The position numbers and the translations under genes were made by a program. The notes under the pieces were generated by a model. The model was given only the letters and a program-made list of their open reading frames with translations. It did not search any database and was not told the origin of the DNA. A stretch of 64,000 bases of DNA from Arthrobacter jiangjiafuii (GTDB lineage Bacteria > Actinomycetota > Actinomycetes > Actinomycetales > Micrococcaceae), in the NCBI RefSeq assembly GCF_018622995.1, contig NZ_CP076022.1:1798001-1862000 (forward strand), in the 5' to 3' direction. This document shows positions 1 to 64,000 of this stretch, in pieces. Within the stretch, counting starts at the first letter, position 1; every line of letters starts with the position of its first letter.

Positions 1-169
1 CACCCGGGTAAAAGACATTTCCCTCGCCCAGCTGGGCCTTTCGGGAAATCAGGGTCGATGACGGGTCGAGAATCTGCTGGCTGGAACAAAGCTGGAGCAC
101 TTCCGCAACAGTAAGGAATCCAAAATCATGTCGAATGCTGTCAGGGTCGCTCCGCTTAGGCACTGGCAT
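1..169 (-). CDS. Partial protein with hexapeptide-repeat-like end, cut by window edge
   Basis: Only the first ~56 residues are inside the window; the frame runs off position 1. I chose the ATG at 169 because AAGGAAGAG lies about 7 bases upstream; an in-frame ATG at 190 has no such site. The visible end (IS-RKAQLGEGNVFYPG) has the spacing and hydrophobic/Gly pattern of a left-handed beta-helix (hexapeptide) acyl- or nucleotidyltransferase, preceded by an Asp/Ser-rich N-terminus. That is a weak resemblance from a short stretch, so the function is open. It reads leftward, divergent from the GNAT gene at 381; the roughly 210 bases between the two starts should hold both promoters. Confidence 0.5.
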   Translation of the reverse strand, partial: MPVPKRSDPDSIRHDFGFLTVAEVLQLCSSQQILDPSSTLISRKAQLGEGNVFYPG

Positions 170-380
170 AACTTTCTCTTCCTTCGTCATCTTGCCGGGC
201 AGCGCGTTTATCGGCTGAACCCGGGAGAACTCTTAGCGTACCTGTGTTTGTCCGCCGCAAACGGCAGGCGCAATCCGGCGACACGTCCTTGTTGCGCGCC
301 AGCCTGAGCCAATCGTCGTCATCGGCACACCATGATGAAACATCAACAGACACAACGGGTAGTCCCAAGGGAATGGCGGT

Positions 381-971
381 GTGATGGAGGCTGGAAATCG
401 CCGAACATCCGTCCTGGAAACACCACGGCTCATTTTGGAACCCCTGGTGCCGGGGCACGCCGTCGAAATGGTTCCGGTGCTCGCGCATCCCGCGCTGTAT
501 GAATTCACCGGTGGACGGGCCCCGACAGTGGAAGAACTCACTCACCGCTATCTCCTTCAATCACTCGGGCCGGGCAGCAGATCACGGGCAACCGACGGCA
601 GTACACAGAAGCCCGAGCCGCTGGACGAACCCGAAATCTGGCTGAACTGGATCATCAGGACCCGTAACACGGCGCTGGCTGCGGGCTTTGTCCAGGCCAC
701 AGTTCGCCGCGGCGGAAAAACGGACAACGAAACAACGGCGGAACTGGCGTGGGTAGTGGGTCGGAAGCATCAGGGACGAGGCTATGCCACCGAGGCAGCA
801 CAGGCCATGGTAATTGCCCTGACCCGGTGCGGGGTGGCCCGTTTTGCCGCGAGCATCCATCCCGGCAACGGGGCCTCGGCGGGTGTTGCGGAACGGTTGG
901 GACTACTGCGGACCGGAATCCGTGACGCTGACGGCGAGGACCTCTGGCAGTGTGAGGCCGGCCCAGGCTAG
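381..971 (+). CDS. GNAT-family N-acetyltransferase (RimJ/RimL-like)
   Basis: A 196-residue protein with the order typical of RimJ/RimL-type GNATs: an N-terminal LETPRLILEPL strand, a middle region carrying substrate loops, then acetyl-CoA motif A (ELAWVVGRKHQGRGYATEAA, about residues 127-146) with the Q/RxxGxG/A pyrophosphate loop, followed by a motif B-like helix (NGASAGVAERLGL). It would transfer acetyl from acetyl-CoA to an amine, but the substrate cannot be read from sequence. The GTG at 381 follows AAGGGAA by about 8 bases; the ATG at 384 is an equally possible start. An insert rich in charged residues sits before motif A. Its TAG stop overlaps the stop of the convergent response regulator in the tetranucleotide CTAG (968-971). 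Confidence 0.8.
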   Translation: MMEAGNRRTSVLETPRLILEPLVPGHAVEMVPVLAHPALYEFTGGRAPTVEELTHRYLLQSLGPGSRSRATDGSTQKPEPLDEPEIWLNWIIRTRNTALAAGFVQATVRRGGKTDNETTAELAWVVGRKHQGRGYATEAAQAMVIALTRCGVARFAASIHPGNGASAGVAERLGLLRTGIRDADGEDLWQCEAGPG

Positions 972-1612
972 GACCGCAGGTACGCCAGCGTGGCCAGCAC
1001 CCGGCGGTGGCCGGTGTCCGAGGGGGAAAGGCCCAGCTTCGCGAAGATGTTGCCGATGTGTTTGCTGACCGCTGTCTCGGATACCGAAATGGTCCGGGCG
1101 ATCTCGGTATTGCCCAGGCCTTCGGCCACGAGCCCCAGCACCTCGAACTCCCGCGGCGTCAGCGACCGGACCGGATCCCGGGTGCTGCGCCGACTGAACA
1201 GCTGCGCGATAACTTCCGGGTCCATCACGGTGCCGCCGGCCAGCACGCGCCGCAAGCCATCCACGAATTCCCCCACGTTGCCCACGCGTTCCTTCAGCAG
1301 GTACCCCACGCCCTGGGCTCCGGAGGCCAGCAACCGGCTCGCATAGCGGTCCTCCACATAGGCGGAGAGGACGAGCACCGGGAAGTCCGGCACCAGGGAC
1401 CGCAGTTCCAGTGCGGCGCGCAGCCCCTCATTGGTGAACGACGGCGGCATCCGGACATCCAGGACCGCGCCGTCGGCGCTGCCGGGCTCAAAGGCCGCCA
1501 GCAGGTCCTCGGCGTTGTCCGCGGAGCCGACCACCTCAAAGCCCTCACCCTGCAGCAGCAGTTCCAGCCCGGCGCGCAGCAGGGCATCATCCTCGGCGAT
1601 CAGAAGGCGCAT
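968..1612 (-). CDS. NarL/LuxR-type two-component response regulator
   Basis: A 214-residue regulator with an N-terminal receiver domain (residues 1-120: acidic pair near E7-D9, phospho-acceptor D52 in VLDVRMP, conserved K107 in YLLKE) and a C-terminal GerE/LuxR helix-turn-helix (about 150-214, SLTPREFEVLGLVAEGLGN followed by VSKHIGNIF). The length is normal for the family. It overlaps the 3' end of the upstream histidine kinase gene by 13 bases, so the two are translationally coupled and form one system. The natural target is the divergent ABC transporter at 3084-6345 through the palindrome at 2933-2956; that link is inferred from context. Confidence 0.92.
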   Translation of the reverse strand: MRLLIAEDDALLRAGLELLLQGEGFEVVGSADNAEDLLAAFEPGSADGAVLDVRMPPSFTNEGLRAALELRSLVPDFPVLVLSAYVEDRYASRLLASGAQGVGYLLKERVGNVGEFVDGLRRVLAGGTVMDPEVIAQLFSRRSTRDPVRSLTPREFEVLGLVAEGLGNTEIARTISVSETAVSKHIGNIFAKLGLSPSDTGHRRVLATLAYLRS

Positions 1613-2901
1613 GGCAGTTCCACCCTTACTACAGTCGGTCCGCCCTCGGGGCTGGCCAGGATTAGTTTGCCGCCAAAGGCAGCGGCCCGGCGGGCGATGC
1701 CGTCCAGTCCGGTGCCCCGGCCGTTCCGCGCACCCCGGACCGGGACGACGGCGCCATCCCCGGCCGGCACTGCGGCGCCGCCGCGCCCGTCGTCCTTGAC
1801 CTGGACCACCAGGACATCCTCCCGCTGCGTCGAATCGGTGTGCAGGAGAACCTCAATCTGTGAGGCGCCCGAGTGTTTCGCGGCGTTCGTGAGGGCTTCG
1901 GCCAGGACAAAGTACGCTGCCGATTCCACGGCGGCCGGAGCCCGCCGCAGCCCGCGGGCGTCCAGCGCGGCCGGAACCGGTGACCGGCTGGTCAGTGCCG
2001 AGGCAGCCCCGTCCAGTCCCAGCTCGTCCAGGATGGGCGGATAGATGTCATGAACGGCTTCGCGCAGGCCGGCCAGGGCCTCGGTGGCGGCGTCCTGGGC
2101 GCGGGCCATGAAAGGCACGGCGGCTGCGGGGTCGGTCTCGGCCGCGCGCTGGGCCAGTCCGAGCATCATGACGACGCCGACCAGCCGGTTCTGCGCGCCG
2201 TCGTGCAGTTCCCGCTCAATCCGGCGCAGCTCGGCAGCGTGGGCGGTGAGCGCGCTGGCCCGGGCGGCGGAAAGGTCGGAGATCCGGCGGGACAGCTCGG
2301 CGTACCGCCGCGGCGACAGGATGGCCAGCGTCCCGTCCCCGAGGCGCCGCGCCATCCACGGCAGCAACAGCCAGGCGGCAACGCCGTAGGCCAGGCCCAA
2401 CAACACCGTCATTCCCGCGGACGCCCAGCTGGTGACCGGGAACGCCAGGTCCAGCGGAGCGTCCGCCGGAAACAGCATCCAGAACGGCGCTGCCGCCACA
2501 TTAAGAAGGGCAGCTGCAGGCAGGCCCACGGCAAGGACGCCTGCCACCAGGGCAAAAGCACAGTGGAACAGCAGCCAGGAAACGTCGCGCCGGGTTTCGG
2601 CGGCGCTCACCAGGGCAGCCAGCTCTCCAAAGGAATGCCGGCCGGACAGGCGGCGGCGGTCAAAGGGAATGACGGCGCCGGCGAACCCGGCGGCCCGCCC
2701 CTGGGCCCGGGCTGCCAGCTGGTTCAGGACCTGAAGCAGGCGCGGTACCCCATAGAGGCCGACCCCCAGCGGGAGAAACGGCAGCAGCACCAGGGCCGCC
2801 AGCATCATCCCCAGGGACGCCAACCAGGCCCTGCCCTCCCGCAGGAGGAAGGCCAGGGCCTGGAGGCGGGCGTCCAGCGCGGAACGGTCGGGGAATCTCA
2901 C
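1600..2901 (-). CDS. Sensor histidine kinase, HisKA_3 type
   Basis: A 433-residue membrane kinase. Two hydrophobic pairs (about 30-58 and 110-185) make four or so membrane segments, followed by a HisKA_3 dimerisation helix with phospho-acceptor H233 in RRIERELHDGAQNRL and a HATPase_c domain with an N-box-like stretch (EALTNAAKHSGAS) and a glycine-rich GRGTGLDGIARR. There is no large extracellular loop, so it probably senses within the membrane or through the partner transporter, as cell-envelope stress kinases do (inference). It is the first gene of the kinase-regulator pair and diverges from the ABC transporter. Confidence 0.92.
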   Translation of the reverse strand: MRFPDRSALDARLQALAFLLREGRAWLASLGMMLAALVLLPFLPLGVGLYGVPRLLQVLNQLAARAQGRAAGFAGAVIPFDRRRLSGRHSFGELAALVSAAETRRDVSWLLFHCAFALVAGVLAVGLPAAALLNVAAAPFWMLFPADAPLDLAFPVTSWASAGMTVLLGLAYGVAAWLLLPWMARRLGDGTLAILSPRRYAELSRRISDLSAARASALTAHAAELRRIERELHDGAQNRLVGVVMMLGLAQRAAETDPAAAVPFMARAQDAATEALAGLREAVHDIYPPILDELGLDGAASALTSRSPVPAALDARGLRRAPAAVESAAYFVLAEALTNAAKHSGASQIEVLLHTDSTQREDVLVVQVKDDGRGGAAVPAGDGAVVPVRGARNGRGTGLDGIARRAAAFGGKLILASPEGGPTVVRVELPCAF

Positions 2902-2932
2902 CTGCCTGATTATGCCGGAGACCGGGGCGGGC

Positions 2933-2956
2933 CTTGGTATAGCCAGCTATACCAAG
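2933..2956. promoter_or_regulatory. Near-perfect 24-bp palindrome, probable response-regulator operator
   Basis: CTTGGTATAGC-CA-GCTATACCAAG: two 11-base arms with a 2-base centre and no mismatch. It lies between the divergent kinase start (2901) and ABC transporter start (3084), 32 bases from the kinase start codon. Position and symmetry suggest binding of a dimeric regulator, most simply the NarL-type regulator of this operon, controlling itself and the transporter. The TATAGC/GCTATA core could also overlap a -10 element. Confidence 0.6.
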
Positions 2957-3083
2957 AACCCGGGCGGTGGCTGTATCGGAACCGCTGCCGCGGATCCGTA
3001 GCGTCGAAGGCAGAACCGGCACCGGCAGTCCGCCGCTTTCGCCACCGAACTAAGAGCCCACCACCGACCCAAGGACGAACCCG

Positions 3084-3857
3084 ATGGTTTCCGATACCAC
3101 CGCACCTTCCGATACCACCGCCTACCCCGCAGCCCCTGCCCTCCAGCTGCACCGAGTGTCCAAAAGCTACCGCTCCGGCACCACCGTTGTGCCGGCCCTC
3201 CGCGACGTGACCCTGACCGTCCCGCCCGCCACTTTCACCGCGGTCATGGGCCCCTCCGGATCCGGCAAAAGCACGCTGCTGCAGTGTGCCGCCGGCCTGG
3301 ATGCCCCGGACAGCGGTCAGGTATTGCTGGGCAACACCGAGATTTCCCGGCTGCGCAGCAAGGCCCTGACCCGGTTCCGCCGCGACCACGTGGGTTTCGT
3401 CTTCCAGTCCTACAACCTCCTGCCCCAGCTGTCGGTGGCCCGGAACGTCACCCTGCCGCTGCTGCTGGCCGGCCGCGCCCCCGACCCGGCATGGCTCGGG
3501 TACGTCCTGGAGGCCGTGGGACTGGGCGGACTGGGGGAGCGCAAGCCTCAGGAACTCTCCGGCGGCCAGCAGCAGCGGGCGGCAATCGCCCGGGCACTGA
3601 TTACCCGCCCGGAGGCAGTCTTCGCCGATGAACCCACCGGAGCACTCGACTCCGCCACCGCCCGCCAGGTCCTGGACCTGCTGCGCCACACGGTATCGGA
3701 ACTGGGACAGACCGTAGTCATGGTGACTCATGATCCGGTGGCCGCCTGCGCGGCAGACAACATTATTTTCCTCGCCGACGGGCACCTGGACGGCAGCATG
3801 GCCAACGCCAGCGTCCGGGATGTCACCGAACGCGTGGCCTATCTGGGAGAGCGCTGA
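3084..3857 (+). CDS. ABC transporter ATP-binding subunit (MacB/LolD-like)
   Basis: A 257-residue nucleotide-binding subunit: Walker A GPSGSGKS (56-63), Q-loop in FVFQSYNLL, signature LSGGQ (158-162), Walker B AVFADEP (177-183) and an H-loop in VMVTHDP. This is the MacB/LolD/FtsE group that pairs with FtsX-fold permeases, and such a permease follows directly. The ATG at 3084 is preceded by AAGGACG. An N-terminal Thr/Ala/Pro-rich stretch of about 20 residues precedes the first strand. It starts on the other side of the palindrome from the two-component genes, the layout of envelope-stress or peptide-detoxification modules; the substrate is unknown. Confidence 0.93.
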   Translation: MVSDTTAPSDTTAYPAAPALQLHRVSKSYRSGTTVVPALRDVTLTVPPATFTAVMGPSGSGKSTLLQCAAGLDAPDSGQVLLGNTEISRLRSKALTRFRRDHVGFVFQSYNLLPQLSVARNVTLPLLLAGRAPDPAWLGYVLEAVGLGGLGERKPQELSGGQQQRAAIARALITRPEAVFADEPTGALDSATARQVLDLLRHTVSELGQTVVMVTHDPVAACAADNIIFLADGHLDGSMANASVRDVTERVAYLGER

Positions 3858-3858
3858 T

Positions 3859-6345
3859 ATGTGGACCCTCGCCAAAGCTTCAATCCGGCACAACCGCGGC
3901 GGGTTCGCCGGAGTGTTTGTGGCCGTGTTCCTCTGCGCCGCCCTGATGACCGGCATGGGTGTGCTGATCGAATCCGGGCTGCGCGGCGGCACGGAGGTCC
4001 AGCGGCTGCGGGGAGCCGACGTCGTCGTGGGCGCCCCGCAGTCGATGCCCGTTCCCGAAGATGTGGCGGCGCCCTTTCCCGAACGGGTCCTGTTGCCCGA
4101 AACCGTGGTGGACGAGATAGCGGCCGTGTCCGGCGTGCAGCGGGCGGTCGGCACGTACAGCCTTCCCCTGCTCACCGGGACCGGCCAGAGCGTTGACGCA
4201 TCCGCCTGGGAAACTGCGGAACTGGCACCGTATGGTCTGGTTTCGGGCCGGGAACCGCGCGTGGAAGCGGAAGTCGTCGTGGATGAATCCTTTGGGGTCG
4301 CCCCGGGCGACAGAGTTGAACTCTCACATGGGGGAGTACCTGCCTCGTACACGGTCTCCGGTATCGCCGCCACGGAGAACTCCCCAGCGAACAACTCCCC
4401 AGCCCACCCCGCTGTCTTCCTGAGCTCCGCCGGCGCAGCTGCGCTCTGGCCCCACGGGGGCACGGTTGCTGCCGTGGGCGTACTGGCCGAGCCCGGGGTC
4501 GCTGCGGAGGAGCTGTCCGCCGCGATCGAAGGCCAGGTGGCCGGCGTCGTGGGCTATACCGGCAACGCGCGCGGCGATGTGGAGTCGCTGGGGGGATCGG
4601 CAGCCCGGTCCATGCTCCTGCTGCTGAGCAGTTCGCTGGCCGGGGTAGCCCTGATGACCGCGGTGTTTGTTACGGCAGGCACGCTGTCGCTCTCCATCCT
4701 GCAGCGCCGGCGCGAGTTTGCGCTGCTGCGTGCGGTGGGAGCAGGATCCGGACAGACCCTGGGCCTGGTGGCCCGGGAGGTGGCGCTGGTTGCCGGGGGC
4801 GCAGCGGTGCTGGGCGCGGCGCCCGGGTACGGGCTGGCGCATCTGCTGGCGCGGCAGTTCGCTGCCGGCGGCATCCTCCCCGAGGACTTCGCCCTGGCCT
4901 ACAGTCCGCTTCCGGCGCTCGCAGCCGTACTCCTGGGTGTGGGGAGTGCCGTGGGCGCCTCGCTCTTCTGCGCCCGCGGCACTGTCCGGACGGCACCGAC
5001 CACGGCACTGCGGGAGGCAGCCACCGAGTCTCCACGCCTGGGCAGGCGCCGGGTCATGACCGGCCTGGTGCTGCTGGGAACGGGATTAGTGTCTGCCCTC
5101 GCCCCGCTTGCCGTGCCTGGCCTCGCCGGCCTGACCGCCGCTGCAGCCAGCGCGCTGCTGCTGATCATCGCCGCCGGCGTCCTGGGTCCGTGGATCGTGA
5201 CCGGGACTCTGCGGCTCGCCGGACCGGTGTTGCGCCGCAGCCCCTCGGCGTCGATGGTCCTGGCGGGGGCCAACGCGTCGGCCTTTCCGCGCCGGCTGGC
5301 CGCCGGAATCGTCCCCCTGGCCCTGGCCGTGGCCCTGGGATCGGTGCAGCTGTTCATGCCGGCCACCATCGAGACCGAAGCCGGACGGCAGTCCCGCGAC
5401 GGCATGGTTGCCGGATACCTGGTCAGCGCCCCCGCTTCGGGGATCTCGGCCGACCTGGCCGCCCGGGTCGCCGAACTGCCCGGCGTCGACGGCGTCACGC
5501 CGGTGGTGCGGTCGGCGGTGCTGGCTGGAACCCGAGTCCTGGGCATGGATGACGCCGTGGAAGCCTACGCGGTGCAGGGGGTCGAACCGCAGGGTGTGGA
5601 CCGGGCCCTTGACCTGGGCGTAAGCCGGGGGTCGCTGGAGCGGCTGGCCGAACCCGGGACCGTTGCCCTGAGCGAAGACCTTGCCCGGCAGTCCGGTGCG
5701 GATGTAGGGAAGGACTTCGGATTCCACTTCGGCGACGGCACCGAGGCGACTGCCGTCGTCGTCGCCGTCTATGAGCGCGGGCTGGGATTCGGTGACGTGA
5801 CCGTCGCCAACGACACCCTGCGCGAGCACACCTCCACCGGCCTGAACGATTACCTGCTGGTGTCATCGCAGGAGGATCCGAGAGAGCTGTCCGACGCCGT
5901 CGCCGCCCTGGGCCTGACACTGCTGGACCGTGAGGGAATGGGCGCCGCCGGAGCGCAGGAACGAAACGCGCAGTCCTGGATCAACGTTGTCGCCCTGCTG
6001 GTCCTGCTGGGCTACGTGGGATTGTCGGTGGTGAACACCCTGGTCATGGCGACAGCCCGGCGCCGTCCGGAGCTGGAGCTGCTGCGGGCGCTGGGAGCCT
6101 CGGACCGGCAGCTGCGGCGGATGACAGGCGTGGAGTCGGGGCTGATGGTGCTCGCTGCCGTGGTGCTTGGAACAGTCCTGGCGCTGCCGCCGCTGGCGGG
6201 TATCGCGTTCAGCGTGTCCGGACAGCCGGTCCCGACCGTCGTGCCGCTGGTCTACGCGGTGATTGCCGGAACGGCGGCGGTCCTGGGCCTGGGCTCGGTG
6301 GCCGTGGCGACGCACGCCGCGCTGCGGCCGGTGCGGACGGGGTGA
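3859..6345 (+). CDS. ABC transporter permease with two FtsX domains
   Basis: An 828-residue permease. The ATG at 3859 is chosen because it lies one base past the ATPase stop; the open frame continues further upstream only as an overlap. Order: an N-terminal membrane helix with the MacB-type start (LAKASIRHNRGGFAGVFVAVF), a large extracytoplasmic region with VVVDESFGV, three FtsX membrane helices with RRREFALLRAVGA, a mid-protein set of helices, a second extracytoplasmic region and a second FtsX domain ending RRRPELELLRALGASDRQLRRM. Fused double-FtsX permeases work with one ATPase in mechanotransmission or peptide/lipid export. The job here is inferred from the adjacent sensor kinase: envelope stress or antimicrobial resistance. 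Confidence 0.9.
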   Translation: MWTLAKASIRHNRGGFAGVFVAVFLCAALMTGMGVLIESGLRGGTEVQRLRGADVVVGAPQSMPVPEDVAAPFPERVLLPETVVDEIAAVSGVQRAVGTYSLPLLTGTGQSVDASAWETAELAPYGLVSGREPRVEAEVVVDESFGVAPGDRVELSHGGVPASYTVSGIAATENSPANNSPAHPAVFLSSAGAAALWPHGGTVAAVGVLAEPGVAAEELSAAIEGQVAGVVGYTGNARGDVESLGGSAARSMLLLLSSSLAGVALMTAVFVTAGTLSLSILQRRREFALLRAVGAGSGQTLGLVAREVALVAGGAAVLGAAPGYGLAHLLARQFAAGGILPEDFALAYSPLPALAAVLLGVGSAVGASLFCARGTVRTAPTTALREAATESPRLGRRRVMTGLVLLGTGLVSALAPLAVPGLAGLTAAAASALLLIIAAGVLGPWIVTGTLRLAGPVLRRSPSASMVLAGANASAFPRRLAAGIVPLALAVALGSVQLFMPATIETEAGRQSRDGMVAGYLVSAPASGISADLAARVAELPGVDGVTPVVRSAVLAGTRVLGMDDAVEAYAVQGVEPQGVDRALDLGVSRGSLERLAEPGTVALSEDLARQSGADVGKDFGFHFGDGTEATAVVVAVYERGLGFGDVTVANDTLREHTSTGLNDYLLVSSQEDPRELSDAVAALGLTLLDREGMGAAGAQERNAQSWINVVALLVLLGYVGLSVVNTLVMATARRRPELELLRALGASDRQLRRMTGVESGLMVLAAVVLGTVLALPPLAGIAFSVSGQPVPTVVPLVYAVIAGTAAVLGLGSVAVATHAALRPVRTG

Positions 6346-6429
6346 GGGAAGGCCGGGGCTGATTCCTCCTCCCCGAGGGCCACCGCATAGGATTACAGAC
6401 CCACCCCACGCGAACAGGATTATTCCCTT

Positions 6430-7926
6430 TTGAGTATTGACCGTCCCGCCGAACGCCCCTCAACCAGCCCAACCGCGCGTCCCGTCGCACCCGCTTCCGA
6501 TGCACTGGACCCACGCACGAAGACCGTGATCGGCCTACTGCTGGTCTCCTCCTTCGTTGTCATTCTGAACGAAACCATCATGAGCGTGGCCCTGCCACGG
6601 CTGATGGCGGACCTGAATATCACCGCCGGAACCGCGCAGTGGCTGACCACCGGCTTCATGCTGACCATGGCCGTGGTCATTCCCGCCACCGGGTATCTGC
6701 TGCAGCGCTTCTCCATGCGCGGGCTGTTCATGACCGCCATGTCACTGTTCAGCGCCGGTACGCTGCTGGCAGCGCTGGCCCCGGGATTCGGCACGCTGCT
6801 CGGCGGACGGATCATCCAGGCCGGCGGTACCGCCATCATGCTCCCGCTGCTGATGACCACGGTCCTGAACGCGGTTCCTGCGCACCGGCGCGGCCAGATG
6901 ATGGGCACCATTTCCATCGTCATTGCGGTGGCACCGGCAATCGGCCCCACGGTCTCCGGCATCATCCTCAACGCGCTCGACTGGCGCTGGATGTTCTGGC
7001 TGGTGCTCCCGATTGCCCTGCTGTCACTGGCTGTGGGTGCAATGAAGGTTCAGAACCTCACCGAAACCAAGCGCGTTCCCTTCGACGTGCTCTCCATCGT
7101 GCTGTCCACCTTTGCCTTCGGCGGACTCATCTTCGGCCTCAGCAGCATCGGCGAGGCCGCGCAGGGCAAGGAACTGATGCCGCTGTGGATCCCGCTCTCT
7201 GCCGGCGTCGTTGCCATGGCCGGCTTCGTCCTGCGCCAGCTGGTGCTCCAGCGCACTGACAGTGCCCTGATGGACCTGCGCACGTTCACCAGCAGGCCGT
7301 TCGTGGTGGCGATCGTTTTGGTCCTGGTCTCCATGATGGCCCTGTTCGGCTGCCTGATCGTCCTTCCCCTGTACCTGCAGAACGTGCTGGGCCTGGACAC
7401 ACTGCACACCGGGCTGCTGCTGCTTCCAGGCGGCGCCGTGATGGCCATCCTGTCGCCGATCGTGGGCAACCTGTTTGACCGGTTCGGTCCCCGCCCGCTG
7501 GTGATTCCCGGCGCCGTGGTGCTCAGCGCCGCCCTGTGGGGCATGACCCTGCTGACGGATGAAACCCCGGTGGGCCTCGTGATCCTGATGCACTGCCTGC
7601 TCAACGCCGGCCTGGGCTTCATCTTCACCCCGCTCTTCACCTCGGCGCTGGGGTCCCTGGACAAGTCGCTGTACTCCCACGGCAGTGCCATCATCAATAC
7701 CCTGCAGCAGCTGGCCGGTGCCGCCGGAACAGCCGTGTTCATCACCCTGATGACCACCGGCACCACCGCGGCCCTGAACGACGGCGCGGGCGCCATTGAG
7801 GCTGCCGCCTCAGGGGTGCACACCGCCTTCTTCTGGGGTGCGGTCATCTCGCTGGTGGCGGTGGCGGCCTCGCTCCTGGTCCGCCGCCCTACGAATGAGC
7901 TGCCCGAAGGCGTCGTCATTCACTAA
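6430..7926 (+). CDS. DHA2-family (14-helix) MFS drug exporter
   Basis: A 498-residue transporter of the EmrB/QacA drug:H+ antiporter-2 family. Family marks seen: LNETIMSVALPRLMADL in helix 1, QWLTTGFMLTMAVVIPATGYL after it, motif C-like VAPAIGPTVSG in helix 5, and enough hydrophobic stretches for 14 helices. A TTG start at 6430 is used; AGGAT lies about 10 bases upstream and no ATG starts the conserved region. The ~35-residue Ser/Thr/Pro/Ala-rich N-terminus is cytoplasmic. It is followed at once by the convergent end of the mycofactocin operon (35 bases between stops). The substrate cannot be deduced. Confidence 0.9.
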   Translation: MSIDRPAERPSTSPTARPVAPASDALDPRTKTVIGLLLVSSFVVILNETIMSVALPRLMADLNITAGTAQWLTTGFMLTMAVVIPATGYLLQRFSMRGLFMTAMSLFSAGTLLAALAPGFGTLLGGRIIQAGGTAIMLPLLMTTVLNAVPAHRRGQMMGTISIVIAVAPAIGPTVSGIILNALDWRWMFWLVLPIALLSLAVGAMKVQNLTETKRVPFDVLSIVLSTFAFGGLIFGLSSIGEAAQGKELMPLWIPLSAGVVAMAGFVLRQLVLQRTDSALMDLRTFTSRPFVVAIVLVLVSMMALFGCLIVLPLYLQNVLGLDTLHTGLLLLPGGAVMAILSPIVGNLFDRFGPRPLVIPGAVVLSAALWGMTLLTDETPVGLVILMHCLLNAGLGFIFTPLFTSALGSLDKSLYSHGSAIINTLQQLAGAAGTAVFITLMTTGTTAALNDGAGAIEAAASGVHTAFFWGAVISLVAVAASLLVRRPTNELPEGVVIH

Positions 7927-7961
7927 TGCGGTCTTCGCTGGCCACGCGGCCGGGCGAATAT

Positions 7962-9362
7962 TCAGGTCCGGCGGCCGGTGATTTCGGGTATCAGTGCCCG
8001 GAGTGACCGGCCGCGGACCGCTCCCAGCCACACCCCGGCCCCGTAGGCCAGGTCATCCAGGCGGCGGGCCACGGCAAACCGCACAATATCGAGCTCGGTT
8101 CCGGTCCGCACGTATTCCACCACGACGTCGGCCAGCGCGGCTGCCAGCGCCGCCCGCCGGATCCGCCGCGAGACACAAACGCCGACGGCGGTCAGCGGCC
8201 ACCAGTGCCGCAGCAGCAGGGCCGAGGTCTGGCCCAGTGCGGCGAGCATCCCCTGGCCCGTCAGTGAAGCTGCCAGCACCACCGGCTGCGGGCCGCGCCG
8301 GAGCCGGCTGGCCAGGCGCAGCGTGGTCCACCCGGCCAAGGCCGCCGCGGCGGGGACCGACCAGCGCCGCTGCGCCAGCAGCGCGAGCATGGCTGCCGCG
8401 CTCCACGGAGACAACACGGCCGGAGCCACATTACTGCCGTGGCGCAGCGCCAGTTCGTAGGCTCCGGTTCCATAAAACGCCTTCCGGCCCAGCCACGGCA
8501 CCAGTTCCCGGCGGTGCTCATGCCGCGCGGCCACCGACGCGTCGTACCTGACCCGCCACCCGTCGCGGACCAGGGCCCAGACCAGGTCAACGTCCTCTGC
8601 GACCCGAAGTTCGGGGCTGAACCCGCTGCCGAGGGCCTCGACCCGGCCCACCAGGCAGGCGGCCGGCAGCCAGGACACCTTCGCCCGGGGATGCACCAGC
8701 GACGACCGGGCACCCAAATCCAACGAGGAACGTGAATCCTCGTACCGGAAGATCCAGCCCCGATCCGCGCCCGGATTCCAGCCCAGGATGCGCGGTGCCG
8801 CCAGGGCCACCAGCGGGTCCGCGAAATGGTGCAGCAGCTGCGGAACCGTCTCCGGATCCAGCACCATATCCGAGTCCGCAAACACCACAAAGGGTGTCAG
8901 GACCCGGGACAGCCCGGCGTTGCGGGCACCGGCAGGACCGACGTTTTCGGCCAGGGGAAGATAGTCCGCCCCGTGGCGAGCCGCCACTTCGGCAATGGTG
9001 TCCGGGTCCTGGGAGGCGTCGTCGACCACGACCACCGCCTTGCCCGAGCCGATGCTGTGCAGGAGCCGTTCCAGCGCCGCGGGCCGGTCCCGCACCGGCA
9101 CCACATAGGTCACCTGTGCAGGAGACACCGGCGGCAACGATGCGGTCACCGGCTCGGCTATGCCGTAGCCAAGCAGTTTGTCCGCCAGGGCACGGGACCG
9201 GCGGTCCGTCACGGAGAATTCCCGGTTTTCAAGCAGTGCCCGTGCCGCCGCTCCGGGAAACAGCACCCGCAGCGGAGCGCCTCCGGTCAGCACTGTTCCG
9301 CCGCCGCTGACCCGCACATCCGGTGCCAGCCGCACCCGGAACCCGATCGGCAGCAGACTCAT
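7962..9362 (-). CDS. mftF: Mycofactocin glycosyltransferase MftF
   Basis: A 466-residue protein, last gene of the mycofactocin operon. It has a family 2 glycosyltransferase core (VTYVVPVRDRPAALERLL, then VVVVDDASQDPD, then VVFADSDMVLDPE with the DxD-type motif) preceded by a ~95-residue N-terminal region and followed by a hydrophobic C-terminal part, as in the mycofactocin-system GT2 family. MftF is known to add oligo-glucose to premycofactocin. The ATG at 9362 is used, 10 bases after the mftE stop; the open frame extends upstream but would overlap mftE by about 130 bases. Gene order mftD-E-F supports the name. Confidence 0.93.
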   Translation of the reverse strand: MSLLPIGFRVRLAPDVRVSGGGTVLTGGAPLRVLFPGAAARALLENREFSVTDRRSRALADKLLGYGIAEPVTASLPPVSPAQVTYVVPVRDRPAALERLLHSIGSGKAVVVVDDASQDPDTIAEVAARHGADYLPLAENVGPAGARNAGLSRVLTPFVVFADSDMVLDPETVPQLLHHFADPLVALAAPRILGWNPGADRGWIFRYEDSRSSLDLGARSSLVHPRAKVSWLPAACLVGRVEALGSGFSPELRVAEDVDLVWALVRDGWRVRYDASVAARHEHRRELVPWLGRKAFYGTGAYELALRHGSNVAPAVLSPWSAAAMLALLAQRRWSVPAAAALAGWTTLRLASRLRRGPQPVVLAASLTGQGMLAALGQTSALLLRHWWPLTAVGVCVSRRIRRAALAAALADVVVEYVRTGTELDIVRFAVARRLDDLAYGAGVWLGAVRGRSLRALIPEITGRRT

Positions 9363-9372
9363 GACGCCACCG

Positions 9373-10107
9373 TCATGACACCACGGCACGCGGCTGCAGG
9401 CAGCCATGCCTGTCGGGGGTGCCGTCCAGCCGGCCCAGCACCGAAAATACGGCAGCGCGCAGCAGCGCTTCGCCCTCGGCGGCAGCGGCCCCCGCGGGGT
9501 CACCCAGGATCCCCGAGACCGACACTGCAGCCACCCCGCCGGCCGTCATGGCGGGCATCAGCTCGGCCACCGGGGTGGTGTTGCCGCAGACGGCGCGGCT
9601 CAGCTCCACAGTGTCCGGCGCCAGGTGCAGCATCAGCGACGTCTCGGTGCGCCCGGCGTGCGCATCCGCGGCCCCGGCCACACACGGCACCCACGCCGTC
9701 CGGTGACCCTCCCGGTTCATCTGCATGACGGCACGGGCCAGCGGCGCAACGTTCCCGCCGTGCGCGTTCACAAACACAATGCGCCGGGCCCAGGTGGACA
9801 GCGACCGCACCAGCTCCACCAGCACCGCGTGCAGGGCTTCACTTCCGAGCGAGACCGTTCCCGGAAAATGCTGGTGCTCGCCGCTGGCGCCGTAGGGCAG
9901 TGCGGGGGCAACGACGACGGCGGCCCCGTCCTCCCCGCCGAGCCCTGCCAGCTCGGCTGCTACCGCCCGGGCGACGGCCACGGCTATCACTGTGTCGGTG
10001 TCCAGCGGCAGATGCGGTCCGTGCTGTTCGGTGGAACCGGTCGGCACCAGCACCGTGGCACCACCGGGGACCTCCGGCCAGGACAAGGCCGAAAGTTCCG
10101 ACAGCAC
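9373..10107 (-). CDS. mftE: Mycofactocin peptidase MftE (creatininase family)
   Basis: A 244-residue creatininase-family amidohydrolase. Metal ligand motifs are visible: E27 and H29 in PTGSTEQHGPHLPLDTDT with a following Asp, the NAHGGN box and the later ETS glutamate. In mycofactocin biosynthesis MftE cleaves the MftC-modified precursor and releases the C-terminal Val-Tyr-derived AHDP. It starts with GTG directly after the TGA of mftD with no spacer, so the two are translationally coupled, and ends 10 bases before mftF. Confidence 0.94.
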   Translation of the reverse strand: MLSELSALSWPEVPGGATVLVPTGSTEQHGPHLPLDTDTVIAVAVARAVAAELAGLGGEDGAAVVVAPALPYGASGEHQHFPGTVSLGSEALHAVLVELVRSLSTWARRIVFVNAHGGNVAPLARAVMQMNREGHRTAWVPCVAGAADAHAGRTETSLMLHLAPDTVELSRAVCGNTTPVAELMPAMTAGGVAAVSVSGILGDPAGAAAAEGEALLRAAVFSVLGRLDGTPDRHGCLQPRAVVS

Positions 10108-11304
10108 TCAGTACTCCCGGACCGGCAGGGGATTGCCCAGCGTCCGGGTGAACCCCGGAGGGATCACCAGGTCCTCGGGCACCAGCTCGTGGATGGAGGA
10201 ACGGCCCAGGCCACGCAGCGCAGAGTCCAGCCCCCCGTGCAGGATGTCCAGCACGTTCTCCACGCCGATCTGGCCGTTCGCTGCCAGCCCCCACAGATAG
10301 GCCCGGCCAATCAGCACCGCCCGTGCACCCAGCGCCAGGGCCTTGGCGACGTCGGACCCGCGCCGGATGCCGCCGTCGAGCAGGACTTCCACCTGGTCGC
10401 CCACCGCTTCGGCCACCGACGGCAGGATCCGGATGGTTGCCGGTGTGCCGTCGAGGTTGTTCCCGCCGTGGTTCGACACGGAAAGGGCGGTGACGCCGAT
10501 GTCCACCGCGCGCCGCGCGTCATCGACCCGCGAGACGCCCTTGAGCATGAACGGCCCACCCCAGGCTTCGCGCAGCCAGGCAACATCCTCCCAGGTCGGA
10601 GGAGGAGTCTGCATCCACTCCCCATAGGCCCCGAAAAAGGTGGGGGCTTCTCCGCCCGGCGGAGTGAGGTTCGGTGCGGTCAGGTCGGGGATCCGGCCCG
10701 ACTTGGCGAAGTCCAGCAGCCACCGCGGATGCGGAATCACCTCCGGAGCCAGGCGGGCCATGGCCTTGACCGTCATTTTCTCCGGAATGACCGGGCTGCC
10801 CCAATCGCGCCCGTTGGAAAAGGACCAGTCCAGGGTGGAAATCAGGCCGGTGGCACCGGCCGACCGGGCCCGGTCCATCCGCTGCAGCATCGCTTCCCTG
10901 GATCCGCTCCAGTACATCTGGAAAAACAGCGGCGCGCCGGCGGCAGCCACCTCTTCCACCGGTTTACTGGCGAACGAGCTCAGGCTCATGACGGTGCCCC
11001 GGGCGGCCGCTGCCCGCGCCACCGCCACCTCGCCGTCCGGATGGACCGCCTGCACTCCGGTGGGGGAGATGATGACGGGCAGGGAAATCTGCTGTCCCAT
11101 GACCGTGGTGGAAAGATCCCGTTTCTCGGTCTGGCCGACCACATGCGGGGCGAAGCCCAGCTCGGAGAAGGCAGTGATGTTGTCCTCCACGGTCACACCG
11201 CGCTCGGATCCGGCCACGAGGGCGCCGTACACGGACTTGGGGAGTTTCTGCTTGGCCCTGCGCTGCGCCTCGGCAACGGTTTCAAACCACGGGTTCCTGA
11301 ACAT
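10108..11304 (-). CDS. mftD: Mycofactocin FMN-dependent dehydrogenase MftD
   Basis: A 398-residue member of the FMN-dependent alpha-hydroxyacid dehydrogenase (lactate oxidase/glycolate oxidase) fold. Seen: the PVIISPTGVQAVHPDGEVA strand, the TGLISTLDW region, and SNHGGNNLDGTPATI, where the catalytic His is kept but the usual Arg of SNHGGRxLD is Asn. The C-terminal phosphate-binding part reads LLDGGIRRGSDVAKALALGARAVLIGR. MftD oxidatively deaminates AHDP to premycofactocin, the redox-active cofactor core. It sits in the operon between the VWA gene (66-base gap) and mftE. Confidence 0.94.
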   Translation of the reverse strand: MFRNPWFETVAEAQRRAKQKLPKSVYGALVAGSERGVTVEDNITAFSELGFAPHVVGQTEKRDLSTTVMGQQISLPVIISPTGVQAVHPDGEVAVARAAAARGTVMSLSSFASKPVEEVAAAGAPLFFQMYWSGSREAMLQRMDRARSAGATGLISTLDWSFSNGRDWGSPVIPEKMTVKAMARLAPEVIPHPRWLLDFAKSGRIPDLTAPNLTPPGGEAPTFFGAYGEWMQTPPPTWEDVAWLREAWGGPFMLKGVSRVDDARRAVDIGVTALSVSNHGGNNLDGTPATIRILPSVAEAVGDQVEVLLDGGIRRGSDVAKALALGARAVLIGRAYLWGLAANGQIGVENVLDILHGGLDSALRGLGRSSIHELVPEDLVIPPGFTRTLGNPLPVREY

Positions 11305-11370
11305 GGCACTGCCTTTCTTGGGTGAGACTGGAGAGTTCGGTGAGACTGGAAAAGTGGGTCGGCCGGCTGC

Positions 11371-12252
11371 TCATGTGCTGAAGACCGCGCTGACGGCCGG
11401 GGCGACATCCCGGTAGGTGCGGATCGTCCGGGCGGTGCCGCGGCCGGACCGGGCCAGCTCACGGCCGAGGTCGACGTCGGTCTCGGCGCTCGTATCGATC
11501 AGGACATCCAGACGGGGCAGCCGGGCAGCCGCTACCCGGGGATCGGGGCCGGCATTGTGGACGCAGTCCGAGAGCAGCAGCACCCGGGCGTCCCGGACCG
11601 GGATCCGGGCCAGCTGGCGGTGGGCAAGTTCCAGCGGGAAGCTGATGTTGGTGAGTCCGCGTGCCGGCATCCGCAGCAGCGTGTCCAACAGCTCCATCGG
11701 TTTCAGCTCACCTCCCAGGGGCAGCAGCAGGGCCGCATCGGACCAGAAGGCGATGACGGCCAGTGCGTCCTGGTGGAGTTCGGCGGCCAGCGCCCCGACG
11801 GCGGCCGCCGCGGTCTGGAGGCGTTCCCCCTTCATGGATCCGGAGACGTCAACGGCCAGCACCACGGAACGCCGGGTGCGGATCCGGTCCCGCACCACAA
11901 TGTCCTCGTCCTCCGGAACGGGGCGTTCAGCCAGGACCTCCAGTGTCCGGTCCAGATCGATGTCATCGCTTCCCCCTCGGTAGGGGAGGCTGTCCAGTGC
12001 ACCGCTGCCGCGGCGGGCAGTGGAATCCCGGCGCGGACGAGGCATGGCCAGGCGGGCAGCGATCTGCCGCATCCGGGCCTGCACCGCCGGGTCCACCGGC
12101 GCTGCGGAGATGCCGGCGTCAGTCAGCTCGGCGGGCTCATCGGTAAAACCAGGCCGCGACACCCCTGGCGGACGGGCGCCTGCCGGTGGCCGCCGGCCGG
12201 CGGACAGCGGCTGAATGACCGCGCCGCCGGATCCGGGCACCGGTTCAAACAC
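11371..12252 (-). CDS. VWA-domain protein paired with MoxR ATPase inside the mycofactocin operon
   Basis: A 293-residue protein. The first ~125 residues are Pro/Arg/Ala-rich and low in complexity; the rest is a von Willebrand factor A domain with a complete metal-ion-dependent adhesion site: DxSxS at D135-S139 (DVSGS), T201 and D229 in LLLSD. The GTG start at 12252 follows GAGGAA. It lies 105 bases after the MoxR gene, and MoxR-VWA pairs are established as chaperone/metal-insertion partners (CoxD/CoxE, NorQ/NorD). Its client here is unknown; its place between the SDR array and mftD points to an enzyme of the mycofactocin system or its dehydrogenases (inference). Confidence 0.85.
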   Translation of the reverse strand: MFEPVPGSGGAVIQPLSAGRRPPAGARPPGVSRPGFTDEPAELTDAGISAAPVDPAVQARMRQIAARLAMPRPRRDSTARRGSGALDSLPYRGGSDDIDLDRTLEVLAERPVPEDEDIVVRDRIRTRRSVVLAVDVSGSMKGERLQTAAAAVGALAAELHQDALAVIAFWSDAALLLPLGGELKPMELLDTLLRMPARGLTNISFPLELAHRQLARIPVRDARVLLLSDCVHNAGPDPRVAAARLPRLDVLIDTSAETDVDLGRELARSGRGTARTIRTYRDVAPAVSAVFST

Positions 12253-12357
12253 CGTGGGTTCCTCGGTGAGCTGCTTCGGCGTACGGCGCAGCGGGGCCCG
12301 CGCCGCTGGCGTACGGCTGCTCCGCCGTTCCAGCGGTGAATCGGCTGGGACTTCTCT

Positions 12358-13269
12358 TCATCCGGGGGCCGCCGCGGCAGGGTTGAGGATGAACCGGTCC
12401 TCCCAGATTTCCCGCAGTACCCGTTCGGGCGTGGTTTCGGCAGCTTCGTCCAGATGGATGCGTCCGGAGAGGGAGACCACCATGGCGTCGTAGACCAGGG
12501 CGGGATAGCCCGGATCGCCGGCGTCCCGCACCCCGCGCAGGCCTGCCAGCTGCAGGCCGACCAGCACACAGTCAATGGCACCGCGGACGCTGGATCCCTG
12601 CCGCACATCCGGATGCTCCCGCGTGGCACGGGTGAGCGCGACGGCGTCGACGGTGAGGTCCCGGCCCAACGGTCCGTCCGCGTCGGTGCGCAGGGTGACA
12701 ATGCCGCGTTCGGCGTCGTCGTCCTGGTAGCCGATGGCGAGCCGGTTCAGCCGGTCGTGTACGGAGGTGGAGAGCCGCGTGGTGCCCATGTTGTCGTACG
12801 GGTTCATCGACGCAATGACCCGGAAGGTGGGCTGCGCGGCGATGCTGCCCACCCGGGGCACGGCGATGGAACGGTCGGCCATGGCGGCGAGCAGGGTATT
12901 GAGGGTGTCTTCCGGGGCGCGGTTGAACTCCTCGATGTAGAGGAAACCGCCGGTTTGCATGGCCTCGACCAGCGGTCCGGCGACGAAATTGTCCGCGCTG
13001 TAGTCCTCGCGCAACACCCGGGCCGGATTGTGGTGGCCCACCAGCTTCGCGGGCGTGAGGTCCGCGTTGCCTTCGACGAAGAGCAGCGGAATGCCCCACT
13101 CATCGGTGATGGCACGGAGCATGGTGGTCTTGCTGGTGCCCGGAGGGCCTTCCAGGACAATGTCCCGGCCGGCGGCGACGGCCGCGAGGGTCAGTTCCAG
13201 CTCCCGCTCGCGGCCGACCAGCTTCGCGGCGATCCGGGTCCGGGTCTCCGTTAGATCAGTGGTGTGCAC
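12358..13269 (-). CDS. MoxR-family AAA+ ATPase
   Basis: A 303-residue AAA+ protein: Walker A GPPGTSKTT near residue 41, a Walker B-like FLYIEEFNRAPEDT, the sensor-1 strand RVIASMNPYDN and an arginine-rich helix after it. These are marks of the MoxR group, which remodels or activates partner proteins together with VWA proteins. I moved the start to the GTG at 13269, preceded by AAAGGAA; an open frame runs further upstream into the neighbouring SDR without support. It follows SDR1 by 25 bases and precedes the VWA gene, so it belongs to the mycofactocin operon. Confidence 0.9.
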   Translation of the reverse strand: MHTTDLTETRTRIAAKLVGRERELELTLAAVAAGRDIVLEGPPGTSKTTMLRAITDEWGIPLLFVEGNADLTPAKLVGHHNPARVLREDYSADNFVAGPLVEAMQTGGFLYIEEFNRAPEDTLNTLLAAMADRSIAVPRVGSIAAQPTFRVIASMNPYDNMGTTRLSTSVHDRLNRLAIGYQDDDAERGIVTLRTDADGPLGRDLTVDAVALTRATREHPDVRQGSSVRGAIDCVLVGLQLAGLRGVRDAGDPGYPALVYDAMVVSLSGRIHLDEAAETTPERVLREIWEDRFILNPAAAAPG

Positions 13270-13294
13270 AGGGGTTCCTTTCCGCCCAACCCGG

Positions 13295-14134
13295 TCAGTG
13301 GACGGCCGCGGCCGCGTCCACCGGGATCTGGCCCCCGGAGACGTAGTACGACTGGTCCGAGGCCAGCCAGGCCACCGCATTCGAGACGTGCTCCGGCTCG
13401 ATCCAGGCCTTGCCCATCGGGTTCAGGCCGGCGAAGGCCGGTTCGGCGTCGTCGGCCTGCGGATCGTCCAGTTCGGGGCGGAACAACTTATAGGTATGGG
13501 TGTTCTTCACCATTGGGGTGTCGATGGAGTTGGGATGAATGGTGTTCACCCTGATGCCCAGTGGACCGAGTTCATTGGCCAGCACCTTCATCAGGCCCAC
13601 GATTGCATGCTTCGTCGTGGTGTAGGCCGCAACGTTGGCCAGTCCCTTGAAACCGGCCAGGGAGGAAATGATGATCACTGATCCTCCCGCTCCCGAGGCA
13701 ATCAGGTGCTCGGCTGCCGCCTTGTAGGTGTGCCAGACGCCCGTGACGTTGATGTCCATCAGGTCCTGCCAGGATTGCCCGTCGATCTGATGGGTATCGG
13801 AGCCGAAGGTGAAGATCCCGGCATTGGCCACCACGATGTCCAGCCGCCCCAGCTGCGCCACCCCCTGATTCACGGCCGTCGTCAACGCGCCGATATCCCG
13901 GACATCCGCCTCCACTGCCACAATCCGGCGATCCAAGGCCTCGACCATCCGGACGGTTTCTTTGAGGTCCTCCGGTGTGGACGGCGGATAGAAGTCGGTG
14001 ACGCTGTCCACCGGCCCGCAGAGGTCGACGGCGATGATGTCGGCGCCTTCCCGGGCCAGTCGCAGCGCGTGGCTGCGTCCCTGGCCCCGTGCGGCTCCGG
14101 TAATGAATGCAACTTTTCCTTCAAGGGTTCCCAT
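13295..14134 (-). CDS. Mycofactocin-coupled SDR oxidoreductase (copy nearest moxR)
   Basis: A 279-residue short-chain dehydrogenase with TGAARGQG (cofactor loop, residues 12-19), the insertion after the second strand that marks mycofactocin-coupled SDRs (IAVDLCGPVDSVTDFYPPST), NAG near 104, catalytic S157/S158 and Y171-xxx-K175. Enzymes of this group hold NAD(H) so tightly that the cofactor is recycled by mycofactocin rather than exchanged. It is the most divergent of the four tandem copies: it begins MGTLEGK instead of MGRVEGK and has YTTTK where the others have YVAAK. Substrate unknown, probably an alcohol or ketone. Confidence 0.9.
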   Translation of the reverse strand: MGTLEGKVAFITGAARGQGRSHALRLAREGADIIAVDLCGPVDSVTDFYPPSTPEDLKETVRMVEALDRRIVAVEADVRDIGALTTAVNQGVAQLGRLDIVVANAGIFTFGSDTHQIDGQSWQDLMDINVTGVWHTYKAAAEHLIASGAGGSVIIISSLAGFKGLANVAAYTTTKHAIVGLMKVLANELGPLGIRVNTIHPNSIDTPMVKNTHTYKLFRPELDDPQADDAEPAFAGLNPMGKAWIEPEHVSNAVAWLASDQSYYVSGGQIPVDAAAAVH

Positions 14135-14176
14135 GGAGACTTCCTTTCTGGTGCAGCGGCTTGCTGCACGGGCAGG

Positions 14177-15007
14177 TCATTTGAGCAGAACACCCGCGTC
14201 GACGGGCAGGGTGACGCCGGTGACGTACCGTGCCTCGTCCGAGGCGAGGAACAGCAGGGCGTTGCTGATATCGGCTGCCTCTACCCATTCGATAGGCAGG
14301 GCATTGATGGTGGCGAAGGCTTCGCGGGCATCGTCCTTGGTTGGGTTTTCCAGATCCGGCCGGAACAGGCGGTAAGCGGCGTCATTGAGGATCATGTCCG
14401 TGGACACCGTGGTGGGGTGCAGTGAGTTCACCCGGATCATGTTTGGAGCCAGTTCCAGGGCCAGCGTCCGCATAAGCCCGACCACGCCGTGTTTCGCTGC
14501 GACATAGTGGCCGATGTTCTCCGAGCCCGTAAGACCGGCTGCGGAGCTGGTCAGGATGATGGATCCGCCGTTGCCTCCGGCCTTCAGGTGCGGAATGGCT
14601 GCCTTGGCCGTATGCCACACACCGGTGAGGTTGATGTCCATCATGTCCTGCCAGGACTCTTCACTGAGCTCTTCCGTCCGGCCCAGGGAAAAGATCCCGG
14701 CATTGGCGCTGACGATGTCCAGCCGGCCGAGCTGCGCCACGCCCTCGTCCACTGCAGCCTTCAGCCCGTTGTAATCGCGCACATCCGCCTCAACAGCCAC
14801 GATCCGGCGGTCCAATGCTTCAACCTCTTTGACGGTTTGCTGCAGGTCCTCCGCGGTTGCCATTCCGTAGGGGACGCTGCCAACCTGCCGGCAAATGTCG
14901 ACCGCGATGATGTCTGCGCCCTCCTGGGCCAGCCGGATGGCGTGGCTTCGGCCCTGCCCCCGCGCTGCTCCGGTAATGAATGCGACTTTTCCTTCTACAC
15001 GCCCCAT
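14177..15007 (-). CDS. Mycofactocin-coupled SDR oxidoreductase
   Basis: A 276-residue SDR with TGAARGQG, a mycofactocin-type insert rich in Gln/Val/Pro after IAVDIC, SANAG, the ILTSSAAG serine motif and catalytic YVAAK. Its sequence tracks closely that of the copy nearest mftC (15925-16755): same start, same [14 protein letters not shown] stretch and same C-terminal TLPVDAG pattern, which points to tandem duplication. It lies 49 bases after one SDR gene and 42 before the next, so it is co-transcribed in the operon. Confidence 0.9.
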   Translation of the reverse strand: MGRVEGKVAFITGAARGQGRSHAIRLAQEGADIIAVDICRQVGSVPYGMATAEDLQQTVKEVEALDRRIVAVEADVRDYNGLKAAVDEGVAQLGRLDIVSANAGIFSLGRTEELSEESWQDMMDINLTGVWHTAKAAIPHLKAGGNGGSIILTSSAAGLTGSENIGHYVAAKHGVVGLMRTLALELAPNMIRVNSLHPTTVSTDMILNDAAYRLFRPDLENPTKDDAREAFATINALPIEWVEAADISNALLFLASDEARYVTGVTLPVDAGVLLK

Positions 15008-15056
15008 CGCGTGCTCCTCTCGGTGGTTGTGGTTCCGCTTTCGGCGGCTACTGCTC

Positions 15057-15869
15057 CTAGTACTGCGTGTTTCCGGCGTCGACCGTCATCGTCAGCGACG
15101 TGACGTACCGTGCCTCGTCCGAGGCAAGGAAGAGGACCGCATTGGAGATATCCACGGGCTCGGTCATCTCCACCGGCAGCAGGTTGGTCATCATGGCCCC
15201 AACGCGGGGATGGGCCGCCAGCATTGCGCCCATCTCTGCCATGCCGTCGCCGGATGCCATGGGGGTGTCCACGCCCGTGGGATGGACGGAGTTCACCCGG
15301 ATATGATGCTCGGCGAGCTCCGTGGCGAACGCATGCATCAGGCCAACCACCCCGTGCTTTGCGGCAACGTACGGTGTCAGGAACGGCAGTCCCTTCAACC
15401 CCGCAGCCGAGCTGGTCAGGATGATGGAGCCGCCTCCGGCCGTGACCAGGTGCGGTGCTGCCAGCTGGACGGTATTCCACACTCCGGTGAGGTTGGTGCC
15501 CACGGTTTCCTCCCAGATCTCCGGGGTCACCTCGTCCCAGGGCTTCATGATGCAGATTCCGGCATTGGCGACGACGATATCCAGCCTGCCCAGTTCCGCC
15601 ACTCCGGCATCGACGGCCTGCTGCAGCGCGGCCCGGTCCCTGACGTCGGCCTTGGTGGCGATGATCCGACGGTCCAGGGCCTCCACTTCCTTGACGGTCT
15701 GCGCCAGGTCCTCCTCGGTGGCCGAGGGATAGCCGATCCCCGGGATGGTGTCGCAGAGGTCGACGGCGATGATGTCCGCCCCTTCCTGCGCCAGCCGGAT
15801 AGCGTGGCTGCGGCCCTGTCCCCGGGCTGCCCCGGTAATAAATGCGACTTTTCCTTCTACACGCCCCAT
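15057..15869 (-). CDS. Mycofactocin-coupled SDR oxidoreductase
   Basis: A 270-residue SDR. I set the start at the ATG at 15869 ([19 protein letters not shown]), which matches the start of the other copies; the frame extends upstream without support. It has TGAARGQG, a slightly shorter insert after VDLC (DTIPGIGYPSATEED), VANAG, ILTSSAAG and catalytic YVAAK. The C-terminus ends in SLTMTVDAG. The gene repeats the exact first 60 or so bases of its neighbours, so the array arose by duplication and then diverged in the substrate loop, which here includes a short Ala/Gly/Met-rich stretch near the C-terminal third. Confidence 0.9.
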   Translation of the reverse strand: MGRVEGKVAFITGAARGQGRSHAIRLAQEGADIIAVDLCDTIPGIGYPSATEEDLAQTVKEVEALDRRIIATKADVRDRAALQQAVDAGVAELGRLDIVVANAGICIMKPWDEVTPEIWEETVGTNLTGVWNTVQLAAPHLVTAGGGSIILTSSAAGLKGLPFLTPYVAAKHGVVGLMHAFATELAEHHIRVNSVHPTGVDTPMASGDGMAEMGAMLAAHPRVGAMMTNLLPVEMTEPVDISNAVLFLASDEARYVTSLTMTVDAGNTQY

Positions 15870-15924
15870 GGCGTACCTCCTGGTTAGCGGATAACGGATA
15901 ACGGATAGCTGTTGGCGAGCGGGA

Positions 15925-16755
15925 CTACTTTGCGGTGGACCCGGCATCGATGGGCAGGGTCACGCCGGTGATGTAGCGGGCCTCGTCCGAGGCGAGGAAG
16001 AGGACGGCGTTGGAGATATCCACGGCTTCGACCCAGGGGATGGGCAAGACGTTGAGTGCCTGGAAGCGCTCGCCGATCTGCTCCCGCGTCGGGCTGTCCA
16101 AATCAGGTGCGAACAGCTCGTAGATGGTGCTGTTCTGGATCATGTCCGTGTCCACGCCGGTGGGATGGACGGTGTTGACACGGATCATGTCCTGAGCCAG
16201 TTCCAGCGCCAGGGTCCGCATCAGCCCGACCACGCCATGCTTGGCCGCCACGTAGTGCGCAGAGTTTTCGATTCCCATCAGCCCTGCGGTGGAGCTGGTC
16301 AGGATGATTGACCCGCCGTTGCCGCCGGCCTTCAGATGGGGAATGGCCGCCTTCACGGTGTGCCATACCCCGGTGAGGTTGACGTCAATCATGTCGCCCC
16401 ATTCGCCGGCCGAGAGTTCCTCCGCACGCCCGAACCCGGCAATTCCAGCGTTACCGCAGACGATGTCCAGCCGGCCCAGCTGCGCGACGCCGTCGTCAAC
16501 CGCAGCTTTGAGCGCGGCATAATCCCGAACGTCCGCTTCGATGGCCACGATCCGGCGGTCCAGTGCTTCAACTTCCTTTACCGTCTGCTGCAGGTCCTCG
16601 GAAGTGGCCATTGGATAGTGCACGGTGTCCATCTGGCTGCAGATGTCGACGGCGATGATGTCGGCACCTTCCTGCGCAAGCCTCAATGCGTGGCTCCGTC
16701 CCTGTCCGCGGGCTGCTCCGGTGATGAATGCGACTTTTCCTTCTACACGTCCCAT
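15925..16755 (-). CDS. Mycofactocin-coupled SDR oxidoreductase (copy nearest mftC)
   Basis: A 276-residue [11 protein letters not shown] at 12-19, mycofactocin-type insert (residues ~39-66), GNAG at 101-104, catalytic S154/S155, Y168 and K172. It follows mftC by 50 bases and is the first of four tandem SDR genes. The copy at 14177-15007 is its closest relative by eye. Co-location with the maturation genes supports a mycofactocin-dependent alcohol or carbonyl oxidoreductase; I cannot name the substrate. Confidence 0.9.
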
Positions 16756-16805
16756 GGTGTGTACCTCTTTCTGGATAGTTGCTTCGTTCGATGCGGGTTA
16801 GCTGT

Positions 16806-18089
16806 TTAGTTGCTGCAGCCGCAGCCGCCGGAACCCGGCGTATCGGGGGAGAACCCGGCCAGCGGGTTTTCCGCGCAGGCGCTGACGGGCGGTTGCTCCA
16901 CACGGCGCCGGGAAATGGTCACGGGCACCGGACCGGAGCGCGGCCGCGGGGGAGAGGTCCGGTGGGAGTGGTCGACGCCGGAGCGGGGCGCGGCAGCCGT
17001 GCGGTTATCCAGCGCCTCGGCGCCCAGGCCGCGGACACATTCGGGGTCCGGACCATCCAGCGGCAGACCGGTGAAGAACTTGGCGGCCATGCAGCCGCCG
17101 CGGCACGAATCGTAAAAGGCACAGGATGCGCAGGCTCCGCCGGTTTGCGGGCTGCGCAGTTCGGTGAACAACTCCGAGTGCCGCCACACTTCGGTGAATC
17201 CGCCGGGGCTGCGGACGTTGCCGGCGAGGAATTCGTCGGCAATGGCGAACGGGCAGGCGTACACATCGCCGACCGGGTCGATCAGGCACACCACCCTCCC
17301 GGCGCCGCACATGTTCAGGCCCGGCAGGGCGCCGCCGTACGCGGAGAGGTGGAAGAACGAGTCGCCGGTCAGGACGTCCTCGCCGTGGGCCACCAGCCAG
17401 TCGTAGAGTTCGCGCTGCTGATCGGCGGTGGGATGCAGTTCGTCCCAGACATCGGCGCCGCGGCCTGACGGACGCAGCCGGGTCAGCCGCAGCTGGGCCT
17501 TGTACCGGTCGGCGATGGCCTTGAATTCATCGAGTTGCGGGATGTTCTGCCTGGTGCAGACCACGGAGATCTTGAAGCCGGTGAAGCCCGCATCCGCCAT
17601 GTTCTGCATCGCCCGCATCGCGGTGTCGAAGGATCCGGGACCGCGCACGTGGTCATTGACTTCGGCGGTGGCGCCGTCCAACGAGATCTGCACGTCGACG
17701 TAGTCGCTGGCCGCCAGGCGCTGCGCTACCTGCGGAGTGATCTTCACGCCGTTGGTGGAGAACTTCACGCCCACCTGATGCGCCGTCGCGTAGTCCACGA
17801 GCTCCCAGAAGTCGGAGCGGACCGTCGGTTCTCCGCCGCCGATATTGACGTAGAACACCTGCATCCGCTGCAGCTCGTCGATGACGGCCTTGCACTCCTC
17901 GGTACTCAGTTCTCGAGGATCCCGGCGGCCGGAGCTGGACAGGCAGTGGACGCAGGACAGGTTGCAGGCGTAGGTCAGCTCCCAGGTCAGGCAGATCGGG
18001 GCGTCCAGACCGGTCTCGAACAGGTCCACCAGTGTGGTCGGTTTGTGGGTCGCTGCCTGGCGGGCGGGAACATCCTGGATCAGGGTCAT
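16806..18089 (-). CDS. mftC: Mycofactocin radical SAM maturase MftC
   Basis: A 427-residue radical SAM/SPASM enzyme. The SAM cluster motif CxxxCxxC is C42-C46-C49 in YACNLSCVHC, with the GGEPT motif after it; the SPASM region carries the Cys set MCGAGRVVC, YACPF, CASCAFYDSCRGGC and a late PEC. MftC oxidatively decarboxylates the C-terminal Tyr of MftA and forms the Val-Tyr crosslink. ATG 18089 overlaps the mftB stop by four bases (ATGA). The C-terminal ~45 residues are basic/proline-rich and end in a small Cys/Gly cluster (GGCGCSN), whose role I do not know. Confidence 0.96.
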   Translation of the reverse strand: MTLIQDVPARQAATHKPTTLVDLFETGLDAPICLTWELTYACNLSCVHCLSSSGRRDPRELSTEECKAVIDELQRMQVFYVNIGGGEPTVRSDFWELVDYATAHQVGVKFSTNGVKITPQVAQRLAASDYVDVQISLDGATAEVNDHVRGPGSFDTAMRAMQNMADAGFTGFKISVVCTRQNIPQLDEFKAIADRYKAQLRLTRLRPSGRGADVWDELHPTADQQRELYDWLVAHGEDVLTGDSFFHLSAYGGALPGLNMCGAGRVVCLIDPVGDVYACPFAIADEFLAGNVRSPGGFTEVWRHSELFTELRSPQTGGACASCAFYDSCRGGCMAAKFFTGLPLDGPDPECVRGLGAEALDNRTAAAPRSGVDHSHRTSPPRPRSGPVPVTISRRRVEQPPVSACAENPLAGFSPDTPGSGGCGCSN

Positions 18090-18364
18090 GGTTTCCTCTC
18101 GATCACCATTGCGGAGGTAGCCAGGGTGCCCAGGGCCTTCTGGTAACGGGCCAGACCCGCGTCGTCGGTGATGCCGGCGGCGGTGCAGGCAGCGCGCGCG
18201 GTGGGCTCGGTTCCGAGCTTCCGCACCAGGTCCAGCAGGGTCCGGTCCTTGAGGAAGGACAGCCGGCGGGTTCCGAAGTGGTAGAGCAGGGCTCCGAAGG
18301 GCTCGGGGCGGACGGACACCTGGGGATGGAGGCGCCAGGGACGGTTGAGGTCAAAGCTCGGCAT
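18086..18364 (-). CDS. mftB: Mycofactocin peptide chaperone MftB (RRE protein)
   Basis: A 92-residue RiPP-recognition-element protein lying between mftA and mftC. MftB binds the MftA leader and delivers it to MftC. The ATG at 18364 (MPSFDLNRPWRLHPQV) is chosen, 11 bases after the mftA stop with AGGA upstream; the open frame begins a little earlier, inside mftA. The winged-helix-like part (SFLKDRTLLDLVRKL) is what is expected of a PqqD-like fold. The stop overlaps the mftC start. Confidence 0.93.
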   Translation of the reverse strand: MPSFDLNRPWRLHPQVSVRPEPFGALLYHFGTRRLSFLKDRTLLDLVRKLGTEPTARAACTAAGITDDAGLARYQKALGTLATSAMVIERKP

Positions 18365-18375
18365 GGCCGGCGGTC

Positions 18376-18510
18376 CTAGTACACGCCGCACATGCCGTCG
18401 ATGGAGACTTCCTCCACCAGCAGTTCATCGTCAGCGTCCGGCCCCGCGGGGGCGGCAGACGGTGCAGTCATTTCAGTGGCCGGGGGAGTGGCGGTGCGAT
18501 CCATGGTCAT
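18376..18510 (-). CDS. mftA: Mycofactocin precursor peptide MftA
   Basis: A 44-residue precursor. Its C-terminus EEVSIDGMCGVY is the signature of MftA, with the terminal Val-Tyr that becomes the cofactor. The ATG at 18510 has an AAGGAG Shine-Dalgarno site 7 bases upstream; an open frame continues upstream but that part is not supported. The Thr/Ala/Pro-rich N-terminal half is the leader. First gene of the operon, divergent from mftR. Confidence 0.97.
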   Translation of the reverse strand: MTMDRTATPPATEMTAPSAAPAGPDADDELLVEEVSIDGMCGVY

Positions 18511-18568
18511 TTTGTGCTCCTTGCGGCAGAAACCGGCGTCGATGGCGATACTCTGTGCGGACGAGGCT

Positions 18569-18587
18569 AACGGCACCCAGTGCCATT
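18569..18587. promoter_or_regulatory. Inverted repeat in the mftA/mftR intergenic region, probable MftR operator
   Basis: AACGGCAC-CCA-GTGCCATT: two 8-base arms with one mismatch around a 3-base centre. It lies in the 92-base gap between mftA (18510) and mftR (18603), 16 bases from the mftR start, where it could block both promoters. TetR-family dimers bind such sites; assignment to MftR is inferred from position. Confidence 0.55.
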
Positions 18588-18602
18588 GGGAAGGGGTAGT
18601 TT

Positions 18603-19241
18603 TTGGACACGACGGAAGGGCCATCCGGCCCAGCCAGGAGCGGGCGGAAACCGGTCACCTCCAAGGCCGAGCTCAGCCACGTGGCGCTGGCCCTCTTCCA
18701 GCGCGACGGCTTTGACCGGGTCACCGTGGATGACATTGCGGCTGCCGCGGGAATCGGCCGCCGGACGTTCTTCCGCTACTTTCCGTCCAAGAACGACCTC
18801 CCCTGGGGGGACTTCGAAGACCTGCTGGCCAGGATGTCCGGCTATCTGCGCGGGCTTCCCGAAGACATGCCGCTGGAAACCGGACTGTGCAGTGCCGTGA
18901 TCGAGTTCAACCGGTTTCCTGCTTCAGAGGCCCCGTATCACCGGCAACGCATGGAACTGCTGCTGCATGTGCCCACTCTGCTGGCGCACTCAACCCTGCG
19001 CTATGCCGCCTGGCGGCAGGTCGTTGCCGCCCATGCCGCCCGGAGGCTGGACGTACCGGTGGACAGCCTGCAGCCCCAGGCCATCGCATGGGCCCTGCTC
19101 GGCCTGTGCCTGGCAGCCTATGAACAGTGGCTGCGGTCCGAGGACCTGGTCCTGACCGATGTGCTTTTGCAGTCACTCCAGCTCATCCACGGCGTGCCGG
19201 ATGAACCCGGCTCCCTGTTCCTTGCGGGCGGGAGCCAGTAG
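18603..19241 (+). CDS. mftR: Mycofactocin-system TetR-family regulator MftR
   Basis: A 212-residue TetR-type regulator with the N-terminal helix-turn-helix (about residues 20-66: HVALALFQRDGFDRVTVDDI, then AAAGIGRRTFFRYFPSKND) and a helical ligand-binding C-terminal domain. Start TTG at 18603 with AAGGGG just upstream. It is divergent from mftA, the position of MftR in mycofactocin loci; the M. smegmatis protein represses the locus and is released by acyl-CoAs. The inverted repeat at 18569-18587 lies right in front of it. Confidence 0.92.
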   Translation: MDTTEGPSGPARSGRKPVTSKAELSHVALALFQRDGFDRVTVDDIAAAAGIGRRTFFRYFPSKNDLPWGDFEDLLARMSGYLRGLPEDMPLETGLCSAVIEFNRFPASEAPYHRQRMELLLHVPTLLAHSTLRYAAWRQVVAAHAARRLDVPVDSLQPQAIAWALLGLCLAAYEQWLRSEDLVLTDVLLQSLQLIHGVPDEPGSLFLAGGSQ

Positions 19242-19298
19242 TTTTAAAGGCCACGTGTGAACCGTCTCGAGGGCAGCTGATTCCAGGGATGAGGCGCC

Positions 19299-20585
19299 AT
19301 GTCCGAACCTGCACCAGAAGGTGCGCTGGACCGAAACCGCGTCCGGACCCTGATCATGCTCGCCCTGCCGGCCATCCTGATCGGCGTGGTCTCCGCCCTG
19401 GTGCTTTTCGCGCTGGATGAACTCAGCCGCCTGCTGCAGCACCTGATCTGGGAGAACCTGCCGCATGCTGTTGGTGCAGATCCCGACGGCGGCTGGTGGA
19501 TCTTCGGCACCCTGACCCTTACGGGACTCGCCGTCGGGCTCATTGTGCGCTTCGTTCCCGGGCACGCCGGCCCGGATTCGGCGGCGGTGGAACTCGGTGG
19601 ATCCGCCCTTCCACTGGGCACGGTTCCTGGCGTGGCGGCCGCAGCAGTGCTCGGACTGGCCGGCGGCGTCAGCCTCGGTCCGGAGAATCCGATCATCGCG
19701 ATCAACACGGCCATCCTCACAGTGCTGATCGGCCGGCTGTTCTCCCGCGTTCCGGCACAGCTGGTCGTGGGACTGACAGTCGCCGGAACTGTGGGGGCGC
19801 TGTTCGGGACCCCCGTCGCCGCAGCACTGCTCTTCACCGGACTCGCCGGCTCAATGGCGGGCGGCGGAGCCCTGTTCGACAGGCTCTTCCTGCCGCTCGC
19901 CGCCGCCGGGGCGGGGGCGGTGACCATGACCCTGCTGGGCGGAACCCTGCTGACCGTCGGGCTGCCCGCCATGGGCAGCCCTGACGGGTGGGATGTGCTG
20001 GCAGGATTCATCATTGCTCCGCTCGCGGCGGGCTTTGCCCTGTTGGGCGTTGGCGTCTTCACCCGGGTTCACCATACGTTCCACCGGCTCGGCAACCCGG
20101 TGCTCTTCACGACGCTGGGCGGAGCGCTGCTTGGCCTGCTGGGTGTCATCGGCGGACCGCTGACCCTGTTCAAGGGAGCGGAGGAATCCGCCGCGCTGCT
20201 GGCGCAGCGCGGCAGCGAATCGGCCTGGACACTGGTGTTCCTCGCGGCGGTCAAGCTGGTTGCCCTGGTGATCGCCGCAGCGGCCGGCTTCCGCGGGGGC
20301 AGGATCTTCCCGGCCGTCTTTGTCGGCGTGGCTGCGGGGCTTGCCGCGGTGGCCTTCGTACCCTCCGTGCCGGTGAGCCTGGCCGTGTCGGCAGCCGTGC
20401 TCGGCGTAGTCCTCGCAGTGGCCCGCGACGGCTGGATGGCCCTGTTCATCGCGGTCCTTATTACGGGGGACGTGAGCGTAACGGCAGTACTCTGCCTGGC
20501 AGTACTGCCGGCCTGGCTGGTGGTCACCAATGCTCCGCACATGCTGGCAGCGCCCGACGGCGGCACCGCCTCTCGTCCTGCCTAG
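19299..20585 (+). CDS. CLC-family chloride channel/transporter-like protein
   Basis: A 428-residue polytopic protein with about 10-12 hydrophobic segments. CLC marks: the external-gate motif GPENP at 127-131 (E129 matches the gating Glu of GREGP) and GGRIFPAVF (GxFxP motif). The first selectivity motif, usually GSGIP, is not kept; the corresponding place reads GHAGPDS (88-94). It therefore belongs to the divergent 'ion channel protein' branch, and ion preference cannot be stated. It follows mftR by 57 bases and need not be related to it. Confidence 0.85.
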   Translation: MSEPAPEGALDRNRVRTLIMLALPAILIGVVSALVLFALDELSRLLQHLIWENLPHAVGADPDGGWWIFGTLTLTGLAVGLIVRFVPGHAGPDSAAVELGGSALPLGTVPGVAAAAVLGLAGGVSLGPENPIIAINTAILTVLIGRLFSRVPAQLVVGLTVAGTVGALFGTPVAAALLFTGLAGSMAGGGALFDRLFLPLAAAGAGAVTMTLLGGTLLTVGLPAMGSPDGWDVLAGFIIAPLAAGFALLGVGVFTRVHHTFHRLGNPVLFTTLGGALLGLLGVIGGPLTLFKGAEESAALLAQRGSESAWTLVFLAAVKLVALVIAAAAGFRGGRIFPAVFVGVAAGLAAVAFVPSVPVSLAVSAAVLGVVLAVARDGWMALFIAVLITGDVSVTAVLCLAVLPAWLVVTNAPHMLAAPDGGTASRPA

Positions 20586-20586
20586 G

Positions 20587-20815
20587 CAGGGAATCTCCCT
20601 GTTCGATTGAAAAGCGTGCATTGTTGGGTACCCTTATGCGCAAATGCTTCCTGCGGTCCCCGCGCTGCGAGGCAGCTAGTGATGAAGCAGGGGCAGAGCC
20701 CAATCATCTTTGGATTGGGAAAGAGAAATGCCTGTGCAGCTCTATTGCACAGCCCCACTTCCGCTAAACTGTTTTGGGGGGTGGTCCAAAATACTATGAA
20801 TGAGGAAAAAGCCCC
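20587..20815 (+). promoter_or_regulatory. AT-richer lsr2 upstream region with hairpin and three inverted repeats
   Basis: Contains CAGGGA-ATC-TCCCTG right after the CLC stop (20587-20601, possible weak terminator), then CCCAATC/GATTGGG (20699-20705 and 20713-20719), CTGTGCA/TGCACAG (20732-20738 and 20746-20752) and TTTTGG/CCAAAA (20772-20777 and 20786-20791) in the last 120 bases before lsr2. The stretch is visibly richer in A+T than its surroundings, so it may itself be an Lsr2 target (autoregulation is inference). Confidence 0.5.
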
Positions 20816-21148
20816 GTGGCTCAGAAAAGACAAGTTCTCCTGATTGACGACCTAACCGGTGAAGACGCACAGGAAACTGTGAAGTTGGCGCTGGACGGCG
20901 CACAATACGAAATCGATCTGACGGCCGACCATGCCGCGGAACTCCGCGGGAGACTGGAACCGTATCTCTCCAATGCCAGGCGTTTGCGCGGCGGCTCAAC
21001 CGGCCGTGCTGCGAAACGGGAAACGGTTCCCCGCAGCGGCGAGAGCCGGAAAATCCGTGAATGGGCGGTAGCCAATGGCTTCCAGCCCAGCGCACGGGGG
21101 CGGATCAGCCAGGAAATCCGCGAAGCGTACAGCTCCGCCCAAAAGTAA
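20816..21148 (+). CDS. lsr2: Lsr2-family nucleoid-associated protein
   Basis: A 110-residue Lsr2 homologue: N-terminal dimerisation part (KRQVLLIDDLTGEDAQETVKF-like strand, residues 4-25, and YEIDLTADHAAELR) and a C-terminal DNA-binding domain with REWAVANGFQPSARGRISQEI, where R94-G95-R96 is the minor-groove-inserting hook. It binds AT-rich DNA and silences foreign genes, the actinobacterial counterpart of H-NS. GTG start at 20816 with AGGAAAAAG upstream. The length is normal. Confidence 0.95.
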   Translation: MAQKRQVLLIDDLTGEDAQETVKLALDGAQYEIDLTADHAAELRGRLEPYLSNARRLRGGSTGRAAKRETVPRSGESRKIREWAVANGFQPSARGRISQEIREAYSSAQK

Positions 21149-21256
21149 TCCCCGCCCTTCTTTCCTGCCTGGCACAGCGGGAAGGATCCGGGCAACTGGT
21201 ACCGGGCGCAGGGGGGCGCCTGACCACCGGTATGAGATCTTCCGGGTTTACTCTTA

Positions 21257-21272
21257 CCCCGCCTGGCGGGGG
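21257..21272 (+). terminator. Short GC hairpin downstream of lsr2
   Basis: CCCCGC-CTG-GCGGGG: a 6-bp G+C stem with a 3-base loop, about 110 bases after the lsr2 stop and before the riboswitch. No T-run follows, so it is at best a weak or Rho-assisted terminator. Confidence 0.3.
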
Positions 21273-21389
21273 CGTCTGCGCCAGATGCGCGTCTCCTGCC
21301 TCGCCATATTTCGACGCCCCGGCTTCATATTTCGTGCCGCTGGAGTTTTGCTGCCGACGGGCGCATGCTGGTTTTTCGTCCCGCAACTA

Positions 21390-21482
21390 CCCATCCAGAG
21401 CAGCTGAGAGACCTGCCTCCGTGACGCTGCAGCTTCCCCCGGACATTCCTTCCGGAAAGGTGCTAATGGCAGGACCGATGGA
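21390..21482 (+). promoter_or_regulatory. SAM-I (S-box) riboswitch upstream of methionine-synthase-like gene
   Basis: Reads like an actinobacterial S-box. P1: CCATC (21391-21395) with GATGG (21477-21481). P2/kink-turn: GCAGC...GAGAGACC...GTGACGCTGC. P3: CCGGA/TCCGG. The 3' core AAGGTGCTAAT is the S-box consensus. Loop 2 CCTGCC (21412-21417) is complementary to GGCAGG (21468-21473), as needed for the P2-J3/4 pseudoknot. The usual GCAACC box reads GCTTCC. The 3' strand of P1 runs straight into the GGAAGGA Shine-Dalgarno site, so control is probably at translation. Confidence 0.8.
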
Positions 21483-21493
21483 AGGAATACACC

Positions 21494-22726
21494 ATGACGT
21501 TCGACCAGATTTCCACCACCCATGCCGGTTCGCTGCCCCGGACACCGGAACTCATAAGCGCCAATGCAGCCCGGACCTTCGCCGACGATGGTTTTACCCT
21601 CGAACGCACCCCGGAGTTTGAACTGCTTCTGACCGACGCGGTAATTGACCTGGTGCAGCGCCAAAAGAGCCTCGGCATTACCATTCCCGGCGATGGGGAG
21701 TACGGCAAGGCCATGTCCAGCCCGGTGGACTACGGGGCATGGTGGACCTACAGCTTCCAACGCACGGCGGGCCTGGAGCTGACTGACTTTAATCCCATCA
21801 CTACCGGACCCGTTCGCAGCGAAGCCGGGAATATCCGGCTGACCTCTTTTGCAGACCGCCGCGACTGGACCCGATTTGCAGCTGCCTATTCCGATCCGGA
21901 AAGCGGGATCCAACTGGGCCGCAATGCCACGGCCTTTCCCACGGCCACCGGACCCATCACTTACACCGGCCACGATGCCCTGGCTACAGACATCGCAAAC
22001 CTCAAGGCCGGGCTGGCGGCTGCCGACCTGCCCACCGGCTTCATCACGGCGCTGTCCCCGGGATCGGCCAGCCGGATCGGCAACGACTATTACAAGAGCG
22101 AAGAGGAGTTCATTTACGCCTGGGCAGATGTCCTGCGTGAGGAATACAAGGCCATCACGGACGCAGGGCTGACGGTTCAGATCGATGACCCCTCGATCGC
22201 CGAGAACTGGGACCAGATCAATCCCGAACCCAGCGTCGAGGACTACCGGCGCTTCACGCAGATCCGGATCGACGCCCTGAACTACGCACTGCGGGGGATC
22301 CCGCAGGAGCAGGTCCGGTTCCATGTCTGCTGGGGATCCTGGCATGGTCCGCACACCACCGACATCGAGTTCGCCAATATCGTGGATCTCGTGCTGGGGA
22401 TCAACGCCGGTTTCTACGCCTTCGAAGCCGGCAACGCGCGGCACGAGCACGAGTGGACGATCTGGCGGGACGTGGCGCTGCCGGAGGGGAAGGTCCTCGT
22501 TCCGGGCGTGGTGTCCCACGCGACCAATGTGGTGGAACATCCTGAACTTGTGGCCCAGCGGATAGAGCGCTTTGCCGGGCTTGTGGGCAGCGGGAATGTC
22601 ATTGCCGGCACCGATTGCGGCCTGGGTGGACGGCTGCATCCGGACATCGCATTTGCCAAGCTGGAATCACTGGGCCGCGGCGCCGAGATCGCTGCCAGCC
22701 GTCTCTTCACCGGATCACGGCACTGA
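21494..22726 (+). CDS. Cobalamin-independent methionine synthase (MetE C-terminal) family methyltransferase
   Basis: A 410-residue protein of the MetE C-terminal/COG0620 group, half the size of full MetE because it lacks the N-terminal barrel. Visible: the TTHAGSLPR start, IDDPS barrel strand, and likely zinc ligands H277 and C279 (FHVCW), an acidic residue near 311 (AFEAGNAR) and C375 (TDCGLG). Such proteins move methyl groups to homocysteine or act on related thiols. The S-box riboswitch directly upstream ties it to methionine/SAM supply. Strong Shine-Dalgarno GGAAGGA before ATG 21494. Exact methyl donor unknown. Confidence 0.85.
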   Translation: MTFDQISTTHAGSLPRTPELISANAARTFADDGFTLERTPEFELLLTDAVIDLVQRQKSLGITIPGDGEYGKAMSSPVDYGAWWTYSFQRTAGLELTDFNPITTGPVRSEAGNIRLTSFADRRDWTRFAAAYSDPESGIQLGRNATAFPTATGPITYTGHDALATDIANLKAGLAAADLPTGFITALSPGSASRIGNDYYKSEEEFIYAWADVLREEYKAITDAGLTVQIDDPSIAENWDQINPEPSVEDYRRFTQIRIDALNYALRGIPQEQVRFHVCWGSWHGPHTTDIEFANIVDLVLGINAGFYAFEAGNARHEHEWTIWRDVALPEGKVLVPGVVSHATNVVEHPELVAQRIERFAGLVGSGNVIAGTDCGLGGRLHPDIAFAKLESLGRGAEIAASRLFTGSRH

Positions 22727-22824
22727 ACTGACGTCCGCGCCGGTTCTCCGCAGCGATGCGGCCTCCGTCCTGATACCCCTTTGCCCGCACCCTTGACGGA
22801 GGCCGTCAGCGCCCGCATACTCGG

Positions 22825-22842
22825 TTACTAAACGATCATTTA
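22825..22842. promoter_or_regulatory. TetR-type operator-like site before acyl-CoA dehydrogenase
   Basis: TTACTAAACGATCATTTA, 16 bases before the start of the acyl-CoA dehydrogenase. It shares ACTAA-CGATCA with the site in front of the neighbouring TetR gene (24719-24736). Two matching sites flanking the gene pair suggest regulation by that TetR protein. Confidence 0.5.
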
Positions 22843-22857
22843 CCCAACGGAGCCGAG

Positions 22858-24090
22858 ATGACTACCACCACGCAGCCCCTTCCCTTTACCTTTGATCCGG
22901 CCGCCGGGAACGACGTCGACAGCGACTTGTACCTGCTCGACAACCTCCTCGATGACCAGGCCAGGGACGTCCAGGCGCGGGTGCGGGCGTTTGTGGACAA
23001 CGACCTGCTGCCGGTCATCAACGACTATTGGGAGCGGGCCGAGGTTCCCTACGAACTGATCCCCAAACTGGCCGCGCTGAACATCGCCGGCGGCACCATC
23101 CAGGGTTACGGCTGCCCCGGCCTGACCCGGCTGGCCGCATCCACCGCGGCAGCAGAACTCGCCCGCGGCGACGGTTCCATCAACACCTTCTTCGGCGTGC
23201 ATTCCGGCCTGGCCATGGGCAGCATCGACATGCTCGGCAGCGAAGAGCAGAAGCAGCGGTGGCTGCCCGCCATGGCCCGGTTCGACAAAATCGGCGCCTT
23301 TGCCCTGACCGAACCCAGCCACGGCTCCGATTCCGTCTCGTTGGAAACCACCGCCCGCCGCGAAGGGGAGACCTACGTCCTCAACGGCAGCAAGCGCTGG
23401 ATCGGAAACGCAAGCTTCGCCGACGTCGTCATCATCTTTGCCCGCGATGAAGCCGACGACTCGGTCAAGGGATTCGTGATGGAAAAGGATGCCAACGGCA
23501 ACCACCCGGCCGGTTACAACGCCACGGTCATTACCGGGAAGATGGGCAAGCGTGCCGTGCTGCAGCCGAACATCGTGATCGAGGACCTGAGGATTCCCGC
23601 AGAAAACCGGCTGGAAAACTGCAGCTCCTTCAAGGACGTCAACAAGGTCCTGGCTGCCACGCGCGGAGGAGTCGCCTGGGAGGCGCTGGGGCACGCGGTG
23701 GCCGCGTACGAGATTGCGGTGGCGTACGCCAAGACACGCGTGCAGTTCGGCAAGGAGATCGGCCGGTTCCAGCTGGTGCAGAACAAGCTGGCCAACATGC
23801 TGGCCCAGCTCACCGCCATCAAGCTGACCTGCTTCCGGTTGAACCAGCTCGCGGACGAGGGTGCCATGACCAGTCCGATGGCGTCGATGGCGAAAATGTT
23901 TGCCGCCCGCCAGGGCCGTTGGATCTGCTCCGAGGCACGGGACATCATGGGCGGGAACGGCCTGCTCCTGGAGAACCATGTGGCCCGGCACCTCACTGAT
24001 ATGGAGGTTGTCTTCACCTACGAGGGCACCGATACGATGCAGTCGCTGATCCTTGGGCGGCACATCACCGGGTTCTCGGCGTTCGCCTAA
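22858..24090 (+). CDS. Acyl-CoA dehydrogenase
   Basis: A 410-residue flavoprotein with the normal family order: helical N-terminal domain, middle beta-domain with FALTEPSHGSDS (FAD contact) and KRWIGNASFADV, C-terminal helical domain with TRVQFGKEIGRFQLVQNKLANM and DIMGGNGLL. The catalytic base is E389 in TYEGTDTMQSLILGRHITG, the position used by glutaryl-CoA and short-chain dehydrogenases. It removes hydrogens from C2-C3 of an acyl-CoA; the TYEG...ILGRHITG ending resembles glutaryl-CoA dehydrogenase-type enzymes more than fatty-acid ones (inference). A TetR gene lies convergently 34 bases downstream. Confidence 0.9.
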   Translation: MTTTTQPLPFTFDPAAGNDVDSDLYLLDNLLDDQARDVQARVRAFVDNDLLPVINDYWERAEVPYELIPKLAALNIAGGTIQGYGCPGLTRLAASTAAAELARGDGSINTFFGVHSGLAMGSIDMLGSEEQKQRWLPAMARFDKIGAFALTEPSHGSDSVSLETTARREGETYVLNGSKRWIGNASFADVVIIFARDEADDSVKGFVMEKDANGNHPAGYNATVITGKMGKRAVLQPNIVIEDLRIPAENRLENCSSFKDVNKVLAATRGGVAWEALGHAVAAYEIAVAYAKTRVQFGKEIGRFQLVQNKLANMLAQLTAIKLTCFRLNQLADEGAMTSPMASMAKMFAARQGRWICSEARDIMGGNGLLLENHVARHLTDMEVVFTYEGTDTMQSLILGRHITGFSAFA

Positions 24091-24124
24091 CCCACGGGGG
24101 AGGGGCCCGGCAACGCGGGAAGGG

Positions 24125-24694
24125 CTAGCGGACCCCGAGCAGGCGCAGCGCCATCTGGCTGTGGTGTTCTCCGATTTCCTCAGCGCTGAGCCGGCCGTTG
24201 CCGCGGTACCACCGGCCGACGTCAATACACATCGAGAGCAGGGTAACCACGGCCATGTTGGAGTCGGGCACATCGAAAACGCCCTGCTTCAGTCCGTCCT
24301 CCACAACCTGGCGGAACTCGTCCTCGACCTGGTGCCGCATCCTCAGGACATCTGCCCGGTGCTCATCGGAGAGGGCCGGCAGCTCGAAGTTCACCACATG
24401 GGACCGGGTGTGGTTGGCTGCCTGCCACTGGGCCAGGTTGCGCACCAGCGCCGTTATCTGCTCCACCGGTTCGTCGGCGGAGGCGGCGCTGCTGCGCACC
24501 AGTTCCAAGGTGCGCTCGTGGCCCACCTTCGAAATGCTGTACAACAGGTCTTCCTTGGACTTGTGGTGGACGTACACCGCACCGGGGGTGACACCGGCGC
24601 CCGTGGCGATGTCCCGCGTCGTCGTCCCGTGGAATCCCTTGGCCGCGAAGGCCGCGGTTGCAGAGTCCAACAGCCGTTGGGCGGTATCGGTCAT
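24125..24694 (-). CDS. TetR-family regulator (acyl-CoA dehydrogenase neighbour)
   Basis: A 189-residue TetR regulator with the helix-turn-helix at about residues 4-50 (RLLDSATAAFAAKGFHGTTTRDIA, GVTPGAVYVHHKSKEDLL) and a helical effector domain. I chose ATG 24694 because GGAG lies 9 bases upstream; ATG 24709 would add five residues. Its own promoter region carries TGACTAAGCGATCAGTCA, and a related site precedes the convergent acyl-CoA dehydrogenase, so it probably represses itself and that gene and responds to an acyl-CoA (inference). Confidence 0.88.
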   Translation of the reverse strand: MTDTAQRLLDSATAAFAAKGFHGTTTRDIATGAGVTPGAVYVHHKSKEDLLYSISKVGHERTLELVRSSAASADEPVEQITALVRNLAQWQAANHTRSHVVNFELPALSDEHRADVLRMRHQVEDEFRQVVEDGLKQGVFDVPDSNMAVVTLLSMCIDVGRWYRGNGRLSAEEIGEHHSQMALRLLGVR

Positions 24695-24718
24695 AGGTTT
24701 GTGCTCCATCCGGGGTGC

Positions 24719-24736
24719 TGACTAAGCGATCAGTCA
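24719..24736. promoter_or_regulatory. Operator-like palindrome upstream of tetR
   Basis: TGACTAAGCGATCAGTCA: 5-base arms TGACT/AGTCA with a partly symmetric centre, 25 bases before the tetR start. Shares the ACTAA-CGATCA core with 22825-22842. Probable autoregulatory site. Confidence 0.5.
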
Positions 24737-24770
24737 AAGCGTAACAGCGGCGGATAACACGGTATGCCGG

Positions 24771-25592
24771 TTACCTCACCCGCTGCGCCATCACCCGTCC
24801 GGTATGTTCGGCGGCAGGGTCCATGACCTCGGGCCACTGCGCCGTCATCATGAACAGCAGGCCACCGTCGTCGCCCCCTGCCGCGCAGGAAAAGCAGCCC
24901 TGTTCCAGCTCCACCGTGTCCAGCACCGTGCCGCCCTGGTCAACCCGGACACAACGTTCCCCGGGCACTTCGGCAAACCAGATCCCGCCGGTTCCGTCCC
25001 AGCAAATGCCGTCCGGCGCGCTGCCCGCCACCCCGGCCCAGAGCTGCCCGGGTTCCAGCCCGCCGTCGTCGCGCACCTGGAACGAGGTCAGGCGTCCGGC
25101 ATTGGACTCCGCCACCACCAGGGTGCTGCCGTCCTCCGAGACGAGCATGCCGTTGGGGAAGGCCAGCCCGTCGGCCACCTTCTCGATGGTTCCGTCGGTG
25201 CGGATGACGGCGATAACACCGTTGTCCGCCGGTTCACCGGAGTAGTCGTAGCCGATGCCGTTCACATAGACGTTGCCCGAGGGATGGACGGCGATCTCAT
25301 TCCACGGGAACTCGGAAATGCCGCGTAAATCCGCCACCGGAACCAAACCGGCGTTCGGCACCTCGAGCAGGACGGTGGCATCGGCTCCGGAGACCACGGT
25401 CATCCGGCCGTCCGGCAGCCAGTCAAAAGCGATGGGAAACGTTGGAACAGATGCCACGCGCCGAACGTTTCCCGCGCTATCCAACGCCGAAATGGTGCCT
25501 GCAATCCAGTCGGCGAAGTACAGTTCACCACCATGCCAGCGGGCTGACTCACCCATTCCGAGGCCGGTGAGCAATGTTGTCGCCTCAGTCAT
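24771..25592 (-). CDS. SMP-30/gluconolactonase/LRE-family protein
   Basis: A 273-residue six-bladed beta-propeller of the SMP-30 lactonase family. Family marks: GMGESARWHGGELYFADW with the metal-binding Glu, then FAFDWLPDG-like strand, NEIAVHPSGNVYVNGIGYDY, FPNGMLVSEDGSTLVVAES and DGICWDGTGGIWFAEVPG. It likely hydrolyses a sugar lactone. Start ATG 25592 with AAAGAGGTG upstream; the open frame runs 77 codons further without support. Stands alone between a tetR promoter and the ABC-F gene. Confidence 0.88.
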   Translation of the reverse strand: MTEATTLLTGLGMGESARWHGGELYFADWIAGTISALDSAGNVRRVASVPTFPIAFDWLPDGRMTVVSGADATVLLEVPNAGLVPVADLRGISEFPWNEIAVHPSGNVYVNGIGYDYSGEPADNGVIAVIRTDGTIEKVADGLAFPNGMLVSEDGSTLVVAESNAGRLTSFQVRDDGGLEPGQLWAGVAGSAPDGICWDGTGGIWFAEVPGERCVRVDQGGTVLDTVELEQGCFSCAAGGDDGGLLFMMTAQWPEVMDPAAEHTGRVMAQRVR

Positions 25593-25825
25593 CGCGGGCA
25601 CCTCTTTCCTGTGCAGAAGCGGGGTTTCCGGGTTGGACCCGGAGTGTTCGGGTATTTCCTGCGGTTTCAGTATGCAACTGCCACCGCGTCCGGGAACAGG
25701 GTTGGCGGTTTTCGACGGAACGGAGCGGCGGCGGGCAGCGGATAAGATGAGTGGCTGGCCGGCACCATTGCACGCCGGCACGTTTCCAGGCCGGAACATT
25801 TCTGTACGGCACTGATTCGCCACAG

Positions 25826-25859
25826 CATTGACATCAACACAGCATTCACATCAACACAG
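25826..25859 (+). repeat. Two tandem 17-bp repeats before the ABC-F gene
   Basis: CATTGACATCAACACAG followed at once by CATTCACATCAACACAG, one mismatch. The second copy ends 12 bases before the ABC-F start and includes part of its Shine-Dalgarno region (CAGAGGAC follows). Confidence 0.7.
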
Positions 25860-25871
25860 AGGACACCCCGT

Positions 25872-27464
25872 ATGAGCCTGATCCGGCTGCAGGACGTCAA
25901 CGTCGGCTTCGACAAGACACCGATCCTGCGCGAGGCCTTCTTCCGCCTGGAACCGAAGGACCGGGTGGGGCTGATCGGCAAGAACGGTTCGGGCAAGTCA
26001 ACACTGCTGAAGCTGATCCTTGAACAGGTTGTTCCCGATTCCGGCACTGTCACCCTGGATCAGGGCCTGAAGATCGGCTACTTCTCGCAGTTCTCCGAGC
26101 TGAACGGGGAGTCGACGATCACCGAGGTGCTTGACGCCCTGTTCGTCGAAATCAAGGCCGTCGAAGCCGAACTGGCCTCCATAGACGAGACCATCGCCGC
26201 GGATCCGGAGCCCAAGGTGCTGGATAAGCTGATCAACCGGCAGGCTGAACTGTTCGAGGCCATGGACCGGCTCGACGGCTGGGACTATCCACGCCGCATC
26301 GACGCAGCGCTGACCACCCTCGGGTTCAGCGAAGCGCACCGCGTCTGCCCCATCGACGCCCTCTCCGGCGGCTGGCGCAACCGTGCGGCCCTGGCCAAGA
26401 TCCTGCTCGAGGCTCCGGACGTTCTGCTGCTCGATGAGCCCACCAACTACCTTGACGTGGCCGGCGTGGAGTGGCTGGAAACCTGGTTCCGCGACTTCCG
26501 CGGCGCCGCCGTCGTCGTCTCCCACGACCGGAAGTTCCTGGACGCCGTGGTGACCCGCATCATCGAGGTGGAGAACTACCACCTGCATGAATACCCCGGG
26601 AACTTCGCCGAATACGTGATCCAGAAGCAGTTCCGGCTTAAGGCGCTGGAGTCCCAGTTTGTGCATGAGTCCGAGCTGCTCGCCTTCGAAGCCGAGGGCA
26701 TTTCGGACCGGCGCGAGGCAGCCAAGGCTGGCAGCGGTGCCCTGGACGGCAAGCTCGCCAAGATCAAGAAGGCCCGCGCCCCGCGGCCCGTGGACCAGAT
26801 TATTACCGAGATCTACGGCGGCCTGCACGTCAAGGACAACCTGTGCCGGGTGGAGTCGCTGGAAAAGTCCTACGGCGAGAAGACCCTGTTCAGCGGATTG
26901 AGCTTCGAGATCCGGCGCGGTGACCGCCTGGTGGTCCTGGGCTCGAACGGCAGCGGCAAGACCACGCTGCTGCGCGTCCTGACGGGTGAGGAGAAGGCCG
27001 ACGCCGGCAAGGTCGCCTGGGCGAACGGGGCCAGGATGGTCTCCTACAACCAGGTCCTGGCAGAGCTCGACGACGCCGACACCGTCACCCACGCCGTCAA
27101 CGCGATGCCTGATTCCCTGGCCCTGACTGCCACCAAGAAGTCGGTCAACCGGTTCCTGACCATGTTCCAGTTCTCCGAAGCGGACCTGAAGCAGAAGATC
27201 GGCAATCTCTCCGGTGGCCAGAAAGCCCGCGTGGCAATGGCCCAGTGCCTGCTGTCCGGCGCCTCCGTACTGCTGCTCGATGAGCCCACCAACCACCTTG
27301 ACCTTTCCAGCACCCAGGTGATGGAACGGGCGCTGCTGCACTTCCCGGGAGCCGTGGTGGTGGTCAGCCATGACCGCTTCTTCACCGACAAGATCGCCAA
27401 CCGGCATCTGGTGTTCGGCGCCGACGGCGCGGCCCCCGGCGAGATCGACCTCCGGGTCGCCTAG
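25872..27464 (+). CDS. ABC-F family ATPase
   Basis: A 530-residue soluble protein with two ABC domains and no membrane segments: Walker A GLIGKNGSGKST (near 34-45) and VLGSNGSGKTT, signatures LSGGWRNR and LSGGQKAR, Walker B VLLLDEPTNYLD and VLLLDEPTNHLD. The charged linker between the domains (FRLKALESQFVHESELLAFEAEG then AKIKKARAPRP) is the P-site tRNA interaction motif region of ABC-F factors. Such proteins act on the ribosome, either in elongation control or target-protection antibiotic resistance; I cannot tell which. GAGG lies before ATG 25872. Ends 5 bases before the convergent methyltransferase stop. Confidence 0.93.
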   Translation: MSLIRLQDVNVGFDKTPILREAFFRLEPKDRVGLIGKNGSGKSTLLKLILEQVVPDSGTVTLDQGLKIGYFSQFSELNGESTITEVLDALFVEIKAVEAELASIDETIAADPEPKVLDKLINRQAELFEAMDRLDGWDYPRRIDAALTTLGFSEAHRVCPIDALSGGWRNRAALAKILLEAPDVLLLDEPTNYLDVAGVEWLETWFRDFRGAAVVVSHDRKFLDAVVTRIIEVENYHLHEYPGNFAEYVIQKQFRLKALESQFVHESELLAFEAEGISDRREAAKAGSGALDGKLAKIKKARAPRPVDQIITEIYGGLHVKDNLCRVESLEKSYGEKTLFSGLSFEIRRGDRLVVLGSNGSGKTTLLRVLTGEEKADAGKVAWANGARMVSYNQVLAELDDADTVTHAVNAMPDSLALTATKKSVNRFLTMFQFSEADLKQKIGNLSGGQKARVAMAQCLLSGASVLLLDEPTNHLDLSSTQVMERALLHFPGAVVVVSHDRFFTDKIANRHLVFGADGAAPGEIDLRVA

Positions 27465-27469
27465 CAGTT

Positions 27470-28195
27470 TCAGGGCCTGCGGGTTGCCTGCACAACGACG
27501 TCGGCCAGGACATGGGCGCGTCCGTCCGGTCCGGTGAGGGTGCGGTCCTGCTCCTGCGCAACCTGGATGGCCCAGTCCTCCGGGTCGAGGATGCGCTGGA
27601 TGTCGCCCAGGGTGACGGTGGCCTCCGCCGGGGGATGCCCGCTGCCCTCGTCGGAGCCGGTTAGGGCTGCCTCGTGTCCGCCGCCGTGAGCCTCGTGTCC
27701 GGTGCCGTGTCCGACAATCAGCAGCGTTCCCCCGGGAGCCACCCAGTCCAGGATCCGCTCGTAGAACGCCAGCTGCGGCATCGCGGGGTGGGCGTAGTTG
27801 GTGATGACGAGGTCGAACCGCCGGCCCGGCTCCCAGGACACCAGGTCGGCCTGGATCCAGCTGATCCGGCCTCCCGGGACAGCCTGTCCGACGGCGCGTT
27901 CAGCGGCCTGGGCCAGCGCCGTGTCCGAAATGTCGGCTCCGGTGACGTGCCAGCCGCGGCCGGCCAACCACACTGCCTCGGCACCCGTTCCACAGCCGGC
28001 ATCCAGTGCGGTGCCCGGGGCCAATGCCGCCGCCGCCCGGACAAGGTAGGGATTCGGCACACTGCCTGCCACTGCTGCTTCAGCCGCCGGGGTCGCCGCC
28101 GGGGTCACCTCCGAGGGAGCCTGTTCCCAGTGCTGCTCCCAATACTGTCTGTCGAAACTGTGGGTCGGAACGTCGTCGTGTGGATGGTCGTGCAT
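27470..28195 (-). CDS. Class I SAM-dependent methyltransferase
   Basis: A 241-residue protein. Motif I is ALDAGCGTGAEAVWLA (about residues 64-79), followed by the acidic strand VTGADIS and a motif II/III region with DLVITNYAH and APGGTLLIVGHG. Between strand 5 and 7 a His/Gly-rich insert (GTGHEAHGGGHE) is unusual. The N-terminus starts with a His/Asp-rich MHDHPHDD stretch. Substrate unknown; the fold resembles small-molecule or thiol methyltransferases. Confidence 0.85.
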   Translation of the reverse strand: MHDHPHDDVPTHSFDRQYWEQHWEQAPSEVTPAATPAAEAAVAGSVPNPYLVRAAAALAPGTALDAGCGTGAEAVWLAGRGWHVTGADISDTALAQAAERAVGQAVPGGRISWIQADLVSWEPGRRFDLVITNYAHPAMPQLAFYERILDWVAPGGTLLIVGHGTGHEAHGGGHEAALTGSDEGSGHPPAEATVTLGDIQRILDPEDWAIQVAQEQDRTLTGPDGRAHVLADVVVQATRRP

Positions 28196-28689
28196 GGTTC
28201 CCTCGTTTCGTTCCAGAGTCGACGCACGGTGTTGATGCTTCCGCCGGGCCCGGTGTTGCCCCTACATGTTACGGCCCGGCCGCCTGCAGGGGTCCGCCTC
28301 ATCATGGCTGCGGCGGCGCAGCCACCGCCGTCGTCGTGAACTGCCGGCCGTCGTCGTAAAGCCCTCCACCCGCCGTGAAATGACCCACAATGAGGCGGCT
28401 GCAGGCCCTGAATCTGCAGGCTCAGGGAGGCAAATGCGGTAATAGGGCAAGAAAATGAGAGAATAAGGGATGTCCATAGGTTTTGGACGACTCTGCCCGT
28501 GTGGGCTCGACGCCGCTGAAGCATCCAAAGGGGATCAAAGCGGTGGCAGCCCGGTGGCCCAGGATGCGCGTATCTGCGCGCGGGTCCGGGGGAGTCGGCT
28601 CCGGAACGGACCCTTGACCTCCTGGTGCAGCGGCGAAAAGCTGCAGCACCCCCGTAGTAAATCCGTACCCGACGAAAGAAACTTCATCC
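28196..28689. other. Intergenic region upstream of RNase J
   Basis: About 490 bases without a supported gene. It must hold the divergent promoters of the methyltransferase and RNase J. Seen: a direct repeat CTGCAGGC (28399-28406 and 28414-28421) and a 6-bp inverted repeat CCCTGA/TCAGGG (28406-28411, 28422-28427). The 28430-28480 part is A/G-rich. A long 5' leader for RNase J is possible, but I recognise no known riboswitch. Confidence 0.4.
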
Positions 28690-30372
<1,683 letters not shown>

Positions 30373-30426
30373 AGCACCCGTGCATGGCTAGAGCGGCTGC
30401 CGGGGGATAGCCCCGCAGCCGCACAG

Positions 30427-30469
30427 GGAGGAGCCGACGTCGGAAGTACGACGTCGGCTCCTCCTTTTT
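30427..30469 (+). terminator. Strong intrinsic terminator of RNase J
   Basis: A perfect 16-bp stem, GGAGGAGCCGACGTCG / CGACGTCGGCTCCTCC with a GAAGTA loop (30427-30464), followed by TTTTT. 55 bases after the RNase J stop. Confidence 0.92.
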
Positions 30470-30543
30470 GTGCCTCTTCTTTTCATGGACAGCCAGGCAG
30501 TGCGGAACGGCTGAGCGACGCCAATAATACGAGGCTGCGGGCG

Positions 30544-31497
30544 CTACGGACGCTCCTGGAGCAGGTCGGCCTCCCGGTCTTTGCTCCAGGAGCGGGCATA
30601 GAGGCCAAGGGTGGCCTCGTCCGGTACCGCAAAGCCAAGGCGGTTGAGCAGCTCGCTGCTCTGATACATGGTCAGCTGCTGGGCACTTCGACTGACTCGT
30701 TCCTTGTCCGCGCGGTACAAGTATGCGTCGATGGCCCGGGACCACTTTTTCCGCCAGTTTTCCACCGCCGGTTCCGAAGCGGTTGCCGCCATCAGACGGT
30801 GGGCAGAAACGGTCCGGGGAGCCAGACGGGTGATAAGGGCCTCGCGTCTTTGTGCAGCCTGCGGGCCGAAGTGCCCGGTACTCCTGCGCAGGTGGCTGTC
30901 CCAGTAGTAGTCCCAGGAGATGCCTCTGCGGTCAGGCCAACCGGCCGAATGCGGCCCGGACATCATTGCGTGGCAGGTATCAAAGAGCAGCAGCGACGCC
31001 AGAGTGGCACGGCTGTTGACGGCGGGAAAGCGGGACAGCGCCCAGGCGGCAAGGGCGGAGGACACCTCGCAGATTTCCGCTGCCAGGTGAAGGCCCTCCA
31101 CTCCGCCGTATTTGGCCAGCGCAGCCTCAAAACCTGGTGTGTCGGTCGTCTTTCCCCAGCGGGTGGGAGGGGGAGCAGGCGGATGGTCGGAAATGACGAT
31201 CGCACCCATCTCCCCATGGGACTGGTCAACCAGCGCCTGGGCGAATGACCGCAGGCGGTCAAAAGCGGCCGGCGGAGCAAGGGCGCCGAAATTTACGGAT
31301 GGCGCAGCCAGGTTTAAGGAGCGGGTATACGCCCACCGTTCGGCACCCCAGACCTGGGCCTGCGCAGCGAGCGGCGTCACAATACGACAAACCACCGCGT
31401 CACAGAGTTCCCTCGTTTCAGGCTGAATCGTCAGCAAGCACCACACGGTTTCGTCGTTTAGCCGCCTGGAACCGGTGCGGGCAATCAACTGACTCAT
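30544..31497 (-). CDS. Stand-alone SpaB_C/thiopeptide-type domain-like protein
   Basis: A 317-residue protein with a good Shine-Dalgarno site (GGGAG) before ATG 31497. I do not recognise it firmly. The order of features fits the C-terminal (elimination) domain of lantibiotic dehydratases, SpaB_C: an N-terminal DAVVCRIVTPLAAQAQVWGAERW-like strand region, then KYGGVEGLHLAAEICEVSS (family: RYGG..am..AE..F..dS), a long helical part, a SWDYYWDSHLRR segment and near the C-terminus SSELLNRLGFAVPDEATL, where the family has H.NRL.G..E. Stand-alone members act in thiopeptide/lanthipeptide-like pathways. No LanB N-terminal part or clear precursor lies nearby. The codon choice is AT-richer than the neighbours. 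Confidence 0.6.
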   Translation of the reverse strand: MSQLIARTGSRRLNDETVWCLLTIQPETRELCDAVVCRIVTPLAAQAQVWGAERWAYTRSLNLAAPSVNFGALAPPAAFDRLRSFAQALVDQSHGEMGAIVISDHPPAPPPTRWGKTTDTPGFEAALAKYGGVEGLHLAAEICEVSSALAAWALSRFPAVNSRATLASLLLFDTCHAMMSGPHSAGWPDRRGISWDYYWDSHLRRSTGHFGPQAAQRREALITRLAPRTVSAHRLMAATASEPAVENWRKKWSRAIDAYLYRADKERVSRSAQQLTMYQSSELLNRLGFAVPDEATLGLYARSWSKDREADLLQERP

Positions 31498-31903
31498 CGT
31501 TCTCCCAACTTTGGGCGGATCTGCCGCTGACGTTGCCGGCGATGGATAACCTTTCCGCTGTAATCAGCGTCACACGCATTCGACAGATACGGCTGATTTA
31601 CGACTGCAATCAGGTGAAGATTGTGAAACAAATTGCCAAAGTAATCCACGTGTGCTCGGCTGCCGGGTTCTTGGATGAGGCACCACCGCTTCCCAGGATT
31701 CCTTGTGGATGGGTGGGAAGGTCAAGGACGGCCAAGCCCTTGCCACCTTGTTATATGCTCCCAATGGATGCGTCGCAGCCGGATGCGCCAGCTTTCCCGG
31801 AGGGAATAACTCAAAGATCGAGAGGTCAATTGCCCAAACAAAGCAAGTGTAATCACACGCCAACCAGGCCGCCGTCGACTCAGGTTCGATCGGTGAAAAC
31901 CGG
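31498..31903. other. AT-richer intergenic region between two orphan genes
   Basis: About 400 bases, visibly lower in G+C than the rest. It separates divergent genes and must contain their promoters. An inverted repeat AATCAGC (31562-31568) / GCTGATT (31592-31598) is seen 65 bases before the start of the minus-strand gene. A plus-strand frame from about 31542 ends at 31907 in an ATGA overlap with the next gene, but its composition is not protein-like and I do not call it. Confidence 0.4.
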
Positions 31904-32410
31904 ATGACAGCAGGCTCATGGGTTCCGGACGCCGCTGCATTTCTCAGCAGCGACCTCAGCAGTTCTTTCGGCGGGGTTGAGTTTCAGATTGCACCGTCAC
32001 AGGACTTTGCGAGCTCCGGCATCGCCGTGTCCTGGACCGACGGACCGCCCCTCTATGCCGTCGAAATCGTCGTGGCCCGGTCGGCCTGCCGGTTCGAGCT
32101 GCTTCATTGGGGCGTCCAGACTTGTCAGGTCGCGGGCATCGTGACCAAAAGGCGCACTATGAGCCCGCACGCCGAGGCAAAGATCCTGAGTTTGCTGGCG
32201 GATGCCCTGGGAACGCATGAACTGGATGCCGAGCAGGTCCATCCAACCCCGCCGCTCCTGACTCTGCAGGATGACCGTTGCGAAATGGGAACGCTCCCGG
32301 AATTCCTGGACCGTCTCTTTGAGCAAATGACCTTTTGCCGGGAATGCCCCGCTCCCACCTCGGGCGGAAATGTGCTGTGTCCCTGCATCAAAATCCGCTC
32401 CCCGCGCTGA
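31904..32410 (+). CDS. Hypothetical protein with Cys-rich C-terminus
   Basis: A 168-residue protein of unknown function. The N-terminal half contains SSGIAVSWTDGPPLYAVEIVV, a strand-turn-strand with a WTDGP motif also found in some LPD29-like domains of phage/mobile polyvalent proteins (weak memory-based resemblance). The middle is helical (SPHAEAKILSLLADALG), and the C-terminus has Cys in FCRECP and LCPCIK, enough for a metal site. Start ATG 31904 has no strong Shine-Dalgarno site. AT-richer than its neighbours, as is the gene at 30544. Confidence 0.5.
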   Translation: MTAGSWVPDAAAFLSSDLSSSFGGVEFQIAPSQDFASSGIAVSWTDGPPLYAVEIVVARSACRFELLHWGVQTCQVAGIVTKRRTMSPHAEAKILSLLADALGTHELDAEQVHPTPPLLTLQDDRCEMGTLPEFLDRLFEQMTFCRECPAPTSGGNVLCPCIKIRSPR

Positions 32411-32438
32411 GTTTCCGTTATGGTCGGCCCCGGGACCG

Positions 32439-32460
32439 TTAGGAATCCGTAAGGATCCGG
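32439..32460. promoter_or_regulatory. 11-bp direct repeat upstream of kdp, possible KdpE site
   Basis: TTAGGAATCCG followed directly by TAAGGATCCGG (7 of 11 bases match). OmpR-type regulators such as KdpE bind 10-11 bp direct repeats. It lies 99 bases before the first kdp micropeptide. Suggestive only. Confidence 0.35.
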
Positions 32461-32558
32461 AACAGCACCCCTGACAAGGGCTCTAATCGTCAAGGCGCAA
32501 CATGCGCCCATGCCGCCTGTCCGGTGGTTTGAGAACGATTTGATCCTTGGGGGTCCCC

Positions 32559-32642
32559 TTGCAAGATGCAGTATTCGTGCTGGGCATTGCGGCGTTTTTT
32601 GCCGCATTGTTCCTGAGCATCCGGGCGGTGGAGAAGCTGTGA
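32559..32642 (+). CDS. 27-residue membrane micropeptide leading the kdp operon
   Basis: TTG start at 32559 after a G-rich stretch; the product [27 protein letters not shown] is one hydrophobic helix with a short basic tail. Its TGA overlaps the GTG of kdpF in GTGA, so the two are translationally coupled. Small single-helix frames in this place occur in other actinobacterial kdp operons as I remember them; function unknown, perhaps a second KdpF-like accessory subunit. Confidence 0.6.
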
Positions 32643-32728
32643 TCTTCTTCGATTTCCTGGCCCTGGCCTTGGCAGCGGCAGCCGCCTTCTACCTGTTGGT
32701 GGCATTGATCCGGCCGGAGCGGTTCTGA
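32639..32728 (+). CDS. kdpF: KdpF-like small subunit of K+-transporting ATPase
   Basis: A 29-residue peptide, GTG start at 32639, made of one membrane helix ([20 protein letters not shown]) and the ending LIRPERF, the conserved (L/I)xxPE(R/K)F end of KdpF. KdpF stabilises the KdpABC complex at low K+. The stop overlaps the kdpA start by one base (TGATG). Confidence 0.88.
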
Positions 32729-34389
32729 TGGGGGTCTGGCCCGCAGTGGCCTCTTTCCTCATTGTTGCCCTGCTGCTGGCGGCGCTCCACCGCCCCCTGG
32801 GCGATTACATGGCCCGTTTCTATACCTCCACCAAGGATCTCGCCATTGAGCGGGGTTTCTACCGCGTCATCGGCGTCAACTCCGGTTCCCGGCAGTCCTG
32901 GCAGTCGTACCTGCGCAGCGTCCTGGCCTTCTCCGCCGTCGGCATGCTGCTCCTGTACGCGCTGCAGCGCACCCAGCACCTGCTGCCGGGCTCTCTGGGC
33001 CTGCCGCCGGTGCCACAGGGGCTCGCCTTCAACACCGCTGCTTCGTTCGTCGCCAACACCAACTGGCAGTCCTATTCACCGGAAGTAACCATGGGCTACG
33101 CGGTGCAACTCGCCGGACTGGCGGTGCAGAACTTCCTCTCCGCCGCCGTCGGCCTGGCCGTTGCAATGGCCCTGGTGCGGGCTTTCGCGGCGCGCAGGGA
33201 AGACACGATCGGCAACTTCTGGACCGACATGACCCGCTCGGTGCTGCGCCTGCTCCTTCCGGGCGCGTTCCTCGGCGCGCTGGTGCTGCTGATTGGCGGG
33301 GTGATCCAGAACTTCAGCGGCTTCACCGAAGTGGTGACTCTCAGCGGCGGCATGCAGACCCTCCCGGGCGGTCCGGTGGCCTCACAGGAGGCCATCAAGC
33401 TCCTGGGCACCAACGGCGGCGGGTTCTTCAATGCGAACTCCTCCCATCCGTTCGAAAACCCCTCGGCCTGGACGAACCTGGTCCAGATTGTGCTGATGCT
33501 CGCCATTCCGTTCAGCCTGCCTCGCACCTTCGGCACCATGCTGGGCGACCGGAAGCAGGGCTATGCCATCCTGGCCGCGATGGGCGTGATCTTCACCGTT
33601 TCGACCGCAATCATGACGGCACTGGAATTCTCCGCAGCCTCCGGCGGCGCGGGCTCCATGGAAGGCAAGGAGCAGCGCTTCGGCATTGCCGGCTCCACGT
33701 TGTTCGCCACCACCAGCACCGCCACCTCCACCGGGGCTGTGAACTCCATGCATGACAGCTTCAGTCCGCTGGGCGGGATGATGGCCATGCTCAACATGAT
33801 GCTCGGCGAAGTTGCACCCGGCGGCGTGGGCTCGGGCCTCTACGGCATGCTGATCCTGGCCCTGGTGACCTCCTTCATCGCCGGCCTGCTGGTCGGACGC
33901 ACGCCGGAATACCTCGGCAAGAAGATCGGCCCGCGCGAAATCAAGCTGGCCAGCCTCTATCTGCTGACCATGCCCACCCTCGTCCTGGCCGGAACGGCAC
34001 TGAGCTTTGCTGTTCCGGGCATCCGCGAGGATGTGCAGGACACCTCTATCCTCAATCCCGGCCTGCACGGCTTCAGCGAAGTGCTCTACGCCTTCACATC
34101 CGCGGCCAACAACAACGGCTCGGCGTTCGCCGGGCTGACCGCCAACACGCCGTGGCTGAACACCGCCCTGGGCCTGGCGATGCTGCTGGGCCGGTTCCTG
34201 CCGATGATCTTCGTGTTGGCGCTGGCCGGCTCACTCGCCGCCCAGGACCGCGTCCCGGTCTCCGCCGGAACACTGCCGACACACCGCCCGCAGGCAGTAG
34301 TCATGCTGTGCGGCGTCACCGTCATCGTGACTGCCCTGACCTTCTTTCCCGTACTCACGCTGGGTCCCCTGGCGGAAGGGTTGCTCTGA
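32728..34389 (+). CDS. kdpA: K+-transporting ATPase subunit KdpA
   Basis: A 553-residue membrane protein of normal length with the four selectivity-filter loops of the SKT fold: [31 protein letters not shown] and [12 protein letters not shown]. KdpA is the channel-like, K+-selective subunit from which ions pass to KdpB. ATG 32728 overlaps the kdpF stop. Confidence 0.97.
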
Positions 34390-34391
34390 CC

Positions 34392-36617
34392 ATGTCCACA
34401 GTGACAAAACACTCCCATCCCAACCAAATCGGCGGAACGGCCTCCGAGCCGTCCGGTGACGGCCCCAACTCCCACGGACCCGATGCGCCAGAGCGGACAT
34501 CCGGCAGCGGCTTTTCCGCCGCGCAGCTGACTGCCGCATTCCCCGGCGCGCTGCGCAAGCTCGATCCCCGCGTCATGTGGCACACCCCGGTGATGTTCAT
34601 CGTGGAGGTCGGGGCGGCGCTGATTACCGCCATTGCCGTGGTGGAATCCTTCACCGGCGGCGCCGGGACCTCCGGCGGCAGCGCCGTCCCGGGTGCCTTT
34701 ACCTGGCTGATCGCAGCCTGGCTCTGGCTGACCGTCATCTTCGCCAACCTCGCCGAAGCCGTAGCCGAAGGCCGAGGCAAGGCGCAGGCCGCCTCGCTGC
34801 GTGCCACCCGCACCACCACCCCCGCCCGGCGCGTGGCCGGCTATGACCCGGCCGGGGACCCCTCGGCCTCCCGCGCCACGGTCGAGGAAGTGGCCTCCGC
34901 TGACCTGGTGCTCGACGACGTCGTAGTGGTCACCGCCGGCGGGATCATTCCCGGCGACGGCGACATCATCGACGGCATTGCCTCCGTGGACGAATCAGCC
35001 ATCACCGGCGAATCCGCCCCGGTGGTCCGCGAATCCGGCGGCGACCGCTCGGCCGTCACCGGCGGCACCCGGGTCCTCTCGGACCGCATCGTCGTGCGTA
35101 TCACCAGCAAGCCCGGAGAAACCTTTGTGGACCGGATGATCCGCCTGGTGGAAGGGGCAGCCCGGCAGAAAACGCCGAACGAGATCGCCCTGGACATCCT
35201 GCTGGCCACCCTGTCGCTGATCTTCCTGGTGGTGGTCGTGACGCTGAACCCGCTGGCCGGCTACGCCGGTGCCGCCGTCAGCATTCCCGTCCTGGTGGCG
35301 CTGCTGGTCTGCCTGATCCCCACCACCATCGGGGCGCTGCTCTCGGCCATCGGCATCGCCGGCATGGACCGGCTGGTCCAGCACAATGTGCTGGCCATGT
35401 CCGGCCGCGCCGTCGAGGCCGCCGGGGACGTCACCACCCTGCTGCTGGATAAGACCGGCACCATCACCTACGGCAACCGGCAGGCTGCCGCCTTCATCCC
35501 GGTGGCCGGGGAGGACCGGAACGAACTCATCCGGGCCGCCGTCCTGTCCTCGGCCGAGGATCCGACGCCGGAAGGCAAGTCCATCGTGGACCTCGCCGCC
35601 GGAATGCTGGCCGGGAACGGTGCCGGCCAGTCGATGCCCGTCAAGGACGCCGACGCCGTCAGCGTCCCGTTCACCGCCCAGACCCGGATGAGCGGACTGG
35701 ACTCTGCGGACGGGTCCCAGATCCGCAAGGGCGCCGGGTCGGCCGTCCTGGACTGGTGCTCGGAAAGCGGCGGTATCGAGGTGGATGTCCTGGCCGACCT
35801 GACCTACCAGGTGGATAAGATCTCTGCCGGTGGCGGCACCCCGCTGGTGGTTGCGGTCCGCGACGCCGACGGCGGCAGCCGGATTCTCGGCGTCGTGCAC
35901 CTGAAGGACGTGGTCAAGGACGGGCTGAAGGAACGCTTCGCCCAGCTGCGCCTGATGGGCATCCGCACGGTCATGATCACCGGAGACAATCCGCGCACCG
36001 CCAAGGCGATCGCCGCCGAGGCCGGTGTGGATGATTTCCTGGCCGAAGCCACCCCGGAGGACAAGATGGCCCTGATCCGCAGGGAACAGGCCAGCGGCCA
36101 GCTGGTCGCCATGACCGGGGACGGCACCAACGACGCCCCGGCACTGGCGCAGGCCGACGTCGGCGTGGCCATGAATACCGGAACGTCCGCCGCGAAGGAA
36201 GCCGGCAACATGGTGGACCTGGATTCGGATCCCACCAAGCTGATCGACATTGTCCGGATCGGCAAGCAGCTGCTGATCACCCGCGGCGCCCTGACCACGT
36301 TCTCGATCGCCAATGACGTGGCCAAGTACTTCGCGATCATTCCCGCCATGTTCATGGGCGTGTTTCCGGGACTGGCCGTCCTGAACGTCATGGACCTGCA
36401 CTCGCCGGCCTCGGCCATCCTCTCCGCGGTGATCTTCAACGCACTGGTGATCATCGCGTTGATTCCGCTGGCACTGCGCGGCGTGAAGTACCGCGCGGCG
36501 AACGCCTCCGGGATCCTGACCCGGAACCTGCTGGTCTTCGGTGTGGGCGGGGTGGTGGCACCCTTCATCGGGATCAAGCTCATCGACCTCGCCGTGTCCC
36601 TGATTCCGGGGTTCTGA
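34392..36617 (+). CDS. kdpB: K+-transporting ATPase subunit KdpB
   Basis: A 741-residue P-type ATPase. The phosphorylated Asp is D353 in [15 protein letters not shown]; the actuator TGES motif is in [10 protein letters not shown] and the hinge reads [22 protein letters not shown]. The ATG at 34392, two bases after the kdpA stop, is the true start; the frame is open upstream inside kdpA. An unusual ~45-residue Ser/Gly/Pro/His-rich N-terminal tail precedes the conserved [14 protein letters not shown]. Confidence 0.97.
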
Positions 36618-36684
36618 TGCAGCAGCCGCACGCAGGAAATCCAACCAACCAACCGACTAATTCCCTCAACCATGGAGCAGCATC

Positions 36685-37293
36685 ATGAGTACCGCACGCA
36701 CCTCCGCCCGGCAGTTGGGAGTGGCCATCCGCGCTGTCGCTGTCCTGACCCTGGCCCTGGGCATCGTCTATCCGCTGGCAGTCACCGGCATCGGGCAGGC
36801 GGTGGCAAATTCCCAGGCCAATGGGTCCCCAGTGTCCGCTGACGGAACCACCGTCGGTTCGGCCCTGATCGGCCAGGACTTCACCGATGACAACGGCGCC
36901 GCCCTGCCCCAGTGGTTCCAGTCCCGGCCCTCCGCTGCCGGTGACGGATACGACGGCGGTGCCTCCAGCGGCTCCAACCTCGGCCCCACCAACCCCGACC
37001 TGGCGGCGGCCATCGAGGAACGACGTTCGGCGGTTGCTGAATTGGAGGGGGTCAGCCCGGATGAGGTGCCCGCGGACGCCGTGACTGCGTCGTCGTCGGG
37101 CCTGGATCCCCACATCAGCCCCGCATACGCCCGGCTCCAGGTGAACCGGGTGGCCGCCGAGCGCGGGCTGGACCCGGACGAGGTGCTCGCCCTGGTCGAA
37201 TCAGCTGTCCAGGGCCGGGCCGGGGGAGTGCTGGGCGAGCCCGTGGTCAACGTGTTGAAGCTGAACTTTGCGCTCTCGGAGCTGGACACTTAG
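36685..37293 (+). CDS. kdpC: K+-transporting ATPase subunit KdpC
   Basis: A 202-residue subunit with one N-terminal membrane helix (AIRAVAVLTLALGIVYPLAVTG) and an extracytoplasmic part: SALIGQDFTDDNGAALPQWFQSRPSAAGDGYD, GSNLGPTNPDL and SSSGLDPHISPAYA, all KdpC signatures. It stabilises KdpB and contacts KdpA. 67 bases after kdpB; kdpD follows 3 bases after its stop. Confidence 0.96.
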   Translation: MSTARTSARQLGVAIRAVAVLTLALGIVYPLAVTGIGQAVANSQANGSPVSADGTTVGSALIGQDFTDDNGAALPQWFQSRPSAAGDGYDGGASSGSNLGPTNPDLAAAIEERRSAVAELEGVSPDEVPADAVTASSSGLDPHISPAYARLQVNRVAAERGLDPDEVLALVESAVQGRAGGVLGEPVVNVLKLNFALSELDT

Positions 37294-37296
37294 GAG

Positions 37297-39858
37297 ATGA
37301 CACGAGGACAACTCCGGGTATTCCTGGGCGCTGCGCCCGGAGTCGGCAAGACGTACACCATGCTCGAAGAGGGGCGCAGGCTCCGCAGCGAGGGATATGA
37401 CGTGGCGGTGGCGGTGGTGGAAACCCACGGCCGCGCCGCCACGGCCGCCATGGCCGAGGGCCTGGAAACGGTGCCACCGGTTGTGGTGGACCACCGCGGA
37501 CTGGTCCTGTCCGAGCTGGACCTGGCCGGGGTCCTGGACCGGAGGCCGGACTACGCGCTGGTGGACGAGCTGGCTCACACCAACGCCCCCGGCCTGGCCC
37601 ACGCGAAGCGCTGGCAGGATGTGCAGGCACTGCTCGACGCCGGCATCAACGTCCTGTCCACGGTGAACATCCAGCACATTGAATCCCTGAACGACGTCAT
37701 CGAGCAGATCACCGGTACCGTGCAGCGGGAAACGGTGCCGGACTCGGTGCTCCGGGCGGCCGACCAGGTGGAGCTGGTGGACATTGCCCCGCAACTGCTG
37801 CGCGGGCGGCTCTCGCAGGGCATCATCTATCCCTCGGGGCGGGTGGACGCGGCGCTGTCGAACTATTTCCGGCTGGGAAACCTGACCGCCCTCCGGGAAC
37901 TGGCGCTGCTGTGGCTGGCCGACGAGGTGGACAGCTCCCTCAAGCGCTACCGGGCCGAAAACGGGATCTCCAACAAGTGGGAAGCCCGGGAACGGGTGGT
38001 GGTCACGCTGACCGGCGGCCCCGAGGGACAGACCCTGCTGCGCCGGGGCGCGCGGATCGCCGCCCGGTCCGCTGGCGGCGAGCTGCTGGCCGTGCATGTG
38101 ACCAGTCCCGACGGGCTGCGGGACGCCCATCCCGGCGAGCTCTCGGCCCAGCGGGCCCTGGTGGAGAAGCTCGGCGGCACGTTCCACCAGGTGGTGGGCG
38201 GGGACGTTCCGCATGCCCTGGTGGACTTTGCCCGCGGGGTGAACGCCACCCAGCTGGTCATCGGCGTCAGCCGGCGGCCCCGGCTGGCGGCGCTGCTGAC
38301 CGGTCCCGGCATTGGGGCGACCGTGGTGCGCGAGTCCGGGGACATCGACGTGCACATCGTCAACCATGCCGCTGCCGGCGGCCGGGCAGTGCTGCCCCGG
38401 CTCGGCGGCGCGCTGACGATGCGCCGCCGGCTCTGGGGCATGGCCCTGGCCCTGGCCGGCGGACCCCTGCTGACCTGGTTCCTGGTGGCGATGAGCACGC
38501 CGTCCTCCATCACCGGAGACGTCCTCAGCTACCAGTTGCTGGTCATCCTGGTGGCGCTGGCCGGCGGCATCTGGCCGGCATTGTTTGCCGCCCTGCTCTC
38601 CGGGATCACCCTGGACTATTTCTTCATCCAACCCCTCTACACCGTCACCGTTGCCACCCCCGAGCATGCGCTGGCCCTGATCCTGTATATCGTCAACGCC
38701 GTGCTGGTGAGCTTTGTGGTGGACCGCGCGGCCCGGCGGTCCCGCACCGCCCGGCGCGCCGCCGCCGAATCGGAGCTGCTCGCTTCAGTGGCCGGCAACG
38801 TGCTGCGCGGCGAGGACGCGCTGGCCGCCCTCGTGAGCCGTACCCGGGAAGCGTTCAACCTCACGTCCGTGCGCCTGCTGGCCGACGGCGTGGAGCTGGC
38901 CGCTGCGGGCACGCGTCCGCCGGCCGGAACTGGCGACAACGAACCGGCCGGATCTGCCGGCAATGGGCCGGCGGGGAATGCGGGCGCTAAGCCGACGCGC
39001 CTGCCGGTCGGTGACCGGGCCGAGCTGGAACTGTACGGCCGCGACCTGGAGGCGGCGGACCGCCGGCTGCTGGCAGTCATCACGGCACAGCTCGAGGCGG
39101 CCATGGACTTTGGCGACCTCACCCAAACCGCCGAAGGGCTGGGTTCCCTCGCCGCCACCGACAAAGTCCGCACCGCCCTGCTGGCCGCCGTCGGGCACGA
39201 CCTGCGCCGTCCGCTCACCGCCGCCACAGCGGCAGTCACCGGGCTGCGCGCGCCCGATGTGCAGTGGAGCGAGCAGGACCGCAGTGAGCTGCTGGCCACC
39301 GCTGAGGAATCCCTGGCCACGCTCTCGGACCTGGTCACGAGCCTGCTGGACGTCAGCCGGCTGCAGGCCGGGGTGCTGGGCATCAGCCTGGCCCCGCTGG
39401 AAACCGCCGAAGCAGTGCTGCCCGCCCTGGAAGAACTCAATCTGGGCCCGGCCGAAGTGGAGCTGGAGATTCCGGCGGACCTGCCGCCGGTACTGGCCGA
39501 TTCCGTACTGCTGCAGCGCGTCCTGGTGAACCTGCTGGCGAACGCCGTCCGGTTCTCCCCGCCGGGAAGCAAAGTGGTGCTGGCCGCCAGCGCGTTTGCC
39601 GGCCGCGTGGAAGTGCGGGTCATAGACTGTGGGCCGGGAATTGCTCCGGAACGCCTGCAGGATGTTTTTGTGCCGTTCCAGCGCCTGGGGGACACGGACA
39701 ACCTGACCGGCCTGGGCCTGGGACTCGCCCTGGCCAAGGGCTTCATGGAGGGAATGATGGGAACGCTGGAAACCGAGGACACCCCCGGCGGCGGCCTGAC
39801 CATGGTGCTGTCGCTGCCCGTCGCTGCCGGGGCACCCGTGACGGCAGGAACACCGTGA
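37297..39858 (+). CDS. kdpD: Sensor histidine kinase KdpD
   Basis: An 853-residue kinase with the full KdpD order: N-terminal KdpD domain with the Walker-A-like GAAPGVGKT (11-19), a Usp-like domain (REERVVVTLTGGPEGQ onward), four membrane helices around residues 385-480 (LWGMALALAGGPLL to IVNAVLVSFVV), a GAF-like stretch with a Gly/Asn/Pro-rich insert, HisKA with H634 in LAAVGHDLRRPLT, and HATPase (LVNLLANAVRFSPPGS, GLGLGLALAKGFM). It senses low K+/ionic stress and phosphorylates KdpE. GTGA overlap with kdpE. Confidence 0.97.
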   Translation: MTRGQLRVFLGAAPGVGKTYTMLEEGRRLRSEGYDVAVAVVETHGRAATAAMAEGLETVPPVVVDHRGLVLSELDLAGVLDRRPDYALVDELAHTNAPGLAHAKRWQDVQALLDAGINVLSTVNIQHIESLNDVIEQITGTVQRETVPDSVLRAADQVELVDIAPQLLRGRLSQGIIYPSGRVDAALSNYFRLGNLTALRELALLWLADEVDSSLKRYRAENGISNKWEARERVVVTLTGGPEGQTLLRRGARIAARSAGGELLAVHVTSPDGLRDAHPGELSAQRALVEKLGGTFHQVVGGDVPHALVDFARGVNATQLVIGVSRRPRLAALLTGPGIGATVVRESGDIDVHIVNHAAAGGRAVLPRLGGALTMRRRLWGMALALAGGPLLTWFLVAMSTPSSITGDVLSYQLLVILVALAGGIWPALFAALLSGITLDYFFIQPLYTVTVATPEHALALILYIVNAVLVSFVVDRAARRSRTARRAAAESELLASVAGNVLRGEDALAALVSRTREAFNLTSVRLLADGVELAAAGTRPPAGTGDNEPAGSAGNGPAGNAGAKPTRLPVGDRAELELYGRDLEAADRRLLAVITAQLEAAMDFGDLTQTAEGLGSLAATDKVRTALLAAVGHDLRRPLTAATAAVTGLRAPDVQWSEQDRSELLATAEESLATLSDLVTSLLDVSRLQAGVLGISLAPLETAEAVLPALEELNLGPAEVELEIPADLPPVLADSVLLQRVLVNLLANAVRFSPPGSKVVLAASAFAGRVEVRVIDCGPGIAPERLQDVFVPFQRLGDTDNLTGLGLGLALAKGFMEGMMGTLETEDTPGGGLTMVLSLPVAAGAPVTAGTP

Positions 39859-40544
39859 AGATCCTGGTGGCCGACGACGACGTCCAGATCCTCCGCGCCC
39901 TGCGGATCACTCTCTCCGCCTACGGCTACGACGTGGTCACCGCGGCCGACGGCGCTGCAGCGGTCCGCAAGGCCGTGGAGGCCCATCCGGACCTGATCGT
40001 GCTGGATCTGGGCATGCCCCGGCTCAGCGGGATGGAGGTTATCGAGGCCGTGCGGGGCTGGAGCCGGGCGCCGATCCTGGTCATCTCCGGCCGGACCGAC
40101 TCCGCCGACAAGGTCCGCGCACTGGACCTCGGTGCAGACGATTACGTCACCAAGCCCTTTTCCACCGAGGAACTGATGGCCCGGATCCGCGCCCTGACCC
40201 GCCGCACCCCTGTCGCTCCGGAACAGAGCGAAGTGCTCTTTGGAGATGTCCGGGTGGACCTGGCTGCCAAGGCGGTGGCCCGGGTTTCCGACGGCTCAGC
40301 CATCCACCTGACACCCACCGAATGGCGGCTGATGGAGGCACTGCTCCAGCATCCGGGCCGGCTGATCAGCCAGCCCTCGCTGCTGGCCGATGTCTGGGGT
40401 CCAGGCACCACCGACACCGGCTACCTCCGCCTCTATATGGGGCAGCTGCGGCGCAAGCTCGAAGCGGACCCAGCCGCGCCGGTGCACTTCGTCACCGAAC
40501 ACGGCATGGGGTACCGCTTCGTACCTGCCGGGCAGGCCCGGTAG
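39855..40544 (+). CDS. kdpE: Response regulator KdpE
   Basis: A 229-residue OmpR-type regulator: receiver with acidic D7-D9, phospho-acceptor D51 (LIVLDLGMP), T/S at 79 and K100; C-terminal winged helix with HLTPTEWRLMEALLQHPGR and MGQLRRKLEADPA. GTG start overlaps the kdpD stop by four bases. Activates kdpFABC expression under K+ limitation; possible target repeat at 32439-32460. Confidence 0.96.
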   Translation: MKILVADDDVQILRALRITLSAYGYDVVTAADGAAAVRKAVEAHPDLIVLDLGMPRLSGMEVIEAVRGWSRAPILVISGRTDSADKVRALDLGADDYVTKPFSTEELMARIRALTRRTPVAPEQSEVLFGDVRVDLAAKAVARVSDGSAIHLTPTEWRLMEALLQHPGRLISQPSLLADVWGPGTTDTGYLRLYMGQLRRKLEADPAAPVHFVTEHGMGYRFVPAGQAR

Positions 40545-40563
40545 CCGCTACGAGAGGCTGTAG

Positions 40564-43023
40564 TTAGGAAAGGCTGTAGGCCCGCGGGAGCTTCATCCCG
40601 CGTTCCTCCATGACCGACCGCAGCCTGCTCGGGTAGTCGGTGATGATGCCGTCCACGCCCAGTTCGATCAGCGTGTTCATGTCGGCCTCCTCGTTCACCG
40701 TCCAGGGGATGACTTTGAGCCCTGCATCATGCGCCTGCCGGATCAGCTCAGGCGTCACCGTCGTGGCAATGGGGGAGAGGACGTCGTACCCCGCCGCCGC
40801 GGCAGCCAGCGCCACCGAACCGTTGTAATCGTCGATGTCGATGCCGCCCAGCTGGGGTGCTGCCCCCGGCTGGCCCACCTGCAGGGCAACGGCGTCCTCG
40901 GCCAGCGCCACGAGTGTCAGCTGCGGCGCGATCTCGGCGACCAGGTTCAAAGCGGACCAGTCAAAAGACTGGATCGTGGTGCGGTGCTCCCGTCCGGGAG
41001 CCTCCACTTCCGCGACCACGGCCCGGACCAGGGCCTCCATACCCGGACCGCCTTCCAGCCCATCTTCGACTTTGGTTTCCACATTGAACCGGATCTTCCG
41101 TGCGTCGTAGCTATCGGCGAGTGCATAGACATCCCGGAGTTCGGCAATCCGGTTGCCCTGCACCACTTGCTGCTCGGGGTAGCCCGGCAGCTGCTGGAAG
41201 CCGCAGTCCAGTGTCGCGACCTGTGCCAGGGTCAGGTCGGCCACCCGGTCACCTACATAGGGAAACTCGGGGTCGGCCGTGGTCGCCGGCGCGGTGTCCC
41301 GGCATTTCTGGGGCATGATCGTGTCGTCATGCCACACCACCACCCTGCCGTCCTCGGTCAGATGTGTATCCAGCTCCAGAGTGGTGACCCCCAGTTCCAG
41401 GGAGCGGGCAAAGGCGGTGAGGGATTCCTCCGTGTATTCGCCGCGCCCGCCCCGGTGTGACTGCAGGTCAAAGCGGTTCATATTGCCCTGCCACACGCCA
41501 TCTCCGTGGCCATGTCCGTTGCCGTTGCCGTGGCCGTTGCCGTGGCCATGTCCGTTGCCATCACCGCCTTCGCCGTCACCTGCGCCGGCCCGCATCAGCT
41601 GCACCATCACGTCGAAGATGTGCGTGTTCTCATAAACCCCGGTCAGCAGTTCCGAACCCGGTCCGGTTGCTGTCAGGGGCACATCCAAAGCCGTGTGGCC
41701 GTCGGTGGTCCAGTCGACCATGAACTGCTGGGTGGAGTTGGCCACGGGCAGCGGTCCGTCCTCTGCGGACTGGCCGTCGCCGGATTCATCCGGTTCTTCC
41801 CCGGGTTCGGGCGTATCTACCGATTCGATGGTCAGGCCGCCGGTCTGGTGATCGCCGACCACGATCAGCAGGGTATCGCCGTCCTGCTCTGCGAATTCCT
41901 TGGCCAGTGCCACCGAACGGTCAAACTCAATACCGGAATCAATGGTGAGCTGGGCATTGTTGACGTGACTGAAGGCATCGATGCCTTCTTCCTCCACCAT
42001 CAGGAAGAAGCCCTCGCCGGCTGTTCCGTTTTCCCCGCCGCCGTTCCCGGGATTTCCTCCGCCGTGGCGGGCTGCGTCGGCAACTCCGGTATCTCCGGCA
42101 TCACCGGAATCCCCAGCCCCGCCACTGAGGATTTCCAGTGCCTTGGCTGTCATGTCCGTCAGCGGAACGGTCGGGGCGTACTGCTCCTGGGTCCCTTCGC
42201 CGTATTGGAACATCTCCTGGTTGGCGAACAGTCCCAGCACCTGCGGTCCTTCCGCCGACAGCAGTCCCTCGCGGTCCCATACGTATTCATAACCCAGGGA
42301 CTGGGCCTGCTCCACCAGGTTTCCCTCCGTGCCGGCACTCTGCTCAGTGGGATCCTCAGTGGGATTATCGGGATACTTGCCCGGGTTCCCGGCCGGATAC
42401 CAGTAGTCCTCACCGCCGCCGAGGATCACCTCGGGCCGGCTGCTCTCCAGGAACTGGCGGGCGATCGCGCTCTGCTCATCCCGGTCCAGCACATGGGATC
42501 CGAAGGCCGCCGGCGTCGCGTCGGTGACGTTGCTCGTGGTCACCAGACCGGTGGACATGCCCAGCTGTTCCGCCACTTCCAGTGCGGAGGTGACGGGTTG
42601 CTGATTGAGGTCCACGCCTACGGCCCCGTTGTAGGTCTTTACCCCGGTAGCCATGGAAGTGGCTGCGGCCGCCGAATCCGTCACGAAGGTCCCCGGATCC
42701 GCTGAGTTCGTATGCGCACGGCCGACGGCGGGCAGCGAGTCCATCGCCAGTTCGCCGGTCAGTCCCACCAGGGCCAGCCGGATCAGTTCGCGCTGCCCCG
42801 GGCCCATACCGTCCCCGACCATCAGGATCACGTTTCGGGCCGCGGGGGAGTCGTCGTCCTGCCCTCCGCCCCCGCCTTCCGCGTTCTCGTGTGTGAGGGT
42901 AGCCGGGTGCCGGCCGGCCTGCTGCATGCCGGTGACCGGTCCAGTTCCCGATACGACGACGACGGCGGCAATTGCCGCCGTCGTCACCGCCCGCAGGGTG
43001 TTGCCCGTGATTGTCTGTTTCAC
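40564..43023 (-). CDS. Secreted alkaline phosphatase-glycerophosphodiesterase fusion
   Basis: An 819-residue exported protein. Signal peptide about residues 1-30 (hydrophobic AVTTAAIAAVVVVSGTG). Residues ~60-475 are a PhoA-type alkaline phosphatase: D71 in MVGDGMG, nucleophile S117 in VTDSAAAATSMATG, zinc ligands D349/H353 (GIDAFSH), D391-H392 (GDHQTGG) and H443 (DGHTALD). A His/Gly/Asn linker follows (about 481-509). Residues ~516-805 are a GDPD barrel: H523-R524 (QSHRGG), E550 and D552, H565 (WHDD). One polypeptide could split glycerophosphodiesters and then strip phosphate from glycerol-3-phosphate. Loops near 300-335 are also Gly-rich. No membrane anchor is seen. Confidence 0.92.
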   Translation of the reverse strand: MKQTITGNTLRAVTTAAIAAVVVVSGTGPVTGMQQAGRHPATLTHENAEGGGGGQDDDSPAARNVILMVGDGMGPGQRELIRLALVGLTGELAMDSLPAVGRAHTNSADPGTFVTDSAAAATSMATGVKTYNGAVGVDLNQQPVTSALEVAEQLGMSTGLVTTSNVTDATPAAFGSHVLDRDEQSAIARQFLESSRPEVILGGGEDYWYPAGNPGKYPDNPTEDPTEQSAGTEGNLVEQAQSLGYEYVWDREGLLSAEGPQVLGLFANQEMFQYGEGTQEQYAPTVPLTDMTAKALEILSGGAGDSGDAGDTGVADAARHGGGNPGNGGGENGTAGEGFFLMVEEEGIDAFSHVNNAQLTIDSGIEFDRSVALAKEFAEQDGDTLLIVVGDHQTGGLTIESVDTPEPGEEPDESGDGQSAEDGPLPVANSTQQFMVDWTTDGHTALDVPLTATGPGSELLTGVYENTHIFDVMVQLMRAGAGDGEGGDGNGHGHGNGHGNGNGHGHGDGVWQGNMNRFDLQSHRGGRGEYTEESLTAFARSLELGVTTLELDTHLTEDGRVVVWHDDTIMPQKCRDTAPATTADPEFPYVGDRVADLTLAQVATLDCGFQQLPGYPEQQVVQGNRIAELRDVYALADSYDARKIRFNVETKVEDGLEGGPGMEALVRAVVAEVEAPGREHRTTIQSFDWSALNLVAEIAPQLTLVALAEDAVALQVGQPGAAPQLGGIDIDDYNGSVALAAAAAGYDVLSPIATTVTPELIRQAHDAGLKVIPWTVNEEADMNTLIELGVDGIITDYPSRLRSVMEERGMKLPRAYSLS

Positions 43024-43170
43024 AGTGGAATCCCTTCAGAGTGCGATGCGGCCAGCAGTGTCCTGGCCGTTTGGGCACCCCCGGGCGTCCTCCGTGGGCC
43101 CCACAGTCTGCACCCGTCTCAGGGGTGTCAACCGTGGAGTGCGACCTTGCCCGGCGTCGTCTCCAATCCA

Positions 43171-43499
43171 AACCTCCATATAGCCGACGATCCTGAGCTG
43201 GCCCGTGACAGTCTTCGGGCGATCGGTCTGGCTGACCGGTACAACCGGATCTGGGCGCAGGACCGCAGCGGGGCGGCAGGGATACTCCGCGAGCTGCTTA
43301 TCGGACTGGGTGAGGACAGCGAAATCAGAGCGCCGCTGTATCGGCGGGACAAGCTGGAGGCGGCGAAGCCGATCGCCATCGGCAACAACTCACCGTAGGG
43401 CGAAACTCGGTCATCGGCGCCGGTGCCGTTGTCGCCCGGGGCGTACCGGCAAACGTGGTGGTCGTGGGAAATCCGGTGCGCGTTGTGAAGGACCTCTAG
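43171..43499 (+). pseudogene. Remnant of maltose/galactoside O-acetyltransferase (Maa-like)
   Basis: The frame from 43171 (LHIADDPELARDSLRAIGLADRYN) through AAGILRELLIGLGEDSEIRAPLY matches the N-terminal domain of Maa-type acetyltransferases. It jumps straight to LEAAKPIAIGNN, losing the ~60 residues that form most of the hexapeptide helix. A second gap and frameshift follow: from 43389 another frame gives LTVGRNSVIGAGAVVARG then NVVVVGNPVRVVKDL, the normal C-terminal end. Two internal deletions, one out of frame, and no start codon in place: a dead gene. Its TAG overlaps the stop of the convergent DUF72 gene. Confidence 0.85.
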
Positions 43500-44237
43500 C
43501 CGTCCGGCTCCTGGTCCAGCAGCGTGCGCAGTGTCCGCGCATTGCGGACGGCATGCCCCTCGCCGTCGTTGTTGAAATACACATAGATGTCCTTGGCGTG
43601 GGACTGCCATTCACGGATCCTCTCGGCCCACCAGCGCAGATCTGCGTCGCTGTAAGAACCCGCGTAGAGGTGCTCATGGTCCGGTCCGTGCATACGGACA
43701 TAGACGAACGATGCGGTGGCTACGAGGTTGCAGGGCAGATGGGCACCGCTCATGACGGTGTAGGCGGTGTCGTGCCGGGCCAGGAGGTCGTAGACGTCCT
43801 GGGTTTCCCAGCTGGGATGACGGAACTCGACGGCGGTCTTGATCCCGCGGGGGAGTGTGGCCAGGAAGTAGTCCAGCCGCGCGTCGTCGCGTTCCATATC
43901 CGGCGGCAGCTGCACGATCAGGACCCCGGCTTTGTCGCCCAGCTCATTCCAGCAGCGGCTGATGCGCCCGATCCATTCCTCCGGCTCACGCAGTTTGCGG
44001 GCGTGGGTCAGTCCGCGGGGCGCCTTCACCGAGAACCGGTAGTGCTCCGGCAGCCGCTCCGGGTAAGCCGCGAAGGCCGGCTCCCGTGGCCAGCGGTAGA
44101 AGCTTCCGTTGTACTCCACGGTGTCGAATTCCGCAGCGTAGGTTTCCAGCCACCTCCGGTTCGGAAGCCCCCGGCGGATACAGCACGTTGCGCCAGTGGT
44201 TGTAGCTCCAACCGGAGGTGCCGATGTGGAATGCCAC
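43496..44237 (-). pseudogene. DUF72-family gene with a one-base frameshift
   Basis: The GTG at 44237 starts FHIGTSGWSYNHWRNVLYPPG, the classic DUF72 N-terminus. At a run of five C (G on the coding strand, 44168-44172) the frame is lost; dropping one G restores LPNRRWLETYAAEFDTVEYN and then the rest of the family (FSVKAPRGLTHARKL, GVLIVQLPPDMERD, VEFRHPSWETQDVY, YVRMHGPDHEHLYAGSY, YVYFNNDGEGHAVRNA) to the stop at 43496. Either an indel in a homopolymer in the assembly or a real inactivation. If corrected the protein would be about 246 residues, normal length. Confidence 0.85.
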
Positions 44238-44251
44238 GGTTCCGCCCGGGT

Positions 44252-44872
44252 TTACTCGAACCGGGAGGTATCGCCGGTTCCGCGGCGCACGATTTCGGCT
44301 TCGCCGCTGGAGTAGTCGATGACCGTGGTGAGATCGGGGCCGCAGAAGCCTGAATCGAGCACGGCGTCCACCTGATGATCGAGGCGTTCCTTGATTTCCC
44401 AGCCATCAGTCAGCGGGTCCTCTTCGCCCGGCAGCAGCAGGGTGCTGGAGATCATCGGCTCGCCGAGTTCGGCCAGCAGCGCCTGAACCACCTTGTTCTC
44501 GGGGATCCGCACGCCCACTGTCTTTTTCTTTGGCTGTGACAGCCAGCGGGGCACGTCTTTCACTGCCGGGAGGATAAAGGTGTAGCTGCCCGGAGTGACG
44601 GCCTTGATGCTGCGGAAAATGTTGTTGTCCATCTGTACGAACTGTCCGAGCTGCGCGAAATCGCTGCACATCAGGGTGAAGTGGTGCTTGTCGTCCAAAT
44701 GGCGAATGGACCGGATCCGATCCAAGGCGTCCTTGTTGCTCAGCTGGGCCCCCAAGGCGTAGCAGGAATCCGTGGGGTAGGCGATCAGCCCGCCGGAGCG
44801 CAGGATCGCGGCAACCTGCCCAATGGTGCGTTGCTGCGGGTTTTCCGGGTGAATATCAAAGTAGCGAGCCAT
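44252..44872 (-). CDS. YciO/Sua5/YrdC-family threonylcarbamoyl-AMP synthase-like protein
   Basis: A 206-residue single-domain YrdC-like protein. Nucleotide/substrate groove motifs: GGLIAYPTDSCYALGAQ, the basic RSIRHLDDKHHFTLMC, SYTFILPAVKDVP, KKTVGVRIPENKV and a SSTLLLPG strand. The N-terminus MARYFDIHPENPQQRTI is that of the YciO branch, whose role beside true TsaC/Sua5 is less certain. It lies 14 bases upstream of (before) the DUF72 gene start, both on the minus strand, so it may be co-transcribed with it. Confidence 0.87.
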   Translation of the reverse strand: MARYFDIHPENPQQRTIGQVAAILRSGGLIAYPTDSCYALGAQLSNKDALDRIRSIRHLDDKHHFTLMCSDFAQLGQFVQMDNNIFRSIKAVTPGSYTFILPAVKDVPRWLSQPKKKTVGVRIPENKVVQALLAELGEPMISSTLLLPGEEDPLTDGWEIKERLDHQVDAVLDSGFCGPDLTTVIDYSSGEAEIVRRGTGDTSRFE

Positions 44873-44946
44873 GTCTTGAGCTTACCGCCGCGGTGCTGTT
44901 TCCATATGGCCCGGGGGTTGGTGCAGGACCCCGGCCGGACGAACGG

Positions 44947-46512
44947 TCAGAAGGGTGGAGGATCTCCGCTGTAATCATCGGGATCCGCTGCGCCTGAACC
45001 GACCGGGTTCGACATCGGTGGCTTGAATTCTCCGGGAGGCTCCGAATTGTAGGTCTCCGAGTTGTAGGTGAGGTGCGGTTCGGTGCGGTAGGTCCGCCCG
45101 CCGGGTGAGGTCCACTCGATAATTCCGGCTGCCGGTTGGCAGGCCTTCCAGAACCCTTCGGTTTTGAACATGTGGTGCCGCCGGCAGAGGTGCTCGAGAT
45201 TGTCGTGATCGGTTGCCCCGCCCTGCGCCCACGGCCGGGTGTGGTCAATCTCGGAAATCACAGCATTCGACCGGCAGCCCGGGAAACGGCAGGTGCCATC
45301 CCTGGCCCGCAACCAGCGCTGCAGCCCGGCGGGGACTTTCCGCCTTCGACCAACCCGCAGGATCTCGTCGGTCACCGGATCCCGCTCGACCGGAGTCCAT
45401 TTCGCTGCCTCCCGAGCCATCCGGCGGGCGGTTTCCGGGCTGATGGGTCCGTAACCGTGCAGTTCCGCGGGCTGCTCGTCGGCGCCGAAGAGGGTTTCCG
45501 CATTAATCAGCACCAGGATCTCGGTCCGCGCGCGGGCCCTTGCCCTGTTACGGGTGGTCCGCCCGATTGTCTTGCCGCCGGTCGTCCCGCTGCCAGTCTT
45601 CCTGCCGCCAACCCCCTTCTCACCACAGGATGGTCCGCACGAGGTATCCCGGCCACCACGGTCCAGCAGCAGATCCTCGAGAATGTCTGCCCGCAACTGA
45701 TCCACCATCCGCGGGTCCCCGGCGGACCGCTCACCCCGGGCCGCCTTCGAAAGCTGAGTGAAGATCGCTTGCGCCTTCTCCGCGGGCAACGACGCAGAGA
45801 GCCAGGACATCCCGTCACAGCCCGGATCCAGCACCACACGGCGCTTCTCAAACGCCGTGCGCTGCCGCTTCTGAATCGTCTCCGGATACTTGCTCTCCCG
45901 CAGCCGCCGGGCCTTGACCCGAAACTGGGAACCCGTCTGCCCCGCAACCGCCACACCCAACAGCTCCGCCTCAAAACCCGGCAGTTCAGCGGCGGGAATG
46001 TTCTGCGACTGATCCAGCACCGTCTGCACGTGTCCGTAGCTCAGCGCCCCGGACTCGAGCTTCACCAGTGTGGCGGTGTGAGTTTCGCAAAGCGTACCGG
46101 CTTCGTTCATCCGCATCGCCGCGGTCCCCGTGGGAATCCCGAGGATGGTCGCGGCTTCCTCGGCGGCGAGACTGAACGCCAAACCCGGCTCAAGTTTCCC
46201 TGATGCAAAGAACATCTCGTCCCGGAAGATACCCTCGATCCGGTGCAGGACTTTCGCCTGCTGCGCCTGCACCCACCGGCCCAGCTGATCCAGCCGCGTC
46301 AACACCACCCCGGCCTGGTCCTGATCCAGGACCTCGACACCCTGCAGGACCAGAGAGCCGGTGAAGGAATCCAGGCCAGCATCGAAAACCGACCGGCTGC
46401 GCGCCGCGGCAGCCTCACCCACCGCACCACCGTCCGCCGCACCACCGCCCGCGACACGACCGCCGTCGTCGCCGCCCGCGTTGGTGCCGGGAAACCTGCT
46501 GTCCTCTTCCAT
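44947..46512 (-). CDS. DUF222/HNH endonuclease-domain protein (13E12-type)
   Basis: A 521-residue protein: N-terminal DUF222 helical region (about residues 60-400) and a C-terminal HNH motif (RWLRARDGTCRFPGC, SEIDHTRPWAQGGATDHDNLEHLCRRHHMFK) with Cys/His metal ligands and catalytic His. Such genes occur in many copies in Arthrobacter/Mycobacterium relatives, some with inteins or mobile history. Biological role is not settled. N-terminal ~30 residues are Gly/Ala/Asp-rich; a Lys/Gly/Arg/Thr low-complexity stretch separates the two domains (near 295-325). Confidence 0.9.
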   Translation of the reverse strand: MEEDSRFPGTNAGGDDGGRVAGGGAADGGAVGEAAAARSRSVFDAGLDSFTGSLVLQGVEVLDQDQAGVVLTRLDQLGRWVQAQQAKVLHRIEGIFRDEMFFASGKLEPGLAFSLAAEEAATILGIPTGTAAMRMNEAGTLCETHTATLVKLESGALSYGHVQTVLDQSQNIPAAELPGFEAELLGVAVAGQTGSQFRVKARRLRESKYPETIQKRQRTAFEKRRVVLDPGCDGMSWLSASLPAEKAQAIFTQLSKAARGERSAGDPRMVDQLRADILEDLLLDRGGRDTSCGPSCGEKGVGGRKTGSGTTGGKTIGRTTRNRARARARTEILVLINAETLFGADEQPAELHGYGPISPETARRMAREAAKWTPVERDPVTDEILRVGRRRKVPAGLQRWLRARDGTCRFPGCRSNAVISEIDHTRPWAQGGATDHDNLEHLCRRHHMFKTEGFWKACQPAAGIIEWTSPGGRTYRTEPHLTYNSETYNSEPPGEFKPPMSNPVGSGAADPDDYSGDPPPF

Positions 46513-46659
46513 GTCTTAAGGCTTTCATCTGCCTCTGACATTTCCGGCCCGAAAAGAGCCCGAAACAGGCCAAAACAGCCCCTTTCCGGGCCCGACCGAT
46601 ACCCGTCTTTCTGCAGCGATTACCTGCCCTCCGGCGTCGTTACCTGCGGTCCCGCAGCC

Positions 46660-47226
46660 TTACTCCGAGCGGTCCCTAACGGCGGCATACAGCAGCATGT
46701 CCCGCCGCTCTCCGGCGATTTCCTGATGGCTGCGGAGGAGCCCTTCACGGTGAAACCCGGCATAGTCGGCACTACGAACGGAGGCAAGATTCCACGGCTC
46801 AATGTAGAGCTCAACCCGGTGGAGCTCAGGGATGGTCCAGGCAAACTCCAAGAGGGCCAGCAATGCCGAGGCGGCAAAGCGCTGACCACGGGCACTGGCG
46901 ACCACGCCGTACCCTGCCTGCGCACGCCCCTGGCCCAACTCACGCGTCCAGAACCCGATCTGTCCCACCGATCGATCCGTCCGGGCCTCGGCGATGGAAA
47001 ACGAGAATCCCGTCCCGCGGACGTGGTGCTGACGCTGCCGTTCCACCCAAGCCAGAGCTTCCTCCCGTGACGCCCGGAGAGGAAGCGTGCCGATCGTCGG
47101 AACATAGGGATCCGTGGAAAGTTCCATGGCCATCGCGGCGTCGTCATCGTGAAACCGGCGCAGCAGCACGCCGGCATGGCGGGGGTCAGGCACTGGCCAT
47201 GACGGAATTTCGACGGCGGTTTCCAT
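46660..47226 (-). CDS. GNAT-family N-acetyltransferase (RimJ-like)
   Basis: A 188-residue GNAT with ATG 47226 preceded by GGAAGGGT; an open frame extends 14 codons further upstream. Marks: AGVLLRRFHDDDAAMAMELS at the N-terminus, GQIGFWTREL strand, motif A YGVVASARGQRFAASALLALL and NLASVRSADYAGFHREG, as in ribosomal-protein acetyltransferases RimJ/RimL. Substrate unknown. Monocistronic; followed by a 147-base gap to the HNH gene. Confidence 0.88.
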   Translation of the reverse strand: METAVEIPSWPVPDPRHAGVLLRRFHDDDAAMAMELSTDPYVPTIGTLPLRASREEALAWVERQRQHHVRGTGFSFSIAEARTDRSVGQIGFWTRELGQGRAQAGYGVVASARGQRFAASALLALLEFAWTIPELHRVELYIEPWNLASVRSADYAGFHREGLLRSHQEIAGERRDMLLYAAVRDRSE

Positions 47227-47278
47227 AGGCACACCCTTCCACACCATGCAGACTCCAGGCGCCCGCACAGGCCCACAA

Positions 47279-47310
47279 CACCGGTCCCAGCCGAAACGCC
47301 GGAACCGGTG
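47279..47310 (-). terminator. Hairpin downstream of the SDR gene
   Basis: CACCGGT (47279-47285) and ACCGGTG (47304-47310) can pair around an 18-base loop, 34 bases after the SDR stop on the minus strand. No T-run follows, so weak evidence. Confidence 0.3.
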
Positions 47311-47343
47311 CTGGCAAGGAAGCCAGGGGAACGGGGGGGGGAA

Positions 47344-48093
47344 CTAGTAGAGCTTGATGCTGCCGCCGTCGGCCATCAGCGTCTGGCCGGTCAGGTAGCG
47401 GGACTCGTCGCTGGCCAGGAAGGCCACGATCGGAGCAATGTCGGTTTCAGGATCGCCCAGGCGTCCCAGCGGCACACCGTCGACAACTTCCTGGTATGCC
47501 TCAGGGAAGGCCTTGCTCCACTGCACAATGCCAGGCGTCAGCGCGATGGGACTGACGACGTTCACGCGGATGCCGTCCGCTGCCCATTCGTTGGCAGCAG
47601 TGCGGCTGATGGCGCGGATGGCTTCCTTGGCTGCTGCATAGGCGACCTGGTTCGGCAGGCCCTTGATGCCGGCGCCGGAACCGAAGTTGATGATGCTGCC
47701 GCGGGTCTTCTTCAGTTCCGGATGGGCTGCCTGCATCAGGTACAGCGTGGCCATGGTGCCGGTGCCGAAGGACAGGTTCCAGATTTCCGGAGTGGTTTCC
47801 AGGATCGGAGCCTGCTTCGATGCGTGGGCGTTGTTCACCAGGATGTCCAGGCCACCGAAGCGGGCGACGGTTTCGGCAACGATTTCCGCAGCACTCTCCG
47901 GCAGTGAAATGTCCTTGCGGATGAAGATCAATTCGCCGCGGTCCGACAGATCGGCCACTAGCTTGTCGCCCTGGGCCTGGTCGATGTCCACAACGACAAC
48001 TTTGGCCCCCTCAGAGAGGAAGTGGCGGACGATGCCCTGGCCGATGCCGCCGGCACCGCCGGTGATGATCGCGGTCTTGTTGTTCAGCTTCAC
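47344..48093 (-). CDS. Short-chain dehydrogenase/reductase
   Basis: A 249-residue classical SDR: TGGAGGIGQG cofactor loop, VVDID acidic residue after strand 2 (NAD preference), NNAH, INFGSGAG serine motif and catalytic Y-AAA-K in QVAYAAAKEAIRAI, ending SRYLTGQTLMADGGS. Unlike the mycofactocin SDRs it has no insert after strand 2. Start GTG 48093 is chosen, consistent with AAGAA upstream. The TetR gene at 48108 ends 14 bases upstream, so the regulator and SDR form one operon. Confidence 0.88.
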   Translation of the reverse strand: MKLNNKTAIITGGAGGIGQGIVRHFLSEGAKVVVVDIDQAQGDKLVADLSDRGELIFIRKDISLPESAAEIVAETVARFGGLDILVNNAHASKQAPILETTPEIWNLSFGTGTMATLYLMQAAHPELKKTRGSIINFGSGAGIKGLPNQVAYAAAKEAIRAISRTAANEWAADGIRVNVVSPIALTPGIVQWSKAFPEAYQEVVDGVPLGRLGDPETDIAPIVAFLASDESRYLTGQTLMADGGSIKLY

Positions 48094-48107
48094 GGTTCTT
48101 CTTTCTC

Positions 48108-48815
48108 TCAACCGGACGTCGGGTGCTGCGTCCGGACATTATCGGAAATGCGCGCCTGGAGGCCGCGCAGGATGGTGTCCACGGCAAAGTCCAGCGACTG
48201 GCGGGAGGCATCAATGGTGATGCCGCGCTCCCGGAACCGGGCGGCCAGGGTGCCTGCCGGAGCGCCGTCGCCGGCGTCAAGGGGCACGACGGCGTTGGGC
48301 CGGGTGGGGTGGTGGCGCCCCGGGCCGGGATTGGCAGCCAAGGCGAGGCTGGAGGCACCGATCACTGCTGCCGAGACACCCATGACGGAGTCGAAACACT
48401 CGTCCTCCGCCAGGCCGGCATCATGCAGCGCCCGCAGCAACTGCTCGAGGCCGGAAGTGGGAGCCATGTCCAGAAGCCGGCTTGGTCCCAGGACAATCTG
48501 CAGCAGCCACGGATGGCGTGTAAAACTGTCCCACTGTGCCAGCGCCAGATGGCGGAGCATTTCCTGCCACGTCGCGGGCGGCTCGGGAAGCAGGGCGGAG
48601 CGCCTGCCCACCCGGGATGCCATCGCCAGCAGCAGGGCCTCACGGCTTTCGACATGCCGGTAGAGGGCCATCGCGGAGACTCCCAGGGAGTCAGCGATGC
48701 GCCGCATCGACACGGTTTCCAGCCCTCCGGCGTCGGCCAGCGACACGGCGCAGGCGGCAATGGCTTCGGCGTTAAGGGGCTCGCGCACCTGGGGGCCCGA
48801 CGGCGGAAATGTCAT
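48108..48815 (-). CDS. TetR-family regulator, probably leaderless
   Basis: A 235-residue TetR regulator with HTH LADAGGLETVSMRRIADSLG then VSAMALYRHVESREALL (about residues 27-65) and a long helical effector domain of the TetR_C_1 kind, including an Ala/Pro/Gly-rich loop near 165-190. ATG 48815 has no Shine-Dalgarno site: the inverted repeat 48816-48830 and a -10-like TAGGTATAC lie directly against it, so transcription may begin at or near the start codon. It precedes an SDR gene it probably controls. Confidence 0.85.
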   Translation of the reverse strand: MTFPPSGPQVREPLNAEAIAACAVSLADAGGLETVSMRRIADSLGVSAMALYRHVESREALLLAMASRVGRRSALLPEPPATWQEMLRHLALAQWDSFTRHPWLLQIVLGPSRLLDMAPTSGLEQLLRALHDAGLAEDECFDSVMGVSAAVIGASSLALAANPGPGRHHPTRPNAVVPLDAGDGAPAGTLAARFRERGITIDASRQSLDFAVDTILRGLQARISDNVRTQHPTSG

Positions 48816-48830
48816 GTTTACAGCGTATAC
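48816..48830. promoter_or_regulatory. Operator-like inverted repeat at the tetR start
   Basis: GTTTAC-AGC-GTATAC (one mismatch in 6-base arms), touching the start codon of the TetR gene and overlapping its likely -10 element. Good place for autorepression. Confidence 0.45.
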
Positions 48831-49016
48831 CTAGAGTGGCAGGACAGCGATATATTCCGGCGCAGGCCTGTGACGTTGTTCTCACCGTCAAGGAGGGCGG
48901 CCGGTCTCCGGGGTGCGGCTGATCGCCGGGCACCCGGCGATCGCGGGGCCGATGAATACTGCTCCGCGCCCGTGCCGTCAAGAGTGGAACACAGAAACCC
49001 GTTGTATCTTAGGCGG

Positions 49017-51365
49017 ATGCGAAGAAACAACTCCTCCCTGCTGGGCAGACTCGGCACCTCGGGCCGGCTGGTCTTGTTCCTGGTGGTGAGCGCGTTCTGC
49101 GGCGCACTCGTAGCCGGGATCTTCATCCCCACTACTGCAGTGGCTGCCACGGGCGCAAACGCCCTGTTCGATGCCATGGAGGACCTGCCCGACGAGCTCG
49201 AGACGGGGCCGCTGGATGTGGGGTCCAAGATCTACTCAGCAGACGGGAAGCTTCTTGCCACCTTCTTTGCCGAGAACCGGATTCCGGTGAAGCTGGAGAA
49301 CATATCCCCGTCCATGCGGGATGCGATCGTCGCTATCGAAGACAACCGCTTCTATGACCACGGGGGAGTGGACGTCAAGGGCGTGGCCCGCGCCCTGGCC
49401 TCGAACCTGACCAACGACAGCACCCAGGGCGCCTCGACGCTGACGATGCAGTACGTGAACAACGTGCTGATTGATCAGGGCGTCGCCGAGGGCAAAAGCG
49501 CCGCTGAACTCACTGTGAGCGGCACCAAGAACATCACGGACAAGATCCGGGAGGCAAAGCTCAGCCTCGCTGTGGAGAAGGAATTCTCCAAGGACGAGAT
49601 CCTGGAGGGCTACCTGAACATCGTGCTGTTCAGCGGCCGCACCTACGGCGTGGAAGCGGCGGCTCAGGCCTACTTCGGGATTCCCGCCTCGCAGCTCAAC
49701 GTCGCCCAGTCGGCAATGCTCGCCGGGATGGTGCAGTCCCCGAACACCTTCAATCCCATCGCCAACCCCGAGGGCACCCGGGACCGCCGGAATATGGTGC
49801 TGTCAGCAATGCTCAAGTACGGCAAAATCGACCAGCAACAGTATGACGATGCCGTCGCCACCGATCTTCAGCTGAATCCCCAGTCCGCCGCGGACTCCGG
49901 CTGCATCGGTGCTGAAATGGCCGACTACTTCTGCAGCTACGTGGAGGAGGTTGTCCTGGCCTCGGATGAATTCGGCGTGGATGAGAAAGCGCGGGCCAAG
50001 CTGCTGGCGCGCGGCGGCCTGAACATCGTCACCACTCTGGACTCCCGCCTGCAGGAAGAGGCGGAGGCCCAGATCAACGCCCAGGTGCCCGCCGGGGACG
50101 CCTCCGGTGCAGGTTCGGCAATGGTGTCGGTGGAACCCGGAACCGGCAAGATTCTCGCCATGGCGCAGAACACCAAATACTCACCCGAAGAGGGTCCCGC
50201 CAATACGCAGCTGAACTTCAACGTGGACTCCGAGATGGGTGGAACTGACTACGGATTCCAGCCCGGATCCACCATGAAGCCCTTCACCACCGTCGCATGG
50301 CTGGAGAACGGCGGCAGTGTTGATGACATCGTCGATGCGACCCGGACCACCTATCCGGCCGGGTTCGACTGGAAAGCCAGCTGCCTGCCGGATGACGCTT
50401 ACTTTGACGAGTGGAAGTTCAAGAACGCAACGCCGGGCTACGAGCGGCAAATGAGTGTTGCCGAGGGCCTGACATCGTCAGTCAACTCGGCCACGGTGGC
50501 GCAGGCATCGCAGCTTGATCTGTGCAGCATCCGTGATGCCGCGACCCGCATGGGCGTGCACCGCGCCGTCGACGGCGAACCGCTGGAGGTCAACAACCCC
50601 TCATTCGTCCTGGGCGGCCAGGAAGTCTCCCCGCTGACCATGGCTGCGGCCTATGCAACCTTTGCCAGCGGCGGCCAGTACTGCGAGCCCATTGCGCTGG
50701 CCGAGGTCACGGATTCGCGCGGCAACGCCTACGAGGTACCGGAGCAGGAGTGCTCCCAGGCCATCTCGGAGGAGATTGCCAAGGAGGTTTCCGAACCGCT
50801 GCAGAAGCTCGTGAACAGCAGCCCCGGCGGAATTTCCCCGCTGGGCGTTCCGGCTGCCGCCAAGACCGGTACCACCGACGTCTCCGAGCAGACCTGGACC
50901 GTGGGCTACACAAAGGGCATCTCCACCGCGTCCTGGGTGGGTAACTGGACGTCCTACGCCACCCTGAACGGGCTGCCCATCAACGGCGTCACCCGCAGCT
51001 ATGTGGATGGATCCACCATTGCCGGTGCCCAGTGGGCGGACTACATGCGCGCCGTCGCACCGCTCTACGACACCGGCGAACTGGTAGACCGCAACCGGAT
51101 GAAGGCCGTGACACCCCAGCCGGAGAAGACTGAGGAGGCGGAAGAGACGGAAGAGGACACTGAGGAGACTGCCGCTCCGAAGCCGTCGGCCCCCGCTCCC
51201 GCTGCTCCTGTCGCTCCGGCGCCCGTGCCTACAGTTCAGGCTCCGGTGCCTGCCGTTCCAGAGGAGCCTGCACCCGAGAAGCCCGCGCCGGCGCCGCCAG
51301 CCCCGGCTCCCGCTCCGGGAACGGTTGTCACACCTCCAGTGATTGCCCCTCCGGCCTCCCAGTAA
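49017..51365 (+). CDS. Class A penicillin-binding protein
   Basis: A 782-residue bifunctional PBP. Membrane helix about 18-45; glycosyltransferase domain with catalytic E108 in AIEDNRFYDHGGVD and the QGASTLTMQYVNN motif; transpeptidase with S418-xx-K421 (GSTMKP), SxN at S488 (SVN) and KTGT at 616-619. After the enzyme comes a Glu/Thr-rich acidic stretch and a long Pro/Ala tail, typical of actinobacterial PonA proteins. It polymerises and crosslinks peptidoglycan. ATG 49017; the frame is open for a long way upstream but that overlaps the tetR gene and is not supported. Confidence 0.95.
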   Translation: MRRNNSSLLGRLGTSGRLVLFLVVSAFCGALVAGIFIPTTAVAATGANALFDAMEDLPDELETGPLDVGSKIYSADGKLLATFFAENRIPVKLENISPSMRDAIVAIEDNRFYDHGGVDVKGVARALASNLTNDSTQGASTLTMQYVNNVLIDQGVAEGKSAAELTVSGTKNITDKIREAKLSLAVEKEFSKDEILEGYLNIVLFSGRTYGVEAAAQAYFGIPASQLNVAQSAMLAGMVQSPNTFNPIANPEGTRDRRNMVLSAMLKYGKIDQQQYDDAVATDLQLNPQSAADSGCIGAEMADYFCSYVEEVVLASDEFGVDEKARAKLLARGGLNIVTTLDSRLQEEAEAQINAQVPAGDASGAGSAMVSVEPGTGKILAMAQNTKYSPEEGPANTQLNFNVDSEMGGTDYGFQPGSTMKPFTTVAWLENGGSVDDIVDATRTTYPAGFDWKASCLPDDAYFDEWKFKNATPGYERQMSVAEGLTSSVNSATVAQASQLDLCSIRDAATRMGVHRAVDGEPLEVNNPSFVLGGQEVSPLTMAAAYATFASGGQYCEPIALAEVTDSRGNAYEVPEQECSQAISEEIAKEVSEPLQKLVNSSPGGISPLGVPAAAKTGTTDVSEQTWTVGYTKGISTASWVGNWTSYATLNGLPINGVTRSYVDGSTIAGAQWADYMRAVAPLYDTGELVDRNRMKAVTPQPEKTEEAEETEEDTEETAAPKPSAPAPAAPVAPAPVPTVQAPVPAVPEEPAPEKPAPAPPAPAPAPGTVVTPPVIAPPASQ

Positions 51366-51429
51366 CGGGTCGCGGGTTTCGGGAAAGTTTCTGCAGGGTG
51401 CGCTTGTGCCTTCCAGGAACACCGGGCAG

Positions 51430-51499
51430 GGTGGGGTGCCGAAGCTGTTAAGCCGAAAGTCATTGATCGGCTAAGCACGCTTCGGCACCCCACCTTTTT
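51430..51499 (+). terminator. Intrinsic terminator of the PBP gene with nested hairpin
   Basis: Outer perfect 16-bp stem GGTGGGGTGCCGAAGC (51430-51445) / GCTTCGGCACCCCACC (51479-51494), then TTTTT. Inside it a second hairpin AGCCGA (51451-51456) / TCGGCT (51467-51472). 65 bases after the PBP stop. Confidence 0.85.
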
Positions 51500-51520
51500 C
51501 ATGCCGCCCTGGAGGATCCG

Positions 51521-51871
51521 ATGCACCCTCACCTCATGCACCCCCGCCCGACGCACGCACACCCTAGGCTCCGCAATCAGAAACACAGGGGACACGCGCA
51601 CAGCCCCGCTCCTGTCTCCTTTGGCCGGCCGGTTTCCTTTGAGCGCGCGGTTTCGTTCAGTTCCCTCTCCGTCGGCGCACTTTCCATCGGGGCCTTTGCA
51701 ACCGGCGCCCTCGCCATGGGAGCAGTGGCGGTGGGTGCCCTCGCCGTCGGGCGGCTTAACATTGGCCGCGCCACGATCAAGGACCTGCACGTGGGAAAGC
51801 TGCAGGTGGATGAACTGGTCATTGGCCGCAAAACCGCCGCAGCGGGAGATCCGCCAGCCCGGCAGGTCTAG
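51521..51871 (+). CDS. Small protein with GALAxG-type pentapeptide-like repeats
   Basis: A 116-residue protein; GGAGG is 5 bases before ATG 51521. The first ~40 residues are His/Pro/Arg-rich. Then comes a five-residue periodic run (SVGALSIGAFATGALAMG, AVGALAVGRLNIGRATI, then KDLHVGKLQVDELVIG), in which every fifth residue is Gly and hydrophobic residues alternate, as in right-handed beta-solenoids. Function unknown; similar small repeat proteins are scattered in actinobacteria as I recall. It could be a curved sheet structural protein or membrane-associated. It lies between the PBP terminator and an aminotransferase gene. Confidence 0.7.
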   Translation: MHPHLMHPRPTHAHPRLRNQKHRGHAHSPAPVSFGRPVSFERAVSFSSLSVGALSIGAFATGALAMGAVAVGALAVGRLNIGRATIKDLHVGKLQVDELVIGRKTAAAGDPPARQV

Positions 51872-51997
51872 CCAAGCGCCGAAGCGTAACCCAACGCCTT
51901 CACAAACACCCCGGAGCGGGCCGCTGCTTCGGGAAGGAGGTGACGGTCGGTAGGGTGGGCCTCAAGGACCGCCCCCGGCATCTGAAAGGTTACGGAC

Positions 51998-53368
51998 ATG
52001 ACTTCCACGATCGACGGCGGCGCTCCGCCGCTGCTGGACAGCGAGGGCGCCCGCCGCGCCTACGAACTGGACCGCAAGCACGTCTTCCACTCCTGGTCGG
52101 CCCAGGATCTGCTGGATCCCATGGTGATTGCCGGAGCCCAGGGCTCCTACGTCTGGGACGGGGAGGGGAACAAGTACCTGGACTTCTCGTCGCAGCTGGT
52201 GAACACCAACATCGGCCACCAGCATCCCGCCGTCGTCGCCGCCATCACCGAGCAGGCCGCGAAGCTGTGCACCATCGCCCCCAGCTACGTCAACGACGCC
52301 CGTTCCGAAGCTGCCCGGCTCATCGCCGAGCGCACGCCCGGGGAACTGAACCGGATTTTCTTCACCAACGGCGGCGCCGATGCCAACGAACACGCCGTCC
52401 GCATGGCACGCCTGCATACCGGCCGTCAAAAGGTGCTCTCGGCCTACCGGTCCTATCATGGCGGCACCCAGCTGGCTGTGAACCTCACCGGGGATCCCCG
52501 ACGCTGGGCCAATGACACGGCAAGCACCGGCACCGTGCACTTCTTTCCGCCGTACCTCTACCGCACGGCCTTCCACTCCACCACGCAGGAAGAGGAAAGC
52601 CAGCGCGCCCTGGAGCATCTGGAACAGCTGATTGCCTACGAGGGCCCGGCTACCATCGCGGCGATCATCCTGGAGTCCATCCCCGGTACCGCTGGAATCT
52701 ACCTGCCCCCACCCGGCTACCTCGAGGGGGTCCGCGAGCTTTGCACCCGGTTCGGGATAGTAATGATCGCCGACGAGGTCATGTCCGGGTTCGGCCGCAC
52801 CGGAAAGTGGTTCGCCGTCGAACATTTCAACGTGGTGCCGGACCTGCTCACCTTCGCCAAGGGAGTTAACTCCGGCTACGTCCCCATGGGCGGCGTGGCT
52901 ATCAGCCCGGAAATTGCGGCTACCTTCGGGACCCGGGTGTACCCGGGCGGGCTGACCTACTCGGGGCATCCGCTGGCCGCAGCGGCAGCCGTGGCCACCA
53001 TCAACGCGATGGACCGCGAGGGGATGGTGGAACATGCCGCGGAACTGGGCCGGTCGGTGATCGGCCCGGCGCTGGCCGGATTCGCGCAGCGGCATGTATC
53101 GGTGGGTGAAGCGCGCGGGACGGGAGTCTTCTGGGCCATCGAACTGGTCCGGGACCGGGAAACCCGGGAACCGCTGGCTCCGTACGGCAGCTCCAGCGGG
53201 GAAATGAACCAGCTGCTGGCTGCCTGCAAGTCACGGGGGCTGCTGCCCTTCGCAAACTTCAACCGCATTCATGTGGTCCCGCCCTGCAATATCGGCACCG
53301 CGGACACCGAGGCCGGCCTGGCCATCCTCGACGAGGTGCTTGATATTGCCGACGGGATGGTCGGCTAG
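51998..53368 (+). CDS. Class III PLP-dependent aminotransferase
   Basis: A 456-residue enzyme of the omega-aminotransferase (taurine/putrescine-pyruvate type) group: YLDFSSQLVNTNIGHQHP, SYHGGT loop, PLP-phosphate contacts FFTNGGADANEHAVRMAR, D259 in IADEVMSGFGRTG and Schiff-base K288 in LTFAKGVNSGYVPMGG. It moves an amino group from an amine or beta-amino acid to pyruvate; substrate not readable. GAAAGG upstream of ATG 51998. The GlsB gene follows 114 bases later with its own Shine-Dalgarno site. Confidence 0.92.
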   Translation: MTSTIDGGAPPLLDSEGARRAYELDRKHVFHSWSAQDLLDPMVIAGAQGSYVWDGEGNKYLDFSSQLVNTNIGHQHPAVVAAITEQAAKLCTIAPSYVNDARSEAARLIAERTPGELNRIFFTNGGADANEHAVRMARLHTGRQKVLSAYRSYHGGTQLAVNLTGDPRRWANDTASTGTVHFFPPYLYRTAFHSTTQEEESQRALEHLEQLIAYEGPATIAAIILESIPGTAGIYLPPPGYLEGVRELCTRFGIVMIADEVMSGFGRTGKWFAVEHFNVVPDLLTFAKGVNSGYVPMGGVAISPEIAATFGTRVYPGGLTYSGHPLAAAAAVATINAMDREGMVEHAAELGRSVIGPALAGFAQRHVSVGEARGTGVFWAIELVRDRETREPLAPYGSSSGEMNQLLAACKSRGLLPFANFNRIHVVPPCNIGTADTEAGLAILDEVLDIADGMVG

Positions 53369-53482
53369 GCATACCGGGCCGCGGAACATGCCTGCAGTCA
53401 CCTACGATGGTAAGGACGCTTACTGTCTGCCGTTGATTCTTCCGAATGCAGAGAATCAACCCATTTCGAAGGAGAACTCCCC

Positions 53483-53749
53483 ATGATTGGATTCATTATC
53501 GCCGGTCTCGTCATCGGCGCCCTGGCCCGCCTGATCAAGCCCGGAAAACAGAACCTCGGCCTGCTGGCCACCCTGCTGCTCGGTCTGGTCGGATCAGTGA
53601 TCGGGGGCGTCATTGCCAATCTGCTGGGCACGGGGGATATCTGGGAGCTGAACGTGCTCGGCTTCATTGTGGCGGTTGTGGCTGCCGTCCTGCTGATCGG
53701 CGTGGCAGAGAGCGTCTCCGGCCGCGGCAAGGGGCAGGTTCGCCCCTAA
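53483..53749 (+). CDS. GlsB/YeaQ/YmgE-family small membrane protein
   Basis: An 88-residue transglycosylase-associated protein with three hydrophobic helices (IGFIIAGLVIGALARLIKPG, LGLLATLLLGLVGSVIGGVI, VLGFIVAVVAAVLLIGVAE). Strong AAGGAG before ATG 53483. Members are often stress-induced; precise job unknown. A hairpin at 53788 follows. Confidence 0.92.
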   Translation: MIGFIIAGLVIGALARLIKPGKQNLGLLATLLLGLVGSVIGGVIANLLGTGDIWELNVLGFIVAVVAAVLLIGVAESVSGRGKGQVRP

Positions 53750-53787
53750 CGTTCAGGTCAGCAGGAACAGAACAACGCATAAACCCC

Positions 53788-53823
53788 GCGGGGGCCGGTT
53801 CACCCACGTGAACCGGCCCCCGC
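53788..53823. terminator. Perfect 16-bp hairpin between convergent genes
   Basis: GCGGGGGCCGGTTCAC-CCAC-GTGAACCGGCCCCCGC, 38 bases after the GlsB stop and in the gap before the convergent alpha-glucosidase. No T-run; its symmetry lets it serve either strand. Confidence 0.65.
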
Positions 53824-53968
53824 CGCGTCTGGGCAGCACCATGAGGCGGGTCCGGGAGGCAAGTCGAGGGGGCGGCTTGCACTAGGCCGCAGCCGAACCC
53901 AAACTCCCGGGTCAGATTTACGGTAGCGTCGGGGCCGCCCCCGGCAGGCTCTGAGGGCCCGAGGACCC

Positions 53969-55663
53969 TCAGGACAGGCGGTGAATCCGCGCCTCCCAGG
54001 GCCGCAGCATCTCCGGATCACCGGGATCGGAGTAGTTCCCGAGCACCAGCCGGTGCCGGGGCTCATACTGCGGTACCGGCAACGGCTCTCCGGAGACATT
54101 GCAGAGCACCGCCAGTTCCTCATCCCCGAACCGGCGGCGGAAAGCGAACAGCTTTGGGTCACCCGGGTCCATCAGCTCAAAGTCACCCAGCGACACCGCC
54201 TTGGACCCGTGCCGCAGATTGATGAGCTGCTGGTAATAGCGGAAGACCGACTTTTCGGCCGTCCGGTCCGCCTGGACATTGATGTCCCGGTAGTTGGGGT
54301 TCACATCGATCCAGGGTGTTCCGGTGGTGAAGCCTCCGTTGGGCCCGTCGTCCCACTGCATAGGGGTCCGGGCGTTGTCCCGGCTGACCTGGTTAAGCGT
54401 GGCCAGGATACGTTCAGGGCTGATTCCCCGGCGAGTGGCGATGCCGTAGTAAGCCAGTGATTCCAGGTCACGGTACTGGTCCAGCGAGGCAAATCCCGCA
54501 TTGGTCATCCCGATCTCTTCACCCTGGTAGATGAAGGGCGTGCCGCGCTGCATGTGCTGCAAAGTGGCCAACAGGGTTGCTGACTCGTAGCGGTATTTAT
54601 CGTCATCACCGAAGCGGGAGACGGCCCTGGGCTGGTCGTGGTTGCCCAGGTACAGGCTGTTCCAGCCACGGTCGGACAAGGCACGCTGCCAACGGTTCAC
54701 CACGGTCTTCAGGTCCGCCGGATCCATCGGCAGATAGTCCCATTTTCCACCCGGGCCATGGTCCAGGCGCATGTGTTCGAACTGGAACACCATGTCCAGT
54801 TCACCCCGCAGGGGGTCAGTGAAAAGCACTGCCTCATCCACCGTCACGCCTTCGGTTTCCCCGACCACCAGATAGTCGGCGTCCCGATAGGCGAAAACAG
54901 CCCGCATCATCTCCTGGATGAACTCATGCACCCGGGGGCCCGAGACAAAGGACGGGGCACCGTTGGCGAACATGCCACCGGCTCCCACGGGACTGTCGGG
55001 CAGGGAAGGGCGCTTGGAGATGAAATTGATGGCGTCCATCCGGAAACCGTCGATTCCACGGTCCAGCCACCAGTTCATCATCTCGAAAACCCGCTGCCGG
55101 ACCCTTGTGCTTTCCCAGTTCAGATCCGGCTGATGCGGGCTGAACAGGTGAAGATAGTACTGCTCCGTGCCTGGATGGTAGGTCCACGCGCTCCCGCCGA
55201 AGATGGAACCCCAGTTGTTGGGCTCACCGCCCGGCTCACCCGGGGCAAACCCGCGCCGCGGACCCCGCCAGAAGTAGGAGTCGCGGGAAACATTGCTGCG
55301 CGAGGAAGCCGAAACCACGAACGCCGAATGCTCATCAGAGGTGTGGTTGACCACCAGGTCCATGATCAGCTTCATGCCGCGCCGGTGCACCTCGGCCAGC
55401 AACCGGTCGAATTCCTCCTCTGTCCCGTACCGCTCATCGATCCGGCGGTAGTTGCTGATGTCGTAGCCGTTGTCATACTGGGGGGATTGGTGGATCGGGG
55501 AGAGCCAGATCACGTCCACCCCGAGTTCGCTGAGATGGTCCAGATGCTCGATGATGCCGGGCAGGTCGCCCACGCCGTCTCCGGAAGTATCCGCAAAACT
55601 GCGGGTGTAGACCTGATAAACGACGGCGTTGGTCCACCAGGCTGGCTGGTACGGGTTCCTCAT
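53969..55663 (-). CDS. GH13 alpha-glucosidase/oligo-1,6-glucosidase-like enzyme
   Basis: A 564-residue glycoside hydrolase family 13 enzyme: N-terminal WWTNAVVYQVYTRSFADT, region I DLVVNH (102-107), nucleophile D210 in GFRMDAIN, acid/base E269 in VVGETEGV, and D343 in LGNHDQPR. The C-terminal part is a beta domain with LFAFRRRFGDEELAVLCN. Exo-acting on short alpha-glucosides rather than starch (inference from the GH13_31-like core). Probably cytoplasmic, no signal peptide. Divergent from an MFS transporter, so substrate uptake and cleavage may be paired. Confidence 0.92.
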   Translation of the reverse strand: MRNPYQPAWWTNAVVYQVYTRSFADTSGDGVGDLPGIIEHLDHLSELGVDVIWLSPIHQSPQYDNGYDISNYRRIDERYGTEEEFDRLLAEVHRRGMKLIMDLVVNHTSDEHSAFVVSASSRSNVSRDSYFWRGPRRGFAPGEPGGEPNNWGSIFGGSAWTYHPGTEQYYLHLFSPHQPDLNWESTRVRQRVFEMMNWWLDRGIDGFRMDAINFISKRPSLPDSPVGAGGMFANGAPSFVSGPRVHEFIQEMMRAVFAYRDADYLVVGETEGVTVDEAVLFTDPLRGELDMVFQFEHMRLDHGPGGKWDYLPMDPADLKTVVNRWQRALSDRGWNSLYLGNHDQPRAVSRFGDDDKYRYESATLLATLQHMQRGTPFIYQGEEIGMTNAGFASLDQYRDLESLAYYGIATRRGISPERILATLNQVSRDNARTPMQWDDGPNGGFTTGTPWIDVNPNYRDINVQADRTAEKSVFRYYQQLINLRHGSKAVSLGDFELMDPGDPKLFAFRRRFGDEELAVLCNVSGEPLPVPQYEPRHRLVLGNYSDPGDPEMLRPWEARIHRLS

Positions 55664-55770
55664 GGGCAGACCGTTTCCTTTCCCCTGCGGGATGACGGCG
55701 GCGGAGCCGGGGACGGCGTGGACGTCGAACAGGCAGCCGATGGAGCGCCGGTGCCGGAGGTATCAGCAGT

Positions 55771-55783
55771 CTACGTTTCGTAG
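55771..55783. promoter_or_regulatory. Short inverted repeat between alpha-glucosidase and MFS genes
   Basis: CTACG-TTT-CGTAG in the 215-base divergent promoter region, 108 bases before the alpha-glucosidase start and 96 before the MFS start. Small; a weak candidate operator. Confidence 0.3.
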
Positions 55784-55878
55784 GTGCAGGGCGAACAGGC
55801 GTAACGTAGTTAGGCCGGTCCACGCACCGCGGGAGCCGGCTCACGATCCACCCACAACAAAATCCATAGGAGTATTCG

Positions 55879-57108
55879 GTGACGCGCGGCGGTCAGCAAC
55901 AGGGGACCAATCAGAAACTCTGGACCAAGGGGTTTGTTCTCGCCATAGTCACCAACTTCTTCCTCTCGCTGGTGTTCTACCTGCTGATGACCACCATGGC
56001 GCTGTACGCCGTCGAGCAGTTCTCCGCGTCGGACAGTGCGTCCGGCTTCGCTTCCGGATCCTTCGTCATCGGTGCCCTGGTGGCTCGCATCTTCAGTGGC
56101 AAGTTCCTGGATTTCGTTGGCCGCCGCAGGCTGCTGCTGAGCGGACTCGTGGTGTTCACCGCCGCGGCGCTGCTCTACCCGCTGGCCAACAGCCTGGCAC
56201 TGCTGCTGACGATCCGGATGGTCCACGGCGCCGCCTTTGGCGCCGCCAGCACATCAATCTCCGCTTCGGTCATGGGACTGATTCCGGTCCGCCGCCGTGG
56301 CGAAGGCACCGGCTACTTCGGCATCTCCACCACGCTGGCCACGGCCGTCGGCCCCTTCCTGGCCGTCCTGATCGTGGACACCATGACGTACGACATCCTG
56401 TTCCTGGTCAGCGCCGGCTGCGCCGCGCTGGCACTGGTCTTCGCGCTGTTGCTCCGGCTCCCGGAACGGACGCCGACGGCGGCGGAACAGGCCCGCAAGT
56501 GGCGGCTGCGCTTCACCGACATCCTGGATCCGGCCGCCCTGGCCATTGCGTCCGTGATGTTCATTGCCGGTGCCGCGTACGCCGGAATCCTCACGTTCAT
56601 GAATTCCTACGCCCAGTCGGAAAACCTGGTGGCTGCAGCCAGCGCCTTCTTCCTGGTCTATGCCGCGGTGGTCCTGGTGTCGCGTCTGTTCATGGGCCGG
56701 CTGCACGATACCTACGGTGACAACGCCATCATCTATCCCACGCTCCTGTCCTTCGCCATCGGTCTGGGCATGCTGGCGTGGGCACCGAACGGCCTGGTGC
56801 TGGCCGGCGCGGGCGTGTTTGTGGGCGTCGGCTTCGGCGCCCTGGTGCCCACCGCCCAGGCGATCGCCGTCACCATGGCCCCGCCGCACCGCATCGGACT
56901 GGCTACGTCCACGTTCTTCATCATGATGGACGCCGGCGTGGGCCTGGGTCCGCTGGCACTGGGAGCCCTGGTGTCACTGACCGGGTTCCAGGGCATGTAC
57001 TGGCTGCTGGCCGGCTGCGTCCTCGCCACCACGGTGCTGTACCACTTTGTCCACGGGCATAAGCGCTACCGCCGCAGCGCCGACGTGGAGCCCGGCGTTC
57101 CCGCCTAG
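55879..57108 (+). CDS. MFS transporter
   Basis: A 409-residue 12-helix major facilitator. Motif A-type loop between helix 2 and 3 (GKFLDFVGRRRLLLSG), helix 5 STTLATAVGPFLA, and a repeat of a loop in the second half (RLFMGRLHDTYGDNAIIYP). GTG start at 55879. Substrate unknown: either drugs or, by neighbourhood, a sugar. No obvious signal for the latter beyond being divergent from the alpha-glucosidase. Confidence 0.88.
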   Translation: MTRGGQQQGTNQKLWTKGFVLAIVTNFFLSLVFYLLMTTMALYAVEQFSASDSASGFASGSFVIGALVARIFSGKFLDFVGRRRLLLSGLVVFTAAALLYPLANSLALLLTIRMVHGAAFGAASTSISASVMGLIPVRRRGEGTGYFGISTTLATAVGPFLAVLIVDTMTYDILFLVSAGCAALALVFALLLRLPERTPTAAEQARKWRLRFTDILDPAALAIASVMFIAGAAYAGILTFMNSYAQSENLVAAASAFFLVYAAVVLVSRLFMGRLHDTYGDNAIIYPTLLSFAIGLGMLAWAPNGLVLAGAGVFVGVGFGALVPTAQAIAVTMAPPHRIGLATSTFFIMMDAGVGLGPLALGALVSLTGFQGMYWLLAGCVLATTVLYHFVHGHKRYRRSADVEPGVPA

Positions 57109-57197
57109 CACCAAACCCCTGGCACCACGCCTGCACACACCGGTGCCGTCCCGCCCGGCCGCGTGACCCTCCGCCCAATCCGGAGTAGGTTATCGCC

Positions 57198-58220
57198 ATG
57201 GCCGGCAAAGCAACCTCCCTGACTGTCCCTGGTCCGCACGGCGAGCGCGAGATGCGCATTTCCAGCCCGGACCGCGTCCTGTGGCCCGAGCTGGGACTGA
57301 CCAAGCTGGACCTCGCCCGGTATCTGTCCGAGGTAGGGCCGGCATTTATCGCTGCAAACGGCGACCGCCCGGTGTCCCTCCAGCGGTTTCCGGAAGGGAT
57401 CGACGGCGAACAGTTCTTCTCCAAGAACCCGCCGAAGGGCGCCCCGGAGTTCATCCGGGCAGTGACTGTCACGTATCCCAGCGCCCGCGCCCATCCCCAG
57501 CTGGTGCTGGATGAACCGGCCGCAGCAGTCTGGGCGGCGCAGATGAACACAGTGGTCTTCCACCCCTGGCCGTCGAGGGCTGAGGACACCGACAGCCCGG
57601 ACCAGCTGCGGATCGATCTGGACCCCCAGCCCGGCACCGACTTCGACGACGCCGTCCCCGCCGCCTTCGAACTGCGTTCCGTGCTGGCAGAGGCAGGCCT
57701 GGAGGCCTTCATTAAGACCTCCGGCAACCGCGGGCTGCACGTTTACGCTCCGATTACCCCGGACCATGAATTCCTCGACGTCCGGCACGCCGTGATTGCC
57801 GCGGCTCGCGAGTTGGAACGGCGGATGCCCCAACAGGTCACCACGGCCTGGTGGAAGGAGGAGCGGGGCGAGAAGATTTTCGTCGACTTCAACCAGGCTA
57901 ACCGGGACCGCACCATTGCCGGTGCCTACAGCCCGCGTGCGCTCCCGCATGCCCCGGTCTCCACACCCTTGGCGTGGGACGAGCTGGAGGGCGCCGATCC
58001 GCGCCGATTCACCCTCCTCACGGTCCCTGATCGGCTGGCCACGGAAGGTGATCCCTGGGCTGACATGTTCGCCGCCCCGGGCAGCATTGAGATGCTGCTG
58101 CAATGGTGGCAGCGGGACCTGGACAACGGGCTGGGGGAGATGCCGTTTCCACCGGATTACCCCAAGATGCCCGGAGAGCCGATGCGGGTGCAGCCAAGCC
58201 GCGCCCGGAAGCAGGACTAG
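57198..58220 (+). CDS. Stand-alone LigD-type polymerase/primase (NHEJ family)
   Basis: A 340-residue protein matching the polymerase domain of bacterial LigD: SSPDRVLWPELGLTKLDLARYL, RFPEGIDGEQFFSKN, catalytic D140 and D142 in RIDLDPQPG, KTSGNRGLHVYAP with the catalytic/ligand basic cluster, and DFNQANRDRTIAGAYSPR. It lacks ligase and phosphoesterase domains. In NHEJ such enzymes fill ends with NTPs/dNTPs. No ku gene is seen in the window. Start ATG 57198; possibly transcribed with the preceding MFS gene (89-base gap). Confidence 0.92.
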   Translation: MAGKATSLTVPGPHGEREMRISSPDRVLWPELGLTKLDLARYLSEVGPAFIAANGDRPVSLQRFPEGIDGEQFFSKNPPKGAPEFIRAVTVTYPSARAHPQLVLDEPAAAVWAAQMNTVVFHPWPSRAEDTDSPDQLRIDLDPQPGTDFDDAVPAAFELRSVLAEAGLEAFIKTSGNRGLHVYAPITPDHEFLDVRHAVIAAARELERRMPQQVTTAWWKEERGEKIFVDFNQANRDRTIAGAYSPRALPHAPVSTPLAWDELEGADPRRFTLLTVPDRLATEGDPWADMFAAPGSIEMLLQWWQRDLDNGLGEMPFPPDYPKMPGEPMRVQPSRARKQD

Positions 58221-58256
58221 CTCCCGGTTCCCGGCTGACGGGCTTCCCCTTTGGGA

Positions 58257-60278
58257 CTATTGCGCCCAGGTAATTATCCGCTCAGCGTATTGGGGTCTCC
58301 AGGCCTGTAGGTCCGCAACGAATTCCGGATCAACCATAACGTCGACGTCGGGCAGTTCAGCCAGTATGGGAGCGATGGCATCCGGAACCCGGTTGGGTCC
58401 CGTGTACAGGGGTTTCACCATGGAGATAGCCGGTTGGATGCCTTCTGTCCACGCACCCTGCAGCGAGAGTGACCACTGAGCATTTAGCTGCGGATTGAAC
58501 CCGACATCATGCCCTACGTAGACAAAGGGGTGCTCCGTCTCCCGGTCTACCATGGCTACCAGCTTTTTGAGCAGCGGTGGAGTGGGTTCGCTGAGTGCCT
58601 GTCGCTGTTGTAGAACCAGTTCCGACCCGACGGCTGTCGCCTTGATGCCTTGTTGATCCAGCGAGGTGTAGGGGAGGCCGAAGCAATGGGTGGCCGCAAG
58701 TGATGCCACGAGCGAGACACCGACGAAGGATGCCCGGTGTCCTCCCACCGACTCCTTCCGCGGGATCAGCAGCGATCCGGCCCCGATAACGGTGCACATG
58801 ATCGCGACGAGTTCGACGGCAAGGAAGGACTTATGGAAGTAGTAAGTAATCTCACCCGTAGTCCCCAGTTGGAAGGCCGCCAACGCGATGAGGAAAGCGG
58901 CGGCGAACATTGGTGTTGCTAGGACAAGGGCTGACCTCACGGTCTTTCGGCGGATCCCAGATAGGTCCCGCCTACTCCGCGCATACAAGACCCCAGCAAC
59001 GACGACATTGGCTAGGATCGCCAACACCGCTACGCCGGGATCGGCCTCAGATATTCCACCATCGGCGGTAAGGACTTCTCCGGGTGACATTTTACGGAGT
59101 TGCCACAAGGCCGCCAAAATACCCACAATTCCCGTCGTGATCATCAGCATCTGGACCAAGGCGTGCTTCCACACTATTTCTGGCCGAAGCGACAGAAGAT
59201 GACTCGCGTAGATCAGCCCCGCCGGCGCGCAGAGGACTAGCAGCAGAATCCAACCGTGCGCAACCGCGGTCAGCGCCAGGATTAGGGCCGCCGATGCTGT
59301 TGCCGGGTGCAGTTCATCCCTCAGTTGCACCAAGGCGACCACGGCTATGCATAGGGCGACAGCCAAGCCAAAGTTCGGGAAAGCACCTGATACTGGGATG
59401 GCCCCAGGACCCACGGTCCATGCGGTGGCGGCGAGAGCCATAAAAGGGAGGGTGGACAGCAGTCGCCGGCGAAATACCGGAAGCGATGTCATCGCCGAAA
59501 CGACCAACACAGTGCCGAGTACAGTGACGACGCCGACTAGCCTGAGGAAAAGCATGAGCTCTCGGGATGTATCGCCGCTGCTGCTGCCAGCGACTATTTC
59601 CGCTAGGGAGGCCAGCAGCGAATGGTACCCCTGTGGATAAGAAGCGGCAGACCACTGGCTGCCGTCTGCCGCGGGCGGAAGGACAGCAATCACTGCACCG
59701 TGATTTCGGATCATTTGGAACATGTTGAAGTGGGGCGCGTAATCCCAGGACCGTATGAGGATCAGCAGCGTCGACTCGAGGGTCCTAGTGAAGATAAGGC
59801 TTTGAACAACCCAGGCAGATACTGCGGCAGCAACCAGCGGCAGGATATCAACGCCACGGAATTCAGGCAGGAATCTCCGGAAGGACAGGCCTCTCATGGG
59901 CGTGTACAGCAGGGTTCCCACGAGAGCAGCCACAGCTAGGCCCAGAGTGACCGTACCCCGATCGAGGTATGGAACATCGGACTTGACCCACCACATGAAC
60001 GGCGCCGAACCTGCCAGCCCCACCACTGAAAGCAGGATCCGTTGCGAAAAGGTCCGTCCGAGAGGTAAAAGCACCAGGACCAGGGCCAGGACCACCAAGT
60101 ACGCCCAGCCGCTCATGCCGCCGAGGGCGCGAATAGCAACCACCGCGGTAAAGGCCGCTGACGATGCTGCAAAAACTGCGAGCCACACTAAACCATGCGA
60201 CGAAGCAGAACGTGAAGGGTTTGGGGGCAGGTGTCGTGGCGGACGTCTTGTAGTCGTGCTCAAGGCGTGGATGGTCAT
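58257..60278 (-). CDS. Large polytopic membrane protein of unknown function (GT-C-like)
   Basis: A 673-residue protein with about 12-14 predicted helices and a soluble C-terminal ~110 residues (EHPFVYVGHDVGFNPQLNAQW, LPDVDVMVDPEFVADL). A large extracytoplasmic loop after helix ~5 (SWDYAPHFNMFQMIRNHGAVI, ASYPQGYHSLLASL) has acidic and His residues as in GT-C lipid-linked sugar transferases; that is a resemblance, not an identification. Its codons use A/T third positions more than any neighbour, suggesting recent acquisition. Convergent with the polymerase gene 37 bases away. Confidence 0.75.
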   Translation of the reverse strand: MTIHALSTTTRRPPRHLPPNPSRSASSHGLVWLAVFAASSAAFTAVVAIRALGGMSGWAYLVVLALVLVLLPLGRTFSQRILLSVVGLAGSAPFMWWVKSDVPYLDRGTVTLGLAVAALVGTLLYTPMRGLSFRRFLPEFRGVDILPLVAAAVSAWVVQSLIFTRTLESTLLILIRSWDYAPHFNMFQMIRNHGAVIAVLPPAADGSQWSAASYPQGYHSLLASLAEIVAGSSSGDTSRELMLFLRLVGVVTVLGTVLVVSAMTSLPVFRRRLLSTLPFMALAATAWTVGPGAIPVSGAFPNFGLAVALCIAVVALVQLRDELHPATASAALILALTAVAHGWILLLVLCAPAGLIYASHLLSLRPEIVWKHALVQMLMITTGIVGILAALWQLRKMSPGEVLTADGGISEADPGVAVLAILANVVVAGVLYARSRRDLSGIRRKTVRSALVLATPMFAAAFLIALAAFQLGTTGEITYYFHKSFLAVELVAIMCTVIGAGSLLIPRKESVGGHRASFVGVSLVASLAATHCFGLPYTSLDQQGIKATAVGSELVLQQRQALSEPTPPLLKKLVAMVDRETEHPFVYVGHDVGFNPQLNAQWSLSLQGAWTEGIQPAISMVKPLYTGPNRVPDAIAPILAELPDVDVMVDPEFVADLQAWRPQYAERIITWAQ

Positions 60279-60535
60279 GCGGTTCCCCCCGGGTTGTATA
60301 TCCGACGAGCAATCCCGTCAAGGTAGCGAAATGAATAATACTCTGTTGCGCCGTCGCTTTAGGCCGGGACATCGCGGTAAAGCATCAGTAGCTATGTCGA
60401 CAGTGAACACGCCTCGGCGCGGGAACCGACATGGCCGGTTCGGACCGGCACCGGAATTCGCGTAAGGTGGAGCGAAGGTGCGCCGGGAAGTCTGGTCGGC
60501 AATAACATTGTCGACCGCTTTTTCAGGAGCCCACC

Positions 60536-61969
60536 GTGCCTTCCTCTTCGTCTCCGGAACCAGATTCCGCTCCCAGCACCGCTCAAGCCGGAACCCCTCA
60601 AACCAGCACCGCCCACGCGGGCCCCGGCCACGACGGACCCCGACTGTTCAGCCGCGGCAGCTACAGCGAGAAGCTGCGCATCAGCGAGATCCTGCGTAAG
60701 GAAACCATCGGCGGGATGCTGCTGGTGGCGGCAGCTCTCATCGGCATCGTCTGGGCCAATTCGCCCTTCTCGGACAGCTATTTCTCGCTGCGCGATTTCG
60801 AAATCGGCTACGAACCCTGGCACCTGCACCTCAGCCTGGGCGCGTGGGCCGCAGACGGACTCCTGGCGGTGTTCTTCTTCCTCGTCGGCCTGGAGCTGAA
60901 ACGTGAATTCGTTGCCGGCGATCTGCGGAACATCAGCAAGGCCGTGGTGCCGGTGGCGGCTGCCGCGGGCGGCGTGCTTGTCCCGGCGGCGATCTACGCC
61001 GTCGTCAATCTCGGCAATCCCGACACCCTCACCGGTTGGGCCATCCCCACCGCCACGGACATCGCCTTTGCCGTCGCTGTCCTGGCGATCATCGGTTCGC
61101 ACCTGCCATCCGCCCTGCGGATCTTCCTGCTGACCCTGGCAGTGGTTGACGATCTGCTGGCCATCACCATCATTGCCATCTTCTACACCGAAGAGCTCCA
61201 CGTGACGCCGCTGCTCCTCGCCATCGCCGGCCTGGCCCTCTACACCTTCCTTGCACAGAAATACCGGCGCTTCTTCGGCCTGAAGGCCTCTGCGGCCTGG
61301 TTCATCCTGCTGCCCATCGGCGTCGTCGTCTGGGCGCTGGTCCATTCCTCCGGGATCCACGCCACCGTCGCGGGTGTACTGCTGGGCTTCGCGGTTCCCG
61401 TGATCCGCAGCCAGGCCAGCGGCGGACCCGAGGCCGGCCCGGGACTCTCGGAGATCTTCGAACACCGTTTCCGCCCGCTGTCGGCCGGCTTTGCCGTGCC
61501 CGTGTTCGCCTTCTTCTCCGCGGGAGTTGCCGTGGGCGGCTGGGACGGCTTTGTGTCCTCACTGACTGATCCCGTGTCGCTGGGCGTCATTGTCGGACTG
61601 GTGCTGGGCAAGCCGATCGGCATCCTGGGCACCACCTGGCTGCTCACCAGGCTGACCCGCGCCAAACTCGATACTTCGTTCAAATGGATCGACCTCTTCG
61701 GTGTTGCCCTGCTGGCCGGCATCGGCTTCACTGTGTCCCTGCTGGTGGCGGACCTGAGCTTCGGCCAGGGCACCCTCCCGAATGACCATGCCAAGGTGGG
61801 CATCCTGGTGGCTTCGGTCCTCGCGGCCATGCTGGCAGCAGTGGTGCTGACGCCGCGGAACCGCCATTACCGCGCGGTCGAGGCAGAGGAAGACGTCGAC
61901 GACGATGCCGACGGGATTCCCGACGTCTACCAGCAGCCGGGGACAGACCGTCCGCACGGCAAGGAGTAA
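60536..61969 (+). CDS. nhaA: NhaA-type Na+/H+ antiporter
   Basis: A 477-residue NhaA: the conserved pair D205-D206 in [40 protein letters not shown]-type helix and [20 protein letters not shown] near the end. Swaps external H+ for internal Na+. GTG start 60536 with AGGAG upstream. Unusually long hydrophilic tails: ~55 Ser/Thr/Pro/Ala-rich residues before the first helix and ~35 acidic residues ([12 protein letters not shown]) after the last. Confidence 0.94.
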
Positions 61970-62019
61970 CGGCGCCCCGGCATAGCCCCGGCGGACCGGC
62001 GCCGCTACAGTCGAACACC

Positions 62020-62778
62020 ATGACTACAATCTCGGTGGTGATCCCGGCCCGCAACGATGCACCGATGCTGGCCGCCTGCCTGGCCGCACTGGCCTGCCAG
62101 AGCCGGCCGCCCGAGGAAATCGTGGTGGTGGACAACGGCAGCACCGATGAGACGGCGGCCGTCTGCGCTGCCGCCGGGGTGCACCGGGTGTATCTGGAGG
62201 TTCCGGGCATCTCAGGAGCCACGGCCGCCGGGCTGGACGCCGCATCCGGGGAACTGCTGGCCCGGCTGGATGCAGACTCGGTTCCGCCGCCGGAATGGCT
62301 GGCCCAGGTCGAGAAAATCCTCACCGCCCAGGGGCCGTATACAGCGGTTACCGGCCCGGGGGACTTCTACGGAGGAAACCGTTTCACCCGGTGGGTGGGC
62401 CGGACGATCTACATCGGAGGCTACATCCGGGTGGTCGGTGCGCTTCTGGGCCATCCACCGCTCTTCGGGTCCAACTTTGCCATGCCCGCAACCATGTGGG
62501 AGCAGCTGCGGGGGCTCGTCAACCGCGATCTGCCCCAGGTCCATGACGATCTGGACCTGAGCTACCAGATCCGTCCCTGGATGAGCGTGCTCTACGATCC
62601 GAAGCTGCGGGTGGGCGTATCCGCCCGGCCGTTTGACAGCTTGTCCGGTCTCCGCCGCAGGCTGGTCATGGCCTGGCAGACCTTTGCCCTGGACTTCCGG
62701 GGGGAGCCGCCCCTGGCCCGACGGCGTGCCCGCCGGATCAACCGGCCTCCGCATACAAGGCCAACAGGTCCCGGCTGA
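62020..62778 (+). CDS. Family 2 glycosyltransferase
   Basis: A 252-residue GT-A enzyme: TISVVIPARNDAPMLAACL, EIVVVDNGSTDET, and LLARLDADSVPPPEWL with the DxD metal motif. Shorter than MftF, with a short basic C-terminus. It ends 41 bases past the stop of the convergent hydrolase, so their 3' ends overlap. Acceptor unknown. Confidence 0.88.
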   Translation: MTTISVVIPARNDAPMLAACLAALACQSRPPEEIVVVDNGSTDETAAVCAAAGVHRVYLEVPGISGATAAGLDAASGELLARLDADSVPPPEWLAQVEKILTAQGPYTAVTGPGDFYGGNRFTRWVGRTIYIGGYIRVVGALLGHPPLFGSNFAMPATMWEQLRGLVNRDLPQVHDDLDLSYQIRPWMSVLYDPKLRVGVSARPFDSLSGLRRRLVMAWQTFALDFRGEPPLARRRARRINRPPHTRPTGPG

Positions 62779-63709
62779 GCTGGTGCGGGGCGTCCTCACA
62801 GGGGGCATGCCCGGTACCGTAAACGGCAAAACGTCCGCCAATGGACGCGGCAAAGGCACGGTGCAGCTCCAGCGGCCAGACATCCGCCCGGCCCACAGCC
62901 ACCAGCTTGGGCTGCGGAGCGGCTGCGAGCACGCCTCGCAGGTCCGGGGAGTGTTTCATCAGGGTCACGATGTCCTGCAGGGACTGCTTCCGGGTGTACT
63001 CGAAACGGTGCCGGACGAACGCCATGCGGTGCGGGGGAACCCGGACGAAGTTGCGGCGGATTCCCCAGACAATCAGGTCGGCGTGAATCTTGTCGCTGAC
63101 CAGCGGGCTGAAGCGGCCAATGCGGCTCACGGCGCGGAAGCTCTGCCCCGGCACGGGAGGACAGCTCAGCAGGGCCAGCGTGCGGAACAGGTCCGGGCGC
63201 TCTGCGAAGGCCATCTGTGCCACAATTCCTGCAAACGAATAGCCCAGCACGTGGGATGCTGCGCCCCGATCCTCCAGGATGGCGAGCAGGTCATCGACGA
63301 ACAACTCATAGCTGTAGTGATCCTGCGGAGGCGTCAGGGACTCCGGTCCCGCCGCAGCCGATTCGTATTGCCCTGCCATGTCATAACTGAGCACAAAATA
63401 CCCGGCGTCCGCCAGGACGGGCATCATCAGGGAAAAGTCCTCCTTCGACCCCGTGACGCCTGGCACCAGCACTACCGGAGGGTTGGTTTCCACCCCCATG
63501 GTCCGCACCGCCAGCAGGCCGCTGGGTGCGGCAAACCAGCCCGAGTGTGAGCCTTCCGGCGGCACCGCCCAGTCCGGTTCGCCCAGCTGTGCGTCAAGGG
63601 CCTCTGCCTGGTCCTGCTCGGCCTGGTCATCCGGCGCTGCCGGACCGGCCAGTGGCACGGGCCCGGTACCGCTGCCGTTGCGCGCTCGAGCCCCGTTTCG
63701 CCATGCCAT
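62738..63709 (-). CDS. Alpha/beta hydrolase
   Basis: A 323-residue alpha/beta-fold hydrolase: VVLVPGVTGSKEDF with the oxyanion region, the nucleophile elbow LGYSFAGIV (Ser in GYSFAG), an Asp after VAVGRADVWPLE and His in YGTGHAPCEDAP. The start ATG 63709 is set by GGTGGGGT upstream; the frame is open further. A ~70-residue Gln/Asp/Ala/Pro-rich N-terminus precedes the core. Probable esterase/lipase-like; substrate unknown. Confidence 0.85.
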   Translation of the reverse strand: MAWRNGARARNGSGTGPVPLAGPAAPDDQAEQDQAEALDAQLGEPDWAVPPEGSHSGWFAAPSGLLAVRTMGVETNPPVVLVPGVTGSKEDFSLMMPVLADAGYFVLSYDMAGQYESAAAGPESLTPPQDHYSYELFVDDLLAILEDRGAASHVLGYSFAGIVAQMAFAERPDLFRTLALLSCPPVPGQSFRAVSRIGRFSPLVSDKIHADLIVWGIRRNFVRVPPHRMAFVRHRFEYTRKQSLQDIVTLMKHSPDLRGVLAAAPQPKLVAVGRADVWPLELHRAFAASIGGRFAVYGTGHAPCEDAPHQLSRDLLALYAEAG

Positions 63710-63853
63710 ACCCCACCATAACCGTGCCCCCTGTTTCCCGGGACAGAGGGGCGGTCGAAAACGGTCCACAGAGAGGCGGACGCCGGTTGTCCGCGCGGGC
63801 TGCCAACCCGATAGAATCGGAGCCCTGCCAGGTTTAGCCACGAGGAGATGACG

Positions 63854-64000
63854 TTGAAGTTTGCCCCCAACAAGTACGTCTACCGCAGCATCGTCCTGAC
63901 GGGAGTGGCGGCGATCAAGGCTTTCCGTGTTCCTGTTCTCCCCACCGGGTTGGAGAACCTGCCCGCTGACGAGGAGATTCACGGCCTGAACCGCAAGGTG
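63854..64000 (+). CDS. Partial protein, possible lysophospholipid acyltransferase start
   Basis: The first 49 codons of a gene cut by the window. GAGGAG lies 6 bases before TTG 63854; an ATG at 63848 is too close to the ribosome site. FAPNKYVYRSIVLTGVAAIKAF and then PVLPTGLENLPADEE recall the short N-terminal segment of 1-acylglycerol-3-phosphate acyltransferases (membrane-interacting helix followed by G-LENLP). Too short for confidence; the HxxxxD motif would come just after the edge. Confidence 0.4.
   Translation, partial: MKFAPNKYVYRSIVLTGVAAIKAFRVPVLPTGLENLPADEEIHGLNRKV

Follow-up and report, generated by a model that had tools for sequence, protein, structure and literature searches.

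The window (the whole stretch of DNA analyzed, 64,000 nucleotides from Arthrobacter jiangjiafuii) carries a mycofactocin locus in the order mftA-B-C, four SDRs, MoxR, VWA and mftD-E-F, with mftR divergent (Table 1). The mft genes and the SDRs were judged against curated NCBIfam cut-offs. In this profile search, the models for mftB to mftF and for mftR all exceeded their cut-offs, which identifies the locus, and all four SDRs passed TIGR03971 (cut-off 300) with 379 to 425.8 bits. The precursor gene is presumably mftA, recognized by eye from its C-terminal motif. An earlier note on this DNA described a mycofactocin operon with embedded SDRs and a MoxR-VWA pair, and that description agrees with the positions, strands and profile scores found here.

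The same note treated MoxR and VWA as a pair of genes. The two are adjacent, but VWA continues the MoxR frame across the TGA at 12358-12360. This in-frame TGA was missed in the first reading of the sequence.

MoxR lies over the gathering scores of the Pfam models AAA_5 and AAA_3, and a GTG at 13269 is proposed as its start, being the homologous start by alignment. The VWA half, which is over the gathering scores of VWA_2 and VWA_CoxE (PF13519 among them), begins directly after the TGA with a conserved linker (REVxADSP...RRxPKxLxExP) and continues into the VWA domain. Its MIDAS is intact (DVSGS, T, D), and DxSxS, T and D are invariant in 23/23 rows of an alignment in which one locus (L121) contains an N stretch. 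With a MoxR-clade AAA+ ATPase and an intact-MIDAS VWA domain, the pair belongs to the MoxR AAA+/VWA chaperone systems, and by analogy a MoxR-VWA hexamer is a putative ATP-driven remodeler of a client protein. In a structural comparison, NorQ and CbbQ were the top fold matches of the MoxR half, with NorQ first.

Two other assignments were rejected. The NCBIfam MadB AAA ATPase is a related MoxR-type protein, and MoxR here falls far under its cut-off (44.7 bits versus 475); we found no papers on mycofactocin and MadB together. A search for defense systems with PADLOC returned only IetA, at 17.9 bits over 44 MoxR residues, and nothing for VWA.

Table 1. Features of the mycofactocin locus, in window coordinates.
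Feature	Position	Strand	Basis
mftF	7962..9503	-	TIGR03965, 392.2 bits (cut-off 280)
mftE	9373..10107	-	TIGR03964, 302.3 bits (cut-off 172)
mftD	10108..11304	-	TIGR03966, 706.9 bits (cut-off 470.85)
moxR-UGA-VWA, single reading frame with internal TGA	11371..13269	-	Same frame, no other stop
VWA half: linker, then VWA domain with MIDAS	11371..12357	-	Alignment, invariant columns, dN/dS
TGA, proposed leaky stop, context CCC GGA TGA AGA	12358..12360	-	Kept in 84/84 distinct junctions
MoxR AAA+ ATPase, 303 aa from proposed start	12358..13269	-	PF07728 and PF07726 over gathering score
SDR 4, mycofactocin-coupled	13295..14134	-	TIGR03971, 379 bits
SDR 3, mycofactocin-coupled	14177..15007	-	TIGR03971, 421.7 bits
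SDR 2, mycofactocin-coupled	15057..15869 (inner ATG; longest ORF to 15947)	-	TIGR03971, 385.9 bits
SDR 1, mycofactocin-coupled	15925..16755	-	TIGR03971, 425.8 bits
mftC, radical SAM maturase	16806..18089	-	TIGR03962, 664.5 bits (cut-off 265)
mftB	18086..18364	-	TIGR03967, 111.5 bits (cut-off 33)
mftA precursor peptide, 44 aa	18376..18510	-	C-terminus IDGMCGVY, assigned by eye
mftR, TetR regulator	18603..19241	+	TIGR03968, 253.1 bits (cut-off 224.9)

A conserved in-frame UGA

The locus set comprised 80 of 188 relatives, from which two loci (L080 and L101) were dropped because MoxR was out of reach. MoxR ends in UGA with VWA directly next in the same frame at all 84 distinct junctions (collapsed from 89) and at 10/10 further loci, and the +4 base is A in every member of both sets, although this invariance weighs less than the numbers imply because the relatives share ancestry. 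By comparison, 43 of 391 other TGA-ending genes of the same loci have A at +4, in a control that omitted genes under 150 bits except mftA and mftB. The base preceding the TGA varies across the 84 junctions (A 22, C 23, G 4, T 35). The TGA, shared frame and zero gap were found in 11/11 loci of the family and in all 78 loci holding both halves. Likewise, each of the nine full-length matches within the order, from a sample of 248 genomes, has exactly one TGA. A scrambled copy with a second stop (G591) retains TGA-A.

Start-codon and dN/dS counts were based on 82 of the 84 junctions, since MoxR is too short in L074 and L092. Over 35 disjoint pairs drawn from these rows (71-97% identity), dN/dS is 0.16 for codons 1-9 past the TGA and also 0.16 for MoxR, and pN/pS in the other two frames past the TGA is 1.31 and 2.50. 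The TGA is thus both conserved and followed by codons selected as protein in its own frame, as programmed readthrough would require.

The VWA N-terminus in the window is conserved and has no usual start codon. ATG, GTG and TTG are absent from the first 8 codons past the TGA in 70/82 loci and from the first 40 codons in 11/82, and the candidate starts share no common position across loci. At least one such codon precedes the MIDAS motif in 82/82 loci, and a short separate VWA is therefore additionally possible. Both annotated plasmid copies are entered as two separate proteins, with VWA starts at differing places, 45 and 144 bases past the MoxR stop.

In a sample of 396 genomes, eight outgroup genomes carry MoxR-VWA as a single open frame, and two of these eight have a MoxR gene in tandem with the MoxR-VWA gene. 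A His codon occupies the TGA position in G679, and the fused gene lies between mftC and mftD in three outgroup loci. The TGA-bearing rows form one clade in the tree (92 rows, support 100/99).

Proposed decoding of the UGA

We infer readthrough from the shared frame, the UGA-A context, selection past the UGA, the scarcity of start codons and the outgroup fusions. MoxR and VWA are likely halves of a single gene whose UGA is programmed to be leaky; this would yield MoxR plus some fusion, which probably services the SDRs. Many ribosomes would stop at the UGA and release the MoxR AAA+ subunit of 303 aa. A fraction would insert a residue there, probably Trp via tRNA-Trp, and produce a MoxR-VWA fusion of 632 aa. 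The rate, the inserted residue, the stoichiometry, the client and the action on NAD are likewise predictions from sequence. Excerpts of PMC5289835 describe UGA-A as the context of strongest UGA misreading by E. coli tRNA-Trp. The invariant +4 A agrees with this context, and no stimulating or stable RNA structure was found alongside it near the stop (fold energies at 83 loci, shuffles at 40).

Three other accounts of the junction were weighed. Ribosomes might end MoxR at the UGA and start afresh on a later codon of the same frame, so that two separate genes are present and VWA is made alone. The start codons ahead of every MIDAS motif and the two plasmid annotations would suit this arrangement, as would the known NorQ/NorD and CbbQ/CbbO systems, which are separate proteins. 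However, re-initiation has no need to keep the frame, the TGA and the +4 A; the candidate starts are scarce near the stop and at no shared place, and codons 1-9 are nevertheless strongly selected as protein in the VWA frame. We therefore give re-initiation only a small chance. Overlapping ATGA and GTGA starts are frequent in actinobacteria, and such a start in the -1 frame, followed by a +1 frameshift into the VWA frame, would draw on the invariant T, G, A, A. This account is very improbable, as the base before the TGA behaves like a free Gly wobble, unlike a start choice, and selection past the TGA acts in frame 0 and not in the other two. Lowest of all we place a UGA read by selenocysteine or a dedicated suppressor tRNA, for which the odds appear close to negligible. 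UGA does code for Sec, and the junctions keep it without exception, but in this genome the best selB match reaches 193.2 bits (cut-off 242.25) and the best tRNA-Sec match 43.3 (gathering score 47), the latter loci being ordinary tRNAs. A selenoprotein was rejected on these scores. In addition, none of the 52 tRNA genes found in the genome has a UCA anticodon, and no stable fold follows the stop.

Genomic companions and candidate clients

In nearly all of the 80 loci, the pair has mft biosynthesis genes, mycofactocin-type SDRs or both for company. This recurrence, together with the fused outgroup genes between mftC and mftD, supports that part of the earlier interpretation which links the pair to the mycofactocin system. 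An SDR lies immediately upstream of the pair in 67/78 loci, and 9 of the 76 loci not cut by an edge have none directly upstream. The pair also sits beside SDRs distant from mft genes, plasmid copies included. Thus, where the earlier note suggested checking for a link to a particular dehydrogenase, the pair tracks SDRs.

The earlier note also reported no mftG and no GMC oxidoreductase. The lack of mftG holds for the window only. A search of the genome found a single GMC protein, which lies outside the window, about 1.18 Mb from the cluster, and passes the MftG model by a small margin (406.7 bits, cut-off 387.45). It groups with cluster-linked MftGs (clade support 99/99) in a tree in which two genes were entered twice (L041/L207 and L040/L206). 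A cluster lacking mftG therefore says little about genome content. In a survey of 295 sampled genomes, mftG was over cut-off in 7/11 of the family's mft genomes with the pair and in 2/4 without it (n=15). On these small numbers the suggested correlation with mftG absence was rejected, and the idea that the pair replaces a missing mftG finds no support, given the MftG in this very genome. Of the four pair genomes lacking mftG over cut-off, three (G034, G102 and G119) encode a further GMC protein close to the cluster that stays under the MftG cut-offs, and a different oxidase is therefore possible there. None of the other MftG models was over cut-off for the near-cluster GMC proteins of these three genomes and G038. 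In G178, an MftG-like protein scores 376.7 bits against the cut-off of 387.45.

Judged solely by gene position, the clients are likely the mycofactocin-coupled SDRs, and TIGR03971 SDRs have buried NAD according to excerpts of PMC5264612. Mixed hexamers would bear few VWA arms, perhaps about one, and would spend ATP remodeling the client. The likeliest clients would be the SDRs encoded just upstream, with their buried, non-exchanging NAD. Much as CbbQO releases inhibited Rubisco, the machine may load this NAD, free it or repair it. CbbQ/CbbO has one CbbO per CbbQ hexamer, CbbQ6:CbbO1 (excerpts of PMC4660213). We consider it possible, with somewhat less than even confidence, that clade-wide UGA readthrough sets a similar ring make-up, with about one-sixth of subunits bearing a covalent VWA arm in a 6:1 activase that loads or repairs NAD buried in mycofactocin-dependent dehydrogenases. 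As part of this reading, and equally tentatively, the tandem MoxR and MoxR-VWA genes of outgroups might be another route to the same two products.

It is unlikely that the machine instead readies a metalloenzyme, stands in for MftG or aids mycofactocin biosynthesis. SDR catalysis needs no metal and SDRs are the constant neighbors, so the metalloenzyme client suggested by the earlier note is unsupported, even though NorQD inserts iron (excerpts of PMC9976466 and PMC13036017). One genome with the pair (G213) has no MftG over cut-off, as a stand-in would predict, but most pair genomes surveyed have one. A role in biosynthesis would fit the position of mftD directly downstream in the window and two loci (L062 and L097) with mft genes and no SDR. 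However, four mft clusters of the family do without the pair, which makes it dispensable for biosynthesis generally, and elsewhere the pair accompanies SDRs away from mft genes.

Comparison with known systems

If the leaky-UGA reading is true, the mycofactocin system gains an ATP-driven component, genetics could test whether each MoxR hexamer carries one VWA, and actinobacteria offer a natural system for gauging UGA-A readthrough. To our knowledge, conserved stop-codon readthrough is rare in bacterial cellular genes. In murine leukemia virus gag-pol, stop readthrough yields two products from one message, a short one and one lengthened into a fusion (excerpts of PMC4178896), the same pair of outcomes predicted from sequence for MoxR-VWA. 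Gag-pol is viral and uses UAG, whereas MoxR-VWA is a bacterial cellular gene with UGA-A and no RNA structure found.

NorQ/NorD shares the MoxR-type AAA+ ring with a VWA partner, and NorQ is the top structural match noted above. Unlike MoxR-VWA, NorQ and NorD are separate proteins with nitric oxide reductase as client, and the excerpted literature describes no in-frame stop between their genes. The Rubisco activase CbbQ/CbbO likewise combines MoxR and VWA and frees a blocked active site, but its components are separate and its client is Rubisco. Midasin (Mdn1/Rea1), with six AAA modules within one giant chain, is a eukaryotic ribosome assembly factor, unlike the machine proposed here; it nevertheless carries its MIDAS domain on the same chain as the AAA+ modules and is the best PDB sequence match.

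The mycofactocin cluster and the in-frame UGA

The genome is a single contig of 3.59 Mb, and among the loci found, the nearest named relatives of this one are from Arthrobacter species. The mycofactocin (mft) cluster with MoxR and VWA genes inside it, as described in the earlier note, was recovered: mftB to mftF, mftR, and the four mycofactocin-coupled SDRs pass curated models. Here the gene next after mftR encodes an ion channel protein; the sister genomes G058, G223, G257, G265, and G279, all five from the same genus, have mftG at that position, and in this genome mftG lies elsewhere.

Location of the features discussed
Feature	Sequence	Position	Strand	Remark
mftA, mftB, mftC, four SDRs, MoxR, VWA, mftD, mftE, mftF	window		minus	in this gene order
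MoxR-VWA pair	window	11371-13269	minus	
TGA closing MoxR	window	12358-12360		
mftR	window			divergent from the minus-strand mft run
Ion channel protein	window	19299-20585		NF002971, 411.5 bits; next after mftR
GMC protein	own genome	about 624.8-626.4 kb		about 1.18 Mb from the mft cluster
MoxR and MoxR-VWA genes in tandem	locus L174	8417-11307		directly after mycofactocin-type SDRs
MoxR and MoxR-VWA genes in tandem	locus L176	8036-11042		directly after mycofactocin-type SDRs

The VWA frame continues directly after the TGA that closes MoxR, and this gapless in-frame junction is present in all 11 family loci and in 78/78 loci with both halves. Across the pooled, non-redundant junctions, A follows TGA in 84/84, residue -2 is Pro in 84/84, and residue -1 is Gly in 81/84. 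As a control, 391 of the 611 other mft and SDR genes from these loci have TGA as their stop, and A comes next in 43 of those 391. Because the relatives share ancestry, no probability is attached to the invariance of the junction. The same TGA-A junction in frame recurs in ten more loci, of which two are plasmid-borne (in the tree, L185 and L186 have MoxR rows identical to L083/L082-type rows). When 248 genomes of the order were searched, ten matched at E 1e-100: nine, including this genome, align along the full length and contain a single internal TGA; in the tenth, only the MoxR part matched.

Codons 1-9 after TGA have a dN/dS of 0.16, compared with 0.16 for MoxR, 0.15 for the VWA domain, and 0.37-0.39 for the linker beyond codon 9 (35 disjoint pairs), and pN/pS after TGA is 0.23 in the VWA frame versus 1.31 and 2.50 in the other two. 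Judged from these substitution patterns, the stretch straight after UGA is translated in the VWA frame. ATG, GTG, and TTG are missing from the first eight codons after TGA in 70/82 loci and from the first forty in 11/82, and the earliest is at codon 92 in L072, 107 in L115, and 86 in L120; one lies upstream of the MIDAS motif in all 82. The first-codon Arg after TGA is encoded by AGR in 80/80, compared with 218 of 3,400 Arg codons across the rest of the VWA half. This codon bias fits a requirement for A at +4; in E. coli, tRNA-Trp misreads UGA most with A next (Engelberg-Kulka 1981, as cited in an excerpt of PMC5289835).

Relatives without the stop

From a phylum sample of 396 genomes, 33, this genome among them, matched at E 1e-40, of which 22 matched in the MoxR part alone and eight carry MoxR-VWA as one open frame (G619, G346 with two genes, G530, G391, G304, G335, G334, G466). 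The G619 protein spans profile positions 10-631 of 634 (797 bits). G591 keeps TGA-A in a copy scrambled with a second stop, and in G679 both the MoxR-VWA copy and the neighbouring SDRs are frame-broken. The scrambled G591 copy (L180) sits at a contig end and keeps APG/EPG-TGA-A, with MftC on another contig. The junction reads APG-stop-RxVEADSPxx in the TGA group versus APG-H-IALDADNPIQ in the G679 frame.

All 92 TGA rows of the 109-row MoxR tree form one clade (100/99), and the closest rows outside it are G619 and G679, both flagged as long branches by the tree program. Of the ten genomes tested for MftC (the eight with one open frame, G591, and G679), nine exceed the cut-off, the exception being G466 (89% complete). 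The fused gene occupies the same position as in the window, between mftC and mftD, in L177, L178, and L182. The tandem genes of L174 and L176 would correspond to the products that readthrough would yield from a single gene.

What the pair travels with

Within a family sample of 295 genomes, MftC exceeds the cut-off in 15. The pair adjoins mft genes in 11 and is absent from the 6 to 32 kb around MftC in the other four (the contig of G148 spans just 6 kb). Of the 15 clusters, 11 include a run of high-scoring SDRs, and all 11 have the pair; the four without such a run likewise lack it in the DNA fetched around MftC, and one of these (G038) has one SDR, scoring 397 bits, at a distance of about 5 kb.

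The earlier note had asked whether the pair correlates with the absence of mftG. MftG exceeds the cut-off in 7/11 pair genomes (G000, which is this genome, G058, G223, G253, G257, G265, G279) versus 2/4 without a pair found (G060, G148), and therefore the pair is no marker of missing mftG. The note's statement that mftG is lacking holds for the window but not for the genome, where a GMC domain search found a single protein, outside the window, scoring 406.7 bits to the MftG model (19 bits above the cut-off). A 24-row GMC tree places this protein in a 12-row clade (99/99; exact position inside it, 85/82) that also holds the mft-cluster-adjoining MftGs of G058, G223, G257, G265, G279, G253, G060, G148, and G178. 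In G034, G102, G119, and G038, a different GMC protein lies close to the mft cluster and scores below every MftG cut-off. Such GMC oxidoreductases, near the mft clusters of L043, L044, L045, and L039, are possible alternative mycofactocin oxidases. According to the eLife MftG paper (PMC11778925), about 25% of MftC genomes lack MftG, and the replacement is left open there.

Our survey of named genomes took in 80 loci, from Arthrobacter, Cryobacterium, Microbacterium, Agromyces, Nesterenkonia, Streptomyces, Rhodococcus, Kineosporia, Modestobacter, Jiangella, and others; both halves of the pair are present in 78. A mycofactocin-type SDR, defined by a score above 200 bits against the SDRs of the window, is found directly upstream of MoxR in 67/78; it is elsewhere in the locus in three and nowhere in six, and a contig edge cuts two. 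MftC or MftD is within reach of the pair in 59/78. Neither SDR nor mft biosynthesis genes were seen in L119 and L120, and of these L125 has just an SDR, set apart from the pair; L119, from Granulicoccus phenolivorans, has an arylmalonate decarboxylase-like protein and a flavin reductase near the pair. On two large linear Rhodococcus plasmids (L183, L184), the pair adjoins genes annotated as mycofactocin-coupled SDRs, with catabolic genes alongside. By gene position, the SDRs would be clients of a MoxR-VWA machine, although the machine may instead act in mycofactocin biosynthesis.

Readthrough and known MoxR-VWA machines

Leaky termination at UGA-A following Pro-Gly is the plainest account of the junction and would produce MoxR and some MoxR-VWA fusion. 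In this genome, selB and tRNA-Sec both score below the cut-off, a UCA anticodon is absent from the 52 tRNA genes found, and a search for a stimulating RNA fold at the stop found none. AlphaFold modeled the readthrough product with a mean pLDDT of 74.7 and a pTM of 0.46; residue 304, the UGA codon, falls within 299-325, where pLDDT is below 50, as would be expected of a flexible linker.

In the open-licence PMC literature, which most subscription papers lie outside, we found nothing on mycofactocin with MadB or von Willebrand, or on stop codon readthrough with MoxR. Mycofactocin with MoxR returned only a Mycobacterium chelonae prophage study and mycofactocin with readthrough only a review on RiPP cyclisation. 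Novelty is not proven by these searches.

The nearest solved folds are NorQ and CbbQ. Excerpts of PMC4660213 give the CbbQO composition as CbbQ6CbbO1, with one VWA per ring expected as a general rule and one densitometry result, from truncated CbbO, at odds with it; NorQD agrees with six to one (PMC9976466, in part). A leaky stop may set the MoxR-to-VWA ratio of such a ring. According to portions of PMC5264612 and PMC3023750, the NAD of TIGR03971 SDRs is buried and non-exchangeable. If these SDRs are the clients, the machine may open this buried site, and the likeness to Rubisco activation would lie in the opening of a blocked site by a MoxR-VWA machine.
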